From Candidatus Nitrosotenuis chungbukensis (GTDB lineage: Archaea > Thermoproteota > Nitrososphaeria > Nitrososphaerales > Nitrosopumilaceae), in contig NZ_AVSQ01000015.1 in NCBI RefSeq assembly GCF_000685395.1, positions 124,001 through 188,000 on the forward strand: a stretch of 64,000 nucleotides of DNA, written 5' to 3'. The position numbers were made by a program, and so were the translations under genes. The notes beneath the pieces are model-generated. The model was not told the DNA's origin and did no database searches. It was given only the letters and a program-made list of their open reading frames with translations. Of this stretch, positions 1 to 64,000 are shown piece after piece (positions within the stretch are counted from its first letter, which is position 1; the number at the start of each line of letters is the position of its first letter).

Positions 1-629
1 ACTAGGCCGAAGATGTTTCTTGTCTTGCCCTCTCTGACAAAGCCTAGGCCCTTTGCCGTTGTAACGAACGGTTCGCAGGCATACGTTTCTTTTACAGATA
101 GGGAAAATGAGCCAATTGACCAAATGTTTGGAATCGATTTTCCAGCATGAATGGTATACTGTTCAAGAGAGTGTCCGCTTAGGTTTGCAATTGGGATTAG
201 TCCGTTTTGTTTTACTGTCTTTTCAATCATCCTTCCGATGTCACTTGACCTTACCCCTTCCTTTACCATCGACATTGCGTTCTTCAGGGATTCCTCTGCA
301 GTTCTCACCAGCATGTCAAACTCTGAATCATAGGAGATGCTTACTGCAGTGTCTGCAATGTATCCGTTTATTTGCACACCCAGATCAATCTTGATGAGGT
401 CTGTGTCTGTTAGGACTTTGGGATCATTTGGCTCTGCGGTGTAATGTGCCGCAAGTTCGTTTAGACTTGTGTTTACTGGAAAAGCGCACTTGCCTCCGCG
501 GGATCTGATTTCGTTTTCTACTGACTCGCAGATTTCGTAGAGTGTCTTTCCTACCCAGTTTTTGGTCCTCGCAAACTCTCTTACCTCTGACGCTATTTTT
601 CCTGCCTTGATATAATCATCAATTTGCAA
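1..629 (-). CDS. map: Methionine aminopeptidase type II (map), C-terminal part cut by window edge
   Basis: This enzyme removes the initiator methionine from nascent proteins, using two metal ions. On the minus strand the frame reads QIDDYIKAGKIASEVREFA at the N-terminus. It then shows the pita-bread landmarks: LIKIDLGVQINGYIADTA supplies the metal-binding aspartates, NLSGHSLEQYTIH the first histidine, and ACEPFVTTAKG the glutamate. About 209 codons are visible; the rest lies beyond base 1. No ATG exists in frame. I chose TTG at 629 because a TTTTAAATAA box lies at 651-660, the right distance for a leaderless archaeal message. The family assignment is firm; the start is probable. Confidence 0.93.
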   Translation of the reverse strand, partial: MQIDDYIKAGKIASEVREFARTKNWVGKTLYEICESVENEIRSRGGKCAFPVNTSLNELAAHYTAEPNDPKVLTDTDLIKIDLGVQINGYIADTAVSISYDSEFDMLVRTAEESLKNAMSMVKEGVRSSDIGRMIEKTVKQNGLIPIANLSGHSLEQYTIHAGKSIPNIWSIGSFSLSVKETYACEPFVTTAKGLGFVREGKTRNIFGL

Positions 630-703
630 TGGCTGGACTGATTTTGCATATTATTTAAAATCATGTGAAGCTTAAATTGGGGAGAAAAAGCTGCACACAC
701 AGC

Positions 704-777
704 GGGATCGTGGTCTAGCTTGGTATGATTCGGGTTTTGGGTACCTGAGGTCGTCGGTTCAAATCCGGCCGATCCCA
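704..777 (+). tRNA. tRNA-Pro (anticodon TGG)
   Basis: The 7-bp acceptor stem GGGATCG/CGATCCC, the anticodon stem CGGGT/ACCTG around loop TTTGGGT (anticodon TGG), and the T-arm GTCGG-TTCAAAT-CCGGC can all be folded by eye. The discriminator base is A; CCA is not encoded. No intron is seen. A box cttaaatt at 671-678 lies about 26 bases upstream, and a T-rich stretch follows at 778-787. Confidence 0.95.
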
Positions 778-835
778 TTTTATTATTCCAGCATTAACAC
801 ATGATTTTTTAATCAACACGTCTCAGACAGCCTGA

Positions 836-1093
836 TTGGCTTACGATAAACGCGAACTGCTTCTGATTGTGGGTGTCATGTTCTTTATGATAGGACTGCT
901 TGGGGCTGGACTGCCGCTAATTTACTCTGTAATAATAGCAGTCGCAATTTATGTTGGAATCAAGGTATATGTGGGAAAACGAAAGCAATCCATTGCAACG
1001 CAACTGGGGCAGGGAATGTGTGCCGACTGTGGCTCAAAAATCGAAGGCGGCAAGTGTCCTAACTGTGATACAAACTGGCGTAATGATAACTGA
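836..1093 (+). CDS. Small membrane protein with two TM helices and a C-terminal zinc ribbon
   Basis: This is an 85-residue protein. Residues 8-43 are hydrophobic and give two closely spaced membrane segments. The tail carries CADCGSK and CPNCDTN, a CxxC-CxxC zinc ribbon that should face the cytoplasm. It starts at TTG, about 28 bases after the AT-rich stretch near 805-812. I do not recognise a named family; short membrane-plus-zinc-ribbon proteins are common in archaea. Function unknown. Confidence 0.7.
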   Translation: MAYDKRELLLIVGVMFFMIGLLGAGLPLIYSVIIAVAIYVGIKVYVGKRKQSIATQLGQGMCADCGSKIEGGKCPNCDTNWRNDN

Positions 1094-1226
1094 TACGCAC
1101 CATTTTTTAACCAAAATGACCATTCTAATACAGATGCATCTCACATTAACAACTAGCTCAACTTTTGCTCAAATAAGATCTAAAATGATAATAAAATGGA
1201 CAGAAAAAGTGTAGGTAAACAAAAAA

Positions 1227-4200
1227 ATGAAGACATTATCAATATTGGCAATATTTCTGATTTTCGCATTTTCAGGAATTGTATATGCGTACGCTCAAGA
1301 AACCTCAAACGTTGTAATCAACGAAGTTGATACAAACCCTCCAAACGATGATGCAAAAACCATCTCCGAATGGGTTGAACTGTACAACCCGACAGATCAA
1401 AATGTCGACATCGGGGGATGGAAAATCGCATCGACTACTGCAACAAAAAAGACACTAACAATCCCGGCCGGCTCTGTAATAAAACCTGGGCAGTTTCTAG
1501 TTTATTCTTATACGAACTTGTGGTTCGTTGATGTCTCAGAAAAAGTTCAGCTAAAGAACAAGTCTGGAGAAATAATTGATGAAACTCTGGTGATGACTGA
1601 TCAAAAAAATGACTTCTCATCATGGCAGAGAAAATATGACGGACTTGATACTAACACGTCAAACGATTGGATATTCAGAATGTCTTCTGTGGGATCCTCA
1701 AATGGATCTCCTGAAACAACATCTGCTGGTAATGGGGATGCGATAGTCTTTGTAAATGTCGACAAGCGCTCATATGTTTTTGACGAAACTGCAATCATAA
1801 CTGGGAATGTCTCAAAGCGCATATCCCAAGAAAAGCCGTTTTTTTCACAGCAACAGCTGATAATCACAATCGATGGACCGGGCAGCTTTCACAAAACTAT
1901 TACGATGTATCCTGATCTTAATCTTAAATTCAAAACCTCAATCAAACTGGACAAAGCTCTGGGAGTGACTGAAGGAACCTATGATGTTACAGTATCCTAT
2001 GGCGCTGGATCTAGCTCTGTACTGTTATCTGTCGGTGACGAAATAGCTGCAAATCCAAATGCCGATATTTCTGAGCTGTCGATAATGGCTGACAAATCTG
2101 CATACATTCCAGGTCAGACCGTATTACTTTCAGCGTCAACTACCAAAATATTCTCCTTTGAGGGGCTCAAACTATCTGTGTATGATCCAAAAGGAAACCA
2201 AATTTACGCTGGAAGTCTGTACCCAACCGAAGGAAAATTCTTAGCAAACGTGTTCATGACTACCGTAAACCCTGTCTTTGGAACATATCATGTCGTTGCA
2301 GACTATGGGACACAGCACTCTGAAACCTCGTTTGAGCTTCTGCAGACTGTGACAAGTACAGAACCAATCGTACTTGTAACTGACAAAAAATACTATGGGC
2401 TTGGAGAGCCTGTTGTCATATCTGGACGAAGCAGCAAGCATGTTGTGGCGCTGGACTTGGAGGTGTTGCAAACCGGTGCATCGTCTGGCAAAGAAACAAA
2501 GAATGCTTTCAAAATGACTGGACAAATATCACTTAAAGGCGATGACACGTTCGAATTCAAAATTTCCTCGCCTACTATGACCCTTGGCGATTACCGCGTG
2601 ACAGTTTCAAAAGAATTTGGCAAGTCTGTTGCATACTTTAACATTGTAGAGGATCCGACTGCATACTCTGAAACTGAAAATAAGAACTTTGTATCTACTG
2701 AACAGGCAACTTATGATATTGGAGATAAGCTAGTCATTGTGGGACACGTGATCCCAAAAACAAGAAGCAGCTATGAGGCAATTCCTGTCTATGTCACGAT
2801 ATCAACTGAAAATGGCAAACCGCTCACCTTTATCGGGCAAGGCAAAACCGCAGGAAAGCCAAGTACCGATCCGCAAATAAAGTCATACTCGTTTTCGGCA
2901 GTGCCTGACATAGCTGGCAATTACAAAATAGACGCGACTGTTACCAAATCCGTATTCTTACCTGGAAACTATGTCATAACTGCGACATACGATGGAAAAG
3001 AAACATCGACAATGTTTGCCGTGATAGATTCGCTTGACATAGGCAACAAAAAACTCATCGCCAAGACTGACAAGAGTGTCTACGGGCTGGGAGAAATAGT
3101 AAAACTTGATGGGTCGATTACAACCGGACAATCTTCGGTTCAAATCGTACTTACAAAACCCGGTGGCAAAACCGTGAGCGGGGGCAGCAAAGTTGAGAAC
3201 AACAGGTTCTCTTGGACTTGGCAAATCCCGCAAAAAGAGCTAGACCTTATCACTGATCCGAACTATAGGGGGGAGAGGCCGACTATTTTTGGGACATACA
3301 AGATTTCAGTAAAAACCCCGTCTGAAACGTTTGACGTGTTTTTCAAAGTATCAAAAGATCCTGAAAATGACACGCTGAGCATAATTCCACTCGAAGTAAC
3401 CACTGACAAGCCCGTGTATCGTGCCGGCGAGAAACTTGTCATAAGTGGAAGCGCGATAAAAAGACAACTGACTACCGGTAGTGAAGGCATCACCCTTGAC
3501 CGCGTAAACGTGAAGGTGAAGACATCTGCCAACAAGCTCATCTATAATTCCGAACTTTACTTTGACACTGGCGGAAACTTCAAGACCACATATGACCTCC
3601 CTCTTACGGTATTCAAAGACGGCACTTACAAAGTAACTGCAATATATCAAAGACTGATAATGCAGACAACATTTGAGGTGAAAAATAACACTCCGATAAA
3701 CACTGACGAAAAATTAACTCTCTCCCTGAACATCGATAAGGAAGAGTACTTGCCTGGCGACACGGTCCACATATCTGGAAGTCTCAATAAGGTGATATTT
3801 TTGGATCAACTAAACCTTGTAGTTTTACTTGAGGATGAAAATAAAATTAATTGTGGAACTTTGTACTGCGGATTGGGAGGAAAGCAAATCGACCTGTCCA
3901 AGTACTATGATTCGGGTGCGTACAAATATGATTACGTGATCCCACAATCTGCCTCTCTTGGCAACTATGTTGTAAAAGTAGATGCGCAGTTTGGCACCTT
4001 TACAAAAGCTTTCAAGGTGGTAGAAAAGAAAATCACACCAATAGAAACCCAACCTAAAAAAATATCAGAGAAGTTCAATAGGATAACTGATTTAAGCATC
4101 CAAATACCTCTGGTGGAAAAGACAATACAAGACCAAACTGTGTCTCCTAAGGTGCTCCAAGGATCACTTGTTGTCAAACGTGACGAGGTATCCAAAGTCA

Positions 4201-4490
4201 ACATACGTCTCTTAACCGAAGGTGGCCAATGTATCATAGGCCAGACATCTGACTGCCTTGTATCAAAATCAACTAGGACTTTGGATTCTGATTACAGTAT
4301 TGTACAAATTGACGGCACTGGCTTTAAAGTGCAGTATTCCGGACCTGGCCCAATATTGGAAAAATTCACAATTATGCCTGAATCTGATTTGAATACAATC
4401 CAAGATTCCGTTTGGACAGTAGACCTGGTAAAGGAACAAGACCAGTACTCCAAATTTTATTATACAATAACGTACGTTTCAGCACAATAG
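1227..4490 (+). CDS. Secreted 1087-residue lamin-tail-domain protein with seven Ig-like repeats
   Basis: The N-terminus is a signal peptide (MKTLSILAIFLIFAF, cleavage near YAYAQ). A lamin-tail domain follows (NVVINEVDTNP, EWVELYNPTDQ, IGGWKI; residues about 28-110). The rest is a chain of beta-sandwich modules, each opening with a DKxxYxxGexvxxxG signature near residues 173, 286, 384, 495, 613, 726 and 836. No C-terminal membrane anchor is visible, so it is either released or held non-covalently to the S-layer. The family is typical of thaumarchaeal exoproteins, with no assigned role. It stands alone, downstream of a T-run at about 1101-1107. Confidence 0.88.
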   Translation: MKTLSILAIFLIFAFSGIVYAYAQETSNVVINEVDTNPPNDDAKTISEWVELYNPTDQNVDIGGWKIASTTATKKTLTIPAGSVIKPGQFLVYSYTNLWFVDVSEKVQLKNKSGEIIDETLVMTDQKNDFSSWQRKYDGLDTNTSNDWIFRMSSVGSSNGSPETTSAGNGDAIVFVNVDKRSYVFDETAIITGNVSKRISQEKPFFSQQQLIITIDGPGSFHKTITMYPDLNLKFKTSIKLDKALGVTEGTYDVTVSYGAGSSSVLLSVGDEIAANPNADISELSIMADKSAYIPGQTVLLSASTTKIFSFEGLKLSVYDPKGNQIYAGSLYPTEGKFLANVFMTTVNPVFGTYHVVADYGTQHSETSFELLQTVTSTEPIVLVTDKKYYGLGEPVVISGRSSKHVVALDLEVLQTGASSGKETKNAFKMTGQISLKGDDTFEFKISSPTMTLGDYRVTVSKEFGKSVAYFNIVEDPTAYSETENKNFVSTEQATYDIGDKLVIVGHVIPKTRSSYEAIPVYVTISTENGKPLTFIGQGKTAGKPSTDPQIKSYSFSAVPDIAGNYKIDATVTKSVFLPGNYVITATYDGKETSTMFAVIDSLDIGNKKLIAKTDKSVYGLGEIVKLDGSITTGQSSVQIVLTKPGGKTVSGGSKVENNRFSWTWQIPQKELDLITDPNYRGERPTIFGTYKISVKTPSETFDVFFKVSKDPENDTLSIIPLEVTTDKPVYRAGEKLVISGSAIKRQLTTGSEGITLDRVNVKVKTSANKLIYNSELYFDTGGNFKTTYDLPLTVFKDGTYKVTAIYQRLIMQTTFEVKNNTPINTDEKLTLSLNIDKEEYLPGDTVHISGSLNKVIFLDQLNLVVLLEDENKINCGTLYCGLGGKQIDLSKYYDSGAYKYDYVIPQSASLGNYVVKVDAQFGTFTKAFKVVEKKITPIETQPKKISEKFNRITDLSIQIPLVEKTIQDQTVSPKVLQGSLVVKRDEVSKVNIRLLTEGGQCIIGQTSDCLVSKSTRTLDSDYSIVQIDGTGFKVQYSGPGPILEKFTIMPESDLNTIQDSVWTVDLVKEQDQYSKFYYTITYVSAQ

Positions 4491-4523
4491 AAAAATATTC
4501 GATAAAAACACCAACTCGTTGTA

Positions 4524-5027
4524 ATGAACATCCAAGTATTCATGCTAAAGCAAGATGACCCAAAAAAGTGCACTGCGGCAAAGCTGGTGAAATTTGGACT
4601 GGCAAGGGGGGTTTCAAAAACGCAAAGCAATACGATAATTTTGGACCCATTTGCACCAAAGACAATCCTCAGACAGGATGCCGCCATCGCAAAATCCATA
4701 ACTGGAATTGACTGTTCATGGAACTTGGCAGAAAGCGCTTTCACAAGAAGATTTTCTGGAATCCCACGCAAACTTCCGCCGTTATTTGCGGGAAACCCCG
4801 TTAACTACTCAAAACTAAACAAATTGACCACCGTCGAGGCGATTGCGGGGGCCGCTTTTATTCTGGGCTATGCGCAACTTGCAATTGACTTGCTTGACAA
4901 ATTCAATTGGGGTCACACGTTTTACGAACTAAATGAGGATTTGCTAAAAGACTACTCTGAGATCAAGTCGGAAAGAGAAATTGAGCCATTATTGGTTGAA
5001 TATGGGCTTGTTGATAAGAAATATTGA
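4524..5027 (+). CDS. tsr3: Tsr3-type rRNA aminocarboxypropyltransferase
   Basis: This is a 167-residue protein of the DUF367/Tsr3 family. In eukaryotes and archaea, Tsr3 transfers the aminocarboxypropyl group of S-adenosylmethionine to a modified uridine in small-subunit rRNA during ribosome maturation. Matching features are the N-terminal QDDPKKCTAAKL, the ILDPFAPKTI segment, DCSWN, RKLPPLFAGNPVNY and LTTVEAIAGAAFILG. The length is that of archaeal members. It begins 33 bases after the exoprotein stop and has no obvious operon partner. Confidence 0.88.
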   Translation: MNIQVFMLKQDDPKKCTAAKLVKFGLARGVSKTQSNTIILDPFAPKTILRQDAAIAKSITGIDCSWNLAESAFTRRFSGIPRKLPPLFAGNPVNYSKLNKLTTVEAIAGAAFILGYAQLAIDLLDKFNWGHTFYELNEDLLKDYSEIKSEREIEPLLVEYGLVDKKY

Positions 5028-5093
5028 CCGATTTACAAATATCTAGTTTAGCGTAAGGATTTATGCAAATCCCATTTTCAGACGGTAGGTAAC

Positions 5094-7445
5094 ATGGCTT
5101 CAGAAAGTTCAGACACTGGTTTTGCAAGAAATCTGACATTGCTGGATGTGGTAATGGTTGGAGTCGCGGCAATGATCGGTGGCGCAATATTTGTGCTTGT
5201 GGGACCTGGCATGGCAGAAGCGGGGCCTGCCCTTATGATTGCCTTTCTGATAAATGGCGTCATTACACTGTTTACCGCGCTGACCTATGCTGAACTAAGC
5301 TCAGTCTTGCCTGACACTGGTGGTGGATATCGCTGGGTACGAGAAGGCCTTCCGCGACCAAACTCGTTTCTAAGCGGGTGGATGTCGTGGTTTGCACATA
5401 CCATTGCCGGAAGTCTTTATGCTGTTGCATTTGCGGCGTTTTTTGCGCACCTGCTAACTACCACTAATTTGATTCAGCCCTCGCCATTATTTGAAAAGGG
5501 ACTAGCTGCACTTGCCATCGTGATTTTTACGTTTATCAATGTCAGGGGAACCTCCCCTACTAGCAAAGTTGGAAATGTCATCACAATTACCCAAATCACG
5601 ATAATTGGCGTGTTAATAGTTGCAGCACTTGTAGCAATGGTCTTTACAAATCCTTCTTGGCCTGATAACTTTACGAATTTCTTCCCAAAGGGAATGTCTG
5701 GACTTGTAATAGCGATGGGCTTGACGTTTATTGCGTTTGAAGGATATGAGGTAATTGCACAGACTGGAAACGAACTAAAAAATCCGAAAAAGAACATTCC
5801 TCGAGCAATACTGATTTCGCTCTGCGTAGTAATCGCAATTTACATTCTCTTTACCTTCTCTTTCATTGGGGGGCTGTCGTCTGAAACGTATGATCAGCCA
5901 TCATGGCAATTCATTGGAAGCCATGGCGAAATTGGAATCATTGAGGCTGCAAAAGACTTTCTGCCTTTTGGCGCGTTAATTGTTATTGCGGGAGGGTTGG
6001 TATCAACGCTTGCGGCCCTGAACGCAACTACCTATTCCTCAAGCCGAGTCTCATATGCCATGGGGACTCATTACAATCTGCCGCACCTTTTTGGCAGGAT
6101 ACACTCAAAATACAAAACTCCTGCAATCTCGACAATTGCCTCTGGTCTGATTATGTTGTTTATGGCAATAACCCTTGACCTTACAGAGATTGCTTTTGCC
6201 GCAAGTGTGATGTTCCTGTTTCTGTTTGCCCAAGTAAACTATGCTGCAATCACAATACGCAGACTGTATGGGAAAAAACTAGACTATAGCTTCAAAACTC
6301 CATTCTTCCCACTAATTCCTATACTTGGAGCCCTTTCTGCCGTGGGCCTTTCAGTGTATTTGTTATTTACCCAGCCCCAAAGCTGGGTAATTGCAATTAT
6401 CTGGATAGTGATTGGCTTTGCAATCTACAAGTTTTACACCTCAAAAAAAGAAATTGAACACTATGCGCCTTTGATCTATAATCAGGGGCCACAAGAAAGA
6501 AAAGGCTACCGAATTCTCGTAATTTATCATCCAAAGCACGTTGCAAATCTCTTCAAAATCGCAAGCGCGATAGCCCAAGAAAAGGAAGGAGAAATATCGT
6601 TTCTTAACGTTACCCACATTCCGGTTCACCTGCCGCTTGCAGTATCAAACAAATTTGCCGAATCTGAAATCGAGTCCTTTATCAGTCTCAAAAAATCAAT
6701 ACCGCAATCAATACGCCATAGGTATCTTGTGCGCATATCCCATGATGTTACGGAGGCCATTTTGGCAACCGTTGAGGAGCAAGGGATCAACATCGTGCTA
6801 GTAGATTTTGCGTTTCTGAGAAACAACCGAAAGCTACTGTCCCTGTCCACCTGTGATTTTGTCGGGGTGCGATTTGGGAAAAACTTTGAGGAAGATCTTG
6901 CAAATGTGGTGGTTTCGTATGACAAGTCAAGGCATTCTGATCTGGGCTTGAGAGTCGCAAACGCGATGTCGATTGCATATCATAGCAAAGTTAGGGTCGT
7001 GCGAGGTGTAGTCGAGTCGCCACAAACTGAACTTGAAATAATGAATAGAATAAACGAGATGATGTTTGATCTGGAAATGAAAAAAGTTCCATTTGAAAAA
7101 GTCTATCCTAAAACGAAGAATGTGTCAATTGGCTTGTTGGAAAACTTTGATAAAATAGAATCCGAAATTATCATACTTGGGGCTGGAAATCAAGCAGACC
7201 AAGCCTTTAGCCCAAAAACCCTTGAGATAGTAGACAAGTCTAAAAAATCACTATTCATTGTGCGAGACCATAGGTTCTCAGAATTTCACGCAAGAACATT
7301 TTGGAGAATCATGTCGTCACGATTAAAGGAAAATAGGCACGTCTACCGGTTCTATGTGGACTTAGTGCACATTGGGCACCGATTACAGTCAAGACACACC
7401 AAGGACAAGTACGACGAGGAATACTTTCACTCCAAGCTTAAGTAA
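5094..7445 (+). CDS. APC-superfamily amino-acid permease fused to a C-terminal USP-like region
   Basis: The first ~450 residues are an APC transporter: the N-terminal TLLDVVMVGVAAMIGGAIFV segment and about twelve hydrophobic helices, including GLTFIAFEGYEVIAQTGNE. The remaining ~330 residues are soluble. They look like two universal-stress-protein-like domains (RILVIYHPKHVANL; ANVVVSYDKSRHSDLGLRVAN; SEIIILGAGNQ). Permease-USP fusions are known in archaea and bacteria, where the soluble part is thought to bind nucleotide and tune transport. The substrate cannot be read from sequence. A TATA-like ATATCTAGTTTA at 5039-5050 supports a monocistronic transcript. Confidence 0.88.
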   Translation: MASESSDTGFARNLTLLDVVMVGVAAMIGGAIFVLVGPGMAEAGPALMIAFLINGVITLFTALTYAELSSVLPDTGGGYRWVREGLPRPNSFLSGWMSWFAHTIAGSLYAVAFAAFFAHLLTTTNLIQPSPLFEKGLAALAIVIFTFINVRGTSPTSKVGNVITITQITIIGVLIVAALVAMVFTNPSWPDNFTNFFPKGMSGLVIAMGLTFIAFEGYEVIAQTGNELKNPKKNIPRAILISLCVVIAIYILFTFSFIGGLSSETYDQPSWQFIGSHGEIGIIEAAKDFLPFGALIVIAGGLVSTLAALNATTYSSSRVSYAMGTHYNLPHLFGRIHSKYKTPAISTIASGLIMLFMAITLDLTEIAFAASVMFLFLFAQVNYAAITIRRLYGKKLDYSFKTPFFPLIPILGALSAVGLSVYLLFTQPQSWVIAIIWIVIGFAIYKFYTSKKEIEHYAPLIYNQGPQERKGYRILVIYHPKHVANLFKIASAIAQEKEGEISFLNVTHIPVHLPLAVSNKFAESEIESFISLKKSIPQSIRHRYLVRISHDVTEAILATVEEQGINIVLVDFAFLRNNRKLLSLSTCDFVGVRFGKNFEEDLANVVVSYDKSRHSDLGLRVANAMSIAYHSKVRVVRGVVESPQTELEIMNRINEMMFDLEMKKVPFEKVYPKTKNVSIGLLENFDKIESEIIILGAGNQADQAFSPKTLEIVDKSKKSLFIVRDHRFSEFHARTFWRIMSSRLKENRHVYRFYVDLVHIGHRLQSRHTKDKYDEEYFHSKLK

Positions 7446-7476
7446 TGTTCAAATTAAATTAAAACTGTATAATTTT

Positions 7477-7754
7477 GCGGGCTGGTGAACGAAACGCTGC
7501 GAAAGCAGAGGAAACTCCTCCCTCCATGCAGAAACATGATCTAGAGATAGATAGTCAGAAATGATTGGCAACGGAATAGAAACTATCCTACCTGGAGTAC
7601 CGTGATGGCAAAACCTGAGATTTCCAGTTAAAGGAATGAAAAATCTGCCCCATGTGGAGCAAAGCCAAACAGAACAAATAGGATCTGCACCTTGTTCAGG
7701 TAGGCTGCAAAGCGGAATATCGTGAAAACAGAAGGAGGGTTACGGCCAGCACGC
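7477..7754 (+). ncRNA. rnpB: RNase P RNA (archaeal)
   Basis: This is the catalytic RNA of tRNA 5' processing. The ends pair as helix P1 (GCGGGCTGG at 7477-7485 with CCAGCACGC at 7746-7754, one mismatch). Just inside lie the universal conserved blocks: GAGGAAACTCCTCCCTCC on the 5' side and ACAGAAGGAGGGTTA on the 3' side, which form P4. An AAATTAAATT box at 7451-7460 is 26 bases upstream, and a T6 run at 7757-7762 follows. The gene fills the whole gap between the permease and the next convergent gene. Confidence 0.88.
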
Positions 7755-7774
7755 AATTTTTTAGCTTGTAAAAA

Positions 7775-8509
7775 TTATCGCAGTCCTATCCTGATATTCG
7801 TCTTTAGAATCTCGGAGGTTCTTGACGGTGAGGTGGTGTCTGTAAATCTTAACTGTGCATCTGCACCGATTTTGAGGCGCTCTCCGTCTATCTCTTTTGG
7901 CATCTTTACTGTTACTATGAAGGTGTTTGTGTTCTTGCCTGTTTCTCTCAGTGATGTGGTCCTGGCCTCAAATGCCTCGTTGTTAAGAGTAGCTCTAATT
8001 CCGTTTTCTGTACGAAACTCTATCAGTTTTGTCGGTATACTATCGACATTTCTTGAGTCTAAATTAAAGTCCGGATCATAAATTCTCACTTGAAACGTTT
8101 GCCCTATTCTGATATTTTTTGCAGATGTGGAAAAATGCGTGTTGTGTTTTGCAACCGCAATTGATTTTGAAACAGTTGTTGGATTCCCAGAATAGTCTGA
8201 CTCGTCGCTGTATGTTATGACAAGCGTGTCTCCTTGTTGCAGCGGTCTGCCATTTATCGTACTTGGTATGTTGAGGCGACCGACAAAAATTCCAGAATCT
8301 TGGCTTGTTTCAGTTATGATTGATGGGCCCTGTATTGGGATGCCGTTTATCGTAAACTCTAACAGCCCAGATGTTGAAACCTGGTTAATTCCGCGGTGAC
8401 TGGTGTTTAGATCATCGTCATAAACGTAAAAACTCAAAATTCCGCCCGGATTCATGGCTGCGCCAGCTGGAAACGCAATTACAAGGGCAATTCCTAAGAG
8501 TGGCAGCAT
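7775..8509 (-). CDS. Secreted S-layer-like protein with two tandem repeats
   Basis: This 244-residue protein has a short signal peptide (MLPLLGIALVIAFPAGAA). Two copies of one domain follow. Each begins with an acidic YDDDLNT or YDPDFNL motif, contains an SGLLEFTING or TKLIEFRTENG strand, and ends QGDTLVITYSD or IGADAQLRFTD. The same domain style occurs in large thaumarchaeal S-layer proteins, which carry more copies. There is no membrane anchor. It lies 6 bases after cofC and so is probably co-transcribed with cofD-cofC, a curious pairing with no evident functional link. Confidence 0.8.
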   Translation of the reverse strand: MLPLLGIALVIAFPAGAAMNPGGILSFYVYDDDLNTSHRGINQVSTSGLLEFTINGIPIQGPSIITETSQDSGIFVGRLNIPSTINGRPLQQGDTLVITYSDESDYSGNPTTVSKSIAVAKHNTHFSTSAKNIRIGQTFQVRIYDPDFNLDSRNVDSIPTKLIEFRTENGIRATLNNEAFEARTTSLRETGKNTNTFIVTVKMPKEIDGERLKIGADAQLRFTDTTSPSRTSEILKTNIRIGLR

Positions 8510-8515
8510 TTTTTC

Positions 8516-9151
8516 TCATCCATTTAGTATGTCTTGAATACTTTTTCTCAGATCTGGCTTTTCAATATTGCGCATGATAAACTCCAAGTCTGACCTGTTG
8601 TCCACATCCCACATTATTCTGCTTATTAGAACAAACGACGTCGAAATCCTGCGGGACTTGCCAGTTGTTAGGTGTATTTTGTAGCTGTCCTCATCGTAAT
8701 GAGTCTCGATTACGTCTACCGGAGTTCTTACTAACGCATTTGTTCCGTCAAATTTCCTTGATGGTACTACGAGCAACGATGTTTTCATGGTTTGAAATTT
8801 TATCAGATTGGTAATGTCTTGTGGCTGCATGAGTGGAATATCTTGTGGAAATACAACCGATGCATCAAACCCGTTTTTTGCAAGATGCCTGTCTGCAAGG
8901 GAAACAGCATGGTTTACACCCATTTCACTGTCTTCGAAGATTTGAACCGCGCCAAATCTCTTGCCGATTTGAAATGCACTCTCGTCTTTTGACACCAAAA
9001 TGGACTTGGTTATTATCTTGGACTGTGATATTGATTCTAAAACCTGCTCTAGCATTATCTTGCACAACTGCGTAGTTTTTTCTTGTGATAACCCAAGTCT
9101 TGATTTGGCGTTTGAAAACGTCTTGACAGGAATTATTGCTGCTACTTGCAA
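8516..9151 (-). CDS. cofC: 2-phospho-L-lactate guanylyltransferase (CofC)
   Basis: CofC activates 2-phospholactate (or a related 3-carbon phosphate) with GTP, giving the substrate of CofD in coenzyme F420 synthesis. The 211-residue protein has the nucleotidyltransferase start AAIIPVKTFSNAKSRL, then VSKDESAF, and the metal-binding stretch VVFPQDIPLMQPQDI. The TTG start at 9151 is separated from the cofD stop by a single base, so the two are translationally linked. It follows cofD in the transcript. Confidence 0.93.
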   Translation of the reverse strand: MQVAAIIPVKTFSNAKSRLGLSQEKTTQLCKIMLEQVLESISQSKIITKSILVSKDESAFQIGKRFGAVQIFEDSEMGVNHAVSLADRHLAKNGFDASVVFPQDIPLMQPQDITNLIKFQTMKTSLLVVPSRKFDGTNALVRTPVDVIETHYDEDSYKIHLTTGKSRRISTSFVLISRIMWDVDNRSDLEFIMRNIEKPDLRKSIQDILNG

Positions 9152-9152
9152 T

Positions 9153-10073
9153 CTACACGCGCGCGTTCTTTAGAACAAAAGATGCAAGCGCATCTTCGGA
9201 GATTTTGTTTGTCATTTTGATGCTAGTGTCGTATACTTTCATATCGAGATTTTGAATTTTCTTTGTAAGCAGCCTGTCCTTAGAATCAATCACGATGCTT
9301 CCGCAAACATCTGAGTACATCTGGGCTATTCCGTAAGGGGATACATCGATTCCTGCAGCTTGCATGTATTCTGCAGCTGGACCGCTAAACGCCTTGGTTC
9401 CAAGAATTGGACTCACCGCAACGACCTTTCTTCTGTTTTTTGCCAACTCTTTTCGTATTCCTTTGATTTGTAGCATGGGGCCAATGCTAGTCAGGGGGTT
9501 GCCCGGTGCAATTACCACCATCTCAGAATCGTGAATTGCGTTTACTGCCTCTGGATTTGGGCGAGCCTTGTCAGCACCAATGTATTGAATGCCTTCGACT
9601 TTGTCCTTTCCTTTGTACTTGACCCAGAATTCTTGAAGGTGCATTTCTCCTTTGTTTGTGGTGATTCGAGTTTCTATCGTGTTATCTGTAACTGGCATTA
9701 CTTTTGCCTCCACTGCAAATTTTTCACACATCCACTTGGTGATGTCTGCAAGATTTTTTCCGTTCTTTAGCATGTTGGTTCTAATCAAATGCGTTGCCGC
9801 GTCCCTGTCGCCTATCCTAAACCATGTTTCTTCGCCAAAAATCTCCATCTGTCTTAGGAATCCAAACGTGTCTTTTCTGATGCCCCATCCTTTCTCATAG
9901 TCCAATATGTCTGCAAGACCGTAGATTATGGTGTCAATATCTGGGCAAACATACAAGCCGTACAGCCAGTAGTTATCGCCAACATTACATATTACATTTA
10001 CATCCCTTGTCTGAGAAATAAGTCCTCTGACGAGTTTTACAGAACCGGTTCCACCAGCTAGTATTGTTATCAT
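9153..10073 (-). CDS. cofD: 2-phospho-L-lactate transferase (CofD)
   Basis: CofD transfers the phospholactyl moiety to the deazaflavin FO, giving F420-0. The 306 residues start ITILAGGTGSVKLVRGL, which is the family's nucleotide-binding loop. They continue through NVGDNYWLYGLYVCPDIDT and VVIAPGNPLTSIGPML, all hallmark CofD segments. The length is normal. It is the first gene of a minus-strand operon with cofC and an S-layer-like gene. CofE, the next enzyme, is encoded far away at 50150. Confidence 0.95.
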   Translation of the reverse strand: MITILAGGTGSVKLVRGLISQTRDVNVICNVGDNYWLYGLYVCPDIDTIIYGLADILDYEKGWGIRKDTFGFLRQMEIFGEETWFRIGDRDAATHLIRTNMLKNGKNLADITKWMCEKFAVEAKVMPVTDNTIETRITTNKGEMHLQEFWVKYKGKDKVEGIQYIGADKARPNPEAVNAIHDSEMVVIAPGNPLTSIGPMLQIKGIRKELAKNRRKVVAVSPILGTKAFSGPAAEYMQAAGIDVSPYGIAQMYSDVCGSIVIDSKDRLLTKKIQNLDMKVYDTSIKMTNKISEDALASFVLKNARV

Positions 10074-10180
10074 AAAAATCTGAAAACTCCTTTTTGATTA
10101 CATCCCTTGATCAATATTACCTTTTCAATACTGAACCTTTTTTAGTTAGATTTATTAGCGCGTTGGTGACATCGCCCCTC

Positions 10181-11500
10181 GTGAAAGCCGGCACATTTTT
10201 TGCATTAGCAACTTTGGGCATTCTAGTTATCGGAAGCATTTCTCCTGTTTGGGCAGCTCAACTAAATTGGGATGCAAAGACTTTTGATTCTGCAACACAA
10301 CCGTCATTCAAATTTCAAAGAACCATTTTCATAGAATATCCTAATGGTGGAGAAATAGCCGATGCTCTGAGGGGCAAAACTGACACTATCTATTTTGTTG
10401 CAGATTCTAGTACGCCCGGAATTCAGGCAATAATTGACAAAATCAATGAACAATTACAAAGTAAGCAAAGTACCGTTCGGGTAACTGATCTTAAAGTAGA
10501 ATATGACGCTGAACTTACTGGAAGGGGAGATAATGCGTCTGTAGATTACAAACTGGTTATAACTCCGACAATAAACGGGTTTTTGATTCGTGAATACATG
10601 CCAGCTGCTGGCTCGTCTGCTGCATCTCCTGCACTGTTTGATGCCATGTGGAGAGGAATCAAAGTAGACGGTGCGTTCCAAATTACAACTGAGGATTACG
10701 GCAATGTGGACATTAATTTGCCAATTTCATTTTTCAAAAAAGAGTTTCCTGATGTTGCTGCCGCAATGGCAGGATCAGAGGCAGAAAATATCTTGTCTAT
10801 GAGTCTCATTGATGCTTCTGGCATTGGTAGCCAACCCCTTGGAAATTGGCACTTTTTGTTTGACCCAACTGGCATATCTGCTGAGACGAGCAAATTTGGA
10901 TTCTCTGGCGCAAGAGTTGTCGTATCTTCGTTTACTATGGGTGAAAGCAGCATAAGGGAGGGCCAACAAAGAGAAAAAGAATTCAATGGCCCATTTACCG
11001 CTGACGTCACTTACAATGTGAGATCTGTGCAAGCCGCAGACAATGCAAACATCTTCCTTGCAGGATATGCTTCTCCGGATATCTTTGAAGGCCGTGAGGT
11101 GTTTGGAGTAAGCGCAACAGCTCCAACTGGTGCAGCCCAAACGTCGACTGGCTCGTTCCCAATTTTCATAATCTATGGAATGGCTGGAATGGCAGCTGCC
11201 GGCGCAGTTGGATTCTTTGCTTGGAGTAACAAAAAGGCAAAGAAAGAATCTGAATACATCCAAACTGGAATTGATCCAAAATATCTGAGAGGTGTAACAA
11301 CAAGTGAGGCATCTGGAGGTTATCACACCAATAGAGGAGAAGCTGAACTTGCAACTGATGATACATCTCACAAGCAACATGAGAGTGTCTATGAGCAGTC
11401 TTCGAGAGGATCACTGCCAAAAGGACACGAGCAACCAAAAGAAGAACCAAAGTCCAATCCGTCTAAAGGCTCAATGCCAAAAGGCTGGAAACCATCTTAA
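10181..11500 (+). CDS. Exported membrane-anchored protein with C-terminal cytoplasmic tail
   Basis: I place the start at GTG 10181 rather than the in-frame TTG at 10094. From GTG the protein begins with a clean signal peptide (VKAGTFFALATLGILVIG, cleaved near PVWAA), and a box TAGATTTATTAG lies about 26 bases upstream. A long beta-rich exodomain follows. Then comes one membrane helix (IFIIYGMAGMAAAGAVGFFA) and a ~95-residue hydrophilic tail rich in Ser, Lys and Pro. I know no function; the architecture recurs in thaumarchaea. Confidence 0.8.
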   Translation: MKAGTFFALATLGILVIGSISPVWAAQLNWDAKTFDSATQPSFKFQRTIFIEYPNGGEIADALRGKTDTIYFVADSSTPGIQAIIDKINEQLQSKQSTVRVTDLKVEYDAELTGRGDNASVDYKLVITPTINGFLIREYMPAAGSSAASPALFDAMWRGIKVDGAFQITTEDYGNVDINLPISFFKKEFPDVAAAMAGSEAENILSMSLIDASGIGSQPLGNWHFLFDPTGISAETSKFGFSGARVVVSSFTMGESSIREGQQREKEFNGPFTADVTYNVRSVQAADNANIFLAGYASPDIFEGREVFGVSATAPTGAAQTSTGSFPIFIIYGMAGMAAAGAVGFFAWSNKKAKKESEYIQTGIDPKYLRGVTTSEASGGYHTNRGEAELATDDTSHKQHESVYEQSSRGSLPKGHEQPKEEPKSNPSKGSMPKGWKPS

Positions 11501-11604
11501 TCTTATTTCATAAAAACAGGCTTTTTCTGTTCGTAGCATATCGACAAGTTTATTAGAATCTTTAGAGAAAACGTTAAATACGAGAAAAAGGGGGTTTTGT
11601 AAAA

Positions 11605-12513
11605 ATGGTAAAAAATAGTAAAAAGGATCGCTGCCCGCGATGTGCTCAGGGCTCAGTTGTCACCGATACAAACACTGGAGAAAATTTTTGCGGAAAATGT
11701 GGCTATGTACTCAATGAAGAAAACGTAGAGTCTGGGCCTGAGTGGCGTTCATTTTCAAAAGAGGAGGGAGAAAACCGCACAAGGACTGGGACTCCAACCT
11801 CACTGGCAATGCATGACATGGGGCTTGCAACTATAATCGGTCAGGCAGACAAGGATGCCACTGGTAAGCCACTGTCTTCGTCTATGCGAAGCACGATTGA
11901 GCGACTCAGAACTTGGGATAGCCGAAGCCAGGTACATGAGCCTGTGGATAGAAATTTTAGACAAGCATTTTCAGAACTGGATAGATTAAAGGATAAACTT
12001 GCAGTGGGTGATGCTGTTGTGGAAAAGGCAGCGTACATTTACCGCAAAGCACTTGAAAAAGGTCTGGTCCGAGGACGCTCAATTTCTGCCCTTATTGCAT
12101 CTGCATTATATGCTGCATGCCGAGACACCGAAACCCCAAGAACGTTAAAGGACATCGGAAGTGCAAGTAATATCAAAAGAAAAGACATTGCACGTTGTTA
12201 TCGACTGCTACTGAGAGAGTTGGGTTTGAAGATGCCAGTAGTTGATCCGATAAAATGTGTTGCAAGAATAGCAAGCAAGGCAGAGCTGTCTGAAAAGACA
12301 AAACGAGAAGCGGCAAAAATTCTCAAGACTGCAGAAGAAAATAAAATTTCTGCAGGGAAGGATCCAATGGGGCTTGCAGCAGCCGCACTTTATGTTGCGT
12401 GTGTAACTAATGGTGAAAACAAAACACAGCGCGACGTTGCAGAAGCAGCCGGTGTGACTGAGGTGACAATCAGAAACCGTTACAAGGGACTCAAACTGGC
12501 GTTAAACCTCTAA
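11605..12513 (+). CDS. tfb: Transcription initiation factor IIB (TFB)
   Basis: TFB bridges TBP on the TATA box and RNA polymerase. The zinc ribbon uses C10, C13, C29 and C32 (CPRC...CGKC). It is followed by the B-finger region (SGPEWRSFSKEE) and two cyclin folds (residues about 105-200 and 205-300), the second ending EVTIRNRYKGLK. The 302-residue length is standard. A box GTTAAATACGAG at 11571-11582 and a purine-rich GGGGG 12 bases before ATG suggest a short leader. Its 3' end overlaps the convergent protease gene by 12 bases. Confidence 0.96.
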   Translation: MVKNSKKDRCPRCAQGSVVTDTNTGENFCGKCGYVLNEENVESGPEWRSFSKEEGENRTRTGTPTSLAMHDMGLATIIGQADKDATGKPLSSSMRSTIERLRTWDSRSQVHEPVDRNFRQAFSELDRLKDKLAVGDAVVEKAAYIYRKALEKGLVRGRSISALIASALYAACRDTETPRTLKDIGSASNIKRKDIARCYRLLLRELGLKMPVVDPIKCVARIASKAELSEKTKREAAKILKTAEENKISAGKDPMGLAAAALYVACVTNGENKTQRDVAEAAGVTEVTIRNRYKGLKLALNL

Positions 12514-13467
12514 CTTTTTCTGCCTGTACTCCATTAACAGCATGAAAATTGATATCGTGCCTGTGATTACGAACAAAATCTCGATTGTTCCAAGTAGCGA
12601 ATGCGAAAACGCCGTAGACACCGGAATTTCATTGACACTTGATACCAAATACCCGTATGAGTAAATCAGATAGTTTGTGGCCCAATGAATCAGAGTTGAC
12701 GCCACAAAACCATGCTTGTAGTAAACCCATCCCAATATGATTCCACTAATTGCAGCCTGTGCAAATTTTCCATTACTCCATGACTGATCTGAAACTATGT
12801 GGGACAGTCCGAAAAACACCCCTACGAACGCGATGAGAATTATTGCTTTTTTTGGATTCTCTATTGCCAGATTGTTTGGATTCCATAGCGATTTGGCAAA
12901 TAGTCTAACCGTGCCTTTTTTTGAATACCACAAAAATAGGGGAACCCCAATTAAGATCAGGCGAAATACTGTTTCTTCTAAAATGGGAGCTAGCGTAATC
13001 CCCAAGAACTGCAACAAGTCATTCTCAAAAGGCGGTGGCGTGGTCTTTACCCCAAAGCTCTGTTGTGTGAAGTCTATTATCCAAGACAAGACGATCAGCA
13101 CGGAAAACCACTTGATTGCATGGACCAAATAATTCCCGTTTTGGATTCTGTAGGAGCCTGTCATGATTGTAGATAACACTTTTAGAAAGTTCTTTTTTGG
13201 GCCAAGAACTGATATTGTAAATATTATCACAAAAAACACCCATGCTACGATGAACAGATCCGCAATCTCAAAACCTCCGAACTCTCCGAAATCCTTGATG
13301 GACTCAAAACCTGGCCACGGATAGCCGTAATCGATGTCTTTGCCTATCTGAGAATTAAAAAAAAGATACGCGCCTATTGGAAATGAAAAAACCATGAGGC
13401 CAAAAATTACCGATATTAGCGCAGAATAAGGAATTGCTATGCTTTGTAAAATTTTGTGAGTTTCCAA
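12502..13467 (-). CDS. CPBP-family intramembrane metalloprotease
   Basis: This 321-residue polytopic membrane protein belongs to the Rce1-like CPBP family. The three signatures are present: EETVFR with E164, E165 and R169; FGLSH with H223; and HWATN with H261 and N265. These form the glutamate/histidine active site in the membrane. Substrates are unknown; archaeal members are not known to process CAAX proteins. It starts at TTG, 3 bases after the aIF1 stop, so it is the second gene of a two-gene operon. Confidence 0.88.
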   Translation of the reverse strand: METHKILQSIAIPYSALISVIFGLMVFSFPIGAYLFFNSQIGKDIDYGYPWPGFESIKDFGEFGGFEIADLFIVAWVFFVIIFTISVLGPKKNFLKVLSTIMTGSYRIQNGNYLVHAIKWFSVLIVLSWIIDFTQQSFGVKTTPPPFENDLLQFLGITLAPILEETVFRLILIGVPLFLWYSKKGTVRLFAKSLWNPNNLAIENPKKAIILIAFVGVFFGLSHIVSDQSWSNGKFAQAAISGIILGWVYYKHGFVASTLIHWATNYLIYSYGYLVSSVNEIPVSTAFSHSLLGTIEILFVITGTISIFMLLMEYRQKKLEV

Positions 13468-13470
13468 ACT

Positions 13471-13779
13471 CTAATGGACTTCGATACTCGATTCGGCAAA
13501 TCCAAGCTTTACCAACGTTTCCTTCATTGTATCGCGATGATCACCTTGTAGAAAGATATAGTCGTCTTTTGCCGTGCCGCCACATGCATACTTTCTTTTC
13601 AATTCGCTTAGTGTCCCATGCATGTCGTTAAGCTTTGAATTCAAACCCTCAATCATGGTTCCCTTTTTCTTAAATCGTCTTTCTTCCAGTCTGATAATTA
13701 TCTTAGTACTTTCTTTGTTGAGATCACCGCAGGCACACAAATCTTCAGGAAGTCCACACGTGTTACAAATTATCGCCAT
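13471..13779 (-). CDS. Translation initiation factor aIF1 (SUI1 family)
   Basis: This 102-residue SUI1-fold protein works in start-codon selection on the 30S subunit. The N-terminus has a small zinc-binding knuckle (CNTCGLPEDLCACG). The SUI1 core follows, with KRKYACGGTAKDDYIFLQGDH matching the family's conserved GG-T-K and QGDHR stretch. It is first in an operon with the CPBP protease gene. Confidence 0.93.
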   Translation of the reverse strand: MAIICNTCGLPEDLCACGDLNKESTKIIIRLEERRFKKKGTMIEGLNSKLNDMHGTLSELKRKYACGGTAKDDYIFLQGDHRDTMKETLVKLGFAESSIEVH

Positions 13780-13870
13780 TGGTTACTAAACGTCTTGTCT
13801 TCATCGGGACTATTAAGCCTTATTGACTTTAAAAAACTAGGTTTTTACAAAAGGCTTTGCAATACAAATC

Positions 13871-14209
13871 ATGTCTGCAGAGCTAAGGAAAAAGGCTGCA
13901 GAAATGTTGCTCAAAGGAGCTACACTTCTTGCAGAACCTTGCCCATATTGTAACGGCGTTAGAATAATGAAGGATGGAAATGCTTTGTGCGTCAACTGTG
14001 GAAAAGAACCAGACGCGAGCAAAACCGATCAGGAAATCGTCTCTGAAAACCAGGCCTCTAAAAAACACCCGGCGGTTTTGATCTCACTGAAAAACAAGCT
14101 TGAGGAATTGACAACAGAACTGACCTCAGAAAAAGACTCTGAAAAACAGCAACAAATACTAAAATCAATAAATTCCTTGATTGAGACCATAGACAAGCTC
14201 GAAAAATGA
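13871..14209 (+). CDS. Auto-antigen p27 (Sjogren's/scleroderma antigen 1) family zinc-ribbon protein
   Basis: The N-terminal half matches the archaeal UPF0148 / auto-antigen p27 family: an ELRKKAAEMLLKGATLLAEP helix, then a zinc ribbon CPYC...CVNC. The C-terminal half is a charged helix (residues about 70-110, KNKLEELTTELTSEKDSEKQ) likely to form a coiled coil. The role is not established. It is probably transcribed together with the Sec61-beta gene, although a TATA-like box separates them. Confidence 0.85.
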   Translation: MSAELRKKAAEMLLKGATLLAEPCPYCNGVRIMKDGNALCVNCGKEPDASKTDQEIVSENQASKKHPAVLISLKNKLEELTTELTSEKDSEKQQQILKSINSLIETIDKLEK

Positions 14210-14248
14210 TACAAAAGTTTTTATTTTAATGTCATAGTTTTTTGAATT

Positions 14249-14416
14249 ATGAGCAGTAAGAAAAAAGGCGCACCATTGCCTGCATCGAGCGCCGGCCTTT
14301 TGCGTTTCTTTGAGGATGACACCAAAGGATATCGCCTAGATCCAAAAATCGTAGTCTCTATACCTGTTGGATTGATCGTACTGTCCTGGGCACTTGACCT
14401 GCTTCTCATAAAATGA
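14249..14416 (+). CDS. secG: Preprotein translocase subunit Sec61-beta (archaeal SecG)
   Basis: This is a 55-residue tail-anchored protein. It has a Ser/Lys-rich start (MSSKKKGAPLPASSAGLLRF), a linker FEDDTKGYRLDPK, then one membrane helix (VVSIPVGLIVLSWALDLLL). That is the Sec61-beta layout, and the small subunit of the SecYE-beta channel. The box TTATTTTAATG at 14221-14231 suits a leaderless ATG. Its stop overlaps the next ATG (AATGA), so translation is coupled to the DUF2070 protein. Confidence 0.92.
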   Translation: MSSKKKGAPLPASSAGLLRFFEDDTKGYRLDPKIVVSIPVGLIVLSWALDLLLIK

Positions 14417-16158
14417 CCGAATCGTACGACGACGTATCGAAGATCCACAAGCGTTATTCCCTTACTCTAGTTAATCCGTCATCATACTATCATTCACTGA
14501 TCTTCTCAAATGTATCTGCGGTGATTCTGTCTGCAATCGTAGTCTTTGTCTTTCTTGCCAGGGCAGACGAGGCAGTATTTCGCTTGCCTGCTGTAGTTGC
14601 TATATTGCTTCTAACTCAGTATGTGGATTCACGATTCATCAAAAATAAAGAATACTCCAAGTCTTTGCACATGTCTCTGTTTGGGAATCTGGCCTGGATT
14701 GGAGTGGTAATTGGAGGTATTATAGCATCCGTTGTTCTCTCAAAAGATCTTTCTGTATTTTACATTGTGGAAGGCATGTTTATTTTTGCAAGCTTTAGGA
14801 TTGGGATTCTTACTACGACTCTTGGCACGACACTTCGACGAGCATGGCTGCTTTGTTTTCTCCAACCCGTGGCGATGTACCTGGTACTCATTCCGTCATC
14901 GATGTGGATACCGTCAATCTTTGATCCTCTGACACTAGCTGTGGGTGGAGTGTTTTTAGTGACCGCAAGCATATGGTCAGTTGTAACTGACAGGGCAGGA
15001 AGGCCTGCAATTCACAGCACTCACAAGATGGTACAGGCGTATCTTGCATCGCTGTCAAAAAATAATCCATCCGAAGTTGAATCCATACTTGAATCAATAT
15101 CGAAGGATACCACCGTTCTTACCACGCAAATACGATTGCAAAACAAGGAAAAAAATAACGATTTCAGATTGGTCCTTCCGGAAATTCATCCAGGACCGTT
15201 CCACCCGGTAGGCGGAAGCAATATTCCATATCAGATTTACAAAACCATGAATTCTTCAGCAATGGTCATGCACAGCGTATCTGATCATTCGCTGAACCTT
15301 CCGTCAAGAAAAGAAGTTGAAAACTATCTCAATAGTTTATCTGCTAATGTGGTCTCTAATCACGGCCTTGTGTGCACTGAGCCGATTACGGTACAGGTCA
15401 ACAAATCGCGAGTGGTAGGGTTCCTGTTTGAGAAATCCGCAATCTTGTTCTTGTCCTTGTCTCCTCATGGGATGGAAGACATTCCGATCTATGTGAAAAC
15501 AGAGATTGAGCAATTTGCAAAGAATCGAAACTTTGAGCGAATTCTAATTGTGGACTGTCATAATGCCATGGGCGAAGAAATCTCAGAGCCTGATTCTGGC
15601 GACATGCTAAAGGCAGCCAAGTCTGCGCTTGATACTCTTATTACAAAGGAAAAATATCCTCTGGAGTTTGGATACGGGAATTCTGACCACATGAACTTGA
15701 ACTCCCCCGACCTTGGGTTGGGAGGTGTTGGGGTGTTGTGCCTTAAAATCAATGGCACGAAATATTTTCTTGGTTGGGCCGATTCTAACAACATGGAAAA
15801 CGGCGTAAGAGAATACATTGTAAACTATTTTGCAAAAAACAGCCTCAATCTTTTAGAAATCTGCACCTCTGATACCCATTATAGTGCAACCAAGGTTCGA
15901 ACTCGTCAGGGATACTACCAGTTTGGCAAGATTGCAAAGTCTCAGGATATTGCAGAATGGTACCTAAAAGTTGCGCACGATGCAGAAAAAAACCTGGCTC
16001 CCGGCTCATTTGAAATATTGGAGCACAAAGCGGATGTCAAAATAATGGGCTCGACCGTATATGAGGACTATTCTAGGGCAGTTGATAATTCGTTAAAGAT
16101 AACAAAAGGATTTGCCATTGGCAGCTTTGTCTTTTTTATCGCTACTCTGTTCTTATAG
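14413..16158 (+). CDS. DUF2070 family membrane protein
   Basis: This 581-residue archaeal membrane protein has about six hydrophobic helices in the first 200 residues. A large soluble domain follows with the family's conserved blocks LPEIHPGPFHPVGGSNIPY, VDCHNAMGEE and FGYGNSDHMN. The His and Asp residues in these blocks look like a metal site, so a hydrolase is possible, but the activity is unknown. A last membrane helix closes the protein (GFAIGSFVFFIATLFL). Four-base overlap with Sec61-beta suggests a link to secretion or membrane biogenesis. Confidence 0.85.
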   Translation: MTESYDDVSKIHKRYSLTLVNPSSYYHSLIFSNVSAVILSAIVVFVFLARADEAVFRLPAVVAILLLTQYVDSRFIKNKEYSKSLHMSLFGNLAWIGVVIGGIIASVVLSKDLSVFYIVEGMFIFASFRIGILTTTLGTTLRRAWLLCFLQPVAMYLVLIPSSMWIPSIFDPLTLAVGGVFLVTASIWSVVTDRAGRPAIHSTHKMVQAYLASLSKNNPSEVESILESISKDTTVLTTQIRLQNKEKNNDFRLVLPEIHPGPFHPVGGSNIPYQIYKTMNSSAMVMHSVSDHSLNLPSRKEVENYLNSLSANVVSNHGLVCTEPITVQVNKSRVVGFLFEKSAILFLSLSPHGMEDIPIYVKTEIEQFAKNRNFERILIVDCHNAMGEEISEPDSGDMLKAAKSALDTLITKEKYPLEFGYGNSDHMNLNSPDLGLGGVGVLCLKINGTKYFLGWADSNNMENGVREYIVNYFAKNSLNLLEICTSDTHYSATKVRTRQGYYQFGKIAKSQDIAEWYLKVAHDAEKNLAPGSFEILEHKADVKIMGSTVYEDYSRAVDNSLKITKGFAIGSFVFFIATLFL

Positions 16159-16774
16159 TTTCAATGTCTTCCAAGTTGCCATAAAACTCGTCTACAAATG
16201 ATGCAAATTGGAATATTGGAACTATTGGAACGTTGTTGATAAAGCTGACCTTGTCCTGGTACAGCGTGACAATGGCGGGAGCTGCAATGGCACCCTTGGT
16301 TTTTGCAACATATTGCTTTGTGCGCTCAACTTGTTTTAGTACTGCCTTTTCTAGTGCAGACTGACTGTGGCGTTTCCAGTGCTTGCAGTCAATTAGCATT
16401 GCAACTCCGAACTTTATCCCAATAACGTCGATTTCCATGCGGGGGTTTGTAAGAATGAGGTTTCTAATTATTGCAAAATCCTTTATGTCCAAAATCTGCG
16501 CTGTCAGACCCTCAAAGTCCTTCCAGTCCAGATGCTCTGCTGCCTCGTCTACTGGGATTCCTTTCTCCAAAGCAAACATTACTGCTTTGATCTTATCGCC
16601 ATCATCAAACTCCATGACTTCGCCATCAAATCTGCCTATGTGGTTGCGGGCCAGTTCTTCTAGGATCTTTCTTGCAGTGTTTTTGTCAGCGTTTATCACT
16701 TTGGAAAAATCCGTTGTTGATACCCCGCCAGGTATTATCCCGTCTAGCCCGTCAAGCCATAATTTTTGATTCAA
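16142..16774 (-). CDS. PD-(D/E)XK nuclease-like protein with N-terminal winged helix
   Basis: The 210-residue protein opens with a helix-turn-helix region (GGVSTTDFSKVINADKNTAR). It then has a restriction-endonuclease-like core in which D116 and the D129-C-K131 triad (EIDVIGI...MLIDCKHW) fit the PD-(D/E)XK pattern. No methylase partner is present, so a DNA-repair or nucleic-acid-processing role is more likely than restriction. The start is TTG. The 3' end overlaps DUF2070 by 17 bases, convergent. Confidence 0.75.
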   Translation of the reverse strand: MNQKLWLDGLDGIIPGGVSTTDFSKVINADKNTARKILEELARNHIGRFDGEVMEFDDGDKIKAVMFALEKGIPVDEAAEHLDWKDFEGLTAQILDIKDFAIIRNLILTNPRMEIDVIGIKFGVAMLIDCKHWKRHSQSALEKAVLKQVERTKQYVAKTKGAIAAPAIVTLYQDKVSFINNVPIVPIFQFASFVDEFYGNLEDIETIRTE

Positions 16775-16826
16775 CAGAATTGTTATGATGATTTAGAATT
16801 TTAAGTGTTACATACAATTGATATTA

Positions 16827-16846
16827 ATTCCAAGTAAGCTTGGAAT
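16827..16846. promoter_or_regulatory. Perfect 8-bp inverted repeat in a divergent intergenic region
   Basis: ATTCCAAG-TAAG-CTTGGAAT lies between the nuclease gene (minus) and the peptide-binding-protein gene (plus), upstream of the TATA box at 16872-16880. It may be an operator; no regulator is identified. Confidence 0.4.
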
Positions 16847-16900
16847 AAACCCGACAACAAACCTTAGGAGATTTAAATTAGATTGGTTCCTAAACGACAC

Positions 16901-19369
16901 GTGAAAGTTTTACTGGTTTTGTTTTTGGCGTTTTCGTTTGGAGTCATTTATGCAGAAAAAGGCACACACATAAACGAAATCCAATTCGTCCAGTATCTTG
17001 ATGAAAGTAATGCGCTAGAAGAAGTAAAAAACGGCAACTTGGACATGTATTATTCTCGAATCCCATCGGAATTATTGGAAACTCCAGAATCCCGTCAAAA
17101 CCTAGACGTGTTTTATGTTACTGGCGGCTCGTACAGCATTCTTGCAAATCCTGCTGAAGGTGACAAGATAAATCCGTTTTCAAGCCGTGAAGTCCGATTC
17201 GCGCTAAACTACCTAGTTGATCGGAGACTCGTGGTGGACGAACTGATGGGGGGATACGGAATTCCAATGGCGTCAAGCTATGGTCCGTACGATCCTGACT
17301 ATCTGTCCATTCTATCTGAAATGGAAAAATTTCATTTTCGATATAATCCTGAGCATGCAAATGACGTCATAACAAAAGTCCTGGCAGAAAAGGGCGCACA
17401 AAAAACTGAGGGAAAATGGTACTATGATGGCAAGCCGATAGAAATCATAATTTTTATTCGAAACGACGATCCCGTGAGAAAGTCGATTGGGGAAATCTTG
17501 TCATCTGAGATGGAAAAAATCGGCTTTGTAGTGCGCAAGGATTTTGGAGACTTGAACAAGGCCTACGTTACAGTATATGGCTCAAACCCGTCTGATCTAA
17601 AGTGGAACCTGTACACCGAAGGCTGGGCTGGGCGATCTGCATTCGTAAAATATGACTCCCTTGGGCCTGCGCAAATGTATGCACCGTGGTTTTCAAACAT
17701 GCCTGGGTTTAACAATCCCTCCTACTGGAATTACAAAAATCCTCATCTTGACTATGTGACACAAAAAATCTATTCTGGCAATTTCACTTCCGTGGTGGAA
17801 AGAGAAAACCTGATTCGTGACGCCGTTTCGGAAGGAGTCACAGAATCTGTCCGAGTTTTTCTTGCAAGTAAAATAGATCCGTTTGTCACAAACAAACGAG
17901 TCAGCGGAGTCATAAACGATTTTGGGGGAGGCATAACAAACCGGCTCACTCCAATCAATGCAAGATCAAGTGACGATAATCTGAAAATTGGCGTAAAGCA
18001 AATCTATCAGGGCGCATGGAATCCTATTGGAGGGCTGGCTGATGCCTACAGCAAAAACATCTGGGATCTTCTTTACGATCCTGGCATTTTCAAAAACCCG
18101 TACTCTGGAGAGAATTTTTCTGTAAGGGAAAACTGGAAAGTTGAAACCGCTGGGCCTCACGGGCATCTTGATGTGCCACGTGACGCAGTCATCTGGGATC
18201 CCGTTTTGCAAAAGTGGGCAAATGTGGGCCTTGGAGTAAATGCCACAAGCAAAGTCACATTTGACCTTACGTTTGGCAACTGGCATAGCGGGCAAGAAAT
18301 GGACATGAATGACGTGCTATACTCGATGTATTTTTCGTCCGAATGGGGCTCGCCACAAACAGAAAACGACAAGACTTTTGATTCTTCATATTCCCCGCAG
18401 GCAAGCCAGTCACAAAAGACACTTGTTGGAATGCGGCCAATTGACAATCACACCGTAGAGGTGTATGTCAATTACTGGCATTTTGATGAATCTGAAATTG
18501 CGGGATGGGCAAGTGTTTGGCCTACGGTTCCATGGGAGGTCATTGCGGCAATGGAGAAAATCGTTCTTGATGGCAAGGCGTCGTTCTCAAGGACCGATGC
18601 CCAGGCAAAAAACCTGAACTGGCTTTCGCTAATCGTTCCGCGTGACGCATCGCTGGTAAGAGAAACGCTGGGCGAATTTCAAAGAACAAAACACGTGCCA
18701 GCGGCGCTTTTATCGTTTGATAATGATGCCAAGTATTATGATTCGAGATACGAGTCTGCAATAAAATGGATAGATCTCAAGAATCATGCCGTGATAAGCA
18801 ATGGTCCGTTTTACCTTGAATCCTATTCTCCTGAGGCAAGGGCTATGACCGTGCGATCCTTTGATGATCCGTCGTATCCGTTTAAAGCGGGGTATTGGGA
18901 AAAATTTGAAAAAGTCAACCTGCCAAAAATCATACAAGTCGACATCCCATCTCAAATCGTCTTGGGGCAACCGCTTGAGATCCCAATTCGCACAAGCGAT
19001 GCTACACAAATCTATTATTTTGTCAGCACTGGAGCAGGGGACGAGGTGGACATCGGCATACTTGACGTGAACCAAGATGCTGCCAAAATTACACTTTCTG
19101 CGGAACGAACACAGAAAATGATTCCTGGTGGAAACGACTTGAAGTTATACGCAATATCTGACTTGGTTCTGAAACCCGATATTTACACAACGAGTGTTTT
19201 TGCCACATCTGTTGACTATCAAAACTACACTGAAACCATAACACAAAACTCGTCAAAAACAGAAAACACCGGAAATCTTGGACTTGTGTCTGCAATCCTT
19301 GGAATTATGATGATTTGTGTCGTGGCATACGTGAGAAAATCCAAAACCCGTTTGCAAAGGCAACGCTGA
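16901..19369 (+). CDS. ABC-transporter peptide/solute-binding protein (SBP family 5), membrane-anchored
   Basis: This is an extracytoplasmic binding protein of the OppA/DppA type, about 820 residues. The start GTG 16901 gives the signal peptide VKVLLVLFLAFSFGVIYA and sits 24 bases after box TTTAAATTA (16872-16880). SBP_5 features include SREVRFALNYLVDRRLVVDEL and the second-lobe NGPFYLESYSPEARAM. A C-terminal helix (LVSAILGIMMICVVAYV) followed by KSKTRLQRQR anchors it. No permease genes adjoin it. The only related component in the window is the OppF-type ATPase at 46467, so its transporter is dispersed. Confidence 0.88.
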   Translation: MKVLLVLFLAFSFGVIYAEKGTHINEIQFVQYLDESNALEEVKNGNLDMYYSRIPSELLETPESRQNLDVFYVTGGSYSILANPAEGDKINPFSSREVRFALNYLVDRRLVVDELMGGYGIPMASSYGPYDPDYLSILSEMEKFHFRYNPEHANDVITKVLAEKGAQKTEGKWYYDGKPIEIIIFIRNDDPVRKSIGEILSSEMEKIGFVVRKDFGDLNKAYVTVYGSNPSDLKWNLYTEGWAGRSAFVKYDSLGPAQMYAPWFSNMPGFNNPSYWNYKNPHLDYVTQKIYSGNFTSVVERENLIRDAVSEGVTESVRVFLASKIDPFVTNKRVSGVINDFGGGITNRLTPINARSSDDNLKIGVKQIYQGAWNPIGGLADAYSKNIWDLLYDPGIFKNPYSGENFSVRENWKVETAGPHGHLDVPRDAVIWDPVLQKWANVGLGVNATSKVTFDLTFGNWHSGQEMDMNDVLYSMYFSSEWGSPQTENDKTFDSSYSPQASQSQKTLVGMRPIDNHTVEVYVNYWHFDESEIAGWASVWPTVPWEVIAAMEKIVLDGKASFSRTDAQAKNLNWLSLIVPRDASLVRETLGEFQRTKHVPAALLSFDNDAKYYDSRYESAIKWIDLKNHAVISNGPFYLESYSPEARAMTVRSFDDPSYPFKAGYWEKFEKVNLPKIIQVDIPSQIVLGQPLEIPIRTSDATQIYYFVSTGAGDEVDIGILDVNQDAAKITLSAERTQKMIPGGNDLKLYAISDLVLKPDIYTTSVFATSVDYQNYTETITQNSSKTENTGNLGLVSAILGIMMICVVAYVRKSKTRLQRQR

Positions 19370-19436
19370 TGATTCCTATGATCAAATTCTACTCAAGTCT
19401 TAAATCTAAAACACTCAGAATCGTAATTGAGAAAAG

Positions 19437-19652
19437 ATGCCTGACGAATCATGCAGAACATGTGGGGGAGAATTGGCAAAATGCACCATTTGTGCAGAAT
19501 GCCGAAAGCCGGTGAGCATGATTTGTACTCGGTGCGGCACTCGCACAAAGGAGCAGGTACACGGATTTTGCTTTAGTTTTGGATTGGAAGCAGCCAATCA
19601 AAATCTGGCCGTTGGAAATGGCATTTTTTTAAAACAGGCACTAGTCGCATGA
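19437..19652 (+). CDS. Small cysteine-rich zinc-ribbon protein
   Basis: This 71-residue protein has nine cysteines in CxxC-type pairs within the first 45 residues (CRTCGG, CTICAEC, CTRCG, then GFCF). It probably binds two zinc ions. A TTAAATCTAAAA box at 19400-19411 supports a leaderless ATG. It is short, but cysteine spacing and promoter argue that it is real. Role unknown. Confidence 0.6.
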   Translation: MPDESCRTCGGELAKCTICAECRKPVSMICTRCGTRTKEQVHGFCFSFGLEAANQNLAVGNGIFLKQALVA

Positions 19653-19707
19653 TTCTTGACAAATCCTACCCAACCCTTAAGTAGTCTTTTTTGATCAACT
19701 GATCTTT

Positions 19708-22689
19708 ATGCGGCACGTGGCCATTGTACTATTTCTATCTGTGATACTACTTATTCCGTCATACGCATACGGGCAAACATCGACAATTACGCTTCTTGAC
19801 ACATTTGGCGATTACAAAAAAGGTGAGCGGATTTTCATATTTGGCCAAGTAGGCCAAGTCTCCCCTGATCTATCCGTTGTAGTCCAGATCACAAACCCGA
19901 ACGGGGATCTTTGCCAAATTCAGCAGGTAAGGCCGCTCTCAAATGGGCATTTTATCACTGACACTGCCCCTCTGTCTGGAAGAATCTGCGGCCTGACTGG
20001 AAATTACCAAGTCAAAGTCTTCTATGGCGAATTCACAAAAGCGAGCACCTTTCAACTACTAAATGAAAAGTATTCTGAAAAATCCGCACTTGATTATTAC
20101 GATCAGGGAGCAAATCTGATTGAGACAAAAATAAACTCCATTAAAGAACTAACTAGCCCAAACCAGATCGTCGAGTTTGAAGACAGGCTAAGCCAAACAA
20201 CGTCTTCCTCAAACGACGCTGTCTTGAAACTAAAGAATGTCTATGCTGATCTCCTGGTGTTGCATTTTGACGAGTCTGACACTTTGGATGTGGGGCCAAA
20301 ATTTCGACCCGCGGTACAGACTGCACTTGAGAGCACAAATTATCTAGTTGATGTGGGCATCCTTGATACTGCAGAAGCAAAAAAGATCGATAAGCAAATC
20401 TTTGATGCCATGTTTTACTCGCAAATAGGTGATGATAAAAACACGATCGGAATTCTAAACGATGTTTACGTGCAAATCATAAATGCAGATCCGCAAAAAA
20501 TACCTGCACAGCAGTCCCTGACTTATGAGGAATTAAACTCACTCTTGCTTAATCTGATGACAAAATCCAATTCTATTATGAGTCGACCGTTGCAAGAGCA
20601 GCTAGGATTTATCTTTGCAAGGGGAACCGGGCCGATTTACTCTGAGGAACTAAATAATCTTGTAGACCTGCTGACAAAGGCACGCACACTTGATGCGACA
20701 CTTAAGAGTGACGCTAAACTGACTAGCATGATCCGGGCCGAATGGGACGTCCTCCGGGAGTCCCTCCTGGGTAAGGAAAGCTTGGAGAAATTCCTTGAAC
20801 AAAAAGACAGGGTAGACAATCTGTATGCGGCAACACTGCTTTTGCGCAATCTGGACAAAGTGGGTAGGTTTGTATCATCAGATGATCAGCAGTCAGAACT
20901 TGCAACATTGATTGAACCGAGACTAAATGACCTGTTGTCACGTCTTGGGGGTGCTACGTCTCCTGATGATATCATATCTGTAAAACAAGAAATACTTGAT
21001 ATGAAAAACGTAATAGAGATATCGTCTAGAATATCGAGCACAATTGAGTTCTCAAAGAAGAACAACGCCAATCCCCAACTTGTGGACTCGTTTGAGTCCC
21101 TGCTTGATCAGATAAAAGGCGCCAATTCCTTAAATGAAATTCTTAGCATTGTTTCAGAATTTGATGGTACGATAAACGAACTAAGGGAAAAGCGCAACCC
21201 GTTATCTGTGATGAAGTTTGACTATGAAAAACTAAAGACGAAAGCAGAGCTGCAAGCTGACTATGAGAGTCTTGTTACAATAAACACCGCACTTAAGGCA
21301 ATAAACACTGCAATTGATCTTGAAAAAGGAAACCCAAGTACAAATAAAATTGATAAAATCGAGGTTTTGCTTTCTTGGGCAAGCGCAAACGAGTCGCAAA
21401 TACAAGCAAAACTTGATTCTTACACAAAAGATGCATACAAAATACGCGCATCAGACATCTTGCAGAGGGCAAAATCCATTGAAAATCTCGCCGAGCTTGG
21501 CACCACGCACAACAGATTCCTTCCAGGATACACTGATTTTACAAGCTCCTTAAAGGAGCGACTTGGCACGGTCCGAAACCTTGTACTCAAAAATGATTTG
21601 GATGGTGCCGATAATCTTGTAAGGAAACTATCTGCCGAATGGCAACAGGTGTCAAAAAAATATGCCGATGATCCGTTTGGCTCAGATGTTGGATACACGG
21701 TAGATGAGATAAAGCGAATCGAATACAGAGAAAAACTAGCGCAATTATCTGCCTTTGCGACAAGATTTCACAACGCTGATTTTGCAGAACATTCTGCAGA
21801 ATTTGAGCAACTAATGCAAAATGCGTACGACCTTGTAGATTACGGCAATTTCGTTGACGCTGATGTCAAAATCAAGGCACTGAGGAATTTTCTTAGCGAG
21901 AACCTAGTTTTACACAACAAGAAAATAATCTTTGACATTTCTTACGAGCCTGAAAAGGAAATTTGGGTGATGAGTGGGGCACTGGATAAGCAAATCATGG
22001 GCGCAAGGCAAAATCTCTATCTGACCGTATATGATATGGATGCAAATGTGCACAGCACTCTGAAATTCAGTGACACCAGACAGGGCGAGCTGTTTACCCA
22101 GTGGTATGCTCCGATTGAACCTGGACTGTACGTTGTTACCTTGCAATGGCAAGATGTACAGGCATCGCAGATTGTCGACGTACCAGAAAAGTCATCTGGC
22201 GTGTATGATCCTGATGACTTGAAAAACGTGGACATGGCACGAGAGTTTGAGGAACTTCAGTCCTTTATCGACACGTTTGGATCCTCTGGATACGGGGCAA
22301 ATGCAGCCAAGTTTGATCCTGTCATATCTGAAATTAAGACTGCGCTGCATAACAAGGACTTTTCATCTGCATCTGCAAATCTTTCTGAGTTGCGGGGTCT
22401 AATTGAGAGGTATCTGCCAACACGTGCACCAAACGCCGTAATTGAGGCGTATGTTCAAGACGGCAAGCTATACCTTTCTGGCGCGATACAAAAGACAATT
22501 GCGTTTAGTGAGGATATTTACGTGGACATTTATGATCAAAAGGGAAACCGTGTGGACGAAATACCTCTAAAAGACAATGCCTCTGGATACTTTAACCAAG
22601 TCATAAGCAAGCCGTATCTGGCCGGAACATACGTGGCGCAATTAGAGTATCACGATCTGATCGTCTCTGACTTTTTCCACGTGAACTAG
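19708..22689 (+). CDS. Secreted 993-residue protein with Ig-like ends and a long helical middle
   Basis: A signal peptide (HVAIVLFLSVILLIPSYAYG) leads into a beta domain (TITLLDTFGDYKKGERIFIFG). A very long, mostly helical, charged section follows (residues about 130-730), with many coiled-coil-like Leu/Glu/Lys stretches. Two further beta domains then occur, each with the same signature (YEPEKEIWVMSGALDKQI and AYVQDGKLYLSGAIQKTI), joined by another helical pair. No anchor is seen. It is probably a cell-envelope structural protein. Its stop overlaps the convergent flavoprotein stop by 4 bases. Confidence 0.82.
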   Translation: MRHVAIVLFLSVILLIPSYAYGQTSTITLLDTFGDYKKGERIFIFGQVGQVSPDLSVVVQITNPNGDLCQIQQVRPLSNGHFITDTAPLSGRICGLTGNYQVKVFYGEFTKASTFQLLNEKYSEKSALDYYDQGANLIETKINSIKELTSPNQIVEFEDRLSQTTSSSNDAVLKLKNVYADLLVLHFDESDTLDVGPKFRPAVQTALESTNYLVDVGILDTAEAKKIDKQIFDAMFYSQIGDDKNTIGILNDVYVQIINADPQKIPAQQSLTYEELNSLLLNLMTKSNSIMSRPLQEQLGFIFARGTGPIYSEELNNLVDLLTKARTLDATLKSDAKLTSMIRAEWDVLRESLLGKESLEKFLEQKDRVDNLYAATLLLRNLDKVGRFVSSDDQQSELATLIEPRLNDLLSRLGGATSPDDIISVKQEILDMKNVIEISSRISSTIEFSKKNNANPQLVDSFESLLDQIKGANSLNEILSIVSEFDGTINELREKRNPLSVMKFDYEKLKTKAELQADYESLVTINTALKAINTAIDLEKGNPSTNKIDKIEVLLSWASANESQIQAKLDSYTKDAYKIRASDILQRAKSIENLAELGTTHNRFLPGYTDFTSSLKERLGTVRNLVLKNDLDGADNLVRKLSAEWQQVSKKYADDPFGSDVGYTVDEIKRIEYREKLAQLSAFATRFHNADFAEHSAEFEQLMQNAYDLVDYGNFVDADVKIKALRNFLSENLVLHNKKIIFDISYEPEKEIWVMSGALDKQIMGARQNLYLTVYDMDANVHSTLKFSDTRQGELFTQWYAPIEPGLYVVTLQWQDVQASQIVDVPEKSSGVYDPDDLKNVDMAREFEELQSFIDTFGSSGYGANAAKFDPVISEIKTALHNKDFSSASANLSELRGLIERYLPTRAPNAVIEAYVQDGKLYLSGAIQKTIAFSEDIYVDIYDQKGNRVDEIPLKDNASGYFNQVISKPYLAGTYVAQLEYHDLIVSDFFHVN

Positions 22690-23909
22690 CTTCTTTTTGT
22701 AACGCCTCTTACCATGTTGAACAGCTGACGCACTGCAATCTTTGGATGGTGTGTTGCAAGCTTGATTATGCTTGCAAGGCCAAACTCTGCTTTTATGAAG
22801 TCGAGAAATTCTGCAACGCTTAACTCCCTTATGATGTCAAGCTCCTTGTCCCATTCTTCGTCTGAAAGGCCAATCCATCTGCTCTGAACCTTTGAGGCAG
22901 AGTTAATTTTTGCAAGTATTGCCTTTTTCCATATTTCTTCGTACGGGGCAAGCGCCTTTTCTGACGTGTCGTTTGCAGATATGGCCTTTGAGGCAACTTC
23001 TCCGGCAACCCTGCCAAAGCGTATTGCATATCTTATTCCTTCAAGCACAAGTGGGTTTGCCTGCCCTGCGGAGTCTCCAACCAAAATGAGGTTGTCGTAA
23101 ACTGTTTTTCTTGACAGTCCGTCGTTTGGAATTAACCCGTAATGAAATTCTATTGGAGTTATCTTGCCGAGAGACTTGATGGGTCCTAGCCTTTTTTCGA
23201 TTATCTCCTTTAGTCTCTCTGTTGGATCTATGTTGGATTCTGGCTTGCCCACACCGACTCCTATTCTTACTGTGTTTTTTCCAAGAGGAAATATCCACGC
23301 ATATCCTGCAGGAGAGTACTCTTGCCCGACCATTAGCCACCATGTCTTTGAATCGACATTTTCTACAACAGCTTCGTATTCTGCACCTGCCCCAAACCTC
23401 TTCCACTGTGATACGAGTCCTAGTGATTTTGCGACAACTGATTGAAACCCGCTTGCGTCTATTACTATTTTTGAATTAAATTTGATTTCTTCTTTTCCAG
23501 ACGTTGCCATTACTCCAAGTATTTTTCCGTCTGAGCCTTTGACGGTGTCAGTAACAGACGTGTTGAGAAACAACTGCGCCCCCTGTTTTTGCGCCTCGTC
23601 TGCCAGCCACCTGTATGTTTTTCTCACATCCAGTACTGCTGCCATTGATTCACTGTTGCTTATTCTGACTTCGTTATTTGGCGAGCAAAACGCGTAGTTT
23701 TTGATTGGATTGTAGCAATCATCTGGGATGCTAAATTCTCTGATTGCATCAATCCACGTGACCCCGCTCGTTCTCACTGTTTGTGCAACGGTATCTTCTT
23801 TTTCTAGTAATGCCACCTTTGCACCGTTTTTCGCAGCCGAATAAGCGGCAGACGAGCCAGCAGGGCCTGCCCCAACTATGACAATGTCGAAACTAAACTC
23901 TTTTGCCAT
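22686..23909 (-). CDS. Geranylgeranyl-reductase-family FAD oxidoreductase
   Basis: The 407 residues show an N-terminal FAD Rossmann motif (DIVIVGAGPAGSSAAYSAAK) and the second FAD motif VGDSAGQANPLVLEGIRYAI. Middle residues YAWIFPLGKNTVRIGVGV are typical of archaeal geranylgeranyl reductases, which saturate the isoprenoid chains of membrane lipids. Thaumarchaea have several paralogues, so I leave open whether this one acts on glycerolipids, quinones or another prenyl group. It is monocistronic, with a short AT-rich upstream region. Confidence 0.82.
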   Translation of the reverse strand: MAKEFSFDIVIVGAGPAGSSAAYSAAKNGAKVALLEKEDTVAQTVRTSGVTWIDAIREFSIPDDCYNPIKNYAFCSPNNEVRISNSESMAAVLDVRKTYRWLADEAQKQGAQLFLNTSVTDTVKGSDGKILGVMATSGKEEIKFNSKIVIDASGFQSVVAKSLGLVSQWKRFGAGAEYEAVVENVDSKTWWLMVGQEYSPAGYAWIFPLGKNTVRIGVGVGKPESNIDPTERLKEIIEKRLGPIKSLGKITPIEFHYGLIPNDGLSRKTVYDNLILVGDSAGQANPLVLEGIRYAIRFGRVAGEVASKAISANDTSEKALAPYEEIWKKAILAKINSASKVQSRWIGLSDEEWDKELDIIRELSVAEFLDFIKAEFGLASIIKLATHHPKIAVRQLFNMVRGVTKRS

Positions 23910-23979
23910 CTGACATGGTGATTTTTTTTGAATATTATAATCTGTAGTTTTTGGAATTGGTACACTTTATGCATTTTTC

Positions 23980-24468
23980 TCACAGGGTGATTTTTTTGAA
24001 TTCATTGTTTGTTTTAACATGTTCAAAATCTACGTCAAACTTTGCCTTGTATTTGAAAGAGTGATCAATTTTAATCGTGTGCCTCAGGATCTCAAAACTG
24101 CTCTCTGCCTTCCCCTGTTTTACTAGGCTTGAGGCCTTGTTGTACAACGCAGTCGTATTGTCTGGTCTTATTTTTAGAACCTTGTCAAAACACGTAATCG
24201 CCTCATCATACTGCGCCAAGTAATGCAGCGCAAGTCCCTTGTTTATTAGCGCCAGAACATTCTGCGGTTCTATTTTTATTACCTCGTCATAAACTGAAAT
24301 CGCGTCGGAATATCTCCCAAACTTGCCAAATATGTTCCCTTTTTTAATTAGCGCATCGATGTGGTTTGGAATTAATTCCAAGACTTTGTTAAATAAGATC
24401 AGTGCTTTTTTTGAATTGCCAAGATTTAGCTCTGTTATTCCGCGATTGAAAATCTCAGTAGAACTCAT
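23980..24468 (-). CDS. Tetratricopeptide-repeat protein
   Basis: This 162-residue soluble protein is made almost wholly of TPR units (NRGITELNLGNSKKALILFN, YSDAISVYDEVIKIEPQN, YDEAITCFDKVLKIRPDN). It is a protein-interaction scaffold with no catalytic motif. Its ATG overlaps the stop of the upstream zinc-protein gene (TAATG), so the pair is translationally coupled. The partner is unknown. Confidence 0.85.
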   Translation of the reverse strand: MSSTEIFNRGITELNLGNSKKALILFNKVLELIPNHIDALIKKGNIFGKFGRYSDAISVYDEVIKIEPQNVLALINKGLALHYLAQYDEAITCFDKVLKIRPDNTTALYNKASSLVKQGKAESSFEILRHTIKIDHSFKYKAKFDVDFEHVKTNNEFKKITL

Positions 24469-24674
24469 TACTTGATAATGGGTTTGCCACTTGCGTCGTT
24501 TTTTCGCTCAGGGTCAAAGGTTGCCATGTGATCCAAGTCACGGTGCATGTAGCTGTATGCCTCGCTTGGTTTTTTCCTACAGAATTTCTTGTGAACGGAT
24601 TCCTCGATTTTGAGAGTTGCTTCGTTTTCATGAAACATCTTTTTTCCGCAGTCTTCACAAATGATCTCAGCCAT
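24468..24674 (-). CDS. Small zinc-binding protein coupled to a TPR gene
   Basis: From ATG 24674 the protein has 68 residues: MAEIICEDCGKKMFHENEA, then a histidine- and cysteine-bearing HKKFCRKKPSEAYSYMHRD. The CxxC and H/C pairs suggest a single zinc finger. An upstream in-frame TTG (24686) would add four residues, but ATG lies 27 bases from the shared TATA box at 24693-24708. The one-base stop/start overlap with the TPR gene argues for joint function. Confidence 0.7.
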   Translation of the reverse strand: MAEIICEDCGKKMFHENEATLKIEESVHKKFCRKKPSEAYSYMHRDLDHMATFDPERKNDASGKPIIK

Positions 24675-24692
24675 ACGTATAGTCAAATATCA

Positions 24693-24708
24693 AATGTATT
24701 TATTTTAT
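24693..24708. promoter_or_regulatory. Shared bidirectional TATA-like box
   Basis: TGTATTTATTTTATAC reads as a TATA box on both strands. It lies about 27 bases from the minus-strand start at 24674 and about 29 from the plus-strand start at 24730, so one AT block could serve both leaderless genes. Confidence 0.5.
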
Positions 24709-24729
24709 ACTCAATCATTCACGCAGTAT

Positions 24730-24855
24730 ATGGCGGAAATACAGATCGTGCCTCTTATTAGCTGGTCTGTAGTGACTGCAGTCTTGTTTGTAGTCGTTGG
24801 GCTTGCTTACCGAACCTATGCGAGGAAAAAGAGAAACACTGCTGACTTAGGCTAG
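24730..24855 (+). CDS. 41-residue single-pass membrane protein
   Basis: The frame gives MAEIQIVPLISWSVVTAVL, a continuing hydrophobic helix to about residue 26, then a basic tail YRTYARKKRNTADLG. The positive-inside rule places the C-terminus in the cytoplasm. The ATG is correctly spaced from the shared box at 24693-24708, which is why I prefer it to a longer start near 24661. The 3' end overlaps the convergent dehydrogenase gene by 9 bases. Function unknown. Confidence 0.6.
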   Translation: MAEIQIVPLISWSVVTAVLFVVVGLAYRTYARKKRNTADLG

Positions 24856-25728
24856 GTTTGACTTTGCGATTTCTTTGATGTATGCCAGAATTCCTGTGTA
24901 GTCAAGGTCGCCAAATCCTTTTTCCACCGCATCTTGGTATACTTGGTTTGCCTTTTTTGCCATGGGCAGCTCCAGCCCAAAATCATGGGCGGCCTGATTT
25001 ATCGTATCTAGGTCTTTTTTGAGGTTGCTTAATGTAAAAGTGGGCTCAAACGAATCTCTGATCATCTTGTAGGCTTTGGTCTCACTCATGCCTGTCTTAA
25101 AATAAGTGGAATTGAGGATTTGGAGAAAAACCTCTGGCTCAATTGATGCTCCTCTGGCAAGCGTGATTCCTTCTGATAATGCAAGTGAGAGCATGGCAAT
25201 TTGTAGATTCATTGCAAGCTTTACTGCGTGCGCAGTTCCGTTTTCTCCAAGATAAAACACCTTATTCGCAATGACGTCAAAAATTTTTCTGTGTTTTTCA
25301 AACGTTTCCCTGTCTCCTCCGACCATCATTACGAGTTCTCCCTTTATCGCAACATTGGGACCTCCCATGACTGGCGTGTCTAGCATCATTATTCCTTTTT
25401 TTGCAAACTCGCCCGCTATTTCCTTTGATGCGATTGGGTTTATGGTGCTCATGTCTGCAACTACCAATCCGTCATGTTTTCCACACGATATGCAACTGTC
25501 ACCAAAAGACACCTTTCTTACAGCATCTGCGTTTTTTACGACGGTGAAAACAATATCTGAGTTTTCTGCAACCTCTTTTGGGGTATCGACTATTTTTGCC
25601 CCTCTTTCTTGTAGCTGTTTTGTCTTGGCCTTTGTCCTGTTAAATGCAGTGAGATCGTACCCTGATTCTAAAATGTGTAGTCCGACAGCATTGCCGAGCA
25701 ACCCAGTCCCGACTAGTCCTATGCGCAT
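24847..25728 (-). CDS. 3-hydroxyisobutyrate-dehydrogenase-family NAD(P) oxidoreductase
   Basis: This 293-residue beta-hydroxyacid dehydrogenase has an N-terminal Rossmann motif (RIGLVGTGLLGNAVGLHIL). The substrate-binding signature MSTINPIASKEIA and MLDTPVMGGPNVAIKGEL follow, with the catalytic lysine region KLAMNLQIAMLSLALSEG. Relatives reduce semialdehydes or oxidise 3-hydroxyacids. A role in semialdehyde reduction of the 3-hydroxypropionate/4-hydroxybutyrate cycle is conceivable but cannot be shown here. No pathway genes adjoin it. Confidence 0.85.
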   Translation of the reverse strand: MRIGLVGTGLLGNAVGLHILESGYDLTAFNRTKAKTKQLQERGAKIVDTPKEVAENSDIVFTVVKNADAVRKVSFGDSCISCGKHDGLVVADMSTINPIASKEIAGEFAKKGIMMLDTPVMGGPNVAIKGELVMMVGGDRETFEKHRKIFDVIANKVFYLGENGTAHAVKLAMNLQIAMLSLALSEGITLARGASIEPEVFLQILNSTYFKTGMSETKAYKMIRDSFEPTFTLSNLKKDLDTINQAAHDFGLELPMAKKANQVYQDAVEKGFGDLDYTGILAYIKEIAKSNLA

Positions 25729-25766
25729 AATTGTTTTTTTTGACTATTGATTATTTGTGTTGTGCT

Positions 25767-26156
25767 CTAACGCAACTCTTCTTCTGCTACCTGCCACTGT
25801 CCGCCGAGCCTTGACGATGTAAATGCGATGTGCCCGATTACCTTGTCTCCTCTTCTCACCATTGCGTAATCCTGCTTGCTGATCTTAAGTATGCGCTCTC
25901 TTGTTTTGTATCCTCCCTCTATTACCTTGATTTTAAAGCGCTTACTTGCCTTGACTATTAGCTTTCTCGCAGTCTGTATGTCTCCCATCCATGAAAACAT
26001 CTCAAACGAGCCAAAATTTTGGGTGGCTACCTCGTAATTGTATGATCTGGCCTCAAAATTCAGATCGTCTTTCCTTGCCTCCTCGTTGATCCACTCTATT
26101 ACCTCTTTTCCATGGCCGCTTTCAACGCCAAATGTTTCAGAATTGCCTTTCATCAC
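25767..26156 (-). CDS. Conserved-looking hypothetical protein, 129 residues
   Basis: This soluble mixed alpha/beta protein carries no motif I can name. Segments include HGKEVIEWINEEARKDDLNF, ARKLIVKASKRFKIKVIEGG, and a C-terminal beta-rich RRGDKVIGHIAFTSSRLGGQ. The sequence is compositionally normal and clearly coding. It starts GTG-ATG (either could be used) and is divergent from the acidic exoprotein gene. Function unknown. Confidence 0.65.
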   Translation of the reverse strand: MMKGNSETFGVESGHGKEVIEWINEEARKDDLNFEARSYNYEVATQNFGSFEMFSWMGDIQTARKLIVKASKRFKIKVIEGGYKTRERILKISKQDYAMVRRGDKVIGHIAFTSSRLGGQWQVAEEELR

Positions 26157-26231
26157 GATCTTTACAACACTGACCTGTCATATTCAGTACGTTTGAAAAA
26201 AGTTAAATGCCAAGTCAAAGCATGTTAAACA

Positions 26232-26849
26232 ATGCACAAATTTGCATTATTTTTCATGCTAGCCCTAACTGCGTCCGCGGTCATGGTGCTCTCAGAACAC
26301 GTCTTTGCTCAAGAAATGACAGATGATGCTGCTTCTGAGGAGACAACTGACGAAATCACTACGACTGAGGATGCAACAGGTGAGGAGACAACTGATGAAA
26401 CCACAGGTGAGGAAACCGATGATTCTTCAGTTGGTATGGCAGAAACGACAATGTTGGAGACTCGTATTGATTCTCCGCTAAAACAAATGTCGATGGGAGT
26501 AGACATCCATCAAATCCAATGCAGTCCTGAATACAAGCTTGTATTCAAGGCAAGTAACTGGAATCCTGCATGTGTAAAAGAGTCAAGCTTCCAAACGCTT
26601 TTAGCTTGGGGCTGGATAGCAAATCATGATCCTTCTCACGATGAACTGGCAAAAATGCTGGCGGATCACATGACAAAATATCCTCCTGAAGAAGACACCG
26701 AAACAGAACAAGAAAACGAAGCACATATGGAAGAAAACATGGATGTGGAAGATGACGCATCTAACATGAATGGCACCGACACAGAGCAACCAGAACCAAA
26801 ATCTCACTCAATTAATCTGACTGAGAGCATGGACATGGGTGCTCAATAA
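26232..26849 (+). CDS. Acidic exported protein with a PACVK-GW domain
   Basis: A signal peptide (FALFFMLALTASAVMVL, cleavage near VFAQE) precedes a Glu/Thr/Asp-rich linker (residues about 30-75). Then comes a compact domain SPLKQMSMGVDIHQIQC...WNPACVKESS...LLAWGWI. The pattern SPLKQ-x-C-x-PACVK-x-GW recurs in many thaumarchaeal exported proteins, from what I recall of that group. A second acidic stretch ends the protein. The two cysteines probably form a disulfide outside the cell. Function unknown. Confidence 0.75.
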   Translation: MHKFALFFMLALTASAVMVLSEHVFAQEMTDDAASEETTDEITTTEDATGEETTDETTGEETDDSSVGMAETTMLETRIDSPLKQMSMGVDIHQIQCSPEYKLVFKASNWNPACVKESSFQTLLAWGWIANHDPSHDELAKMLADHMTKYPPEEDTETEQENEAHMEENMDVEDDASNMNGTDTEQPEPKSHSINLTESMDMGAQ

Positions 26850-26928
26850 CCAAACAAACAATTCGACAAATCTGTACACAATTTTTTAATTCATTGTAGA
26901 TTAGTGTGGTGCATGTTCATATTCTAGA

Positions 26929-28206
26929 ATGGAATCAATAAACAAAAAATGGCTAGGCTTTATTCTGCCAATCAACATTGCAGCCGAAGGACTGCACACC
27001 GTAATTCCATTGTTTGTCTTATCGCTTGGAGGCGGCATAGGCGAAGTTTCAGTCATAATTGCAATTCATTATGGCGCAGCCGCCCTTGGCTCTATCTTCT
27101 GGGGTAAGATACTTGACAAATATCATGTAAAAAAAGCAGTTTTGCTGGTGACGTTTTCAATGATTCTGATTTGTTGCCTGTGGCTGTATTATACGACAAA
27201 CATTGAACCAATCTATGTAATATCTCCTCTGTCTGGATTTTTCCTTACTGCTCGAGGCCCGGTAACGCAGATGCTTGTCATGGAAACAAGTCCGAACAAT
27301 CAGTGGGGCAAATTCTTTGCCAGGGCCTCAATACTGTCTACTCTTGGAAGTCTTGCGGCAATGCTAATTGGCGCTGTCTGGAGCTTTTACTTTGATATCA
27401 GACAATATTTTATGATCTGCGCGATAGCTACCGCAATATCAATTGCAATTAGCCTGCAAATATCAAAAACCCACTTTCATATTGAGAGAAACACACTTGT
27501 GCAATCCATCCACGGAATACAACACATTTTTAGTCATTTTCGTATGCACAATCATTTTTTCTTTCCAAAGGTTCCAGAGTTGTATGACTTTAAACACATC
27601 ATAATTCTCTTTAAAGGAAAGATATCGCACGAAATTGGATTCTTGTTCTTGACAAACTTTTTGTTTTACTTTGGAAGTAACATTTACTTTACGGCACTGA
27701 CTCCGTTTTTGAAAAGCTTTGGACTTTCTGACTCGACTGTCTTCTCATTGTATCTTGTGCATTCTGGGACAATGGTCGGGTTTTTCTTTTTGGCCCCGAA
27801 AATAATTACGAGGGTTGGAGAAGAACGATCTACTATGATGGCATACGTGCCGAGAGTCATCGGAGTTCTAATTGCTGGGTTTGTGGTTACTTTGTTTATT
27901 GGATCAGGATTGCTAGCAGCTGCAATTGCCTCCATGTGCTTGATGGTGGTGGGATTTTCAATCTACAGTACGTCAAACTCCTTGCTGTTGTTTAAGGCAA
28001 TTCCAAAGGGGTTTGAAGGTACGTACCTTGGCGTTAATAGCTCTATGGTTGGTATGGGTGTGTTTGGAGGTGCGCTCACCGCGGGGTTTGTGACAAAGAC
28101 CTTCAACTATCCTGCCACGTTTTTGGTCTCCGTGCTAGTTTTGATTGGTTCGGCCGTTCTCTTTAGGATGTATTTACATCACAAACTGTCTGGCAGAATT
28201 CTATAA
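26929..28206 (+). CDS. Major facilitator superfamily transporter
   Basis: This 425-residue protein has twelve predicted membrane helices split by a central loop around residues 195-235. The loop after helix 2 reads WGKILDKYHVKKAVLL, the usual MFS loop-2 G-x-x-x-D-K/R-x-x-K/R pattern. The second half repeats it weakly (KIITRVGEERSTMM). The substrate cannot be predicted. It is transcribed alone; a box ATTTTTTAATTC sits at 26881-26892. Confidence 0.85.
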   Translation: MESINKKWLGFILPINIAAEGLHTVIPLFVLSLGGGIGEVSVIIAIHYGAAALGSIFWGKILDKYHVKKAVLLVTFSMILICCLWLYYTTNIEPIYVISPLSGFFLTARGPVTQMLVMETSPNNQWGKFFARASILSTLGSLAAMLIGAVWSFYFDIRQYFMICAIATAISIAISLQISKTHFHIERNTLVQSIHGIQHIFSHFRMHNHFFFPKVPELYDFKHIIILFKGKISHEIGFLFLTNFLFYFGSNIYFTALTPFLKSFGLSDSTVFSLYLVHSGTMVGFFFLAPKIITRVGEERSTMMAYVPRVIGVLIAGFVVTLFIGSGLLAAAIASMCLMVVGFSIYSTSNSLLLFKAIPKGFEGTYLGVNSSMVGMGVFGGALTAGFVTKTFNYPATFLVSVLVLIGSAVLFRMYLHHKLSGRIL

Positions 28207-28226
28207 GATCACAAAAAATGGGAAAA

Positions 28227-28823
28227 CTAGTCTGTCCGTGGAATCTTGCCCTTTAAATCAAAGATCTTCTGTATCGCTGCATCCGCATTGGCGTACTTTA
28301 CGTTAAAGTCTTTGTTAAGGGATATCATCTGGACTCGACTTGTTGCCGAATTTTTGTAGTATGCATCCCAAGCATCTTTTGCCTTGCCGCCTCCCGAGAG
28401 GATGTGGTCTCTGGCGCTTTGTGCAGATTTTATCTTGTCTTGTTGGTAACTGAACATTGACAGGTAGATGCCTTGTATTTCGATTGGCTTTTTTGAAACA
28501 AATTTTGCAAATGCGCTTTGGGAGGTAAACGGCTCATTGTCTTTATTCATCCTGCCGATTTCCTCATTTAGCCTTGCATTGGCAATGTTTCTTGCCTCTT
28601 GTATTGCCTTGTTTTGTTGGGACTGAATTTTTTTCCCTTCCTGCATCTCTGCAAGGATTTTCTTTGATTGCTCTATTTTTTTGAGGATTTGCATCATCAC
28701 TGGATTGTTTTTTATCTTTTCAGTCGCCTTGATCTCTTCGCTTTCAATCGCAAAGATTTGCGTGGTGTTTAGTATTGCGAAAAGACTGAGGATCATTCCA
28801 CAGAAAACAAATTTGCTAGTCAT
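28227..28823 (-). CDS. Exported helical protein
   Basis: Starting at ATG 28823 gives 198 residues with a signal peptide (TSKFVFCGMILSLFAILN, cleavage near IFAIE). An ATG 18 codons further upstream is less likely because the signal peptide would be internal. The mature protein is charged and helical (KIEQSKKILAEMQEGKKIQS) with a C-terminal half resembling no family I know (KAKDAWDAYYKNSATSRV). Function unknown. Confidence 0.65.
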   Translation of the reverse strand: MTSKFVFCGMILSLFAILNTTQIFAIESEEIKATEKIKNNPVMMQILKKIEQSKKILAEMQEGKKIQSQQNKAIQEARNIANARLNEEIGRMNKDNEPFTSQSAFAKFVSKKPIEIQGIYLSMFSYQQDKIKSAQSARDHILSGGGKAKDAWDAYYKNSATSRVQMISLNKDFNVKYANADAAIQKIFDLKGKIPRTD

Positions 28824-28938
28824 TGGCTCAATCAAACAAATTTTTGTATTTAGCGTTTTGACAGGAGTTCTCAGCAATGCTTAAGTTCTGGACTTGGACA
28901 CAAACACAATTAAAAGTACCAACTGATCGAAAACTCAC

Positions 28939-29301
28939 GTGATTACGATAGACTGTAGGGAAATAGAGTCTTACAAGCATGAATTGGCAGTATTTGTGGC
29001 CGACTGGATTGGCGCAATACCTACAATGAAACTGCATGAATTTGTGCTGTCTCCTATAGAAAACGAGCACCTTGATACGGAAAAGATTGTCAAGGGGATA
29101 CGGGAATTCCTTGCATCCCTTGGGGAAACTGCAAACTTTGCAGTGCTACCAAAAGACCAAATCATACTGGTAAAATCTTTATCCGATGCCCCACTTGTAA
29201 GGGAAAAGCAACCCGAATCCATGTTTACGTGCACTCATTGCGGCTATATCACGCAGTACGAGGGCTTGTTACAAACACACATGAAACTGCACTATTTGTG
29301 A
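28939..29301 (+). CDS. C2H2 zinc-finger-tailed protein
   Basis: The 120-residue protein begins at GTG and ends with a classic C2H2 finger, FTCTHCGYITQYEGLLQTHMKLHYL, read as C-x2-C and H-x3-H separated by about 12 residues. The N-terminal ~90 residues form a separate alpha/beta domain (EIESYKHELAVFVADWIGAI; TANFAVLPKDQIILVKSL). A nucleic-acid or protein-binding role is plausible but not shown. It stands alone. Confidence 0.75.
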   Translation: MITIDCREIESYKHELAVFVADWIGAIPTMKLHEFVLSPIENEHLDTEKIVKGIREFLASLGETANFAVLPKDQIILVKSLSDAPLVREKQPESMFTCTHCGYITQYEGLLQTHMKLHYL

Positions 29302-29457
29302 TGATTGTTCAAAGCAAATTTTCCTTTATTTGTCTCCATTGTCTCAAGCCCTCATGGGCACACGTTGCGGTATTTTGAGGCTCGTGTTGTTTGTCTGTTT
29401 GTTGGAAAATGTACTCAAACACGAATTTCTTATATCTGACGAACGACATTATGTATT

Positions 29458-29553
29458 GTGGGAGAAACAAAAAAAGACTCCAATGTCTCTTGCGAAACAT
29501 GTCCGTTGGACATTGTGGCACAAAAGATTGCCAAAATATTCAGGCGCAAGTAA
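29458..29553 (+). CDS. Putative 31-residue CxxC micro-protein
   Basis: The stretch 29302-29598 otherwise looks empty, but holds a TATA-like CTTATATCT at 29429-29437. About 25 bases downstream a GTG opens a frame: MGETKKDSNVSCETCPLDI, then an amphipathic basic helix ending KIFRRK. The CxxC plus helix looks protein-like, and better than the overlapping frames. It has no operon partner. Homology is needed to accept it. Confidence 0.4.
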   Translation: MGETKKDSNVSCETCPLDIVAQKIAKIFRRK

Positions 29554-29598
29554 CTTTCATAACAATATTTTTAACTCAAATGGGATCTCTGCAATAAA

Positions 29599-30075
29599 TT
29601 GGCATCTGCTATAGGGCTGGTCTTTTCAAATTATTCGTATGTGTCGTTATCTGCTGCAATATTTACCGGACTGCTGATGCTTTTATCCTCGCTCTCAGAG
29701 TATGTGTTTTTTACGCCTTCTTTTGTGTTCTATGTCCCATATGACAGATTAGTCGGATTTGTTTTGATCTTGGCAGTCTCCTTTCTATCTGGGCTGGTGA
29801 TCCCGATGAATGTGTATAGGATCATAACTCTGCAAAACAAGCCCGGGCGAATCGGTGGCAGCTTTATAGGCTCAATCATAGGTGCATCTGCTGGCGCCTG
29901 TAGTTGCGGCCCTGTTGGATTTGCAATAATTTCGACATTTGGCACAGTCGGCGGTGTGGCCACGTCGCTTCTTAGCACATACGAGATTCCATTGAGAATA
30001 CTGTCGTCTGGAATCTTGGTCTATGTGTATTACACCACTACCAAATCCCTATCGATTAACTGCAAAATTGGCTAA
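29599..30075 (+). CDS. Four-helix membrane protein with a Cys/Gly-rich motif
   Basis: This 158-residue protein starts at TTG, about 30 bases after box AATATTTTTAAC. Membrane segments are near residues 16-35, 48-68, 85-110 and 112-145. A loop-helix segment GASAGACSCGPVGFAIISTFG, with a CxC and many glycines, is the most distinctive part. It might line a pore or bind metal. I recognise no family. Confidence 0.7.
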   Translation: MASAIGLVFSNYSYVSLSAAIFTGLLMLLSSLSEYVFFTPSFVFYVPYDRLVGFVLILAVSFLSGLVIPMNVYRIITLQNKPGRIGGSFIGSIIGASAGACSCGPVGFAIISTFGTVGGVATSLLSTYEIPLRILSSGILVYVYYTTTKSLSINCKIG

Positions 30076-30430
30076 AATAGAAAGATTGCCTGAATCATTA
30101 GAAGACAAGAAGCCACGAGATAGGACTGGGGAAAATGATTCAGGCATTCATTAACATCTAGTCGTTAATCTTGAATATCAGACAATGTGTGTTGAATTTG
30201 GACAAACTTCAGGTTAATATTCAGACGTTAAATTTTTCAAAAAGTAGTTTGAAGGTTAAATTTCTGGACTTGGTTCCCTTGTTGACTGGAAATTACAAGA
30301 AAAGTGAACTTTTTCAAACCTGAAAATCTATGAAGGGCTAACTGACTGCTAATTTCATGACGATAATGTTTGTTCCTGCAAGACCAAGTAAGCGAACCCT
30401 TGAGGCCGATGATGACGCTGATGAGAATAA
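30076..30430. other. 355-base stretch without a confident gene; holds an inverted repeat
   Basis: This gap is flanked by the 3' ends of two convergent genes. TGCCTGAATCATT at 30087-30099 is matched exactly by AATGATTCAGGCA at 30134-30146, arms that could form a hairpin with a 34-base loop. AT-rich segments at about 30213-30260 hold two GGTTAA-type motifs. A 25-codon frame lies at 30357-30433. A small RNA or remnant gene are both possible. Confidence 0.5.
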
Positions 30431-30433
30431 TTA
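30357..30433 (+). CDS. Doubtful 25-residue ORF with acidic tail
   Basis: ATG at 30357 opens MTIMFVPARPSKRTLEADDD followed by ADENN and a TAG at the end of the gap. The length in bases is 78 including the stop, so the frame closes at about 30434, overlapping the convergent BtuF-like stop. The basic-then-acidic composition looks like the C-terminal end of a protein, perhaps a remnant. No clear promoter is seen. Confidence 0.2.
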
Positions 30434-31354
30434 GAACTTTAGTCGTCTAAAGGAATTTTCTGGAGTTTTGATGTCTGAGAATTCCTGCGGATGGATTATT
30501 TTTGCCAGGATTTCGATTCCCGTTATGGTTCTGATGCTTGGCTTTGAAAAATAAGAGTTTGCGTCAACTGCAAAGACTTGGCTGTTTTCTATCGCCCGTA
30601 ATTTTTTCCATCTTTGGTTGTTTTGCAGGACTTCGGTGCATTCCGACTCCGTTCTTTTTGTGTCAAAACCGCACGGCATCATGACTATGATGTCGGGGTC
30701 TGCCTTTTCTACTTCATCTATTGTCATGCGCCTGGAGTGCTCCCCTGTGGCACTTATTGAATTGACGCCGCCTGCAATTTCTATCATTTGAGGAACCCAA
30801 TGACCTGATGTAAAGAATGGATCAATCCATTCTATGCACAACACCTTTTTACTTTTGACGTCTTTGGATTTGATAAAATCAATTCTTTTTTTTAGGGATT
30901 CTACAAGTTTTTCTCCCTCTTTCTCCTTTCCAATTTTTTGCGCGATTTCTATGACAGTGCCTAGGATCTCTTCGATGGTGTGTGGATCAAGAACCAGCAC
31001 TTGGGGCCTTTTCTGCAGGATCTGAAGTGCCTTGTTTACTTCATTGGTGTATGCAGAACAAACTGCACACGTCCCCTGTGCAATTATGAGATCTGGGTCT
31101 GCTTCTTTGAGGTTTGCCTCGTTTACTGTGAAGATGTCTCTTCCCTCCCTTGCCAGCTCTGAAACTTTGTCGTCGATTTGTTTTGAGGTCATCTTCTCTG
31201 GGTCGAAAATAGAATTGATTATTCGTAATTTTGTTTTTGCTTGTTGTGGATAAAGGCACTCATGGGTTACGCCAACTATGTTTTCTTCAGCCCCAAGCTC
31301 GTACATTAATTCTGTCGCACTTGGAAGAAACGAAACAATTCTTCTTGCGTGCAT
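30431..31354 (-). CDS. BtuF-like (PF01497-type) substrate-binding-fold protein, no signal peptide
   Basis: The 307 residues match periplasmic cobalamin/iron-binding proteins: RIVSFLPSATELMYELGAEE, VGVTHECLYP, PDLIIAQGTCAVC, and PDIIVMMPCGFD. A signal peptide or lipobox is missing, so it is probably cytoplasmic, as in related archaeal and cyanobacterial proteins next to no ABC genes. The CAVC and PCGFD cysteines could bind a metal or cobalamin. No ABC components adjoin it. Confidence 0.82.
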   Translation of the reverse strand: MHARRIVSFLPSATELMYELGAEENIVGVTHECLYPQQAKTKLRIINSIFDPEKMTSKQIDDKVSELAREGRDIFTVNEANLKEADPDLIIAQGTCAVCSAYTNEVNKALQILQKRPQVLVLDPHTIEEILGTVIEIAQKIGKEKEGEKLVESLKKRIDFIKSKDVKSKKVLCIEWIDPFFTSGHWVPQMIEIAGGVNSISATGEHSRRMTIDEVEKADPDIIVMMPCGFDTKRTESECTEVLQNNQRWKKLRAIENSQVFAVDANSYFSKPSIRTITGIEILAKIIHPQEFSDIKTPENSFRRLKF

Positions 31355-31547
31355 GAAGTTGATTCAAAATAGTGAGATTTTAACTAATTTTTGATCGGTG
31401 CCGGTGTTTTTACAACTGGTTGATTTGTGCCGTTTAAACGAGTTTTATTCAATATTTGACGCATTTTAAGAGAACATTTGATCACACAAAAGCGAATTGA
31501 ATTTAACCTCCCTATTTACTATCTTCTTTTTCACTACAACAGCATTG

Positions 31548-32360
31548 ATGTCTCAAAGATATCGTCAAAAAATACATTATCGAGTTAAAGTAATCCCAAT
31601 TAAGAGAATTCATGTATGGGATGAGGCTCAGGCACGCTCCCTTGACAGGGATGGCATACGTGAGCTCGCAAAATCCATTAAAAACGAGGGATTGCAGAAT
31701 CCGCCAATGGTCCAAAAGGACGGACGTGGTCGCTTTCTCCTAATGTCTGGTCAAAGAAGACTTGCCGCCTTGAAGCTTCTAAGGGCAAAAAAAATTCCGG
31801 TTTTGGTATTGACAAAGGGATATGATCTTGAAAATGCAAAGGCTGCATCTGTGATTGAAAACCTGCATCGTAAAAACATGGCACCAAAAGACATGGCAAG
31901 CTCGTGTCGTTTTCTTGCCGAGAAAATGGGCGTGACTGGCGGTGCTCACTCGCTTGGAATCTCACGTAAAACTTTTAAAAAATATGTTGGTTTTGCAGCA
32001 CTTCCTGAAAAAATAAAGAACTTGGTTCCAGGCACCATATCTAGCAGCGTGGCAATCAGTCTTAATCAAATTATTCCAAATGTGAATAAAGCAGTACTTG
32101 TTGCAGAAAGGATTTCAGTGTTAGATGCACGTACACAAAAAAATTATCTTAGATTGCTCGCAAAGCATCCTTCTGCAAACCACCGCAAATTGCTCAAAAA
32201 AGCACGGATCCTTGCAGTTAGACGAACAGTTCCACTTACACTGTCGTCGTCATATGCAAAAAAACTCGAAAAAGAATCCCAGTATCGGGAAGAAGACCCA
32301 GAAAAATTAGCACGACAAATAGTGGTATCTTGGCTTTCAAAAAGAAGCCACAAGCGATAA
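31548..32360 (+). CDS. ParB/Spo0J-like nuclease-domain protein
   Basis: I start at ATG 31548 (about 270 residues); the in-frame upstream codons from 31497 encode a hydrophobic stretch that looks accidental, and a CTATTTACTATC box at 31512-31523 fits this ATG. The N-terminal ParB domain has IPIKRIHVWDEAQARSLD and the box LMSGQRRLAALKLL. A KorB-type helix-turn-helix (GISRKTFKKYVGFAALPEK) follows, then a basic C-terminus. No ParA is near. It lies upstream of NreA and the artubulin operon, hinting at chromosome handling. Confidence 0.82.
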   Translation: MSQRYRQKIHYRVKVIPIKRIHVWDEAQARSLDRDGIRELAKSIKNEGLQNPPMVQKDGRGRFLLMSGQRRLAALKLLRAKKIPVLVLTKGYDLENAKAASVIENLHRKNMAPKDMASSCRFLAEKMGVTGGAHSLGISRKTFKKYVGFAALPEKIKNLVPGTISSSVAISLNQIIPNVNKAVLVAERISVLDARTQKNYLRLLAKHPSANHRKLLKKARILAVRRTVPLTLSSSYAKKLEKESQYREEDPEKLARQIVVSWLSKRSHKR

Positions 32361-32468
32361 TTTCTATTTTTACGAATCCGAAAAATCTATCTTTGCACAA
32401 ACCTTGAAAGCAAGTCAGCTGTCAATCAATCATTCAAACTAAATACCTGAGACCTCACTTGTCAACTG

Positions 32469-33629
32469 TTGAGCCCAAACGCGCAGGACATAAGAAAGTC
32501 AATTGAGCAGAACTGGAAAGAATATCTGTCAAGGTATGGGAATCTATTTTCGTCTGATTCGATTAGCGGATCTAGTCCGCCATCTGTCTTTGTGGGCTCG
32601 TATGGCTACCCTAAAGTCGGCGTGGGGCCGATGGTCCCGCCAATCCACGGTGACACTAGTCTTTTAGATCTGCCTGAAAAATGGTCTGGGAAAACACTGG
32701 AAGATATTGTAAATTTCAGGCTAAAACTAGTTCGAGGGGTGCAAAATGTTTCAGTTGCACATCCGCAGGGACGTTACATTGAAAGCCTTCAAGAACTTGC
32801 AATGTCGTCAAATACACCTGACTCTGACATTGTATTTGAAAAACACACATCTCCAATCACGACAATAGATGGCGAATCTGCGCCGTTTGGACCAATTGGT
32901 GAAGTAAAGACTGCCAAATTTTCCGGCATGTCTACAAACCAAACCATTGAAAAAACGTACTATGACAAGGATCTAAAAGCAGAAGATGCTGTGGTGTCGC
33001 TATATGAGAGCGGAATTGAAATTTCAAAAATCCAAAAATGTTTTAGCATTGGAATGTTTGGAAAAGAACGAAAACTCGTACCTACACGATGGAGCATTAC
33101 TGCGACAGATGACATCATATCGAAAAGTCTTGTTGCGGAAATTTTGGACTATCAAACAATCGACAGCTATCAAGTCTTTACACATGAGCACCTGGGAAAT
33201 ATTTTCTCAGTTTTCCTATTTCCGCACAGGTGGATTTTTGAAATGGAGGAGGCATGGTACACGGAAAAAGGAGAAATTGGCTTTGGCGCGGACGCCGAGG
33301 ATGCAAACGGAATTGATCACTATCCGAGCATAGCTGGGGCGTATTTTGCAGCAAAGCTTGGAGTCGCAGAACATCTAAAAAGAAAACAAAGACAGGCAGG
33401 TGTTTTAGTTCTGCGCGAAATAAGGCCAGAATATGCAGTGCCAGTCGGAGTGTGGCAAGTAAGGGAGGCAATTAGGGCAGCAATGTCAAAAATTCCAGTT
33501 TTGGCAGAAACAATAGATGACGGACTGAGCTTGGCCTGCAAACATATGAGCATTAGTAAAAGCGAATGGCTCACAAAAGGAACCACGCTGAAAATGCTAA
33601 AACAAAAGTCAATTGCAGACTATTTCTGA
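32469..33629 (+). CDS. nreA: DNA repair protein NreA
   Basis: This 386-residue archaeal Nre family protein (DUF650 and DUF651 domains) was linked to repair of mitomycin-type damage in haloarchaea. Features are SPPSVFVGSYGYPKVGVGPM, PGRYIESLQEL-like residues (PQGRYIESLQELAMS), VPTRWSITATDD, and EIRPEYAVPVGVWQVRE. The last eight residues QKSIADYF fit the PCNA-interacting (PIP) motif QxxIxxYF. It starts at TTG, downstream of a box AAACTAAATACC at 32435-32446. Confidence 0.92.
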   Translation: MSPNAQDIRKSIEQNWKEYLSRYGNLFSSDSISGSSPPSVFVGSYGYPKVGVGPMVPPIHGDTSLLDLPEKWSGKTLEDIVNFRLKLVRGVQNVSVAHPQGRYIESLQELAMSSNTPDSDIVFEKHTSPITTIDGESAPFGPIGEVKTAKFSGMSTNQTIEKTYYDKDLKAEDAVVSLYESGIEISKIQKCFSIGMFGKERKLVPTRWSITATDDIISKSLVAEILDYQTIDSYQVFTHEHLGNIFSVFLFPHRWIFEMEEAWYTEKGEIGFGADAEDANGIDHYPSIAGAYFAAKLGVAEHLKRKQRQAGVLVLREIRPEYAVPVGVWQVREAIRAAMSKIPVLAETIDDGLSLACKHMSISKSEWLTKGTTLKMLKQKSIADYF

Positions 33630-33662
33630 CAAATTGTCGATTCCAACTAGTATGAATTCTTC

Positions 33663-33677
33663 TTAAGTCTTAAATGC
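33663..33677 (+). promoter_or_regulatory. Promoter box of the artubulin operon
   Basis: TTAAGTCTTAAATGC is AT-rich and lies about 26 bases upstream of the ATG at 33698. No comparable box stands at the right distance before the artubulin ATG (33787), so transcription probably begins at or near the small ORF. Confidence 0.45.
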
Positions 33678-33697
33678 AAAACCGTCATAGTACATTT

Positions 33698-33784
33698 ATG
33701 ATTTGGACAACTGTCTACAACGATCAAGCAGAAACTTTACTTTCTTACACTGATTGGTTAAAGTCCAAACTGTCCGTGGTATAA
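33698..33784 (+). CDS. Putative 28-residue micro-protein, first gene of the artubulin operon
   Basis: ATG 33698 opens a 28-codon frame: MIWTTVYNDQAETLLSYTDW, then LKSKLSVV and TAA at 33782-33784. Only two bases separate the stop from the artubulin ATG, so ribosomes could pass from one to the other. The peptide could form a short amphipathic helix (residues 9-26) with two tryptophans. It may be a product in its own right or a regulatory leader ORF. It would be missed by any 60-codon cutoff. Confidence 0.5.
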   Translation: MIWTTVYNDQAETLLSYTDWLKSKLSVV

Positions 33785-33786
33785 TT

Positions 33787-35178
33787 ATGTCACAAGGTAC
33801 AGCACCACTCCCACCTGCACCGGTACTGATGACATGTTTTGGTCACTGTGGGATAGGCCTTGGAGCAGAATCCTATCGTAGGCTGTTGCTAGATGTAGGT
33901 GCAGACCCGCTAAAACCGGTTTTAAAAGACAGCAAGGATGAATCTAGAATTCTTAAAAGATATGGAAGTACGATTTTGCGTTTCCCTGGCACTTACACCG
34001 GGGGAGAGACACCCTTAATCCCAAGGGCGCTGCTAGTTGACCTTGACCCAAGAGCTGCTAATCTTATTTTACAGTCATATCCTGATCTTTTTGCACTGCG
34101 TGACAAGCACGTAATTCACGGAGCGGGCGGCGCTGCAAGAAACTGGGCGGAAGGACGCTATAGATTCAAAAACGAGATAACCCAAAAATGGGATTTTGCC
34201 AAACAACTATCTGCCCTGTCGCCAGAACCTGTCCGGGGATATGTGGTGCCATTTGCGATGGGTGGCGGAACTGGAAGCTCATTTGCATGCTCATTTATCG
34301 AGTTTATTCGAAGCAACACAAAAGAACATGCGACAATTGCAACACTGGGACTCCTTCCTGAATTTGGCTGGGACCCCGTGATCTTAGAAGCGGCCGCAAT
34401 TAACATTGTAATGAACCTTGAATACCAAATCAAGTTCAGCGACTGCTCAATACTGTTTTCAAATAAACGATTGAGAGAAATTTCACACAAGTTTGAAAAA
34501 CGCGTGGATAAAATTCCATCAATCATCGACGATCTACCAAAAGAACATGAAGTCGGGTGGAAGGACTACAAGGGAATGAATCTGATTGCGGCAAATGCCA
34601 TTTCCATGTACGTGTCATCATTTGCGAGAGAAACGGAATGGGACATGTCCAACTATAGGACGTGGCTTGCAACAAAACGCCCCAAGTTTGCAATCCCGTG
34701 GGCAATACCTGTCTTGCCTGATGAGGATCAGTGGAGCCTAGACCAGTTGACTGGCAACAAGCACAACACAATGGATTCTATCATTGACAACATTAGCAAA
34801 AAACAAGACGCATTGCTGTTTGACATTGATGAAACCGATGTTCGAAATTACGGCGGACCGAAGGACTCGTGCTGTGCACTAGTCAAGGTAAAGGGGGAAT
34901 TTGACATCAAAGAAAGAGAAGTTCTCAAACGAGTAATCAAGGACAAATTCAACATCGAGGATTCAAGAATGATATTTGTCAAGATTCCAATTCTAGATAA
35001 AGAACAGGCAAATGTCACAATACTTGTCAACACAAAGGCAATAGGTCCTAAGATTTTGGACATCGCGCGCGAGGCAGAAGAATCCTGGGATGCCTACAAG
35101 GACGAGTACGGCAAATGGGGACTGACCACCGAGGACTTTAAGCAAAGCTTGATGGACGTAGTACACCAGTTTAGCTGA
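33787..35178 (+). CDS. Artubulin: archaeal tubulin homologue
   Basis: This 463-residue GTP-binding cytoskeletal protein of the tubulin/FtsZ superfamily is closer to tubulin than FtsZ. By eye it aligns with tubulin throughout: GHCGIGLGAESYRRL (19-33) with GQCGNQIG; PRALLVDLDP (79-88) with VPRAVLVDLEP; GAGGAARNWAEGRY (112-124) with GKEDAANNYARGHY; the G-loop MGGGTGSS (158-165); and SDCSILFSNKRL (218-229) with SDCAFMVDNEAI. The T7 segment reads ETEWDMSNY (282-290): D286 stays, but the catalytic acid position seems to be N289. ATG 33787 was preferred over an upstream in-frame TTG (33754). A coiled-coil gene follows 16 bases on. Confidence 0.9.
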   Translation: MSQGTAPLPPAPVLMTCFGHCGIGLGAESYRRLLLDVGADPLKPVLKDSKDESRILKRYGSTILRFPGTYTGGETPLIPRALLVDLDPRAANLILQSYPDLFALRDKHVIHGAGGAARNWAEGRYRFKNEITQKWDFAKQLSALSPEPVRGYVVPFAMGGGTGSSFACSFIEFIRSNTKEHATIATLGLLPEFGWDPVILEAAAINIVMNLEYQIKFSDCSILFSNKRLREISHKFEKRVDKIPSIIDDLPKEHEVGWKDYKGMNLIAANAISMYVSSFARETEWDMSNYRTWLATKRPKFAIPWAIPVLPDEDQWSLDQLTGNKHNTMDSIIDNISKKQDALLFDIDETDVRNYGGPKDSCCALVKVKGEFDIKEREVLKRVIKDKFNIEDSRMIFVKIPILDKEQANVTILVNTKAIGPKILDIAREAEESWDAYKDEYGKWGLTTEDFKQSLMDVVHQFS

Positions 35179-35194
35179 GACAGGTTTCATAATT

Positions 35195-35743
35195 ATGGCT
35201 GATTTCAATTTTTTAGAAGATTTGGCAAAAAAGGTCAAGTCTGAGCGAATTAACCTGCATCAAATAGATGAGGAACTAAAGTCGGTAAACATGCGGCTCC
35301 ACGAGCTGCCGCTAAAAAAACCGACAGAATCAACATTTGCAAAAATGATTGGAATCCAATACGAGGACCAAATGGAGCAATTAGAAAAAATGAAACTCAA
35401 TCTTGAATCGCAGAAGGATCAGATCACATCCTCAATTAAAAAAGACACTGACACGTTCATTACCGAGATGAGCTCCCCAGAACTGATAATCCCACTTGAT
35501 CCAAAACCTGTATTCCGAGATGGAAATGTCTTGTTCCATTACCGCGACTCTGCAAAATTTCAGAACTTGTTTGACTTTCTGGGTGAATTGCTTGGCTTGA
35601 GCATTCCACTAGTTGTAAAAGACGTGCTGCTCTCTTCATCTGAAATAATAGTGAAGGTCTCAAACGAATATGACGCAAAACAAAAGTTCATCAGCGGCAT
35701 AAATGAGATACAAAAGACCCTGACCATAAAGAGAAAACAGTAG
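35195..35743 (+). CDS. Coiled-coil protein of the artubulin operon
   Basis: The 182-residue protein has two helical coiled-coil stretches (FLEDLAKKVKSERINLHQID, residues 5-35; YEDQMEQLEKMKLNLESQKD, residues 56-80). A globular C-terminal alpha/beta domain follows (ELIIPLDPKPVFRDGNVLFH to KQKFISGINEIQKTLTI). No signal or membrane segment is present. It begins 16 bases after artubulin without its own promoter box, so the two should be co-transcribed. An adaptor or regulator of the filament is my inference; I recognise no named family. Confidence 0.75.
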   Translation: MADFNFLEDLAKKVKSERINLHQIDEELKSVNMRLHELPLKKPTESTFAKMIGIQYEDQMEQLEKMKLNLESQKDQITSSIKKDTDTFITEMSSPELIIPLDPKPVFRDGNVLFHYRDSAKFQNLFDFLGELLGLSIPLVVKDVLLSSSEIIVKVSNEYDAKQKFISGINEIQKTLTIKRKQ

Positions 35744-35801
35744 CGAGAGAACTGCCGTGACGATTGCTTAGTTTTTATTCGTTTGAGATTTACAGCTTGT
35801 A

Positions 35802-36719
35802 TTGCAAAATAAAACCCTCCTTCTTGCAATTATAATAATTATCAGTCCTGTCTTGTTTGCACTTGTAGTATATCCTGACACGTTTAGCCTAAGCTGGAAC
35901 CAGGGGCGCGGAGGATTTCTTTTTGCAATGGCATTCATCGTGGCAGAGATAATTGGAGTTAAACTTCACGTGTCTAAAAAAAGAATACTTGCAACCATCC
36001 CCCTAGCTGGTGCAGCCATCGCATATCTTGTAATACGTGAACACGGTCTGAAGGACTATCTTGTAGGTGTTGCCCCTCAGTTTAATGTCAACCTTGTGGA
36101 CTCGTGGACATGGATGTGGGATTTTATTATAATGGGGGCATTTTTGATTGCCGCTGTCAGCATACTGTTTGGGAAAAGGTGGATACGTATTGCTCCTGCA
36201 GGCCCAATCTTTCTTTGTGGCAGCGCCGCAATTCTGTCCCTTGACGCCTTTTTTCCATACGACACACTTGGACCACTCCAATACGTGGTGCCGTATCTGG
36301 TAAAGGCAAATGTTTGGATCATTAACAGTTTTGATCTTGGCACTGCGATTGCTAAAGAAAACCTGATGTTACTGCGAGGAGAACACGGGCCAATGGCCCT
36401 ACAGGTATTTTGGCCGTCTGCTGGAGTACACAGCATCATAATTTACTCGCTTGTCATGATGGCATTTTTGCTAAAGATGAACATAGAGCGAAAACGCAAA
36501 GCGGTGTACTTTGTTATTGGAATACTTGGAACGATTGGCATAAACATGATTAGGATATTTTCTCTATCCGTATTCGTACTCAAGGTTTCGACTGATCCTA
36601 CCAAGTTTGAAGAATTTCACGGTATTGCAGGAGAAATAATGTTCCTTCCTTGGATTTTCATATTCCTGCTCATCGTAACGTCGATTGAAACAAAACGAAT
36701 GAAACGGCTTGTGTCCTAA
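35802..36719 (+). CDS. Thaumarchaeosortase (exosortase/archaeosortase family)
   Basis: This 305-residue polytopic membrane protein is predicted to process C-terminal sorting signals of exported proteins. Exosortases use a membrane Cys-Arg-His triad. Here the equivalents are WPSAGVHS with S206 where the Cys is expected, NMIRIF with R251, and FHGIAGE with H273. The whole order and spacing match the family, so the Ser substitution looks genuine. A TTTTTATTC box near 35772-35780 supports the leaderless TTG start. The gene overlaps dinB by 4 bases (convergent). Confidence 0.85.
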   Translation: MQNKTLLLAIIIIISPVLFALVVYPDTFSLSWNQGRGGFLFAMAFIVAEIIGVKLHVSKKRILATIPLAGAAIAYLVIREHGLKDYLVGVAPQFNVNLVDSWTWMWDFIIMGAFLIAAVSILFGKRWIRIAPAGPIFLCGSAAILSLDAFFPYDTLGPLQYVVPYLVKANVWIINSFDLGTAIAKENLMLLRGEHGPMALQVFWPSAGVHSIIIYSLVMMAFLLKMNIERKRKAVYFVIGILGTIGINMIRIFSLSVFVLKVSTDPTKFEEFHGIAGEIMFLPWIFIFLLIVTSIETKRMKRLVS

Positions 36720-37810
36720 AAAAAGTTAGTAAGCGAACTTTGTCCCTGCAAGTCTGATAGTTCTGAAATCTTTACTCCGAGTCTTCTAATGCCTAGTGTC
36801 TGATCAATTAGCGCTTCTTCCAGTAGCTGATGCGCGGTTTTTCTTAATTCCTCGAGATTAAGCGTTGGGTTTTTGAGCATTTTTGATTTCGTCTTGCCTG
36901 TTAAGTCTGATTGTATGAATTGGATTCCAACTGACTTGAACATTTTTTTGTTCTTAACTGCAGTTTCGTACACATCGGCACATATCTCTTCAAGACTGCT
37001 TGCAAGGAAATCCAATTCCGTTGAGTCTTTTTTTAATGTGACAATTCTGCTGTACTGTATGGTTGGCTGTCTTTCCGCCACCGGCTCCTCGTCTATACCC
37101 CTTGCAGCATTGTAAATGTAAAGTGAAATCTTCCTACCAAACATTTTGTTTAGGGTAAAAATGTCAACTTTGCGCAACTCTTCTATCGTATTCAGATTTA
37201 TTTCACGAAGCTTTTCCTCAGTAACCTTTCCTATCCCCGGAATGTCGCTTACTTTGAGTGGCGCCAAAAACGATTCTGTGTTCTGCGGCTCTATCATGGT
37301 CAACCCGTCCGGTTTCTTATGGCTTGATGCAATTTTTGAGACAAGCTTGTTGGCTGATACGCCAACTGAGCACGTCATTTTGATTTTGTTTCTTATCTGA
37401 TTTTTGATCTGCTGGGCAAGATGGCCTGCATTTTTGAAATTGTTCTGCGTTCTTCTTGTCACGTCAAGATAGACCTCATCACGCCCAACATATTCAAAAA
37501 TGTCTGCATGATTTTTCATTATTTCCATTGCTTTTTCGGAAATGTCTGAATAATATGGAAAATCAGCTGGCAAAAAAACAGCATCTGAAATTTGCTTTAA
37601 TCGTGATTTTGCAAATTTAATCGGCATGCCTGACTTTACACCGTATTTTCTTGCGATATAGTTTGCAGTTGCTATTGCGCCACTATCGCCGCCTCTGTCA
37701 GAAAATATGCATACTGAGACTGGCTTTGTTCTTAGATTGGGGTTTCTGATCTCCTCGCATTGGGCGTAAAAATAATCAAAATCGACATGGAGCACAATCC
37801 TATCTGACAT
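36716..37810 (-). CDS. dinB: Y-family DNA polymerase IV (Dpo4/DinB)
   Basis: This 364-residue translesion polymerase has the N-terminal metal site and steric-gate region LHVDFDYFYAQCEE (D10, Y13) and the second acidic pair in GRDEVYLD (D111, E112). A helix-hairpin-helix SDIPGIGKVTEEKLREI and little-finger domain follow. The last residues GQSSLTNFF form a PCNA-interacting motif (QxxLxxFF). The motif VGRDEVYLD differs slightly from the usual SIDEAYLD, but the catalytic acids are present. It is divergent from the small gene at 37873. Confidence 0.95.
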   Translation of the reverse strand: MSDRIVLHVDFDYFYAQCEEIRNPNLRTKPVSVCIFSDRGGDSGAIATANYIARKYGVKSGMPIKFAKSRLKQISDAVFLPADFPYYSDISEKAMEIMKNHADIFEYVGRDEVYLDVTRRTQNNFKNAGHLAQQIKNQIRNKIKMTCSVGVSANKLVSKIASSHKKPDGLTMIEPQNTESFLAPLKVSDIPGIGKVTEEKLREINLNTIEELRKVDIFTLNKMFGRKISLYIYNAARGIDEEPVAERQPTIQYSRIVTLKKDSTELDFLASSLEEICADVYETAVKNKKMFKSVGIQFIQSDLTGKTKSKMLKNPTLNLEELRKTAHQLLEEALIDQTLGIRRLGVKISELSDLQGQSSLTNFF

Positions 37811-37872
37811 GTGTATGGTATGGAAAAAAATCCTTATTACAATATCGAATCATTCTAAGAATCTAAATATCG

Positions 37873-38139
37873 ATGCACTCATTGCTAGTTGTGTCTTATC
37901 CATTATCTGTTGACGAAAACGGTGTTAAAATGAAGCCAGAAAACATGGAAAAAGAAAAAATGTATTACTGCCTTCACAACGAGAAGCTGATTCTTGTCTA
38001 CAAAGATGATCAGGAATTCCTAAACTGTTACGAGATTGAAGAAAAAGATTTGGTTGACTCTGTAAAAACCTGTTCTAATCCTGACGACATTGAAAAAATT
38101 ATAGAAGGCTATATTCAAAAAGAAAATATCAAACATTAA
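37873..38139 (+). CDS. Small acidic hypothetical protein
   Basis: This 88-residue protein is rich in Glu, Lys and Tyr, with EKEKMYYCLHNEKLILVYKD and a C-terminal NPDDIEKIIEGYIQKEN helix. The start is uncertain: ATG 37873 has a CTTATTACAATATC stretch upstream at about 37833-37846, but an internal ATG at 37930 would give 69 residues. No family is recognised. It precedes the Alba gene by 41 bases on the same strand. Confidence 0.6.
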   Translation: MHSLLVVSYPLSVDENGVKMKPENMEKEKMYYCLHNEKLILVYKDDQEFLNCYEIEEKDLVDSVKTCSNPDDIEKIIEGYIQKENIKH

Positions 38140-38180
38140 ATAAACACCGAGGAACAGGAACAACCTAAGGCCAAAATAAA

Positions 38181-38564
38181 ATGAGCGAAGACACCCCTAC
38201 TGAAGCCCAAGAAATATTTATCGAATCGCAAAAACTCAAAGATAACGCTGCGGTAGACGAGGTAAAATCTACGGACGAAGAAGACTCGAGAAAGACACGC
38301 GATGTGATTTTTGTTGGAACAAAACCAATAATGACTTATGTCACTGCAACATTGACGCAGCTCTCAAACCAATCGTTTGTGACCATAAAGGCACGGGGAC
38401 AGAGGATCACACAGGCAGTCGATGTGTCTCAAATGATTGTAAAACGAATGAACACTGTGGGATATAAAATCAAAGATGTCCGTATTTCATCTGATTCACT
38501 TTTATCGCAAGATGGAAAAACAAGAAATGTTTCCACAATAGAAATTGATATTACGAAAGAATAG
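38181..38564 (+). CDS. alba: Alba family chromatin protein with acidic N-terminal extension
   Basis: Alba binds double-stranded DNA and RNA as a dimer. The Alba fold begins at VIFVGTKPIMTYVTATLTQL. TIKARGQRITQAVDVSQMIVKRM (positions about 80-102) contains the DNA-contact lysine/arginine region and dimer helix. The first ~40 residues are an acidic, disordered-looking extension (EDTPTEAQEIFIESQKLKDN) not found in typical Sulfolobus Alba. The next gene overlaps its 3' end by 20 bases. Confidence 0.9.
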   Translation: MSEDTPTEAQEIFIESQKLKDNAAVDEVKSTDEEDSRKTRDVIFVGTKPIMTYVTATLTQLSNQSFVTIKARGQRITQAVDVSQMIVKRMNTVGYKIKDVRISSDSLLSQDGKTRNVSTIEIDITKE

Positions 38565-38778
38565 GAACTTTGTCATTCTAATTGGCGTCTCTGTAATTGC
38601 AGGACTTGTTTTAATTCAAGCGTTTAACTCGTGCTCATTAAAGCAGCTCTCAATAATTTCCGAAATTGAGGAATACAAGAATCTGTACGATCCTCAACAA
38701 TGTGTGGTTTTGGTGGATAAAATCATGAACCTGAACAACGAATGCAAAACAGAATTTGACATCCTTGACTGCGGCTAA
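38545..38778 (+). CDS. Small membrane-anchored cysteine-containing protein overlapping alba
   Basis: Starting at TTG 38545, inside the alba 3' end, the 77-residue frame begins with a basic stretch and one membrane helix (FVILIGVSVIAGLVLIQAF). An extracytoplasmic domain follows with four cysteines (NSCSLKQ, PQQCVVL, NECKTEF, DILDCG), likely two disulfides. It is probably co-translated with alba. It has coding character despite the overlap. Function unknown. Confidence 0.6.
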   Translation: MILRKNRNFVILIGVSVIAGLVLIQAFNSCSLKQLSIISEIEEYKNLYDPQQCVVLVDKIMNLNNECKTEFDILDCG

Positions 38779-39392
38779 ATTTTTGCTTGTAGGATAAACG
38801 TTATGCCGAAATAAATCAAGACGGCGTTAATTCCAATCATGCCTATTTTGTACCTCTTGTTTGAAAGAAACACTTTTCCCCTTGAAGAAAGAAACGAAAC
38901 TAAAACAAGCCATGCATAATCCATCCAGATGTGCAACGCGAACATTATAAAAATCCCCCATATCGACCACAACAAGAGTGCATCCGAAATAAGCTTAAAC
39001 CCAATCGTAAACCACCATATGAGAAAAAACGGATTCAGTCCCGTCAGAAGTATGCCTGTAAGAAACGAACCGTATTTTGATTTGTATTGCATGGGATCTT
39101 TTCTTAGTATTGATATTATTTGCAATCCAGCAAATCCAAAAATACTCAGTGCTCCCAAAATTCCAATTGAAACCCTGAACTGCGGCATTGCATCAAGTGA
39201 CAGAATTCCAAGTCCAATTGAGACGACCAGCGGCAATTCTACTAATGTATGCCCGAGTGCTATCCTAAATCCTGCTCTTGCACCCTGCCTTATGCCGTTT
39301 GCGATTGTTGCTACAAACAATGGCCCCGGCGACATCACTCCGGACGCTGAAATTATCACTACTGCGATACCGAACTGGAAAAAGTCTTGCAT
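38775..39392 (-). CDS. LysE-family translocator
   Basis: This 205-residue protein has six membrane helices, the size and layout of LysE/RhtB exporters. The N-terminal signature SASGVMSPGPLFVATIANGI matches the family's GxxxSPGP-x-n motif. It may export an amino acid or similar small metabolite; the substrate is not predictable. It follows the PAC2 gene by 3 bases, so the two form an operon. Confidence 0.85.
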   Translation of the reverse strand: MQDFFQFGIAVVIISASGVMSPGPLFVATIANGIRQGARAGFRIALGHTLVELPLVVSIGLGILSLDAMPQFRVSIGILGALSIFGFAGLQIISILRKDPMQYKSKYGSFLTGILLTGLNPFFLIWWFTIGFKLISDALLLWSIWGIFIMFALHIWMDYAWLVLVSFLSSRGKVFLSNKRYKIGMIGINAVLIYFGITFILQAKI

Positions 39393-39395
39393 GTG

Positions 39396-40112
39396 CTAGC
39401 CATACATTGATTTTTTAATGGCGCTTGTTTCTTTTTCTCTTTCCCTGATTTCCTTTTCCACCATTTCTGTCTGCTTTTGCATTAATCCAAGATCGCATGA
39501 AACCCCTGGCAAAAGTTTTGACATTGCCATACACAGGTTCACACTGGACTTGAAATCCGGACCCGATGCGTCTACGTCTACTAGAATAACTACCACGTTT
39601 TGGCCGTTTAACATCCCCTCATTAAGCAATGCTCCTGGAACTCCTGGAATGGTGCCGTTTTGCAATACTGTCATTCCTGCCTGCTTGATCTTTTCTCTTG
39701 CCTCGTCGGTACTGCCTGCTGCAATTACCTGATTTGTGTTCTCTGTTGGCATTCTCATTGGTGCGCTGCTGACAATCAGTGAACATTTGTGTTTTTTTGC
39801 CCACTTTAACATCAATCTTGCAATCGTTCTGTGGTGTGGCTCGCTGATTGTCAAATACGAAGTAAAAACTCCTACCTTGAGGTCCTTGTTTACAAAAATA
39901 CGCGTTGCATAGTTAGGTACCCCATCTTTAATTATGGAGACGGTTGGGAAGTCAAACGAATCGATAAATCCGACAAGTTCATACGGCGCTGAATGCATTA
40001 GCGATTCACTGGCAATCGCACTTGTGAATCCAATCGAGGGAAATCCATCAATAAGATACCCGCCTTCCAGGTCTATTGGCTTGATCTCCTTGATCCAAAG
40101 TCTTGGAAACAC
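39396..40112 (-). CDS. Proteasome assembly chaperone (PAC2) family protein
   Basis: This 238-residue protein belongs to the archaeal PAC2 family, homologous to eukaryotic proteasome assembly chaperone 2. Features are LIDGFPSIGFTSAIASESLM, the IVSSAPMRMPT block, and GTIPGVPGALLNEGMLNG. The C-terminus is a helical tail (QKQTEMVEKEIREREKETSA). It likely assists 20S proteasome assembly, although archaeal members have been little tested. It is first in an operon with a LysE exporter. Confidence 0.88.
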   Translation of the reverse strand: MFPRLWIKEIKPIDLEGGYLIDGFPSIGFTSAIASESLMHSAPYELVGFIDSFDFPTVSIIKDGVPNYATRIFVNKDLKVGVFTSYLTISEPHHRTIARLMLKWAKKHKCSLIVSSAPMRMPTENTNQVIAAGSTDEAREKIKQAGMTVLQNGTIPGVPGALLNEGMLNGQNVVVILVDVDASGPDFKSSVNLCMAMSKLLPGVSCDLGLMQKQTEMVEKEIREREKETSAIKKSMYG

Positions 40113-40164
40113 AGTAAATGTTCTAAATTAATGCTGATATACTTTTACCGGAATCCTTCGAACT

Positions 40165-40917
40165 CTAGGTGAATTTTCGGTGGTCAGAAAATCTCCCTTT
40201 GCGGCTTTTTTCATATTTTGACAGGTCGAATTCTAATGACTTTGCAGATTCTCCCTTTAGGGTCAGTGTGCTTGGTATCATTACCCTGTCCTGCTCATGC
40301 ATGCTTACAATGATGCTGTTTCCGCCAAAGCGACTATTTTGCACGTTTGCAGCCAATACTGGGACGCGGTTTTCTAGTGCTCTTACTTGCACATACAGAT
40401 GCCATGGAACGATTCCCCTTTTGACTATCCTTGAGGGGGAAAACAACACTTGGGCGCCTTTCTTTACCAGAGTTTCCGCCACGTCTGAAAACACCATGTC
40501 GTAGCAAATTATTATGCCAAACTTGCAAGCAGTCTTGAACACCTTTGCCTTGGTGCCTGGTCTGACCAGATCTTTCTCATAGTCAAATGGGTGGATCTTT
40601 TCCTGCGCTCCGATGATTTCACCAGTCGAGTCTATTATCGGAGCCGAAATCACGTTGCCGTTTTTTCTTTTCTCATAAAACGCGCCTGGAATAACAGTCA
40701 TGGAGTATTCTTTTGCGATTTTTTTGAATCTTGAAAACTCGGTGTCACAATCGACAATCTTGTTTTCCTTTAGCCACTGTTCTGGGAGGCAGACGATGTC
40801 TGTTTCCTGCTTTCCGAGTTTTTCCACCAGTTTGGAAATGATGTCAATTCCACTCTCATTGGAGCCATACGTGCGAGCCTGAACCACGCCTAGTTTTATC
40901 AATCGCACTTGTTTCAT
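40165..40917 (-). CDS. Carbon-nitrogen hydrolase (nitrilase superfamily)
   Basis: This 250-residue hydrolase carries the catalytic triad: E46 (CLPEQWL), K107 (EKIHPF) and C138 (IICYDMVF). It probably hydrolyses a linear amide such as an omega-amide or N-carbamoyl substrate; nitrilase activity is restricted to a small branch. The gene sits 52 bases upstream of the PAC2 gene on the same strand and may be co-transcribed. Confidence 0.9.
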   Translation of the reverse strand: MKQVRLIKLGVVQARTYGSNESGIDIISKLVEKLGKQETDIVCLPEQWLKENKIVDCDTEFSRFKKIAKEYSMTVIPGAFYEKRKNGNVISAPIIDSTGEIIGAQEKIHPFDYEKDLVRPGTKAKVFKTACKFGIIICYDMVFSDVAETLVKKGAQVLFSPSRIVKRGIVPWHLYVQVRALENRVPVLAANVQNSRFGGNSIIVSMHEQDRVMIPSTLTLKGESAKSLEFDLSKYEKSRKGRFSDHRKFT

Positions 40918-41101
40918 TCTGGCCTAATTATACATAAATGAACCTCGTTTATGCGATAAAGAGCAATTCCTGCTCCTTGAGCATCAAGATGTAGCAAAAT
41001 GACACGCAGTGATGCCCTACAACATTTTTCGTATCGTATCAAAAAAATCCGTTTCAAACTAAACAAAACAGCATAATTTAGTCAACTAAACTTGTCAGTA
41101 T

Positions 41102-44100
41102 TTGATTAACAAACCAGTTTCTGAAATATACTCATTGGTCCATATCAAAAAGGTTGACATTTTCGGCTTCAAATCGTTCGGGTTCACAAACAGTACTGTA
41201 AACTTTGAGCCTGGGCTTGTGTCGATCTCAGGCCCAAACGGATCTGGCAAGAGCAACATACTTGATGCGATAATTTTTGCGCTTGGTGAAAACAGGCCAA
41301 AGATAATGAGGGTGGACAAACTCCGATCCCTGATCCATGATATTGAAGGAGCCCGGCGTGGGCCAAAGATGGCGCGGGTAAGCCTCCAGTTTGATAATTC
41401 TGACAGAAAGATCCCAGTTGACTCCAACTCTGTTGTCATAACCAGAGAAATGGACGAGCATGGGGAAAATACCTATTATCTAAATCAAAAACAAACAAAC
41501 CGTAACCAGATCCTTGATCTTTTAGAGGTTGCAAATGCTAGCCTGAATCAGCTTAATGCCGTACAGCAGGGAACAGTTACGCGAATTTCTGAATTTACTG
41601 CAGAGGAGAAAAGAACCGTAATTGAAGACCTGATTGGCTTATCATATTTTGATGAAAAAAAGTCCGAGTCCATCAAACAACTTGAGGATGCCGACAGGCG
41701 CTTAGAGGTTGCTTTGGCAAGGATGGACGAAATCAAAAAGAGGATTGACGAGCTGGAAGTTGAGAGAAACCTAAAGCTAAGATACGAGCTGATAAACCGT
41801 GAGCTTGGACGATTGCATGCGATTTCAGCATCAAACAAAATGAAGGTGATTCAGACTGAGAAGCTGTCAAAAGAACGTAGCATGCACTCCCTCGTATCTG
41901 AGACAAAGAAACTTGATGAAGAACGAACTGCAATCAAAAAGGAAATCTCAGAACTAGAGGCTCAAAAGTCCTCGTTTATGGCCGAAGCAAATGCCTACAA
42001 TCACGCAAAGGCGGCAATTGACTCTGAGCTTAGCGCTGCGATGCAATTGTATGAAAGTGCCAATACTGAAACCCTGACAAAAACACGAAGGATGAATCAA
42101 ATTCAGATGCGCCTTCCGGAAATTGCAGCTGAATTAGAATCCCTGCATCAGGCAAGGCTTGCAATAGAGTCACAAATCACGGAACAAAAAACATCTCTTG
42201 CACAAATTAGGGAGGAGAAGAACCATGTCTACCAGGAAGTAAAATCAATCGAGTCGGAAAGCTCCCAAGTGTACAGGCAGCAAGCACAAGTTGCTGCACA
42301 AAGAAAAGAGGTTGACACAAAAATCCAAAACCTCACAACAAAGCTAAACCAAGCTAAAGTGACATTTGGAAAAATAAATTCCGATATTCAAGACATCAAA
42401 ACAAAGATTGAAGGTAATCGGCAAAGACATACAGACATAATAGAAGAGTCAAAAAAACTTGAATTACTAAAAACGAGATTGGAATCAATTAGGACAAATC
42501 ACAAGGACACTGTAACTGAATTAAAATCGAGAATCTCTGCTCAAACAGCAAAGCACGCAAGAATCGAAAGCGATATTGATGAAATTTCAACTATTCTTGA
42601 GAAGGCAAGCCGGGCGGCAGCACAGTATGATGCAAAAATCAAGGTGGTCAAGGGAATAATGCATGAGGATTATACAATTGCCAACCTCAAAGAACATAGC
42701 GCAGAACTTGGAATAGAGGGACTTGTCTATGAAATGATCTCTTGGGACCGACAATACGAACGGGCCGTTCTGGCCGGAGCATCTGATTGGATAAAGTCTT
42801 TTGTGGTTAAGGATTTTTCAACACTTTTGAGCCTAGCTGAGGTTGCACGAACAAGAAAACTTCCAAAGCTAAAGATAATACCTCTGGAAGCAATTCCGAA
42901 TTTCCGTCTGACGCTTCCAAGAGATTCCTCCGTTGTGGGAGTGCTGTCTGATTTTGTAAAATGCGATGAAAAATATGCACCGCTTAAGACATTCTTGTTC
43001 GGAAATGTTGTCCTAGTTGACTCTAGGGATGCTGCAATTCGTATATCAAGGTCCGGCTACAAGACTGTGACTCTGGAAGGCGAATTCTTTGAAGCAAAGG
43101 CAAGTGCCGTGATCATTGACATCAACTCCAAGATTTCAAAGCTCACGAAAATCATCTCCATGAGCACCTCAGTTGACGGTCTTATCCAATCGATTAATTT
43201 GCTCAAAAAATACATTCAAAAGAAAAGATTTTCGCTAAAAAAAGTAGAGGGCATAATACAAAACTATCAGAGCAGGCTATCCATTTCTGAAACCGGGCTC
43301 TCAAATGCCGACATGAGCTATTCTGACCTAAAATTCAAGATAACGTCAATTGACAAGATGAAATCTCAGCTTGAGGCAAGAATATCTCAACTTGAGAGGC
43401 ATGAGGAAAAACTACGCATGGATCTTGCAAAAGAAGAGTCATACCTTGCATCCCTTGAGGAACGAATCTCACTTGTGCATGATAACTATGCTGATGGGGA
43501 AAACAATCGTATTGCAAACGAGCTTAACAGACTAAATGAAAAGCGCACCTCTGTCATGGCAAGACAGTCTTCGATAATCAACGAACTTCGGGAAAAAGAA
43601 TCACAGGTTGCCACCCTGTCTGCGCAAGAACTTGGTGAAAAAACAAAGATGCGAAACCTGCACGAGGAACAGTCATCACTTAATCACGAAAAACACGAAA
43701 TCGAATCGCGACTAAATGTATTGGTAAAAGAAAAAGAAACTGCAAACGAAAACCTTGTAAAACTAAGGGAGAAAGAACAATCTCTGATCTCGACGTCAGG
43801 TACATCCATCTCAAAACTACAGGAATTTGACGAATTGTTGGGCAAGCTAAACGAGCGGGAGAGGTTCTTTATACGTGAAATCAGCTCGCGCGAAAGGCAG
43901 TCTGATTCTCTCTCAAGGGACATACGTGATATATCTGAAAATGAGGCAAAAATCCAAAAAATTCTTGAAAAATATGGCTATGAGGAAATTACCGAAACAT
44001 TTGAAGTTGATCTGATGTTACACTCGCTTGAATCAGAGATGAATTCTCTTGCATCAAAGCTTAATGCAAGTGCACCTGAAACCTATCTTGAGATATCGCA

Positions 44101-44659
44101 CGGATACCGCTCAATGTCTGATAGAAAGAACGAGCTAGAAGAAGAGAGAAATGCCATTGTCAAGTTTATTGAAGAAATCGACAAAGACAAGCGCCAGACA
44201 TTCCTTGACGCATTTGACAAAGTGGATAAGGAAATCCGCGAGGCGTTTAACACCATGACTGGTGGGCAGGCTTGGCTTGAACTTCAAAATGAGGACGATA
44301 TTTTCAATTCCGGCATATCGTATTTGATCCAGTTCCCAAACAAACCAAAAAGAGAGTCAACATCAATTTCTGGTGGTGAAAAAACACTTGCCGCAATCGT
44401 GTTTGTTTTGGCTCTGCAAAAGCTCAAACCTTCTGTGTTTTACCTGTTTGACGAAGTTGACGCGCACTTGGATGCGCCAAACGCTGAAAAACTGGCCAAA
44501 ATAATCGAGCAGCGCTCAAACGGAAGCCAGTTCATCATGGTGTCGCTCAAGGACTCCGTGGTGCAAAAAGCCAAACTCATCTACGGAGTTTATCCGAAAA
44601 ACGGCGTGTCACACGTTGTCACGTACAAGGACAAACGAATACCATCAATTACTAGCTGA
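41102..44659 (+). CDS. smc: Chromosome segregation protein SMC
   Basis: This 1185-residue structural-maintenance-of-chromosomes ATPase has a Walker A GPNGSGKSN near residue 44, and the ABC signature SGGEK and Walker B YLFDEVDAHLD near the C-terminus. Two long coiled coils flank a hinge (residues about 515-670, GIEGLVYEMISWDRQYERAV). It organises chromosomes together with ScpA/B-type partners, which are not in this window. The start is TTG 41102 with box ATAATTTAG at 41072-41080; another TTG at 41135 is possible. Confidence 0.95.
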   Translation: MINKPVSEIYSLVHIKKVDIFGFKSFGFTNSTVNFEPGLVSISGPNGSGKSNILDAIIFALGENRPKIMRVDKLRSLIHDIEGARRGPKMARVSLQFDNSDRKIPVDSNSVVITREMDEHGENTYYLNQKQTNRNQILDLLEVANASLNQLNAVQQGTVTRISEFTAEEKRTVIEDLIGLSYFDEKKSESIKQLEDADRRLEVALARMDEIKKRIDELEVERNLKLRYELINRELGRLHAISASNKMKVIQTEKLSKERSMHSLVSETKKLDEERTAIKKEISELEAQKSSFMAEANAYNHAKAAIDSELSAAMQLYESANTETLTKTRRMNQIQMRLPEIAAELESLHQARLAIESQITEQKTSLAQIREEKNHVYQEVKSIESESSQVYRQQAQVAAQRKEVDTKIQNLTTKLNQAKVTFGKINSDIQDIKTKIEGNRQRHTDIIEESKKLELLKTRLESIRTNHKDTVTELKSRISAQTAKHARIESDIDEISTILEKASRAAAQYDAKIKVVKGIMHEDYTIANLKEHSAELGIEGLVYEMISWDRQYERAVLAGASDWIKSFVVKDFSTLLSLAEVARTRKLPKLKIIPLEAIPNFRLTLPRDSSVVGVLSDFVKCDEKYAPLKTFLFGNVVLVDSRDAAIRISRSGYKTVTLEGEFFEAKASAVIIDINSKISKLTKIISMSTSVDGLIQSINLLKKYIQKKRFSLKKVEGIIQNYQSRLSISETGLSNADMSYSDLKFKITSIDKMKSQLEARISQLERHEEKLRMDLAKEESYLASLEERISLVHDNYADGENNRIANELNRLNEKRTSVMARQSSIINELREKESQVATLSAQELGEKTKMRNLHEEQSSLNHEKHEIESRLNVLVKEKETANENLVKLREKEQSLISTSGTSISKLQEFDELLGKLNERERFFIREISSRERQSDSLSRDIRDISENEAKIQKILEKYGYEEITETFEVDLMLHSLESEMNSLASKLNASAPETYLEISHGYRSMSDRKNELEEERNAIVKFIEEIDKDKRQTFLDAFDKVDKEIREAFNTMTGGQAWLELQNEDDIFNSGISYLIQFPNKPKRESTSISGGEKTLAAIVFVLALQKLKPSVFYLFDEVDAHLDAPNAEKLAKIIEQRSNGSQFIMVSLKDSVVQKAKLIYGVYPKNGVSHVVTYKDKRIPSITS

Positions 44660-44704
44660 TCAATACTGCACCTGGCAAAAATACAAAAAATAAGAAAAAT
44701 GATT

Positions 44705-45484
44705 CTATTTTAGATCCAGCGGAATTGTAGCCGTTCCCCAAGACTCCTTCACGTTGAAGGTATATTGTTTTGCGGGGTCGTACTTGAATGGTACGTAGCT
44801 TCCATATCCTATTGCTGGTCCAAACATGATGTTCATTTCTTTTGACATCCCGGGTCTTAGCACTATTTGGCCGCTTGTGAAATCGTTTGCCGCATATTTG
44901 TACGTGGTTTTACCATCTGAAATATCGTAGTTGCATGCTGCTGGTCCCGTGCAATACAACGCAACATTGTCCTTTGATCCTGTATTCTCGACTAGGAACT
45001 TTAGATTGAGTATGTGCACGTTGCCGCTTTTTTCTACTTTAGCTCCGGGATAGTAAAATGTCACTGGTCCAACGACATGTTTTTTTGATTTTTGTTTGAA
45101 ATCATCGGACGACTGTGCTGATCTTAGGGCCTTCTCGCACTCGTACTGCTCTCGCTCCGTTTCTTTTTGTTTACATGCTGATTTTTGTGCTTCAAGTGGA
45201 TCGATGGCGGGTTTTGCTTGTTGTGCTGTGATGTTTGTTGCATCTGTTTGTGGTTTCTTTGCTGTTGGCTGCTTTGCTGTCTTTTTTATTTTTTCTTGAA
45301 TGGTTTTCTTTACGCTTTCTTTTTTGTCAGTTGATTTTGCTTTGGTTTTTTCATTACTTGTGTTTTCTCCAAATGCCGAAGTTGCAGCGACGCTAGATAA
45401 CAATAAAAACGCGGCAGCTATTGCAATTATCTTTATGGCGGCGCTATTTGCCATATTTTGCTGAATTATTGTGCTCATTACCAT
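44705..45484 (-). CDS. Exported protein with Lys-rich linker
   Basis: A signal peptide or N-terminal anchor (IKIIAIAAAFLLLSSVAATSA) is followed by a Lys/Thr/Glu-rich linker (residues about 40-130, with KKTIQEKIKKTAKQPTAKK). A beta-rich domain follows (VGPVTFYYPGAKVEKSGN to KESWGTATIPLDL) with two cysteines (YCTGPAACNY). The layout resembles other thaumarchaeal exported proteins. A box TTTATAT on the minus strand near 45502-45508 suits the ATG. Confidence 0.7.
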   Translation of the reverse strand: MVMSTIIQQNMANSAAIKIIAIAAAFLLLSSVAATSAFGENTSNEKTKAKSTDKKESVKKTIQEKIKKTAKQPTAKKPQTDATNITAQQAKPAIDPLEAQKSACKQKETEREQYECEKALRSAQSSDDFKQKSKKHVVGPVTFYYPGAKVEKSGNVHILNLKFLVENTGSKDNVALYCTGPAACNYDISDGKTTYKYAANDFTSGQIVLRPGMSKEMNIMFGPAIGYGSYVPFKYDPAKQYTFNVKESWGTATIPLDLK

Positions 45485-45534
45485 GTTTTGGGCGATTTGT
45501 CATATAAACTAGTGATAAGATTTAATTCTAGTGC

Positions 45535-46377
45535 CTAAAATGTTTTGATTGCTTTTGGGAGTTCGTTTAGGCTGATATTTCTTAAAATTTTGGCTTCAAA
45601 TTTTGACTCTTGGTCATTGTTGACTGCCTGGCCTCCGACAAATATTGGGATTTTGGATTTTTCGCGAATTTTTTTAACTAGTCTCTGACCTGGCTTTATG
45701 TTATCTGCAAGGGTTATGGAAAGAAATACCATGTCTGGCTTGACCTTTTCAATAAAATTTACAACTGAGTCGTGCGGCTCAGAAGGGGAAATATTGTATA
45801 TCTTGAATCCCTTGCAGAGCATGTGTGATTCAAGAATGTTTACTCCCAAATTGTGTTGTTCGCCGTCTGGGGTACAAATCACGATTTTCTTTTTTGATGG
45901 GCGTGTCATGTTTTTGTCCGAAATGATTTTCACGAGACTATTTGCTACGTTGCTACAAACATGTTCGTCTGCAACGCTGATCTTATTTGATGCCCATTGT
46001 TTTCCTACGTCGTACATGACTGGGGTGAGAATTTTTTCATAAAAGCTCGTCGTTCCAGACGACGGCCTGTATCTCTCATAGAGTTTTAGCGCGCCTTCTA
46101 CATCTCCATTAATAAAAAAGCCAAACAACTGCTCTCTTATTTTTGATAGTGCTTCTTCTTTTTTCTGCCCATCTGCGAATTCATCTGATGCTAAAAACGA
46201 AATTATTTTTGGGTCGTTTTGATGCTCTGGTGGGATGTCTTCTTTTGTTACATTTGATGCTTTTCCGAGATACTTGATGGTCTCCTGCCTTGAAGTGTTG
46301 TTCTTTGAATCCCAGACACTGCGAACCAAATAGAGATATTTTTCACCCTTTACTGCTTTTGATCGGATGTAAACCAT
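45535..46377 (-). CDS. Cobalamin-binding protein with CarH-type W-x9-EH motif
   Basis: This 280-residue protein has three parts. Residues 1-45 (VYIRSKAVKGEKYLYLVRSV) resemble the N-terminal piece of IS1634-type transposases. Residues 75-160 are a four-helix cobalamin cap with W128 and E138-H139, exactly the W-x9-EH pattern of the CarH/LitR photoreceptors. Residues 163-280 are a Rossmann-like B12 domain with EQHNLG (H175), the ExHxxG lower-ligand motif. No DNA-binding domain is obvious. A light- or B12-sensing role is inference. Confidence 0.82.
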   Translation of the reverse strand: MVYIRSKAVKGEKYLYLVRSVWDSKNNTSRQETIKYLGKASNVTKEDIPPEHQNDPKIISFLASDEFADGQKKEEALSKIREQLFGFFINGDVEGALKLYERYRPSSGTTSFYEKILTPVMYDVGKQWASNKISVADEHVCSNVANSLVKIISDKNMTRPSKKKIVICTPDGEQHNLGVNILESHMLCKGFKIYNISPSEPHDSVVNFIEKVKPDMVFLSITLADNIKPGQRLVKKIREKSKIPIFVGGQAVNNDQESKFEAKILRNISLNELPKAIKTF

Positions 46378-46466
46378 TGAGACACTTGTTTACTCTTAAA
46401 TTAATAAATAATGCTAATCTTATTCTCTAGTGCTAACTTTGACAAATCACAAATCAGATGATATCG

Positions 46467-47432
46467 CTAGTCTAATTTAGCAAAACACGCAACTTTTCTG
46501 TTGTTCCCGACGTCTTCTAGGTTGGGCTCAATCTTGCACTTTTCAAAGGCATATGGGCATCTTGCTTGAAATCTGCAACCGTGATATGCATCAATATCAA
46601 GCGGCTCTCTTACTCTGACTATCTTTTCCTTGTAGATGTTGTTTGGGTCTGGCTCTGATATTGCGTCAAGCAGTGCCTGCGTATACGGGTGTTTGGGATG
46701 AAGTAAGATGTCATTGATTGGACCCATCTCGACTATTTTTCCAAGGTATACGATCGCAATGGTGTGACCAAAATATTTGGCAGTTGCCAAATCATGTGTG
46801 ATGTACACAAAAGAAATGTTGTATTTTTGTCGCAAATTTTCCATCAGTTCAAGAATTTCAGCTCTCACTGACACGTCAAGCATTGATACTGGCTCGTCTG
46901 CAATGATCATCTTTGGCTTCATCACGAGCGCCCTTGCAAGCACTACCCTTTGTCTTTGCCCCCCCGATAGCGCCCCTGGATATTTTTCCATGATCTCGTC
47001 TGCCGGCTCTAATCTTACTTCGTGTAGTGCCTCTCTGACCAGATCTTCCCGTTGTTTTGCGTTTCCGATTTTGTGAATTTCAATTGGCTCAGAAACTATG
47101 TCCTTTACTTTCATTCTTGGGTTTATGGAGTCGTACGGATCCTGGTAGACCATCTGGCAGCCCATTCTGATTCTTTTCAGGGATTCTTTTTTGTCGGAAA
47201 TTTCGTCTCCGTCGAAGATTATTTTTCCTGCGTCTGAGTCAATTGACTTTAAAATTAGTTTTGCAATGGTTGACTTGCCTGAGCCTGACTCTCCTGCCAA
47301 AACAAAGATTTCTCCACGTCTCACCGAAAATGATATCCCGTCAACTGCCTTCACAAGCGAGGATTGCTTCCCTAGCCAGTTTGTCTTGATAAAATATTTC
47401 TGCAAATTTTCAATAATTAGAATTTCATCCAA
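46467..47432 (-). CDS. Oligopeptide-type ABC transporter ATP-binding protein (OppF/DppF-like)
   Basis: The 321-residue ATPase has Walker A (GESGSGKST), signature LSGGQRQRV, Walker B (MIIADEPVSMLD) and the OppF-type C-terminal cysteine-containing block (CRFQARCPYAFEKCKIEP), which holds an iron-sulfur-type or zinc site in related proteins. OppD and the membrane subunits are absent here. It begins at TTG 41 bases after proS on the same strand. It could serve the orphan binding protein at 16901. Confidence 0.9.
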   Translation of the reverse strand: MDEILIIENLQKYFIKTNWLGKQSSLVKAVDGISFSVRRGEIFVLAGESGSGKSTIAKLILKSIDSDAGKIIFDGDEISDKKESLKRIRMGCQMVYQDPYDSINPRMKVKDIVSEPIEIHKIGNAKQREDLVREALHEVRLEPADEIMEKYPGALSGGQRQRVVLARALVMKPKMIIADEPVSMLDVSVRAEILELMENLRQKYNISFVYITHDLATAKYFGHTIAIVYLGKIVEMGPINDILLHPKHPYTQALLDAISEPDPNNIYKEKIVRVREPLDIDAYHGCRFQARCPYAFEKCKIEPNLEDVGNNRKVACFAKLD

Positions 47433-47473
47433 TGTATCTGAATTATGTTGTATCCTATATCAAGAATTGGAGA

Positions 47474-48919
47474 TCAATACGCTCGAGCAAATGTGGCACT
47501 TGTGACGCTTTTTCCACCACAGTATATGCACTTTCCCTCAGTGTTGCCGCTTTCAAATGGGATTACTCGAATATCTGCCATGGTTTCCTCTTTGATCTTT
47601 TCCTCACACCTTGTCTCCCCACACCAATGTGCACTGATGAACGAGCCGTTCTCGACTTCGGATTTGAACTGGTTGTAATCTGTTACTTTTACTGTTCGAT
47701 CCTCAAGGATCTTCTTTGCCGCCGTAAACATCTCATCTTGAATTTGTTGTAGTATGGACTCGATATCCGATTCTATTTTGTCAAGCGGGAGGTCTGATTT
47801 TTGCCTGTTGTGGCGCCTGGCTACTGTAACTTTGCTTTTGTCCAGATCCTTTGGGCCAATCTCAATTCGTAATGGGACTCCTTTTAGTTCCCAGTCGTTG
47901 AACTTGAAGCCTGGTGTAAGCTCATCCCTTCTGTCCACATGGGTGCGCAAACCCTTGTCTTGCAGTATTTTTTCAACTTCGTTTGCTTTTACCTGAACTC
48001 TGTCTGCATCTTTTTCTGAATAATAAATTGGAACGATGACTATCTGAATCGGCGCCACTCTTGGTGGTAATACAAGTCCCTTGTCGTCGCCATGGACCAT
48101 TACCATTGCTCCGATCAATCTCCATGACACGCCCCATGATGTTTGCCATGCAAAAGTTTCTACGTTGTTTTTATCTAGGAATTTGACTTCAAATGGTTTT
48201 GAAAAGTTCTGCCCAAGAAAATGTGAGGTTCCCATCTGCAATGCCTTGCCGTCTGGCATCATGGATTCGATAGCTGTGGTGTATACTGCCCCAACAAATT
48301 TTTCTTTCTCGCTTTTCTTGCCTGTGATTACGGGAATCGCAAGGGTTTGTTCGACTGTATTTTTATAAATCTCTAAAATGTCAAAAACCTCCTTTTCGGC
48401 ATCTTCTCGTGTTGCGTGCACTGTGTGCCCTTCCTGCCACAAAAATTCAGACGTCCTAAGAAATGGTTTTGTTGCCTTGATTTCTGCACGTAATGCCGTG
48501 TTCCAAAAATTAATCTTCAGGGGCAAGTCCCTCCAGCTGTGAATCCATTTGGCATACATTGAATATGCAAGCGTCTCAGACGTGGGGCGTAGAGCTAATC
48601 TGTCGCCAATTTCGGTGTCTCCTGAATGTGTTACCCAAAAAACTTCCGGATTGAATCCTGCAAAGTGGTCTTTTTCTTTTGTAAGCAATGATTCTGGAAT
48701 CAGGACTGGCAGAAAGCCGTTTCTGTGTCCTGTTTTTTTGAGTTTCTCATCAAGCGTTTCCCTGATTGACTCCCAAATTGCGTATCCGTCAGGTCGCAGA
48801 ACAATGAGGCCCTTTACTGGGGCATAGTCTGCGAGCTGCGCCTTTAGGACAACTTGGGTGTACCATTCACTAAAATCCGCATTTTTTGAAACTGTAATTC
48901 CAACACTTTCTTTACTCAA
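47474..48919 (-). CDS. proS: Prolyl-tRNA synthetase (archaeal/eukaryotic type)
   Basis: This class II synthetase charges tRNA-Pro. The N-terminal FSEWYTQVVLKAQLADYAPV, motif 2 (LRTSEFLWQEGHTVHAT), GTSHFLGQNFSKPFEV and motif 3 (MVMVHGDDKGLVLPPRVAP) are canonical, and a C-terminal Cys-rich zinc domain (CGETRCEEK and CIYCGG) is present. I start at TTG 48919 (481 residues), giving MSKESVGITVSKNADFSEW; the frame is open to 48979 but the extra 20 residues look accidental. Confidence 0.95.
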   Translation of the reverse strand: MSKESVGITVSKNADFSEWYTQVVLKAQLADYAPVKGLIVLRPDGYAIWESIRETLDEKLKKTGHRNGFLPVLIPESLLTKEKDHFAGFNPEVFWVTHSGDTEIGDRLALRPTSETLAYSMYAKWIHSWRDLPLKINFWNTALRAEIKATKPFLRTSEFLWQEGHTVHATREDAEKEVFDILEIYKNTVEQTLAIPVITGKKSEKEKFVGAVYTTAIESMMPDGKALQMGTSHFLGQNFSKPFEVKFLDKNNVETFAWQTSWGVSWRLIGAMVMVHGDDKGLVLPPRVAPIQIVIVPIYYSEKDADRVQVKANEVEKILQDKGLRTHVDRRDELTPGFKFNDWELKGVPLRIEIGPKDLDKSKVTVARRHNRQKSDLPLDKIESDIESILQQIQDEMFTAAKKILEDRTVKVTDYNQFKSEVENGSFISAHWCGETRCEEKIKEETMADIRVIPFESGNTEGKCIYCGGKSVTSATFARAY

Positions 48920-49064
48920 TGTATATGTGACAAAAATTTTGACTAATGAGCTTTTCTTAGTATGGGGGATTTGGCACAATTGATAATCGATACTTGTGGC
49001 GTTTTGAATAAATTCAATCTGGGATGTAACTTACTCTTCTTAAAATTTTGAATCTAGGTCGTAT

Positions 49065-49355
49065 CTATTTTTTAAGAGAATCCCCTTTGCAAAGCACTTT
49101 TCCCATTACTCTGCTTTGGAAATTGGGGCACACAAAACACTGGACAAATTGGATGTCTTGTTTTAAAACGGGGCAATCGACATACTCTTGCTTCATTTTC
49201 TTTAGCATTTTTGGGCTAACGCCTTTGAGTTTGAGTTTTCCCTTGTCGTCCATCATCCCTGACGCTTTTAATTCGTCTTTGACCTCGTCTGGAAGTTTTT
49301 GCAGTTTTTCTGATGTCTTTACTTCGACTTCGTACTTGTGCTCAAGCTCGCCCAT
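49065..49355 (-). CDS. Small conserved-looking protein with C-terminal cysteine cluster
   Basis: The 96-residue sequence has a charged N-terminus (GELEHKYEVEVKTSEKLQKL), a helical middle (KMLKKMKQEYVDC), and four cysteines late in the sequence (DCPVLKQ, QCFVCPNF, VLCKGD). A zinc-bound or nucleic-acid-associated role is possible. No family recognised. It lies alone between proS and the HAD phosphatase gene. Confidence 0.6.
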   Translation of the reverse strand: MGELEHKYEVEVKTSEKLQKLPDEVKDELKASGMMDDKGKLKLKGVSPKMLKKMKQEYVDCPVLKQDIQFVQCFVCPNFQSRVMGKVLCKGDSLKK

Positions 49356-49457
49356 GTTTTGACAATTTTCCTACCGTGATTTATTACTATGGGTATGCGA
49401 TCTAAAAACGAACTTCAACTTTTATATTGATAGATTTTTTCCAAAAATTGGAAACAA

Positions 49458-50108
49458 TTGCTTGCAATTTTTGATGTGGAAGGAGTCCTCTTTGATGCAG
49501 AATATCTGCCGATTCTCGCGGAAAAGGTAAACAAAGAAAAAGAAATCTGGGAAATCACAAGAAAGGGAATTCAAGGACTGATAAACTGGGAAGATGGACT
49601 TAGAACACGTGTCCACGCTTTACGGGGATTAAGCTATGATACTTGTAAACAGGTAGCCGATGATCTGCCGATAATGACTGGCGCAAAGGAAACATGCCGC
49701 GTACTAAAGGCCGCCGGCTGGAAACTGCTTGCCGTCTCTGGAGGATTTACAATTATGACTGATAGGCTAAAAGAAGAACTGGGTCTTGACTATGTGTATT
49801 CTAACGAACTTGTCTTCAAGGACGGAAAACTCGATGACGTGCAAATCCACGTCACGTCAGACAAGGCAAAATCTGCACGAGTAAAAATAGCAGAATGGCA
49901 GGAAAGTAAGGAAGACATCATAGTTACAGTTGACGGCGCAAACGACCTGACTCTTTTTGACATCTGTGGACTCGGAATTGCATTTAGGGCTCAAGATGTC
50001 GTAAAGGAAAGGGCAAATGTGATAATTGAAGAAAAAAATCTCTCAAACCTCATTGGCATAATAAACAAACACTACAAGACGAACCTACAGCTTCAAACTG
50101 TTGCCTAG
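49458..50108 (+). CDS. HAD-superfamily phosphatase, SerB/ThrH-like
   Basis: The 216-residue protein has HAD motif I as FDVEGVLFD (D6 and E8), motif II VSGG, and motif III-IV around TVDGANDLTLFDI. The DxE form of motif I, rather than DxD, resembles the ThrH branch of phosphoserine phosphatases. The cap region INWEDGLRTRVHALRGLSYD matches SerB. Phosphoserine is the likely substrate, giving the serine used by cysteine synthase at 52231. Start TTG 49458. Confidence 0.8.
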   Translation: MLAIFDVEGVLFDAEYLPILAEKVNKEKEIWEITRKGIQGLINWEDGLRTRVHALRGLSYDTCKQVADDLPIMTGAKETCRVLKAAGWKLLAVSGGFTIMTDRLKEELGLDYVYSNELVFKDGKLDDVQIHVTSDKAKSARVKIAEWQESKEDIIVTVDGANDLTLFDICGLGIAFRAQDVVKERANVIIEEKNLSNLIGIINKHYKTNLQLQTVA

Positions 50109-50149
50109 ATCTTACTAGATTTTAATAAAAGGCGATCCGCATAACACTG

Positions 50150-50884
50150 ATGTCACTTGAAATAATTCCAGTTATCACAAATAAGGAAATTAAGAAAGGC
50201 GACGATCTGGTAAAAATTTTCACGTCATCCTACAAGGGCTTGTCAGATGGTGACGTTATCGTGGTGTCGCAAAAAGTGGTATCAAAACAAGAAGGGCAAT
50301 TAGTTGAATTGTCCGGCGTAATCCCGTCTCTTCTTGCCGTTGGGATTGCAGCCGAGTATGAGAAGGATCCAAGGCTGATCGAAGTTATCCTCCACGAAAC
50401 AAAAAGACTAGTTCGGATGGAAAACCGTATACTGATCACAGAAACAAGGCACGGCTTTATCTGTGCAAATGCCGGGGTTGATGAAAGTAATCTTCCGCAG
50501 GGATTTGCAGCAATGCTTCCTGAAAACCCCGACAAGTCTGCATCCGACTTGCGCGTTAAACTGCAAGATGCAACTGGAAAAAAAATTGCGGTTTTGATAG
50601 CTGACACATTTGGCAGGCCGTTCCGTGAAGGCCAAACAAACTGCGCAATCGGCGTATCTGGAATGAGACCGATTCATGATTATGCAGGAACAAAGGACAC
50701 GTTTGGGAGGGTGTTGCGTATCACTGCCATTGCAGAAGCGGATGAACTCTGCAGTGCGGCAGAACTTGTAATGAAGAAGACTAAGAATTGTCCATTTGTA
50801 ATAGTTCGAAACTTTGATTTTAGCCCGTCTGACGATACGGTAAGGCCGTTAATTAGATCAGAAAAGACTGATCTCTTCAGGTAA
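50150..50884 (+). CDS. cofE: Coenzyme F420-0:L-glutamate ligase (CofE)
   Basis: CofE adds glutamates to F420-0 using GTP. Characteristic segments are LSDGDVIVVSQKVVSKQEG, HGFICANAGVDESNL, IADTFGRPFREGQTNCAIGV and RVLRITAIAEADELCSAAEL. The 244-residue length is that of single-domain archaeal CofE. A TTTTAATAAA box (50118-50127) and 41 bases after the HAD gene suggest its own promoter. Together with cofC and cofD this window covers three F420 steps. Confidence 0.95.
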   Translation: MSLEIIPVITNKEIKKGDDLVKIFTSSYKGLSDGDVIVVSQKVVSKQEGQLVELSGVIPSLLAVGIAAEYEKDPRLIEVILHETKRLVRMENRILITETRHGFICANAGVDESNLPQGFAAMLPENPDKSASDLRVKLQDATGKKIAVLIADTFGRPFREGQTNCAIGVSGMRPIHDYAGTKDTFGRVLRITAIAEADELCSAAELVMKKTKNCPFVIVRNFDFSPSDDTVRPLIRSEKTDLFR

Positions 50885-50929
50885 CATAGAAAAAGGATTA
50901 TAATAATAACAAAAAAAATTTCCAATTGA

Positions 50930-51847
50930 TTGAACTATCTAAAGACTGAACTGCACTGTCATAACAATTTCTCAAACTTTCATGTGGGCGAAGACGAGGC
51001 ACCATATGACTGTGACATAACAATATCTGAGCAGCTAGAAAGATCGCATGCCCTTGGGCTTGATGCGCTTTTTGTAACAAACCACAACACTTTGAATGGC
51101 TATAGGCAAATTCTCGAATACAAAAATAACCATGCAAAATACAAAAAGATCCAAATTTTGCCAGCAGAAGAAATCACGACTGACACCGGTGCACATGTGA
51201 TAGCATATGGGATCTCAAGGGAAATCAGGGCAGGCCTTACGTTAGAAGAGATAATCGATGAAATCAGCAAACAAGACGCGGTGTCTTGTGCCCCGCACCC
51301 GTTTAGCCTGCTTGATGCTCTGAGAGAAAAGGCAAAGATGTGTGATCTAGTTGAGATTTTCAATAGCAATAACGTTGACGTGATATCAAATGCACGAGCA
51401 ACCAAGTTTTCGCTTGACAATAACAAAATTGGCATCTCTGGAAGTGACTCGCACGTTCTTTCGACACTTGGAAGATGTGTAAATCTCGTCGAATCCGAAA
51501 ACACGCTAGATGATGTACTGTATGCGATGAGGCATGGAAGAATAACCATACAGAACACCGGCTATGCGCACGAAAAGGAAACACTAGAGCACATCAAGTA
51601 CAAGATCAACAATTCAAAGGACTATCTTGCAGAATACATTCGAGAACATTATCCAAATTCACAATGGATGTTTTCATTGTTGCTCAAAATGTATTCCCTG
51701 AATCAAAACAGCTATCTCTGGTCGCTAATATACAAACTGTCTGTGTATCTGATGAAGCGAATATCAAAGAAAATCAATCTGCTTGATTATGATGCGTCTC
51801 CATTAAAGAATAGAAATATTGCCGATATGCTAAGGATGGCAATCTGA
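50930..51847 (+). CDS. PHP-domain metal-dependent hydrolase-like protein
   Basis: This 305-residue protein shows the PHP metal-ligand motifs: ELHCHNNFS, TNHNT, CAPHPF and GSDSH. PHP enzymes include phosphatases and polymerase-associated esterases; the substrate here is unknown. The C-terminal 80 residues (NSQWMFSLLLKMYSLNQNSY) form an extra helical tail. Start TTG, with box GGATTATAATAATAAC at 50894-50909 about 26 bases upstream. Confidence 0.85.
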   Translation: MNYLKTELHCHNNFSNFHVGEDEAPYDCDITISEQLERSHALGLDALFVTNHNTLNGYRQILEYKNNHAKYKKIQILPAEEITTDTGAHVIAYGISREIRAGLTLEEIIDEISKQDAVSCAPHPFSLLDALREKAKMCDLVEIFNSNNVDVISNARATKFSLDNNKIGISGSDSHVLSTLGRCVNLVESENTLDDVLYAMRHGRITIQNTGYAHEKETLEHIKYKINNSKDYLAEYIREHYPNSQWMFSLLLKMYSLNQNSYLWSLIYKLSVYLMKRISKKINLLDYDASPLKNRNIADMLRMAI

Positions 51848-51993
51848 CTGTCTACACAACAACCTGATCTGGAATGCGTCTTCGTCATGCAATGCCAACT
51901 GTTTTAAAAACTTAATCTAAGCTAATTCTGTTAATGTTTCGTTACTACATAAAATAGATTTTAATATGACAAACAAGCCTTTGACAAATATCG

Positions 51994-52227
51994 ATGAGTG
52001 CAACGACTAAAAAACTAGATGCGCGTGGATTGTTCTGCCCGGAACCTGTATTTAGAACAAAGATTGAGGTTGAGAAAATGCAAGTAGGTGAAACACTGAC
52101 TGTTCTTGCAGATGATCCAAACGCTGAGGAAGACATATCACGGTGGGTCAAGCGAACCGGACACGAACTCCTGTCTCTTCAAAAAAGAGATACCGAATTA
52201 GAATTTTCAATTAAAAAGGTGAAATAG
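51994..52227 (+). CDS. tusA: TusA-family sulfur carrier protein
   Basis: The 77-residue protein has the TusA/SirA signature DARGLFCPEPVFRTKIEVEK with the persulfide cysteine C15 in CPEP. TusA proteins relay sulfur between cysteine desulfurases or rhodaneses and biosynthetic acceptors. Three bases separate its stop from cysteine synthase, so the two are an operon. A TTTTAATATG promoter box lies at 51959-51968. Confidence 0.92.
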   Translation: MSATTKKLDARGLFCPEPVFRTKIEVEKMQVGETLTVLADDPNAEEDISRWVKRTGHELLSLQKRDTELEFSIKKVK

Positions 52228-52230
52228 TTA

Positions 52231-53229
52231 GTGGCAACCAAAGTTCTGACTGATGCAGACATCCTAAACAGAATTGGGAATACTCCGCTTGTAAAGCTAG
52301 AATCGTTATCAACTGGCAAAGTAAATTATTATGCAAAACTGGAAAGCCACAATCCGTTTGGCTCCGTAAAGGATAGGGCGGCATATTGGATGATTAAGGA
52401 TGCCGAAGAAAAAGGCAGGCTAAAACGAGGCGAGACAATAATCATAGAGCCAACATCTGGAAACACGGGCATAGCCCTTACTGGAATTGCAAGCATCCTT
52501 GGATACAAAGTTGAAATAGTTATTCCAGAAAAAGCAAGCGAAGAAACAAAAAAGATAATCTCAGACCTTGGTGCCACAATCCACCAAACAAGTGATGATC
52601 TGTGTCCAAAGGTCGGCGCTGGAACTGATCAAAGCATTGCACTCGCTACGTCAATTGCATCCTCACGACCTGACAAGTATTTCTCACCAAACCAGTATTC
52701 AAATGAGGCAAATTACATGGGCCATTACAAGGGAACAGGACCCGAAATCTGGAAGCAGACGGAAGGGCGGATAACTCATTTTTTCACAGGAGTCGGGACG
52801 GGAGGGACCGTCACTGGAATATCCGCTTTTCTCAAAGAGCAAAACCCCAAAGTTAAAACAATAGCGGTTCAACCACAACAAAACCACCTGATTCAGGGAT
52901 TGCGCAACTTTGAAGAGTCTGCAAAGCCTGATCTGTTCCTAAGGCGAGAAAACGTTGTTGATGATTGGATAACAATAACAAACGAACAAGCATTTGCAGC
53001 TGTCAAAGAAATATTCCAAAAAGAAAGACTGCTTGTTAGCCCATCGTCCGCCGCGGTTTATGCTGGAATGAAGAACTATCCTATCGACGAAGGACACGTG
53101 GTTGGAATTTTTGCAGATGATGGAAGAAAATTCAAGAGCCTATATGCACAACAAAAGATTTTCACAGAAGGTGATTTCGATCTTGCCCTTAAGGAAGCAA
53201 AGCATCTTTCAAATATTGTCTATCTGTAA
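52231..53229 (+). CDS. cysM: Cysteine synthase / cystathionine beta-synthase family PLP enzyme
   Basis: This PLP-dependent beta-replacement enzyme makes cysteine from an activated serine. The PLP lysine is K47 (GSVKDR), and TSGNTG (75-80) binds phosphate. FTGVGTGGTVTGISAFLKEQ and SPSSAAVYAGM further fit the fold. The 332 residues end without CBS domains. It starts GTG and follows tusA by 3 bases. Whether the acceptor is O-phosphoserine, O-acetylserine or a thiocarboxylate/TusA-bound sulfur is not decided by sequence. Confidence 0.9.
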   Translation: MATKVLTDADILNRIGNTPLVKLESLSTGKVNYYAKLESHNPFGSVKDRAAYWMIKDAEEKGRLKRGETIIIEPTSGNTGIALTGIASILGYKVEIVIPEKASEETKKIISDLGATIHQTSDDLCPKVGAGTDQSIALATSIASSRPDKYFSPNQYSNEANYMGHYKGTGPEIWKQTEGRITHFFTGVGTGGTVTGISAFLKEQNPKVKTIAVQPQQNHLIQGLRNFEESAKPDLFLRRENVVDDWITITNEQAFAAVKEIFQKERLLVSPSSAAVYAGMKNYPIDEGHVVGIFADDGRKFKSLYAQQKIFTEGDFDLALKEAKHLSNIVYL

Positions 53230-53230
53230 C

Positions 53231-53686
53231 CTACGCCTGAATTTTACCTATCATTGTGTTTAGTGAAAATGGTTTTTCAAGAATTTCGACAGATTCTGGT
53301 ACTGTTCCTGGTGCTTTAAGCAGGGAATTGATGTCGTAGGCAGAGGCAAAAATGATTCTCTGATTTGGCCTTTTGTCTAGAATTTCCTTCGCCACTTCAA
53401 CTCCGCTTTTTTTAGGCATGTTGTTGTCTAGCAAGACCACGTCAAAGGGGTTTTTGTCTAGCGATTCAAATTCTGTTTTTGCAAGTTCCTGCGTATATTT
53501 TTCCAGACACTCTTGGCCGTCTCTTGCAACAGTTACACTGTGGCCGTTTTTTTCAAGTATTTTTGTGTACTGGGTAATAGTAAACGCATTGTCTTCTGCA
53601 ACCAATATGTTTAGAGTCATTTTTAATTTTTCATTCGCGGATTCATACATTAAGTTGAGTCTGTCTAAACTAGACGAACAATGCAT
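53231..53686 (-). CDS. Response regulator receiver protein
   Basis: This is a single receiver domain of about 129 residues. Acidic pocket ILVAEDNAFT, phosphoacceptor D87 in VVLLDNNMP, and the conserved lysine in LEKPF are all present, and there is no output domain. The ATG at 53686 overlaps the kinase stop (TAATG), which argues for coupling; an internal ATG at 53620 would remove a 22-residue extension and is also possible. It is the cognate partner of the kinase. Confidence 0.9.
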   Translation of the reverse strand: MHCSSSLDRLNLMYESANEKLKMTLNILVAEDNAFTITQYTKILEKNGHSVTVARDGQECLEKYTQELAKTEFESLDKNPFDVVLLDNNMPKKSGVEVAKEILDKRPNQRIIFASAYDINSLLKAPGTVPESVEILEKPFSLNTMIGKIQA

Positions 53687-55113
53687 TAATTGGTCAACGG
53701 ATTGATGGTTTTTCTCTGTGCTAGCGGTATTGAAAACTCAAATGTTGCTCCACCATCTTTGTTGTTTCGTGCAGTGATTCTGCCCCCATGCGCGGAAATT
53801 ATTCCCTTGCACAAAAATAGCCCAAGGCCGTTGCCTCCCTGATTTTCGCTCTCATGACCCTTTGTCACAAACTTGCCAAAAATATTTGGCAAAACCTCCT
53901 CTGGTATGCCAAGGCCAGTATCGCTTACCGTGATAAGAAATTCGTTTGAACTCTTGCTAATCTCAGTCTTTATTCTAATTGTACCGTTTTCCGTAAATTT
54001 GATTGAATTGTTGATGATATTTCGAAGTACTTGTTCAATTCGTGTCCTGTCCAGTGTTATTTCGATATCGCCGTCTAGCTCTTCTACAATTCTGACGTTT
54101 TTGTTTAGTCCCGTCTTTAACATCCTAGTTGTCTCTAAAATTAATTCGTTAATCCTGCATTTTTCTTGATATAATGTTAGACGATTACTTTCAATCCTAG
54201 TTACGTCAAGCACATCGTTTGCCAGGTTTTGTAGTTTTTTTGCAAGTGTCGTTACTCCGTCCCACGCCTCTTTCTGGTCGATGTCTCCTGACTGTGCAAG
54301 CTCTGCAAAGCCGAAGATTGGCTGAATGGGGCTTTTTAGTTCGTGAGACGCTATGCTTATGAAATCGTCTTTTAACTTGTCAAGATCACGAAGTTTTTTG
54401 TTTGCCTCCTGTAATTCTATGGTTTTTGATTCTATCTCTTTTTTTAGCTCAGCATTATTTTCATGCATGAAATGTCTAAGTGAAATTGCAATTATCCCTA
54501 CAACTATCATGATTCCGATTTGTACTATGAGCCATCCGCGTTCATGACCCTCGATTGCATTAATCGATTGCTCGTTGAGTTTTTTAATCTCATTTGACGT
54601 GTTGTCTATTTTCTCCTTGAACTGGGTTTCCTTTAATGCAATTTGTTTTAGTAGAAAATCACTTTGAGTGGAACTTAGCGAATCCTTTGCCATGTATTCA
54701 AACTCATTATGTGTTTGCTCAACGTCTAAGAACATTTTGTGAATCTGTTTAAAGTCATTGCCGTCTGCATCTGTCGGTGCCATATTGTATCCTGTCTCAG
54801 CTAGCTTTTTTCCTTGTGCTATGTTTGATTTTATGATGGTGTTGCTTGACCAAAATTCTTCTTTTGCAATGTCAGAATCCGTCTCTGATAGCTGTCCAGT
54901 TTTGATCTTTTCAAAATTTGCAACCTGATTTGCTTGGTGGTACTTGATTTCGCCAAGAGTGTTTTGTAATGGCTCATATTCTTGTGATATGTTTATGATT
55001 TCATTACTGACTTTGGACATTTGATACGTGCCAAACAGGATGGTAATTCCTAACAGTAGGATGATTATTCCGACCATGCCGCTGATCTTAAAGCTAGTCT
55101 TTCCGGCAAACAT
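53686..55113 (-). CDS. Membrane sensor histidine kinase
   Basis: This 475-residue kinase has TM1 about residues 11-30, an external helical sensor region (31-193), TM2 194-212, a coiled linker, HisKA with H257 (IASHELKSPIQP), and HATPase_c with NNSIKF, DTGLGIP and GGNGLGLFLC. The ligand is unknown; the helical sensor region resembles four-helix-bundle input domains. It is co-transcribed with the receiver protein. Confidence 0.92.
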   Translation of the reverse strand: MFAGKTSFKISGMVGIIILLLGITILFGTYQMSKVSNEIINISQEYEPLQNTLGEIKYHQANQVANFEKIKTGQLSETDSDIAKEEFWSSNTIIKSNIAQGKKLAETGYNMAPTDADGNDFKQIHKMFLDVEQTHNEFEYMAKDSLSSTQSDFLLKQIALKETQFKEKIDNTSNEIKKLNEQSINAIEGHERGWLIVQIGIMIVVGIIAISLRHFMHENNAELKKEIESKTIELQEANKKLRDLDKLKDDFISIASHELKSPIQPIFGFAELAQSGDIDQKEAWDGVTTLAKKLQNLANDVLDVTRIESNRLTLYQEKCRINELILETTRMLKTGLNKNVRIVEELDGDIEITLDRTRIEQVLRNIINNSIKFTENGTIRIKTEISKSSNEFLITVSDTGLGIPEEVLPNIFGKFVTKGHESENQGGNGLGLFLCKGIISAHGGRITARNNKDGGATFEFSIPLAQRKTINPLTN

Positions 55114-55196
55114 GCTATCGCCCTGAAAAACTGTTCATGCTTTTAGTTATTTTCTGGATTCTTTCTGTGAATGTTTGTTCGAGCTGAACAGACTTA

Positions 55197-56186
55197 CTAT
55201 GCTTTGTTTTCAGTTAGGTATCTGTCAACATCAATTGCGGCCATGCATCCGTAGCCTGCCGCCGTAATTGCTTGTCTGTACCTGTGATCGTGGACGTCTC
55301 CTGCAGCAAACACTCCTTCAACGTTTGTCTTGGTGTGGTCTTTTAGAACGATGTATCCTTGGGAATCAAGATCTACCTGGTTTTCAAAAATCTTGGTGTT
55401 TGGAGTGTGACCTATTGCGACAAATATGCCGCCAGCTGTTAGCGTTGTAATCTCTCCAGTCTTTATGTTTTTTAATATCGCCTTTTGGACTTTTTGATCT
55501 CCTTGTATGTCTGTGATTTCGCTGTTCCAATGGAACTGTATCTTTGGGTTGGCCATGGCTCTTTCTTGCATTACCTTGCTTGCTCTGAGCTGATCCCTTC
55601 TGTGTATCATGTGGACCCTGCTGCCAAATTTTGTCAAAAACATGCCCTCCTCAATAGCGGAATCTCCTCCACCGACTACCACTATTTCCTGATTTCTAAA
55701 AAATGGCCCATCACACGTGGCGCAATACGATACCCCCTTACCCCCAAAGGTGGTCTCTCCAGGCAATCCCAATTTTTTTGGCGACGCACCGGTTGCAATA
55801 ATTACTGCCCTGCACTCGTATTCCTCTGATGCGGTCAATATCTTAAACGGTTTGTGTCTAAAGTCTACGTCGATAACCTCGTCATCGATTATCGCAGTTC
55901 CCATTCTTTCTGTTTGTTTTCTCATCGTTATCATAAGATCAGGGCCCATTATGCCGTCTGCGAACCCTGGATAGTTCTCAACATCTGTCGTGTTCATTAG
56001 CTGGCCGCCGGGCAAAATTCCTGATATTATCAAAGTATCGTATCGTGCACGAGAGCAGTAAATTCCAGCCGTGTATCCTGCAGGGCCTGCGCCGATTATG
56101 ATCACGTCGTACTTTGTTTTCTTTTTTTCTGGCTTACTTGGACTGTCTCTTTCAATTAATACTGAGGAGCCAGCATCTGACATCAT
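55197..56186 (-). CDS. trxB: Thioredoxin reductase
   Basis: This 329-residue flavoprotein transfers electrons from NAD(P)H to thioredoxin. The FAD motif IIIGAGPAGYTAGIYC, redox-active pair C155/C158 (SYCATCDGPFF), NAD(P) motif VVVGGGDSAIEEG and final FAD motif GVFAAGDVHD are all intact. An N-terminal extension of about 25 polar residues is slightly longer than in Escherichia coli. It follows the DUF6775-like and thi4 genes on the same strand. Confidence 0.95.
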   Translation of the reverse strand: MMSDAGSSVLIERDSPSKPEKKKTKYDVIIIGAGPAGYTAGIYCSRARYDTLIISGILPGGQLMNTTDVENYPGFADGIMGPDLMITMRKQTERMGTAIIDDEVIDVDFRHKPFKILTASEEYECRAVIIATGASPKKLGLPGETTFGGKGVSYCATCDGPFFRNQEIVVVGGGDSAIEEGMFLTKFGSRVHMIHRRDQLRASKVMQERAMANPKIQFHWNSEITDIQGDQKVQKAILKNIKTGEITTLTAGGIFVAIGHTPNTKIFENQVDLDSQGYIVLKDHTKTNVEGVFAAGDVHDHRYRQAITAAGYGCMAAIDVDRYLTENKA

Positions 56187-56217
56187 GAATATGAGTAAAA
56201 AATATCAACAATTTAAG

Positions 56218-57000
56218 TCATTCAAGGTGCGACGTCCAATTTTTTAGAATATCCGAATGTTTGCTGCAGAGTTTTCCAAATTCAATCTGTGAATACAAAA
56301 GATCACGCTGCCAATGAGCATTGTTTAATCTACAGTCTAAAAGATCACAAAACGATTCGCCCGTGATGTAATAGAATAATGCCTGTAGGCAGTACCCCTC
56401 AACTATTTTTCCAAGCCGCGAGTCATGATATTCCAAATACGTGCCTTGGTGCTTTTTTTTAATGGATTCGATGTTTAGGCCTTGTCCGTAATTTGTCATC
56501 AAATCCATATAGTATTGGCGCGGTTTTGCGGGCGCCTCGATTATCCCAGTAGTTGAAATGATGGATGGGTTTGCGCCAATTAGCGCTCTCCCATGGTATC
56601 TGTAATCGCCGGAATCAAAAGTACAGGTAAGCTTGTTTGTGAAAATAAAATGAAAGTCTTCCGTGGTTAACTCGTCACTTGGTATCAAACTTGAGACTAT
56701 TCTCTGAAATTCAAACCCGTCATAAAGCACGATGTTTTCAACCTTGGACGTGTTCTGGAACGTCTGTTTTTCAAATTCCACCTCTTCATTGGCAGGTATA
56801 TGCCTTTGAAACGGTTGGCGCACGTTGAAAATTCTGGATGATGCAAGATCATATGCCGTTGCCTCTGTTGCGCTTTTGAAAATATTTTCTCGCCTTACCG
56901 TCTTGACGTGAAAAGTTTTTTGTAAAAAATCTGCCAGGTTGCTGATGGCTATTTCTGGGACGGAAGGTTCGTCGTATAGAAAAAGTCTAGATATTCTCAC
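56218..57000 (-). CDS. Hypothetical protein resembling DUF6775
   Basis: The 260-residue protein begins ISRLFLYDEPSVPEIAISNL and contains FTNKLTCTFDSGDYRYHGRAL and GTYLEYHDSRLGKIVEGYCL. I recall this as an archaeal conserved family (DUF6775, listed as a putative metallopeptidase), but I see no HExxH; the match is from memory. It lies 7 bases after thi4 and upstream of trxB, so an operon is likely. Confidence 0.7.
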   Translation of the reverse strand: MRISRLFLYDEPSVPEIAISNLADFLQKTFHVKTVRRENIFKSATEATAYDLASSRIFNVRQPFQRHIPANEEVEFEKQTFQNTSKVENIVLYDGFEFQRIVSSLIPSDELTTEDFHFIFTNKLTCTFDSGDYRYHGRALIGANPSIISTTGIIEAPAKPRQYYMDLMTNYGQGLNIESIKKKHQGTYLEYHDSRLGKIVEGYCLQALFYYITGESFCDLLDCRLNNAHWQRDLLYSQIEFGKLCSKHSDILKNWTSHLE

Positions 57001-57007
57001 GTGATTA

Positions 57008-57826
57008 TTAGCTTCTGTTGAGTTCTTTTAGTTTTGCAGCCGTGATTTCAGCTGCCCTTTTTCCAGAAAACAACATCGAGCCAAACGTTGGTCCCATTCT
57101 TGGAAGACCGTGTGTTTCGGTAACTGACATTCCTGCAATTACTAGTCCTGGGTAGATCTCGCCCGTATATTCTACAACTTTGTCCTCGCCGTCTTCGACC
57201 CACATTGGATTCATTCCCTTCCATTCTACAAGCTTCCTATCGACTAGTCTTTTTACCGCGACAGAGTCGTGGCCTGACGCATCAATTACCATTTTTGATT
57301 CAAGTGCTACTGGGTCTACGCACGTGATGTTCCTTGGTAGGGCAGAGACTGGCATCCAGTTGACAACTAGTCCTGACACTCTGCCGTATTTTAGGACGAG
57401 ATCATCAAATTTAGTCAGATTGAGGAATTTTACTCCTGCATCACACGTGGCTGCTATTAGCTTTGATACTGCGTGAGGACCAGCTGTAATGTATAGTCCG
57501 TCTGAGACTTTTTTGTATGGGACTCCTAGCTCATCCCACACCTTTTGCGCCGGTGCACGTACTGTTACTGGGTTCATCATGTATCCTCCAAGCCAGTATC
57601 CTCCGCCTAGGTAGTTGTTCTGTTCTATGATCAGAACCTTGTAGCCCATGAGCGAAAGCTCGCGTCCAGCTGTGAGGCCTGCCGGACCCGCGCCTATGAT
57701 TATTACATCTGATGTAATGTGATCTGTAAACACTGAGAAGAATTCGTCTGCAATTGCCCTTGTTATCTGAGCTTCACTGACGTCTGTGAAAATTTTTGTC
57801 TTTTCTGTAACTGACGTACTTTGCAT
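57008..57826 (-). CDS. thi4: Thiazole synthase Thi4, cysteine (suicide-type) form
   Basis: This protein builds the ADP-thiazole half of thiamine from NAD and glycine. The 272 residues have the FAD/NAD motif VIIIGAGPAGLTAGREL, the ENNYLGGGYWLGGYM-type NNYLGGGYWLGGYMM block, and TETHGLPRMGPTFG. The residue before VDP in ITCVDPVAL is C169. In archaeal sulfide-using Thi4 this position is usually histidine, whereas yeast uses a cysteine that donates its own sulfur. So this protein should be single-turnover. It is first of a minus-strand operon. Confidence 0.9.
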   Translation of the reverse strand: MQSTSVTEKTKIFTDVSEAQITRAIADEFFSVFTDHITSDVIIIGAGPAGLTAGRELSLMGYKVLIIEQNNYLGGGYWLGGYMMNPVTVRAPAQKVWDELGVPYKKVSDGLYITAGPHAVSKLIAATCDAGVKFLNLTKFDDLVLKYGRVSGLVVNWMPVSALPRNITCVDPVALESKMVIDASGHDSVAVKRLVDRKLVEWKGMNPMWVEDGEDKVVEYTGEIYPGLVIAGMSVTETHGLPRMGPTFGSMLFSGKRAAEITAAKLKELNRS

Positions 57827-57878
57827 GAATTTAGACCTGTTAGAACCAATTAATAGTTTATTGTCAAAAACACGATTT

Positions 57879-57910
57879 CAGTATATGGTGAGTGAACCCA
57901 CCATATACTG
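57879..57910. promoter_or_regulatory. Perfect 12-bp inverted repeat upstream of thi4 and the siroheme reductase
   Basis: CAGTATATGGTG (57879-57890), an 8-base spacer AGTGAACC, and CACCATATACTG (57899-57910) form an exact palindrome. It lies 53-84 bases before the thi4 ATG. A thiamine- or sulfur-responsive operator is a fair guess, and it also spans the start of a small ORF. Confidence 0.5.
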
Positions 57911-57980
57911 CCGGTATGGTTACTTTGCTATGAATTCGGTTGAAAATTCCGAGAAAAAAAGCTTTTGCAGATCTGATTAG
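57885..57980 (+). CDS. Putative 31-residue micro-protein between thi4 and the sulfite/nitrite reductase
   Basis: ATG 57885 opens MVSEPTIYCRYGYFAMNSVE, then NSEKKSFCRSD and a stop. A TAGTTTATTG box at 57854-57863 is about 26 bases upstream and could also serve thi4 in the opposite direction. The two cysteines 19 apart could form a disulfide or bind metal. The start lies within the palindrome. The frame could be accidental. Confidence 0.35.
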   Translation: MVSEPTIYCRYGYFAMNSVENSEKKSFCRSD

Positions 57981-58065
57981 GCGGCACTAATCTCAATAAA
58001 TCCAATAAAGTGGAAAATTATGACTGTCATCTCATGTATGGTGACGAAAATACCTTCTTTCAAAA

Positions 58066-58074
58066 ATTTATATC
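58066..58074 (+). promoter_or_regulatory. TATA box of the sulfite/nitrite reductase gene
   Basis: TTTATATCT lies about 24 bases before GTG 58094 and decides that start over the in-frame GTG at 58010. Confidence 0.6.
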
Positions 58075-58093
58075 TAAATTTAAAAAAGCTTAT

Positions 58094-59908
58094 GTGAATT
58101 TGAGCAGTACTGTAGTAAAACCGGCAAAGGACAGCAAAGCGCCCAAAATCAACTGGGCAAGGGTAGAGGAGGCTGAAAATTTCGCAAAAACCGTCAAACT
58201 CTTCAGGCAAGGCAAAATCGATTCTGACTCCTTTAGGAGATTCCGTTTACAACATGGCGCATATGGCACTAGGATGACTGACGATTATGCGATGGTTAGA
58301 ATTAAACTCCCTGCAGGAGAGATTTATCCAAACCAGTTAGAAAAACTGGCGCACCTCAGTGAGGCATTTTCAATAGGAAGCGCGCATGTCTCGACAAGGC
58401 AAAACATCCAGCTTCATTGGGTGATCTTAGAGGATGTGTCTGAAATAATGCGCGGCCTAACCGATGTTGGTCTTACGTCAAGGGAGGCATGTGGAAACGC
58501 AGTTCGAAACGTAATGTGTAGCCCGCTTGCAGGAGTTTGTGGTGCAGAAGAGTTTGATGCGACTCCTTATGCCATTGCAACTGCAAAGTTTTTCCTGAGA
58601 AACCCGCTGAATCAGGCGCTGCCGAGAAAATTCAAATTCAATTTTACGTGCTGTGAGAAACACGGAATGGTGAGAATGACCGATGTTGGACTAATTCCGC
58701 AATTAAGATCAGTTGACGGAAGGCCTCAGCGCGGATTTAAGATTTTTCTTGGAGGTGGTCTTGGTAACAAGTCATTTGTCGGACACCAGCTTGAAGACTT
58801 TACACCGGAAGAAGATTTGCTGTACACATCGATTGCGGTGCTCAGAATATTTGACAGACTTGGTGATAGGAAGAACACCGCCCGAAACAGAATGAGATAC
58901 CTCGTTGATCAAATGGGATGGGAAAACTTCCAAAACTTGGTCCTAAAGGAAAGGGCAGTTGTTAGGGCAACCCAGTCTGTAGTGGTCACTCTGGACATCG
59001 ATGATGCTCCTGCAAAAATTTCAAACCCTATTAGAATTTCTGGCTCTGATGGAAAATCCATTCCAGACGGTTTTTCGCGATGGCGAAAAAACAACACATA
59101 TGAACAAAAGCAAAAGGGCTATCATTCTGTGTCGTTAACGCTTGAGGCCGGTGACATCACTGCAAATCAACTCAAGGCCCTAGCTGACATCTGCAGAGAG
59201 TTTTCAGCGGAAGGCTATGGAAGAACTGGATTTAATCAAGACGTGCTCATCAGATGGGTGCAAGAATCTGACTTGGCACAACTGTACTCGCGACTATTGG
59301 AAATAGGACTGGCAAATCCCGGCTCGCTCACAATGGCACATCCTGTTGGCTGCTCTGGCACGACATCGTGCAATCTGGCCCTGACAAATTCACATAGATT
59401 GGCAAAAGAAATCCAAAGAAAGTTCATTGATTTGAAACTTGATGAGGATGACGACCTTAGGGATTCTAATATCAAAATAAGCGGATGCCCAAACTCGTGT
59501 GGGCAGCACGAAATTGCGACAATTGGATTCTTTGGCGGCGGCGGACGAAACGAAGCCAAAGACATGTATCCTGTTTACCAGCTCTCGCTTGGCGGCAGAT
59601 CCGACGGCGAGACGATGCTTGGAGTCAACGTGCTTAGGATTCCTGCAAAAAGGGTAATTCCTGCAATTTTGAAAATCATAGAAACGTTCAAGGCAGATAA
59701 AAAATCAAATGACACTCTCAAGTCCTGGGTTCACAAAATTGTCACTGGCCACAGTGACTCTAATGCGAAATCCATCGCTGACATTAAAAAAATACTCCTG
59801 CCGCTTACTGAGGTGCCGTCCATTGCTGATGACAAGGACTTTTACGCCGACTATGGAAGCGATTCAAGCTATCACACTAGAACTGGCAAGGGTGAATGTG
59901 CTGCTTGA
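58094..59908 (+). CDS. Siroheme/[4Fe-4S] sulfite or nitrite reductase (assimilatory type)
   Basis: This enzyme does six-electron reduction using ferredoxin. From GTG 58094 it has 604 residues: two ferrodoxin-like repeats (HGAYGTRMTDDYAMVRIKLP and KGYHSVSLTLEAGDI), SAHVSTRQNIQLHWV, and the cluster/siroheme cysteines C420, C426 (GCSGTTSC), C465 and C469 (GCPNSC). Sulfite versus nitrite cannot be told from motifs. The neighbouring rhodanese overlap and Thi4/TusA/CysM context favour sulfite. An upstream GTG at 58010 would add 28 odd residues. Confidence 0.93.
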   Translation: MNLSSTVVKPAKDSKAPKINWARVEEAENFAKTVKLFRQGKIDSDSFRRFRLQHGAYGTRMTDDYAMVRIKLPAGEIYPNQLEKLAHLSEAFSIGSAHVSTRQNIQLHWVILEDVSEIMRGLTDVGLTSREACGNAVRNVMCSPLAGVCGAEEFDATPYAIATAKFFLRNPLNQALPRKFKFNFTCCEKHGMVRMTDVGLIPQLRSVDGRPQRGFKIFLGGGLGNKSFVGHQLEDFTPEEDLLYTSIAVLRIFDRLGDRKNTARNRMRYLVDQMGWENFQNLVLKERAVVRATQSVVVTLDIDDAPAKISNPIRISGSDGKSIPDGFSRWRKNNTYEQKQKGYHSVSLTLEAGDITANQLKALADICREFSAEGYGRTGFNQDVLIRWVQESDLAQLYSRLLEIGLANPGSLTMAHPVGCSGTTSCNLALTNSHRLAKEIQRKFIDLKLDEDDDLRDSNIKISGCPNSCGQHEIATIGFFGGGGRNEAKDMYPVYQLSLGGRSDGETMLGVNVLRIPAKRVIPAILKIIETFKADKKSNDTLKSWVHKIVTGHSDSNAKSIADIKKILLPLTEVPSIADDKDFYADYGSDSSYHTRTGKGECAA

Positions 59909-60696
59909 TTGGCAAGCCGATAATAGATGCCGACTCGCTGCGTTCACTGATCCGAGACAATAGTGTCAGAGTAATTGATGTAAGACGCAAAGAAGATTAC
60001 AAAAAAGATCACATTCCAAAATCAGTAAATCTTCCGCTAGCTGATCTGCTGTCAGACGATAGTCCGGAGCGCATTCTCAAGATGGCGCAATCTCTTGGAA
60101 TCGATGATCAAACTCCTGTTGTCACATATGATGATACCTTCGGCGCTCTTGCTTCGAGGGTAGCATGGACACTTCAATATCTGGGCCATGGGGACGTATC
60201 ATTACTTGAAATGACATATGGCCAGTGGAAATCGCTTGGTCTTGAAACTGATGCAAACGAGCCAATCGTTGGGGCAAAGATGCATTCTATGACTCTCAAA
60301 CCTGAGATCATGGCAACCGCAGACTACCTTGAGAGGGCAAAAGAAAACAAAAACGTAATCGTGCTTGATAATCGTGAGCGCCTAAACTATCTGGAGCAGC
60401 ACATTCCTGGCGCCATTAACATTCCATATAGGACGCTTGCATCAGAAGACAAAATTCTGCGTCCAAAAGATGAGCTGAAAAGACTGCTCCAAAACAGGGG
60501 CATCTCAGATGACGCCGAAGTAATAACATATTGTGGAAGCGTCGGCACCCTGTCCGGACTTGCATACTATGCGCTAAAGTCAGTTGATCATCCAAACGTC
60601 AAGTTGTATGTTCGCTCCTTTAAGGAATGGAAAAACCTCAACAAGCCAATTGTAAAGCAGGAAAACGCTGACTATTGGGACCTGTCTGCAGAATAG
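59896..60696 (+). CDS. Two-domain rhodanese (sulfurtransferase)
   Basis: This 266-residue tandem rhodanese has a first domain (VIDVRRKEDYKKDHIPKSVN) whose catalytic loop reads TYDDTFGALASR with no cysteine, so it is inactive or structural. The second domain (VLDNRERLNYLEQHIPGAIN) has the active cysteine C213 in TYCGSVGTLSG. It overlaps the reductase stop; starts at ATG 59896 or TTG 59905 are both workable. It would transfer sulfane sulfur and is translationally coupled to the siroheme reductase. Confidence 0.92.
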   Translation: MCCLIGKPIIDADSLRSLIRDNSVRVIDVRRKEDYKKDHIPKSVNLPLADLLSDDSPERILKMAQSLGIDDQTPVVTYDDTFGALASRVAWTLQYLGHGDVSLLEMTYGQWKSLGLETDANEPIVGAKMHSMTLKPEIMATADYLERAKENKNVIVLDNRERLNYLEQHIPGAINIPYRTLASEDKILRPKDELKRLLQNRGISDDAEVITYCGSVGTLSGLAYYALKSVDHPNVKLYVRSFKEWKNLNKPIVKQENADYWDLSAE

Positions 60697-60705
60697 ATTA
60701 AAAAA

Positions 60706-61791
60706 TTATCCGCGCAGCTTTTGCGTCACTGTGATTTCAAGATTGTCGAAAAGCTTGAGGATTTTTTCTTTGTTTTCTTTTAGGTATTCTTTTCCTTTTT
60801 CGTCAATTCTGACTTTGAGCAATCTGATTTCTCGGTGCTCTTCTAGAAATTGATCAATCATCAGACCTCCAAGTTTGGCAGGATCAATAAACGAGTCAAA
60901 AGTCTTGGTTAGCTTTTCAGTATCTTCTTCCTCAATTACCATCTTTGTTGTCTGGATTGCCTGGCTTACTTCTTTTAGATTTTTGATGGTACTTGGCAGC
61001 CTTCTTGTTGATCCAAGGAGGCTTTTCTTTTCGGTTCCAACTTTGTTTGCTAGTTCCGGCACCAAGTCATAGGTATCGATTTTGTTCAGTCCCTGCCTTT
61101 TCTCACTTCTGATGATCATCCCCTTTTCTAATAATTTTTTTAATGCTTCCTCCGTTTCGATTTTGCTGATAAACGTGGTCCATACTATTGCTCCGACTGT
61201 GTGATAGCCCTGCCTGATTGATTCTAAAACGACAACCTCTACAATTCTTTTGAATCCGTCCTCGATTCTTACATTTGTAAAGTCCTTGTCTCTTACTGCC
61301 CGTTTTGCATTCTTTACGTCGATTTCAATTGAGCGTTTTAACGATTCCAGGGCATGTGGAACCTCGTTTAACAATGAAAGATAACATGCCTTGTTGTACC
61401 ATGCCATGCCGTATGTTGGGTCTGACTCTATTGCCTTTTCTACGCAATCAAGGGCCTTTCCGTAATTTTTTTGTTCATAATTGACAAGTGACTTTAGGTT
61501 CCACGCCTCGCTATTTGCAACGTCGATATCCAGTACTTTGTCATAGGCCTGCAATGCCCCTGCATAGTCATCTAGATGAAACTTGGAGTATCCTAATTTT
61601 AAGAGCGTATCCGTATCTGTGGCATCGAGCCTCAATATTTGCTCAAAGACCTTGACTGCATCCTCTAGTTTTTCATCTGCCATGAGGTGAATTCCTTTCT
61701 TAAAGAGCTTATTTTTTTGATAATCTGGATTTACGATGCTTGTTTCTTTCTTATCTGTAACTTCTGGAAGGTTTTTGGCCGGATCGTCCAT
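60706..61791 (-). CDS. TPR protein with C-terminal winged-helix-like region
   Basis: This 361-residue protein has four TPR units in residues about 28-165 (EDAVKVFEQILRLDATDTDT, YAGALQAYDKVLDIDVANSE, YGKALDCVEKAIESDPTYGM). A helical region (IVEVVVLESIRQGYHTVGAI; EEALKKLLEKGMIIRSEKR) reads as a winged helix, followed by a charged coiled tail. It may link protein complexes to regulation. A near-palindrome TACCGTTAATGGTA lies just upstream of its ATG (61792-61806). Confidence 0.8.
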   Translation of the reverse strand: MDDPAKNLPEVTDKKETSIVNPDYQKNKLFKKGIHLMADEKLEDAVKVFEQILRLDATDTDTLLKLGYSKFHLDDYAGALQAYDKVLDIDVANSEAWNLKSLVNYEQKNYGKALDCVEKAIESDPTYGMAWYNKACYLSLLNEVPHALESLKRSIEIDVKNAKRAVRDKDFTNVRIEDGFKRIVEVVVLESIRQGYHTVGAIVWTTFISKIETEEALKKLLEKGMIIRSEKRQGLNKIDTYDLVPELANKVGTEKKSLLGSTRRLPSTIKNLKEVSQAIQTTKMVIEEEDTEKLTKTFDSFIDPAKLGGLMIDQFLEEHREIRLLKVRIDEKGKEYLKENKEKILKLFDNLEITVTQKLRG

Positions 61792-61899
61792 TTACCGTTA
61801 ATGGTATGTCTTTTGAATAAATACTATTCCTGATTTACTCGTCATAAAACAGACAAATGATAGAAAATACAAAAATAGTTCCACATTAATGGTTGTATA

Positions 61900-63279
61900 T
61901 TGCCTAGCGACATGAAAAAATTAGAAATTCAAGGCGCGGCACCGTTTAAACAATCCGGCGTATACGAGGTTCAAATTTCAGTTTGCGGTGCGCAACCGTC
62001 TATGGACGAAATTAAAGGTAAGCGATTTAGCGCTTTATGGCAAGATATCTTCCACTTACATGTAAAAGACAACACGTTTTCCCAAATTTTAGGAAGCGAT
62101 AGTAATCCAATCCCCGCATCTGTCTTTGATCTATCCTCAGTTTGGATAGTCGTACGTGACCAATTCTCATCATTATACTCTGTATTTGAAGTGCAAATTA
62201 GGCAGCCTGAAGATACCACTCCCCCAAAGCAAAGAAAAAGAGAGCCCGCGCCAGAGCCTACAGAACCTATCTCATTTCATGATGATAAAAGATACAGCGT
62301 GAGAGAAGAACGCGGTCCTCCTGGACTTAGGGGTCCAACTGGCGACAAAGGTCCGACAGGTTCGCCTGGCGACAAGGGTGACAAAGGCCCATCTGGAGAA
62401 AAAGGTGACAAGGGCGACAGGGGATTAACTGGCGACAAGGGCGACAAGGGTGACAAAGGCTCAACTGGCCCACTTGGCGACAAGGGCGACAAAGGTCCAC
62501 TGGGTCCTGCCGGCGACAAAGGAGTTACCGGTCCTATTGGTCTTCAAGGCGACAAAGGAGTTGCTGGTCCACCCGGGCCTCAGGGCGACAAAGGAGTTAC
62601 CGGTCCTATTGGTCTTCAGGGCGACAAAGGTCCAACAGGCTCATCTGGCCCACCTGGTGATAAAGGAATACCTGGCAGACCTGGCGAACTTGGTCCACGC
62701 GGCCCACAGGGTCCTGCCGGCGACAAGGGACCTCAGGGTCCACTAGGCCCTCCTGGCGACAAAGGACTACGCGGCCCACAAGGAGAAGTCGGCGACAAGG
62801 GACCTCAGGGCCCTCAAGGTCCTGCCGGAGAAAAAGGATTGACTGGAGTTCCGGGACCGCAAGGTGAACGCGGTCCGAGGGGATCACAGGGTCCTGCCGG
62901 AGAAAAAGGATTGACTGGCCCGCAAGGACAACAAGGCGACAAGGGCCCGACCGGACCACACGGTCCGCAAGGTGAGATAGGTCCACAGGGACTGTCTGGA
63001 GAAAAAGGCCCGCAAGGCCCGCAAGGAATTCAAGGCCCGCAAGGTGAACGTGGCCCACCTGGTCCTAGAGGTCCATCGGGCGACAAGGGTCCAATAGGCC
63101 CGCAAGGTCCATCCGGCGACAAGGGCCCAAGAGGTCCACCAGGTCCACCAGGTCCGACTGGACAAGCTGGCATGTCTGATGAACAAAAAGCATTGTTTAG
63201 AGAATTACTTGAGATTCTTACTGCAAAGAACATGATTACAACTGAAGAACAGATAAAATTAATGAGCTATCTCTACTAG
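61900..63279 (+). CDS. Collagen-like protein with 95 Gly-X-Y triplets
   Basis: This 459-residue protein has three parts. Residues 1-138 form a globular N-terminal domain ([33 protein letters not shown]) ending in a Pro/Glu-rich linker. Residues 139-424 (62314-63171) are uninterrupted Gly-X-Y repeats dominated by [12 protein letters not shown] and GEK. The last 35 residues ([20 protein letters not shown]) are helical and could trimerise it. No signal peptide or anchor is visible. Start TTG 61900 or ATG 61912. The next ORF starts right at its stop. Confidence 0.9.
62314..63171 (+). repeat. Collagen Gly-X-Y repeat tract (coding)
   Basis: Glycine recurs at every third codon from 62314 to 63171 without a break: 95 triplets and a final Gly. 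Many triplets end in Lys (GDKG). The DNA shows direct repeats such as GGCGACAAAGG, but they vary in codon choice, so this is a protein repeat and not a CRISPR or microsatellite. Confidence 0.95.
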
Positions 63280-63585
63280 ATGCATTGTGATGGTGCTAAA
63301 AAATTGAGCGAAACAAAATCTAAAATTGAATTTAAGATGCTGGATTATGAAAGAGTGGGAAATGATTTTGTCGCATTCAAGCTGGAAGATGGAACGCTTG
63401 TTAAAGTTAAGGTTGATCTAGACCGCGTTGGCATCGCAACAAATCACAAAAATCCTGATGGGACTCCGCACTATGCTGTTAACACCTCGATAAAGATAAC
63501 CGTGATTCCAAGTGAACGAACGTTCTCAGTTGAGAAAAACATTAACGATAAAAACACGCCGCCGCCTGGGCAAATGTTTAGTTGA
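63280..63585 (+). CDS. Small hypothetical protein directly downstream of the collagen-like gene
   Basis: ATG 63280 directly follows the collagen-like stop (TAGATG) and opens a 101-residue frame. The core MLDYERVGNDFVAFKLEDGT, TLVKVKVDLDRVGIATNHKN and SIKITVIPSERTFS looks beta-rich, with no signal or membrane segment. The first 19 residues are less convincing and ATG 63337 could be the true start. It is almost certainly co-transcribed with the collagen-like gene, so a partner role is likely but unproven. Confidence 0.7.
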   Translation: MHCDGAKKLSETKSKIEFKMLDYERVGNDFVAFKLEDGTLVKVKVDLDRVGIATNHKNPDGTPHYAVNTSIKITVIPSERTFSVEKNINDKNTPPPGQMFS

Positions 63586-63613
63586 GAAAAATTTCATAAA
63601 AATAGTAAATTTA

Positions 63614-63643
63614 CGTCAATTGTGATTGACGAAATTTTTTTTT
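63614..63643 (+). terminator. Hairpin plus T-run after the collagen operon
   Basis: CGTCAAT (63614-63620) pairs with ATTGACG (63625-63631) around a 4-base loop, followed by nine T bases at 63635-63643. It suits termination of the plus-strand transcript. Confidence 0.6.
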
Positions 63644-63655
63644 GCGTTGACGAAT

Positions 63656-63799
63656 CTATCGTCGTCGCTTTTTAGCTGCAGTTTTCTTTGCGGCTTTTCG
63701 CTTTGGAGCTGCCTTGCGTTTTGGAGCTGCTTTTCTTTTTGGAGCTGCCTTTCGCTTTGGTGCTGCACGTTTAGCTTTTGACTTACGTTTAGTAGCCAT
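63656..63799 (-). CDS. 47-residue Lys/Ala/Pro-rich basic protein
   Basis: ATG 63799 opens MATKRKSKAKRAAPKRKAAP, continuing with further AAPKRK units and ending AAKKTAAKKRRR before TAG. Four consecutive AAPKRK-type repeats give a histone-H1-tail or bacterial-HC-like composition, so DNA or RNA binding is the natural guess. It is too short for usual gene callers. It stands between the collagen operon (convergent) and a partial gene. Confidence 0.65.
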   Translation of the reverse strand: MATKRKSKAKRAAPKRKAAPKRKAAPKRKAAPKRKAAKKTAAKKRRR

Positions 63800-63898
63800 T
63801 ACGTAAAATAGTGTTTACTATCTTTTCTATAGCTAAACTAAACAAAATTACACAAAGTGATTACAAATAGTAAACGATTTTTTGCAAAAATATTTTTT

Positions 63899-64000
63899 TC
63901 AGATCGCAATTTTTTCAATAAACGCTTTCAGCTGACGGTCTTTTTCCTTGTAACCAACTTGTGTGGTTACAAATTGTGCATTTGTACTGCCTTCTACGTT
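63899..64000 (-). CDS. C-terminal end of an unidentified protein, cut by window edge
   Basis: On the minus strand the open frame reads NVEGSTNAQFVTTQVGYKEK, then DRQLKAFIEKIAI and a TGA stop at 63899-63901. Only 33 residues are visible. The upstream part lies beyond 64000. I do not recognise it. Confidence 0.5.
   Translation of the reverse strand, partial: NVEGSTNAQFVTTQVGYKEKDRQLKAFIEKIAI

Follow-up and report, generated by a model that had tools for sequence, protein, structure and literature searches.

Artubulin and a constant hairpin partner suggest a two-part cytoskeletal cassette in Nitrosotenuis and related archaea

We found that the tubulin homologue encoded in a 64,000-nucleotide stretch of the Candidatus Nitrosotenuis chungbukensis genome (hereafter the window; contig NZ_AVSQ01000015.1, positions 124,001 to 188,000) is, judged by its closest relatives, an artubulin, and that artubulin and the coiled-coil protein encoded directly downstream (hereafter the partner) are, across the loci compared, kept together while the other neighbours change. 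This suggests that artubulin and the hairpin-shaped partner make up a two-part cell-skeleton unit, with both parts acquired or lost together. Artubulin itself was known before; the new part is its constant partner, the cassette-less junction seen in related genomes and the promoter arrangement. As an explanation of the whole we lean, with somewhat more confidence than doubt, towards a two-gene cytoskeletal cassette in which an artubulin filament and a hairpin linker would be expressed from a two-start promoter with an upstream ORF (uORF). The layout described in the initial annotation, i.e., a 28-codon ORF (ORF28), the tubulin homologue and a 182-residue gene separated by gaps of 2 and 16 bases, was confirmed to the coordinate (Table 1).

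Table 1. Features of the artubulin locus and its boundaries, in positions of the window.
Feature	Position	Strand	Remarks
Nre gene	32469..33629	+	left cassette boundary, outside the cassette
Distal TATA-like box P1, TTAAA	33670..33674	+	28 nt 5' of the ORF28 ATG
ORF28	33698..33784	+	ATG, 28 codons, TAA; ends 2 nt 5' of the artubulin start; putative leaderless-type uORF
Conserved leader element, almost ungapped	33711..33764	+	from the alignment of upstream regions; putative promoter element
Proximal TATA-like box P2, TTAAAG	33758..33763	+	29 nt 5' of the artubulin ATG
Artubulin gene	33787..35178	+	ATG start, 463 aa
T4 loop GGGTGSS of artubulin, GTP-binding	34261..34281	+	from sequence
T7-loop/H8 region of artubulin, RETEWDMSNYRTWL	34627..34668	+	from alignment; presumed register with alpha-tubulin
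Artubulin partner gene	35195..35743	+	182 aa; coiled-coil hairpin and small alpha/beta head
Hairpin tip of partner, residues 36-62	35300..35380	+	from model and conservation
Head domain of partner, residues 106-181	35510..35737	+	from model; inside the part common to short relatives without artubulin
Thaumarchaeosortase gene	35802..36719	+	504 bits; right cassette boundary, outside the cassette

The Pfam family Tubulin (PF00091) matched the window protein at 55.2 bits against a cut-off of 33, indicating a Tubulin/FtsZ GTPase domain, while NCBIfam offered no model for it. Among sequences of solved structure, the top relatives were the Asgard proteins AtubA and AtubB (57 bits with phmmer and 81 bits with a profile), followed by eukaryotic tubulins, and the best 60 of the 170 matches were all named tubulin or tubulin-like. 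The predicted structure (47 homologues; mean pLDDT 70) is weak in the GTPase half, and the 50 fold matches listed for the full-length model were tubulin entries, aligned over the whole length of the model. It is these best solved relatives and fold matches that place the protein with tubulins rather than with FtsZ or CetZ; in this respect the judgement made by eye in the initial annotation, that the protein is closer to tubulin than to FtsZ, proved sound. Relatives 77–79% identical over ~457 residues are encoded at loci labelled Nitrosarchaeum (L211, L213, L214, and L215), and named Nitrosotalea loci also carry artubulin relatives at 77–79%; on account of these relatives, the window tubulin is best assigned to the already known artubulin family and not to FtsZ or CetZ. 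The FtsZ of the window genome is a separate gene (contig C20, open frame of 317 aa). Two viral contigs (L305 and L306) show weak similarity to artubulin, 25–26% over 99 residues, and a plasmid search for mobile carriers gave no match.

The GGGTGSS loop of artubulin, which we take to be the T4 loop, is intact in sequence. In the T7-loop/H8 region the stretch RETEWDMSNYRTWL is almost invariant across the alignment, and the model starts a helix here with low local confidence. Asn289 presumably corresponds, in the tubulin register, to the position of the catalytic Glu254 of alpha-tubulin, and the catalytic acid of T7 thus seems to be replaced by asparagine; this reading combines sequence with tubulin motifs in a region where the structure model is weak (pLDDT 54, residues 281–290). 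By contrast, the T4 loop with which the resident FtsZ (L001) would bind GTP is degraded and reads ANLAGRAG. With the GTP loop of FtsZ lost in this genome, artubulin may be the sole working tubulin-type GTPase in these cells. The FtsZ of Nitrosopumilus is likewise described as having neither the GTP motif nor the T7 loop (PMC3684127).

Artubulin was found in 72 of the 250 genomes of the family, distributed over 9 of 22 genera, and all 72 encode the partner. When 400 genomes of the order were sampled, with artubulin called at E ≤ 1e-10 and the partner by profile at E ≤ 1e-5, the partner was present in 94 of 94 artubulin genomes, its identity dropping to ~25% across the sample. Such co-occurrence (72/72 and 94/94) excludes chance as an explanation of the pair. 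To look beyond the order, 220 genomes of the phylum were searched; artubulin was present in 12, and every one of these belongs to the same family as the window genome. At each of the 74 loci readable for both genes, the partner lies on the same strand 2–18 nt downstream of artubulin; a search for artubulin loci devoid of the coiled-coil gene, proposed along with the original operon claim, returned none among these 74. A few genomes have artubulin and partner on different contig ends, or cut. Neighbourhoods were compared at 77 loci, with both genes seen at 73; of the remaining four, three are truncated at contig ends, while at L158 the ORF caller chose an overlapping frame and artubulin is detected by tblastn. 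Two genomes, G251 (L148 and L149) and G035, possess two artubulin loci each, and every one of these loci has its own partner. The pairwise distances of the two proteins correlate strongly (r 0.98 over 74 loci), as expected for any vertically inherited neighbours.

The surroundings of the pair differ between groups, the genus-type labels used here being partly indirect, via similarity to named loci. Nre and thaumarchaeosortase enclose the pair in Nitrosotenuis-type genomes. A Snf7 gene of the CdvB1/B2 kind precedes it in Nitrosarchaeum-type genomes (8 of 77 loci in one genus, with one member tested), while in Nitrosotalea-type genomes the preceding genes are a small one with a weak SHOCT match and another that is TPR-like by eye. 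A VWA gene and a 312-aa gene flank the pair in family f10. We also noted that a ParB_N-domain gene (window 31497–32360) adjoins Nre, and that no more than 4 of the compared loci have genes that cluster with it. Snf7/CdvB was considered as a general artubulin partner and rejected, being a neighbour in one genus. No Snf7 gene was found beside the window artubulin, and the only Snf7-like match of this genome, located on another contig, scores 19.9 bits, below the cut-off.

Two genomes of the same genus with no artubulin match, G229 and G218, have Nre and thaumarchaeosortase ~90 and ~120 bp apart, and in G012, which belongs to another genus, the distance is ~260 bp. The ~900 bp that separate the two genes in G231 were counted against the cassette reading. 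Since the flanking genes are 90–120 bp apart in G229 and G218, the promoter, artubulin and partner would form a cassette, and the comparison suggests that at this site they behave as a block of ~2 kb, inserted or deleted as a whole.

The region upstream of artubulin contains an element of ~54 nt, almost ungapped and ending in TTAAAG, which we detected in 47 of the 57 loci with an upstream region. RNAalifold predicted zero pairs for the leader (41 sequences), and a comparison with Rfam gave nothing near gathering score; on these two results the leader was rejected as a structured RNA. A 10–11 bp periodicity of the conserved positions was not significant (p 0.08). Before ATG starts the TTAAA motif peaks at -29 (46 matches for 293 starts of the fetched loci, many of them mutually homologous). 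The artubulin box itself lies at -27 to -29 before ATG in 13 of 14 same-genus loci and mostly at -38 (26 matches) in the remaining ones; over the 57 loci, artubulin starts with TTG in 32 cases and with ATG in 25. Box spacings of this kind would look like leaderless mRNA in one group and like a short leader in the other, and the window artubulin mRNA transcribed from P2 is predicted to be leaderless. The initial annotation had proposed one transcript starting from the box before ORF28. That box (P1) does exist, but there is a second one, P2, and because it stands 29 nt before the artubulin ATG, transcription from P1 represents one of two possible starts. In eight Nitrosarchaeum-type loci (L098, L102, L104, L105, L107, L108, L110, and L115) we observed another conserved leader, with TTCTACTCTCTTATTAATGAGCAG in most of them and a Snf7-like cluster upstream. 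At the Nitrosotalea-type locus L106 the leader element stands twice in tandem before artubulin; an N separates the two copies, and the repeat may be an artefact of assembly.

A sequence-model search detected a second, weaker copy of the element at corresponding places in 12 members of the genus, the window genome included. In the latter it is located on the minus strand of contig C21 (C21:50724-50778, or L134:6225-6279; 22 bits, E 2e-4). A gene with a signal-peptide-like start follows 21–32 nt downstream of this copy in 11 of the 12 genomes, the twelfth being interrupted by a contig end; in the window genome the product is a CFI-box-CTERM domain protein (68 bits). The second copy is also present in G218, where the artubulin match is absent. 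Five further matches in other genomes (E 0.0009–0.009) look like chance.

The frame of ORF28 stops 1–2 nt before artubulin in 39 of the 47 element-bearing loci, where ~2 would be expected from shuffling of the 3' stretch that links the element to the artubulin start, and all 39 have an in-frame start upstream; the counts by genus are 14/14 for the window genus and 5/5, 1/1, and 19/27 for three others, and the loci are related, not independent. The ORF28 start falls 27–29 nt downstream of the distal TTAAA at 14 of 14 loci from the window genus, against an expectation of 0.8. Two other element-bearing genera show no such start (0/5 and 0/1 loci), their frame being open and the start placed otherwise, while Nitrosotalea-type genomes have an ORF of the same layout in 16 of 27 loci, against 1.6 expected, and lack it in 11 of 27; for 7 of the 16 the ORF uses a different frame. 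A stop within the first 48 nt of the frame occurs in 4 of 47 loci. At the 10 of 57 loci that have no element, and also in more distant families, ORF28 is absent or different. Of the three frames, that of ORF28 has the smallest proportion of synonymous changes (0.196, as compared to 0.32 and 0.36 in the other frames), from which it follows that conservation does not act on the peptide; a conserved peptide gene was rejected on this ground and on conservation at the nucleotide level. The expectation that the 28-codon ORF keeps its place beside artubulin is thus upheld for the frame stop in four genera, but not for the peptide, and not at the loci where the ORF is missing or different. We read ORF28 as a putative regulatory or coupling uORF on a longer mRNA isoform. 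A doubtful alternative, to which we still give some weight, is that ORF28 is untranslated and represents an accidental reading of a conserved operator and TATA box. The element is indeed conserved in nucleotides with no codon periodicity (mean entropy 0.72–0.79 in every phase; p 0.94 for period 3), the low synonymous share agrees with such an origin, 8 of 47 loci have the frame interrupted or out of place, and the copy of the element found elsewhere has a stop in the ORF28 frame. Against this alternative stand the frequency of the stop before artubulin, with its in-frame starts, and the constant distance from the distal box in the same-genus loci, although the loci are related.

The partner was modelled with much higher confidence than artubulin (51 homologues; mean pLDDT 91.9). 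Helices 4–52 and 60–92 form a hairpin, after which residues 106–181 fold into strands and helices of an alpha/beta head. Conservation is lowest in the second stalk helix (0.38) and reaches 0.50 in the first, 0.57 in the tip (residues 36–62) and 0.56–0.61 in the head; two conserved ends on a variable stalk would fit a linker role. Pfam has no family for the window protein. Over 51 members of the partner alignment, Snf7 is absent from the best 25 of the 32 Pfam families listed, and weak Pfam matches in a few members were taken as coiled-coil noise. Foldseek gave no match at E ≤ 0.001 in the PDB library, and VIA-align returned mostly helical-hairpin rows over residues 1–99 (best Z 8.6), possibly a common arrangement; neither sequence nor fold searches revealed a convincing solved relative.

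Relatives of the partner also occur apart from artubulin, since in the order sample 45 genomes have a partner-profile match and no artubulin match. Family f8 comprises 34 such genomes with short copies that match mainly residues 58–181, and family f2 another 6 with full-length copies. Among 18 fetched loci of the 40 in these two families (L260-L265 of f2; L266-L275, L278, and L279 of f8), no artubulin-like protein was encountered within six called genes on each side. Each of the six f2 genomes has one tubulin-domain gene, and the three that were translated are FtsZ-like with zero score against the artubulin profile. At L260-L265 a gene that appears radical-SAM-like by eye precedes the full-length relative. 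Three genomes with no artubulin (G213, G026, and G261) retain only degraded pieces of the partner, and the fetched stretches around these broken copies hold no artubulin pieces; in G274 and G361 the partner is at a contig edge and the presence of artubulin cannot be judged. By these profile matches, the partner head is more widely spread than the artubulin module, and f2 keeps the hairpin with no artubulin. Judging from the 6 full-length and 34 short copies, the activity of the partner does not always need artubulin. The coiled-coil protein had been suggested as a possible dedicated adaptor of the filament, and this idea is supported by its place beside artubulin, kept at 74 of 74 loci, but not by its relatives in 40 genomes devoid of artubulin.

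The shape and the distribution of the partner bear on what it might do. A rather unlikely possibility is that it regulates assembly, in the manner of stathmin-like proteins or chaperones, by holding free artubulin subunits or capping filament ends, with the fixed ratio given by a shared mRNA preventing runaway polymerisation. The spacing of 2–18 nt between the genes would favour such a ratio, the long hairpin of helices and its conserved tip would be apt for touching a single subunit or a pair of them, and the partner is degraded in the three genomes that miss artubulin; yet the head, about as conserved as the tip and present in shorter proteins with no artubulin, points to a second ligand. 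Least probable among the alternatives is that artubulin and partner share only a transcript, both being useful in the same lineages while the partner functions independently, as its relatives in two families and the 18 artubulin-free loci might imply; against this stand the 94/94 co-occurrence, the retention of the pair through changes of neighbourhood and at both loci of the two genomes that have two, and the degraded pieces of the partner where artubulin is missing.

We infer that the most likely function of the module is that of an artubulin filament with a two-ended linker. According to this preferred reading, artubulin would bind GTP via the intact GGGTGS loop and, as tubulin does, polymerise head to tail. 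The partner would bind the polymer, most likely by its conserved hairpin tip, and its conserved head would hold something else, for instance another filament, a further protein or the membrane. As the T7 catalytic acid seems replaced by asparagine, the filaments may be long-lived unless the partner alters that. Transcription from the proximal box would give a leaderless artubulin-partner mRNA, and that from the distal box a longer mRNA beginning at the uORF, the stop of which would deliver ribosomes to the artubulin start. A more far-reaching synthesis of these elements, which we put forward as quite tentative, is that of a self-contained two-part cytoskeleton moving between genome positions as one cassette. 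Its partner, the sole constant companion of artubulin with a head more widely spread than the association itself, would supply linking and perhaps control of GTP turnover at a T7 loop devoid of the usual acid, and its expression would be set by two promoters and a leaderless uORF (of which the frame is kept and the peptide is not) together with that of the secreted-protein gene sharing the element.

Since 2012 it has been debated whether artubulins might be related to the ancestor of eukaryotic tubulin, and the literature consulted, as far as its text was available, yielded neither a tested function nor a general partner. The Nitrosarchaeum artubulins were described by Yutin and Koonin (2012), with Snf7 as the only functional partner named in the available part of that paper (PMC3349469). 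The window protein belongs to the same family, as shown above by its identity to Nitrosarchaeum relatives, and is likewise tubulin-like and distinct from the resident FtsZ; it differs in having no adjacent Snf7/CdvB gene, and in this it resembles the artubulin of Nitrosotenuis uzonensis, for which the lack of a neighbouring Snf7/CdvB gene was already reported (PMC3835317). The hairpin gene, the cassette-less junction and the leader element do not appear in the available parts of either description (PMC3349469 and PMC3835317), and the artubulin literature searched, preprints being outside its scope, gave no account of the hairpin partner in the text accessible to us. As the partner accompanies artubulin in every artubulin genome examined, it is the right protein for biochemists to co-express with it.

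Among the Asgard tubulins, including OdinTubulin (PMC13394414 and PMC9871819), AtubA and AtubB are the best solved relatives of artubulin by sequence, with the similarity limited to the GTPase half. In contrast to AtubA/AtubB, the pair found here consists of a tubulin and a hairpin protein and not of two tubulins. The arrangement is reminiscent of the bacterial BtubA/B operon, in which prokaryotic tubulins are likewise accompanied by an accessory gene, the third of the operon, encoding a TPR protein named "bacterial kinesin light chain" (PMC3349469); unlike this TPR accessory, the protein encoded here consists of an alpha/beta head on a coiled-coil hairpin and has no Pfam match. As for the CdvB/Snf7 (ESCRT-III) system, its link to artubulin is a Snf7 protein encoded upstream in one genus, and a constant partner weakens the Snf7/ESCRT idea, which was based on that neighbour. 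Unlike CdvB/Snf7, this constant partner is encoded downstream of artubulin, has no Snf7 match and is modelled as a hairpin followed by an alpha/beta head.

Follow-up and report, generated by a model that had tools for sequence, protein, structure and literature searches.

The 64-kb stretch of DNA analysed here (the window), taken from a genome of 1.76 Mb, carries a gene that we interpret, with a probability of roughly 0.78, as encoding a light-sensitive transcriptional repressor that depends on adenosylcobalamin (AdoCbl), in effect the CarH of these archaea, although its DNA-binding head is not related to that of CarH. This interpretation is founded on the ligand motifs and their conservation, on the gene neighbourhood, and on a direct repeat at promoters that co-occurs with the gene.

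A CarH-type cobalamin pocket

The sensor gene (45535..46377, minus strand) has an ATG start and encodes a protein of 280 aa, composed of an N-terminal module, a B12 cap and a B12 Rossmann domain. The B12-binding_2 cap (PF02607, E 2.9e-12) spans residues 82-152 (45922..46134, minus strand) and the B12-binding Rossmann domain (PF02310, E 3.3e-12) residues 164-258 (45604..45888, minus strand), both Pfam matches exceeding their cut-offs. Translation places a CarH-type upper-ligand motif, W128-x9-E138-H139, at 45961..45996 and a lower axial ligand motif, E173-x-H175-x-x-G178, at 45844..45861 (both minus strand), exactly at the residues where the sequence-only reading had located them. In extended form the cap motif reads G125xxW128-x9-E138H139, while the B12 motif reads E173xH175xxG178-x41-SxT-x25-GG (S220, T222 and G248-G249) and matches in full, with spacings x41 and x25, the D/ExHx2G/P-x41-SxT/V-x22-27-GG motif of CarH/LitR. 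The protein shares both motifs and the cap and Rossmann unit with CarH and class I LitR, for example T. thermophilus CarH. Its top NCBIfam model is CarH (NF052513, 64 bits, far below the equivalog cut-off of 400), with corrinoid methyltransferase families ranking behind, and T. thermophilus CarH is among the nearest PDB entries by sequence, together with cobalamin-binding proteins from the photocobilin study (E ~1e-14).

Three of the four elements of the published light signature (GxxW, EH, GxxH and GxxxP; PMC11796333) are present. The GxxxP position reads S197xxxP201, with the proline kept, and its glycine is found in 23 of 64 relatives. The position of TtCarH His132 is occupied by alanine; CtMerR and photocobilins also have no equivalent of this histidine, yet they respond to light (PMC11796333).

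Searches of Pfam, NCBIfam and PDB returned no MerR-type winged-helix DNA-binding domain, in line with the earlier claim that the MerR part of CarH has been replaced, and we therefore do not class the protein as a CarH member. The C-terminus lies about 20 residues past the B12 domain, where Pfam detects no further domain, and the bilin-binding globin-like domain of photocobilins is absent. Photocobilins (SasPcob, AbDPcob) display the same cap motif, with a highly similar stretch, VGxQWAxNxISVAxEH, in the Streptomyces relatives compared, but the sensor protein differs from them by its N-terminal module, its candidate operator and the lack of a domain match past the B12 domain.

Gene neighbourhood

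ORFs around 152 sensor loci were clustered and named by Pfam, related genomes being counted more than once. Of the 152 loci, 101 have an NmrA/SDR gene near the sensor gene, usually in divergent orientation. FAD oxidoreductases of the carotenoid-desaturase/PRK07233 type are found at 60 loci, DUF1722 at 53, TFB genes at 48, a protein with weak DUF6845 similarity (SRPBCC-like/START label) at 41, photolyases at 20 and pyrimidine dimer DNA glycosylases at 8. The count for neighbour cluster c4 is rough, because single linkage was used to join it and it contains more than one subfamily. In the window, the sensor gene is flanked by an ABC-type ATPase ORF and by a gene for a secreted protein of 259 aa without Pfam match (44705..45484, minus strand), relatives of which lie near sensor genes elsewhere. 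This gene, which also has a candidate operator upstream, is a probable member of the regulon.

Photolyases (PF03441) occur in 36 of the 250 genomes of the host's class, and 34 of these 36 carry the sensor gene (p 3e-14). Both genes are on one contig in 24 genomes, at most 12 kb apart in 21 of them; in a few photolyase-linked genomes, the nearest family gene is a paralogue lacking the cap tryptophan (W-less paralogue, see below). No PF03441 photolyase was found in the window's own genome. Photolyases have been reported for epipelagic marine and low-salinity ammonia oxidisers (PMC9239080).

CarH/LitR genes, like relatives of the window gene, have photolyase, SDR and FAD-oxidoreductase genes nearby. 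The Thermus pTT27 light cluster contains phr and carH together with SDR and FAD-oxidoreductase genes; over 300 aa, the archaeal SDR shares 34% identity with TTH_RS10455 of Thermus. Similarly, Pseudomonas LitR clusters comprise phrB, a short-chain dehydrogenase, an FAD oxidoreductase and a DUF1722 protein (PMC9758184, PMC11417400).

A candidate operator at the promoters

Upstream regions of sensor genes share a direct repeat, TTAGCACTAG-N9-TTAGCAYTA, immediately next to the TATA box. Its variants can be written TT[A/G]GCACTA[G/T]-N9-TTAGCA[T/C][T/C]A, directly followed by the TATA box. The spacing from start to start is 19 bp in most cases, and the first repeat usually begins 56-59 bp before the start codon, gene starts having been set mechanically. 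The candidate operator of the window's sensor gene (TTAGCACTAG-N9-TTAGCATTA; 46409..46436, minus strand) is followed by a TATA-like TTTATTAAT at 46400-46408. A second candidate (TAGGCACTAG-N9-TTATCACTA, then TTTATATG; 45510..45537, minus strand) precedes the secreted-protein gene and overlaps, with its first repeat, the sensor gene's stop codon; it shows three mismatches to the strict pattern, with a layout that recurs in two relatives (L007 and L071). On another contig of the same genome, a divergent pair of candidate sites lies near an SDR homologue, which points to a probable regulon that does not depend on neighbourhood. A further site with three mismatches (C15:29869) may be due to chance, because the reversed control pattern yields three such matches. 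The half-site alone occurs five times in the window against 5.4 expected, which is the chance level, so that the repeat is informative only when it is paired and at a promoter. One exact half-site, TTAGCACTAT, lies within the secreted-protein gene (44857-44866, plus strand).

The operator was derived from the family's upstream regions, and the genomes in which it was subsequently counted are in part the same. With one mismatch allowed, the paired repeat is present in 86 of the 97 genomes with the sensor gene versus 6 of the 153 without it (Fisher 1e-46), or 2.2 versus 0.05 sites per genome. Independent tests are provided by the genomes without the gene, by the reversed pattern, which gives nearly no matches genome-wide, and by sites before other genes. 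The association persists within genera (CMH p 1e-22) and thus reflects more than genus-level shared ancestry. We rejected the repeat as a general archaeal promoter element, as it is nearly absent where the sensor gene is missing.

A paired site is found upstream of the sensor gene itself in 98 of 114 cases, of the FAD oxidoreductase in 34 of 44, of the secreted-protein cluster in 27 of 33 and of the SDR in 35 of 74, versus 11 of 238 other genes and 6 reversed-control matches in total. In many cases the SDR gene and the sensor gene point away from each other, so both promoters lie in one intergenic region. A single half-site precedes 9 of 19 photolyase and 30 of 49 TFB genes, versus 59 of 500 other genes; DUF1722 and endoV-type glycosylase genes are light-type neighbours at which the operator is rare. 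One TFB (TFIIB) paralogue (L124:5378-6295) and related loci often display the half-site, and the TFB paralogue near the sensor gene may be a dedicated initiation factor for the light response. Finally, one genome listed as 99% complete (G120) has a photolyase and three operator sites while no sensor gene was found in it; the gene has been lost or is absent from the assembly.

The CarH operator consists of direct 11-bp repeats overlapping the promoter (PMC8156234). Judging from its position, the candidate archaeal repeat would resemble it in lying at the promoter, where it abuts the TATA box. It differs in consisting of repeats of about 10 bp at 19-bp steps instead of tandem 11-bp repeats, and in sitting at an archaeal BRE/TATA, whereas CarH itself is bacterial and has a MerR domain and His132. 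Taken at the level of sequence, the motif, the photolyase, glycosylase and LitR/CarH-cluster neighbours and the dedicated candidate operator lend support to the photoreceptor-like role that had been suggested for the window gene.

CarH-type pockets require AdoCbl for activity, and cofactor level rather than light could then be the signal to which the same DNA-binding repressor responds. We consider such a sensor of vitamin B12 status unlikely, since the accompanying genes encode photolyase, pyrimidine-dimer glycosylase and LitR-cluster enzymes, and none of the operator sites found in the window's genome was seen to lie at a cobalamin gene.

The N-terminal module

The first 50 residues (46228..46377, minus strand) form a basic module (9 K/R versus 3 D/E in residues 1-43) that is strongly conserved (R5, K7, Y14, V18, W22, Q31, KYLG and P49). 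On its own, the module has no match in Pfam, NCBIfam or PDB. Searching related archaea with its profile yields DDE transposases and Fic-domain proteins, including a DDE_Tnp_1 transposase with 30 bits (E 6e-9 among a small number of candidates), and IS1634/IS4-type DDE transposases start with a similar module of about 40 residues. The transposase-like N-terminus described from the sequence is thus real at the profile level, but it is a resemblance and does not make the protein a transposase: the catalytic domain is missing, and the module heads Fic proteins too. As it occupies the place of MerR in CarH, we take it to be a candidate DNA-binding head, probably one that substitutes for MerR and is common to transposases and Fic proteins. 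Fic-domain proteins at four loci (L100-L103) begin with a similar module, which suggests a mobile small domain absent from Pfam, and a 79-codon open frame with the module only (L070, G109:C1:1044252-1044440) could be a standalone DNA-binding protein.

DNA binding by the N-terminus is something that we infer, and a light or B12 sensor could instead work through protein contacts, for example with the neighbouring TFB, the repeat being bound by another protein. TFB genes are indeed nearby in 48 of the 152 loci, as counted above, and regulation through protein contacts is possible for standalone photocobilins (PMC10979010). We nevertheless find this arrangement improbable, a little more so than B12-status sensing, because the repeat follows the sensor gene genome by genome, within genera too, and because the basic module heads transposases, which act on DNA.

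Family spread and phylogeny

The sensor gene is present in 96-97 of the 250 genomes of the host's class, the difference being one fragment. Named loci found by similarity belong mostly to Nitrosopumilus, Nitrosarchaeum, Nitrosopelagicus and Nitrososphaeraceae, that is, to ammonia-oxidising archaea. Class-wide and phylum-wide searches detected the fusion of the N-terminal module with a B12 domain only in the order of ammonia oxidisers; beyond that order, the phylum-wide search returned no fused relatives, only standalone corrinoid proteins and MetH.

The sequence-only reading had tied its proposal to the retention of W-x9-EH among homologues and to an alignment with CarH and methyltransferase B12 proteins. 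GxxW-x9-EH is intact in 142 of the 147 homologous ORFs of at least 250 aa from ammonia-oxidising archaea, and H175 is kept in all 69 aligned family members. In the alignment, W and EH are present in all seven bacterial proteins compared, which are similarity matches from plasmids and include Thermus CarH, while GxxW-x9-EH is found in none of the 25 methyltransferase/MetH corrinoid domains, which have F or Y and no EH. The motif is therefore not due to chance. In the tree, the archaeal family forms one clade (98/98) and the methyl carriers lie beyond a 100/98 branch; several branches are long, which bears on the place of the archaeal family among bacterial sensors.

These results speak against a corrinoid methyl carrier of a methyltransferase system, which we regard as very improbable. 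MtaC/MttC/MetH-type carriers have an identical two-domain B12 fold, and corrinoid proteins come second in NCBIfam, but they fall on the opposite side of the tree, 25 of 25 lack the key pocket residues, and the recurrent identified neighbours of sensor genes include no methyltransferases; we rejected this function on tree position and pocket residues. Least probable of all is a domesticated or decaying transposon product, since the protein has no DDE catalytic domain (Pfam returns B12 domains only) and many genera keep the gene with a conserved promoter and neighbourhood, so that, of a transposase, the head alone is shared and a domesticated transposase was rejected.

Five family members (L062, L063, L081, L082 and L083) lack GxxW-x9-EH, with Q-T or Q-I in place of EH, and keep the lower histidine. 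The four included in the tree form a single clade nested in the family (100/100): the losses of W-x9-EH sit in a derived paralogue clade. Some W-less paralogues lie near photolyase, MEDS and winged-helix genes, and their promoter has a different, palindromic site (CTCACCTAGGTGAG type). CarA, the B12-independent CarH paralogue of Myxococcus, likewise keeps the lower histidine and has lost the upper-ligand motif (PMC9304148), although the archaeal paralogues lose EH plus W; the window protein is intact. By analogy, CarA would have an archaeal parallel in a W-less paralogue that possesses a palindromic site of its own.

Proposed mechanism

Returning to the light-sensitive repressor, we infer from these data AdoCbl binding, photolysis, an oligomer switch, N-terminal DNA binding and the sign of regulation, as follows. 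In the dark, the W-x9-EH cap and the Rossmann-domain residue H175 would hold AdoCbl between them, and the cofactor would keep the protein as an oligomer, whose basic N-terminal modules would bind the direct repeats TTAGCACTAG, about 19 bp start to start. Since the second repeat occupies the BRE position and is followed by the TATA box, bound protein should keep TBP/TFB off the promoter, which points, as for CarH, to repression in the dark and release by light. Light would break the Co-C bond, the adenosyl group would be lost, the oligomer would open and the promoters would become free. Predicted targets are the sensor gene itself, the NmrA/SDR enzyme, the FAD oxidoreductase and the secreted protein, with photolyase and TFB in relatives.

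AdoCbl should be available to the host. Its genome encodes a protein that, by its sequence, we take to be the small subunit of methylmalonyl-CoA mutase, and a gain of cobalamin biosynthesis has been reported for ammonia-oxidising archaea (PMC7554672).

Significance

Ammonia-oxidising archaea rank with the most abundant microbes of ocean and soil, and the effects of light on them are a long-standing question. B12 photosensors have been described in bacteria; we found none described for archaea in the open-access papers searched. As photolyase genes and a specific DNA site travel with the sensor gene, light sensing via vitamin B12 is probable, and ammonia-oxidising archaea thus probably sense sunlight with this vitamin. 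We also think it fairly likely that, in ammonia oxidisers, a CarH-type sensor became joined to a transposase-like module for DNA binding, and that this module recognises direct repeats located at the BRE/TATA of a regulon for protection against sunlight, to which photolyase and a TFB belong, the W-less paralogue being a parallel to CarA. The new head and operator would add a part for green-light gene switches, and, with a named sensor, operator and target set, the light question becomes directly testable in ammonia-oxidising archaea.

Follow-up and report, generated by a model that had tools for sequence, protein, structure and literature searches.

The 64,000-nucleotide stretch of Candidatus Nitrosotenuis chungbukensis DNA analysed here (the window) encodes a collagen-like protein whose gene belongs to the core genome of the whole family Nitrosopumilaceae and is neither an oddity nor a recent acquisition. 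Nearly all sampled family members have one copy at the same chromosomal position, and its product appears to be without an export signal, which suggests an internal rod of about 60 to 160 nm. We give roughly even credence to the reading that this vertically inherited gene makes a cytosolic homotrimeric collagen rod acting as a tether or spacer, and it is the presumed cytosolic location that would make the protein unusual.

Architecture, charge pattern and conservation of the protein

The reading frame is open throughout and specifies an N-terminal region of 138 residues, a Gly-X-Y repeat and a C-terminal tail of 33 residues, arranged as follows in window coordinates:

61900..63279, plus strand: gene of the collagen-like protein (459 residues; TTG start, TAG stop), whose start is kept in orthologues as ATG, GTG or TTG
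61912..62214, plus strand: N-terminal domain, residues 5-105 (alignment A1 and AlphaFold2 model)
62215..62313, plus strand: variable, fast-evolving linker, residues 106-138 (identity and dN/dS comparisons)
62314..63177, plus strand: 96 Gly-X-Y triplets without a break, residues 139-426 (repeat count, charge periodicity and dN/dS)
63178..63276, plus strand: C-terminal tail, residues 427-459, ending in an invariant Leu-Tyr (alignment A2)

The sole Pfam match of the protein is Collagen (PF01391), with a score of 163.6 bits (cut-off 27.2), so that its collagen likeness is not a matter of chance; as the sequence-only reading of this DNA had proposed, a collagen-like protein is indeed encoded in an archaeon, and its relatives are those of the Nitrosopumilaceae. 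The same reading had described 95 unbroken triplets and a 35-residue C-terminus. The run is unbroken and the tail distinct, but the triplets number 96 (the last, GMS, lying at the tail junction) and the tail residues 33. The triplets include GDK (20 times), GPQ (14) and GPP (7); Pro occupies the X position in 44 of 96 triplets and Lys the Y position in 24 of 96, Pro at Y is low (11%) and the charge of the repeat is nearly balanced. As expected, it is the Gly and Pro codons that raise the G+C content of the repeat to 61%, compared with 42% for the window. Ninety-six unbroken triplets are compatible with a triple helix, and the breaks in other strains that had been suggested as a sign to the contrary are absent: all 56 complete orthologues compared carry a single unbroken run, of 68-185 triplets. 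Triplet number differs even among close relatives (96, 109 and 117), and this strong variation in length argues against a strict ruler.

The ordered feature of the repeat is a charge super-period of 12 residues rather than axial pairing. Triplets that pair an acidic X with a basic Y residue (Asp/Glu-Lys/Arg) return at every fourth triplet, with a mean autocorrelation at lag 4 of 0.48 over 56 orthologues, the z-score of which is inflated by shared ancestry; taken singly, 52 of the 56 have the period at p<=0.01, and the best lag is 4 or 8 in all. Axial Lys-Gly-Asp/Glu pairs, considered as a stabiliser, were rejected for lack of enrichment (6 observed, 7.2 expected in shuffled triplets). Because the repeat carries 36- and 72-base units at the DNA level, an old duplication may have set the pattern, which selection then kept. 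Controls were few and their outcome mixed: among a handful of other collagens checked, the period is absent from a charge-rich Vibrio phage fibre, and a Peribacillus protein with tandem units shows a four-triplet period in any charged residue, so the spacing is not unique to the Nitrosopumilaceae collagen family. That Asp-Lys could replace hydroxyproline as stabiliser of the helix is plausible, and a search of the genome for one hydroxylase family, the PF13640-type 2OG-Fe(II) oxygenases, found no member. Since bacterial collagens form triple helices that are stable without hydroxyproline by virtue of polar and charged X and Y residues (PMC8968730), the lack of hydroxyproline is not itself new.

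Repeat, N-terminal domain and tail are under purifying selection and the linker is not. Simple pairwise NG86 counts between close relatives give a dN/dS of 0.03-0.18 in the repeat, 0.01-0.23 in the N-terminal domain and 0-0.13 in the tail; for the linker it is 0.1-2.5, with identities of 0.20-0.92 within close groups. These values bear on whether the repeat could lack a triple helix in the cell and instead be a highly charged, extended or disordered linker that forms condensates, protects against osmotic stress or serves as a soluble spacer. The scarcity of Pro at Y, the near balance of charge and the absence of any sign of proline hydroxylation would suit such a polypeptide, and highly expressed disordered collagen-like proteins have been reported from marine Euryarchaeota (PMC5069720). 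We nevertheless consider it improbable, because none of 56 orthologues departs from Gly at each third residue over 68-185 triplets, the X and Y positions are under strong purifying selection and breaks would be tolerated in a disordered linker, as is seen in the real one at residues 106-138; moreover, bacterial Gly-X-Y sequences without hydroxyproline do form triple helices (PMC8968730).

The separate N-terminal domain that had been surmised is borne out by a confident AlphaFold2 model (pLDDT 93.3, pTM 0.85) of a small all-beta fold, which spans approximately residues 5-105 of the 138-residue region and is followed by the linker; alignment A1 of this domain comprises 38 orthologues. Four kinds of search gave no sign of kinship to a known domain: no Pfam family matches, Foldseek returns nothing at E<=0.001 from PDB and viral structure libraries, a PDB sequence search yields nothing convincing (the best entry is a C2-domain protein, E 0.27), and the consensus has no real match among plasmids (a single entry at E 6). 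The N-terminal region is also without a PHROG match at E<=1. Its motif may be akin to a beta domain found ahead of collagen or endosialidase-type regions in some bacterial surface proteins.

The tail, which is predicted to be helical, is the most conserved piece of the protein and closes with Leu-Tyr in 56 of 56 complete orthologues. Its profile has a single significant copy in the genome of Ca. N. chungbukensis and no relative in viral contigs, and in the phylum sample it is confined to the Nitrosopumilaceae but for one borderline match (E 0.006). Among the best 80 loci retrieved from named genomes, all carry Nitrosopumilaceae or AOA labels except a few with generic or conflicting ones, the nearest being Nitrosotenuis and Thaumarchaeota MAGs. 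One of these 80 is labelled Nitrososphaeraceae and probably comes from a genome of the Nitrosopumilaceae. JAJDDX010000236.1, labelled Phycisphaerae bacterium, also bears the archaeal collagen tail and is probably a contaminant contig in a Phycisphaerae bin.

Distribution, locus and origin of the gene

When sought elsewhere, as the sequence-only reading had advised, the N-terminal domain turned up in 105 of the 121 Nitrosopumilaceae genomes sampled and in none outside the family in the samples searched (the family, order and phylum surveys being samples of genomes rather than all genomes). It is present in 80 of 84 high-quality genomes of the family and in 22 of 22 genera, almost always as one copy per genome. 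A sample of 151 genomes drawn from across the order gave 34 matches, every one in Nitrosopumilaceae; other kinds of collagen repeat are present elsewhere in the order. The window protein combines the traits by which we propose to recognize a Nitrosopumilaceae core collagen family, namely the N-terminal domain, an unbroken Gly-X-Y run, the Leu-Tyr tail and an adjoining divergent TPR gene.

The gene order SiR-rhodanese-<TPR / COL>-(DS101)-<DRG recurs in most of 40 loci, with gene labels assigned by homology to the genes of the window (SiR, sulfite/nitrite reductase; DRG, Obg/DRG-type GTPase). The immediate neighbours are:

60706..61791, minus strand: divergent TPR-protein gene, which several families of the order possess; its C-terminal part is labelled winged-helix as a working guess
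63304..63585, plus strand: small gene DS101, 93 residues from the TTG at 63304 by orthologue homology (101-residue open frame from 63280)

Behind the winged-helix guess stands a match of the TPR protein to Pfam TrmB at a sub-threshold score only. In a high-GC uncultured Cenarchaeum (L080), an antisense frame (3393-7293 / 4426-7293) extends the TPR gene through the whole repeat; it is an artefact of GC-rich, stop-free repeats.

DS101 occurs in 56 of 121 Nitrosopumilaceae genomes, which represent 15 of 22 genera, although some few matches are weak. Within the order it is present in three families or more, and it is highly conserved, with 70% mean column identity. It has neither a family nor a structural match, and its AlphaFold model is modest (pLDDT 82, pTM 0.48), so that this neighbour, tried as a guide to function, gave none. 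Beside the collagen operon, at 63656-63799 on the minus strand of the window, lies a 47-residue Lys/Ala-rich peptide (MATKRKSKAKRAAPKRKAAPKRK...) resembling a histone H1 tail.

In sister families f3 and f8 no collagen gene separates DS101 from the TPR gene, and the two stand back to back. On the simplest reading, the spot between these two genes is where the collagen gene originated or was inserted in the ancestor of the Nitrosopumilaceae, and DS101 is the older gene, later lost or diverged in many lineages of the family. The recent horizontal transfer raised by the sequence-only reading finds no support and is disfavoured because a single locus is fixed across 22 genera and phage and plasmid records match mainly the Gly-X-Y part. 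For the same reasons we regard as very improbable that the gene is a remnant of a phage or virus tail fibre, or a recent gain from a phage or bacterium: its Gly-X-Y part does match tail-fibre families and more than 1000 phage records, at ~40-54% identity among the matches listed, but the N-terminal domain and the tail lack PHROG and viral-contig counterparts, respectively, and the neighbours are housekeeping genes.

Location and possible role

Just upstream of the gene lies a candidate promoter:

61863..61878, plus strand: promoter-like element GAAAATACAAAAATAG, an A-rich BRE with a TATA-like box, ~28 nt 5' of the start codon

The hexamer RAAATA starts at -36 to -22 in 48 of 56 orthologues, mostly at -28/-27, compared with 7% in shuffles, and the position of the start codon is conserved (ATG in 26, GTG in 20 and TTG in 10 of 56). 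Archaeal promoters carry an A-rich BRE beside their TATA box, and some archaea commonly produce leaderless mRNAs (PMC7289017). A TATA-like box at this distance points to a transcription start that coincides with the start codon or lies close to it, and thus to an mRNA that is probably leaderless or nearly so, leaving no upstream space for a signal peptide. The missing signal peptide that had been remarked on therefore holds: none is found in the orthologues, which also lack a hydrophobic N-terminus (the maximum 19-residue Kyte-Doolittle mean near the N-terminus is 1.14) and an LPxTG motif, and the genome of Ca. N. chungbukensis contains no sortase (PF04203), positive controls having been detected. 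Taken together, these features make a cytosolic location likely.

The genome also has a second collagen-like gene, which is split by the ends of contigs C20 and C21 (L009 8853-7012, minus strand, and L010 1-1263, minus strand) and encodes a signal peptide, an Ala/Lys/Asp-rich stalk and long VANGGSNNVSILLGTGTGSF-type repeats. Its product is probably a secreted surface protein; thus secreted and signal-less collagen types coexist in one genome. In a relative of the same genus (G076:C1, ~1252921-1255236), a 2518-residue open frame with collagen repeats is apparently a giant protein of the secreted type.

The contrary view, that the core protein is a cell-surface fibre or adhesin associated with the S-layer and exported without a cleavable signal peptide, draws on several precedents. 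Certain spore-coat types get to the surface with no Sec signal, the leader of BclA and F-Anchor serving in its place. An extracellular location prevails among known bacterial collagen-like proteins, which speaks against a cytosolic rod. Most prokaryotic ones act outside the cell (PMC8968730), and the leader used by the BclA and F-Anchor spore proteins is N-terminal (PMC11952670). Furthermore, an "LPXTG-anchored collagen-like adhesin" up-regulated at low salinity was reported in Ca. N. chungbukensis in 2026, the collagen-like protein of this related strain being described as surface-located and detected in the proteome (PMC13037477). That adhesin may be either the core protein or the secreted C20/C21 one, and its name may stem from an adhesin profile match: against the NCBIfam adhesin profiles NF038329/NF038330 the window protein scores 167 bits and its relatives at most 270, both below the cut-off of 325. 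With orthologues free of signal peptides, hydrophobic segments and LPXTG motifs, a genome devoid of sortase, and a separate collagen gene that does carry a signal peptide, we judge surface exposure of the core protein unlikely, though less so than a disordered repeat.

From the sequence we infer a triple helix, a trimer, a cytosolic location and a tether function, which would fit together as follows. At the general collagen rise of 0.286 nm per residue, three chains would wind into a triple helix with a predicted length of ~82 nm in Ca. Nitrosotenuis chungbukensis and 58-159 nm across orthologues; the cells of Nitrosopumilaceae are only ~0.2 micrometres wide. Small beta-sandwich heads would lie at one end of the rod and the conserved helical cap at the other; this cap probably either nucleates the trimer and sets its chains in register, or binds a partner through its invariant C-terminal Leu-Tyr. 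As a rigid intracellular spacer or tether, the rod would join whatever heads and tail bind, and charge pairs recurring each 12 residues (~3.4 nm) could allow rods to pack side by side or to bind a charged polymer. The fuller proposal, of an intracellular core-genome collagen in which a ~60-160 nm cytosolic triple-helical rod, its all-beta head and its C-terminal cap both new and its charges set in a 3.4-nm lattice, serves as a cytoskeletal spacer or scaffold and has a single origin by gene insertion between the TPR gene and its small neighbour, is tentative and in its entirety less probable than the simple rod.

Surface fibres, adhesins and phage tails are the roles in which microbial collagen-type proteins have so far been seen. 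A cytosolic collagen present as one copy in nearly all members of a family would, if true, widen the known uses of collagen and point to a structural element new to some of Earth's most abundant archaea. Strong natural selection acts on this archaeal collagen, which has no evident hydroxyproline, and its 12-residue charge period offers a testable stabilising or packing code. A surface-adhesin name for the collagen-like proteins of AOA may mislead the reading of expression data.

Comparison with known collagen-like proteins

A literature search found no paper describing the Nitrosopumilaceae core collagen family; a 2015 study put the archaeal members of the Pfam collagen family at 14 sequences (PMC4565658). 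The collagen-like proteins of marine Euryarchaeota are likewise archaeal Gly-X-Y proteins and belong to another phylum. The secreted C20/C21 protein shares the Gly-X-Y repeat with the core protein and differs from it by its signal peptide, a GxT/GPQ-rich repeat with few charged pairs, and the lack of an N-terminal domain or tail of the core type. Phage tail fibres (for example PHROG 6320 and 5073) are alike in Gly-X-Y composition, but similarity is restricted to the repeat, the ends are unrelated and no phage genes lie near the collagen gene.

The exosporium proteins BclA, F-Anchor and F-BclA of Bacillus are likewise Gly-X-Y rods that end in a folded domain on one side and a short docking segment on the other. 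In the archaeal protein, however, the N-terminus carries the folded domain and the C-terminus the short segment (a tail of only 33 residues), Pfam detects no C1q/TNF-like or DUF4183 domain, and there is no spore. The LPXTG adhesins Scl1/SclA and Scl2/SclB and Legionella Lcl resemble it in their long, uninterrupted and charged Gly-X-Y run, separate N-terminal domain and independence of hydroxyproline. Unlike these, the archaeal protein has no signal peptide, LPXTG motif or sortase and falls under the NCBIfam cut-offs; its N-terminal domain and tail are unrelated to theirs, and its gene is a universal core gene of the family.
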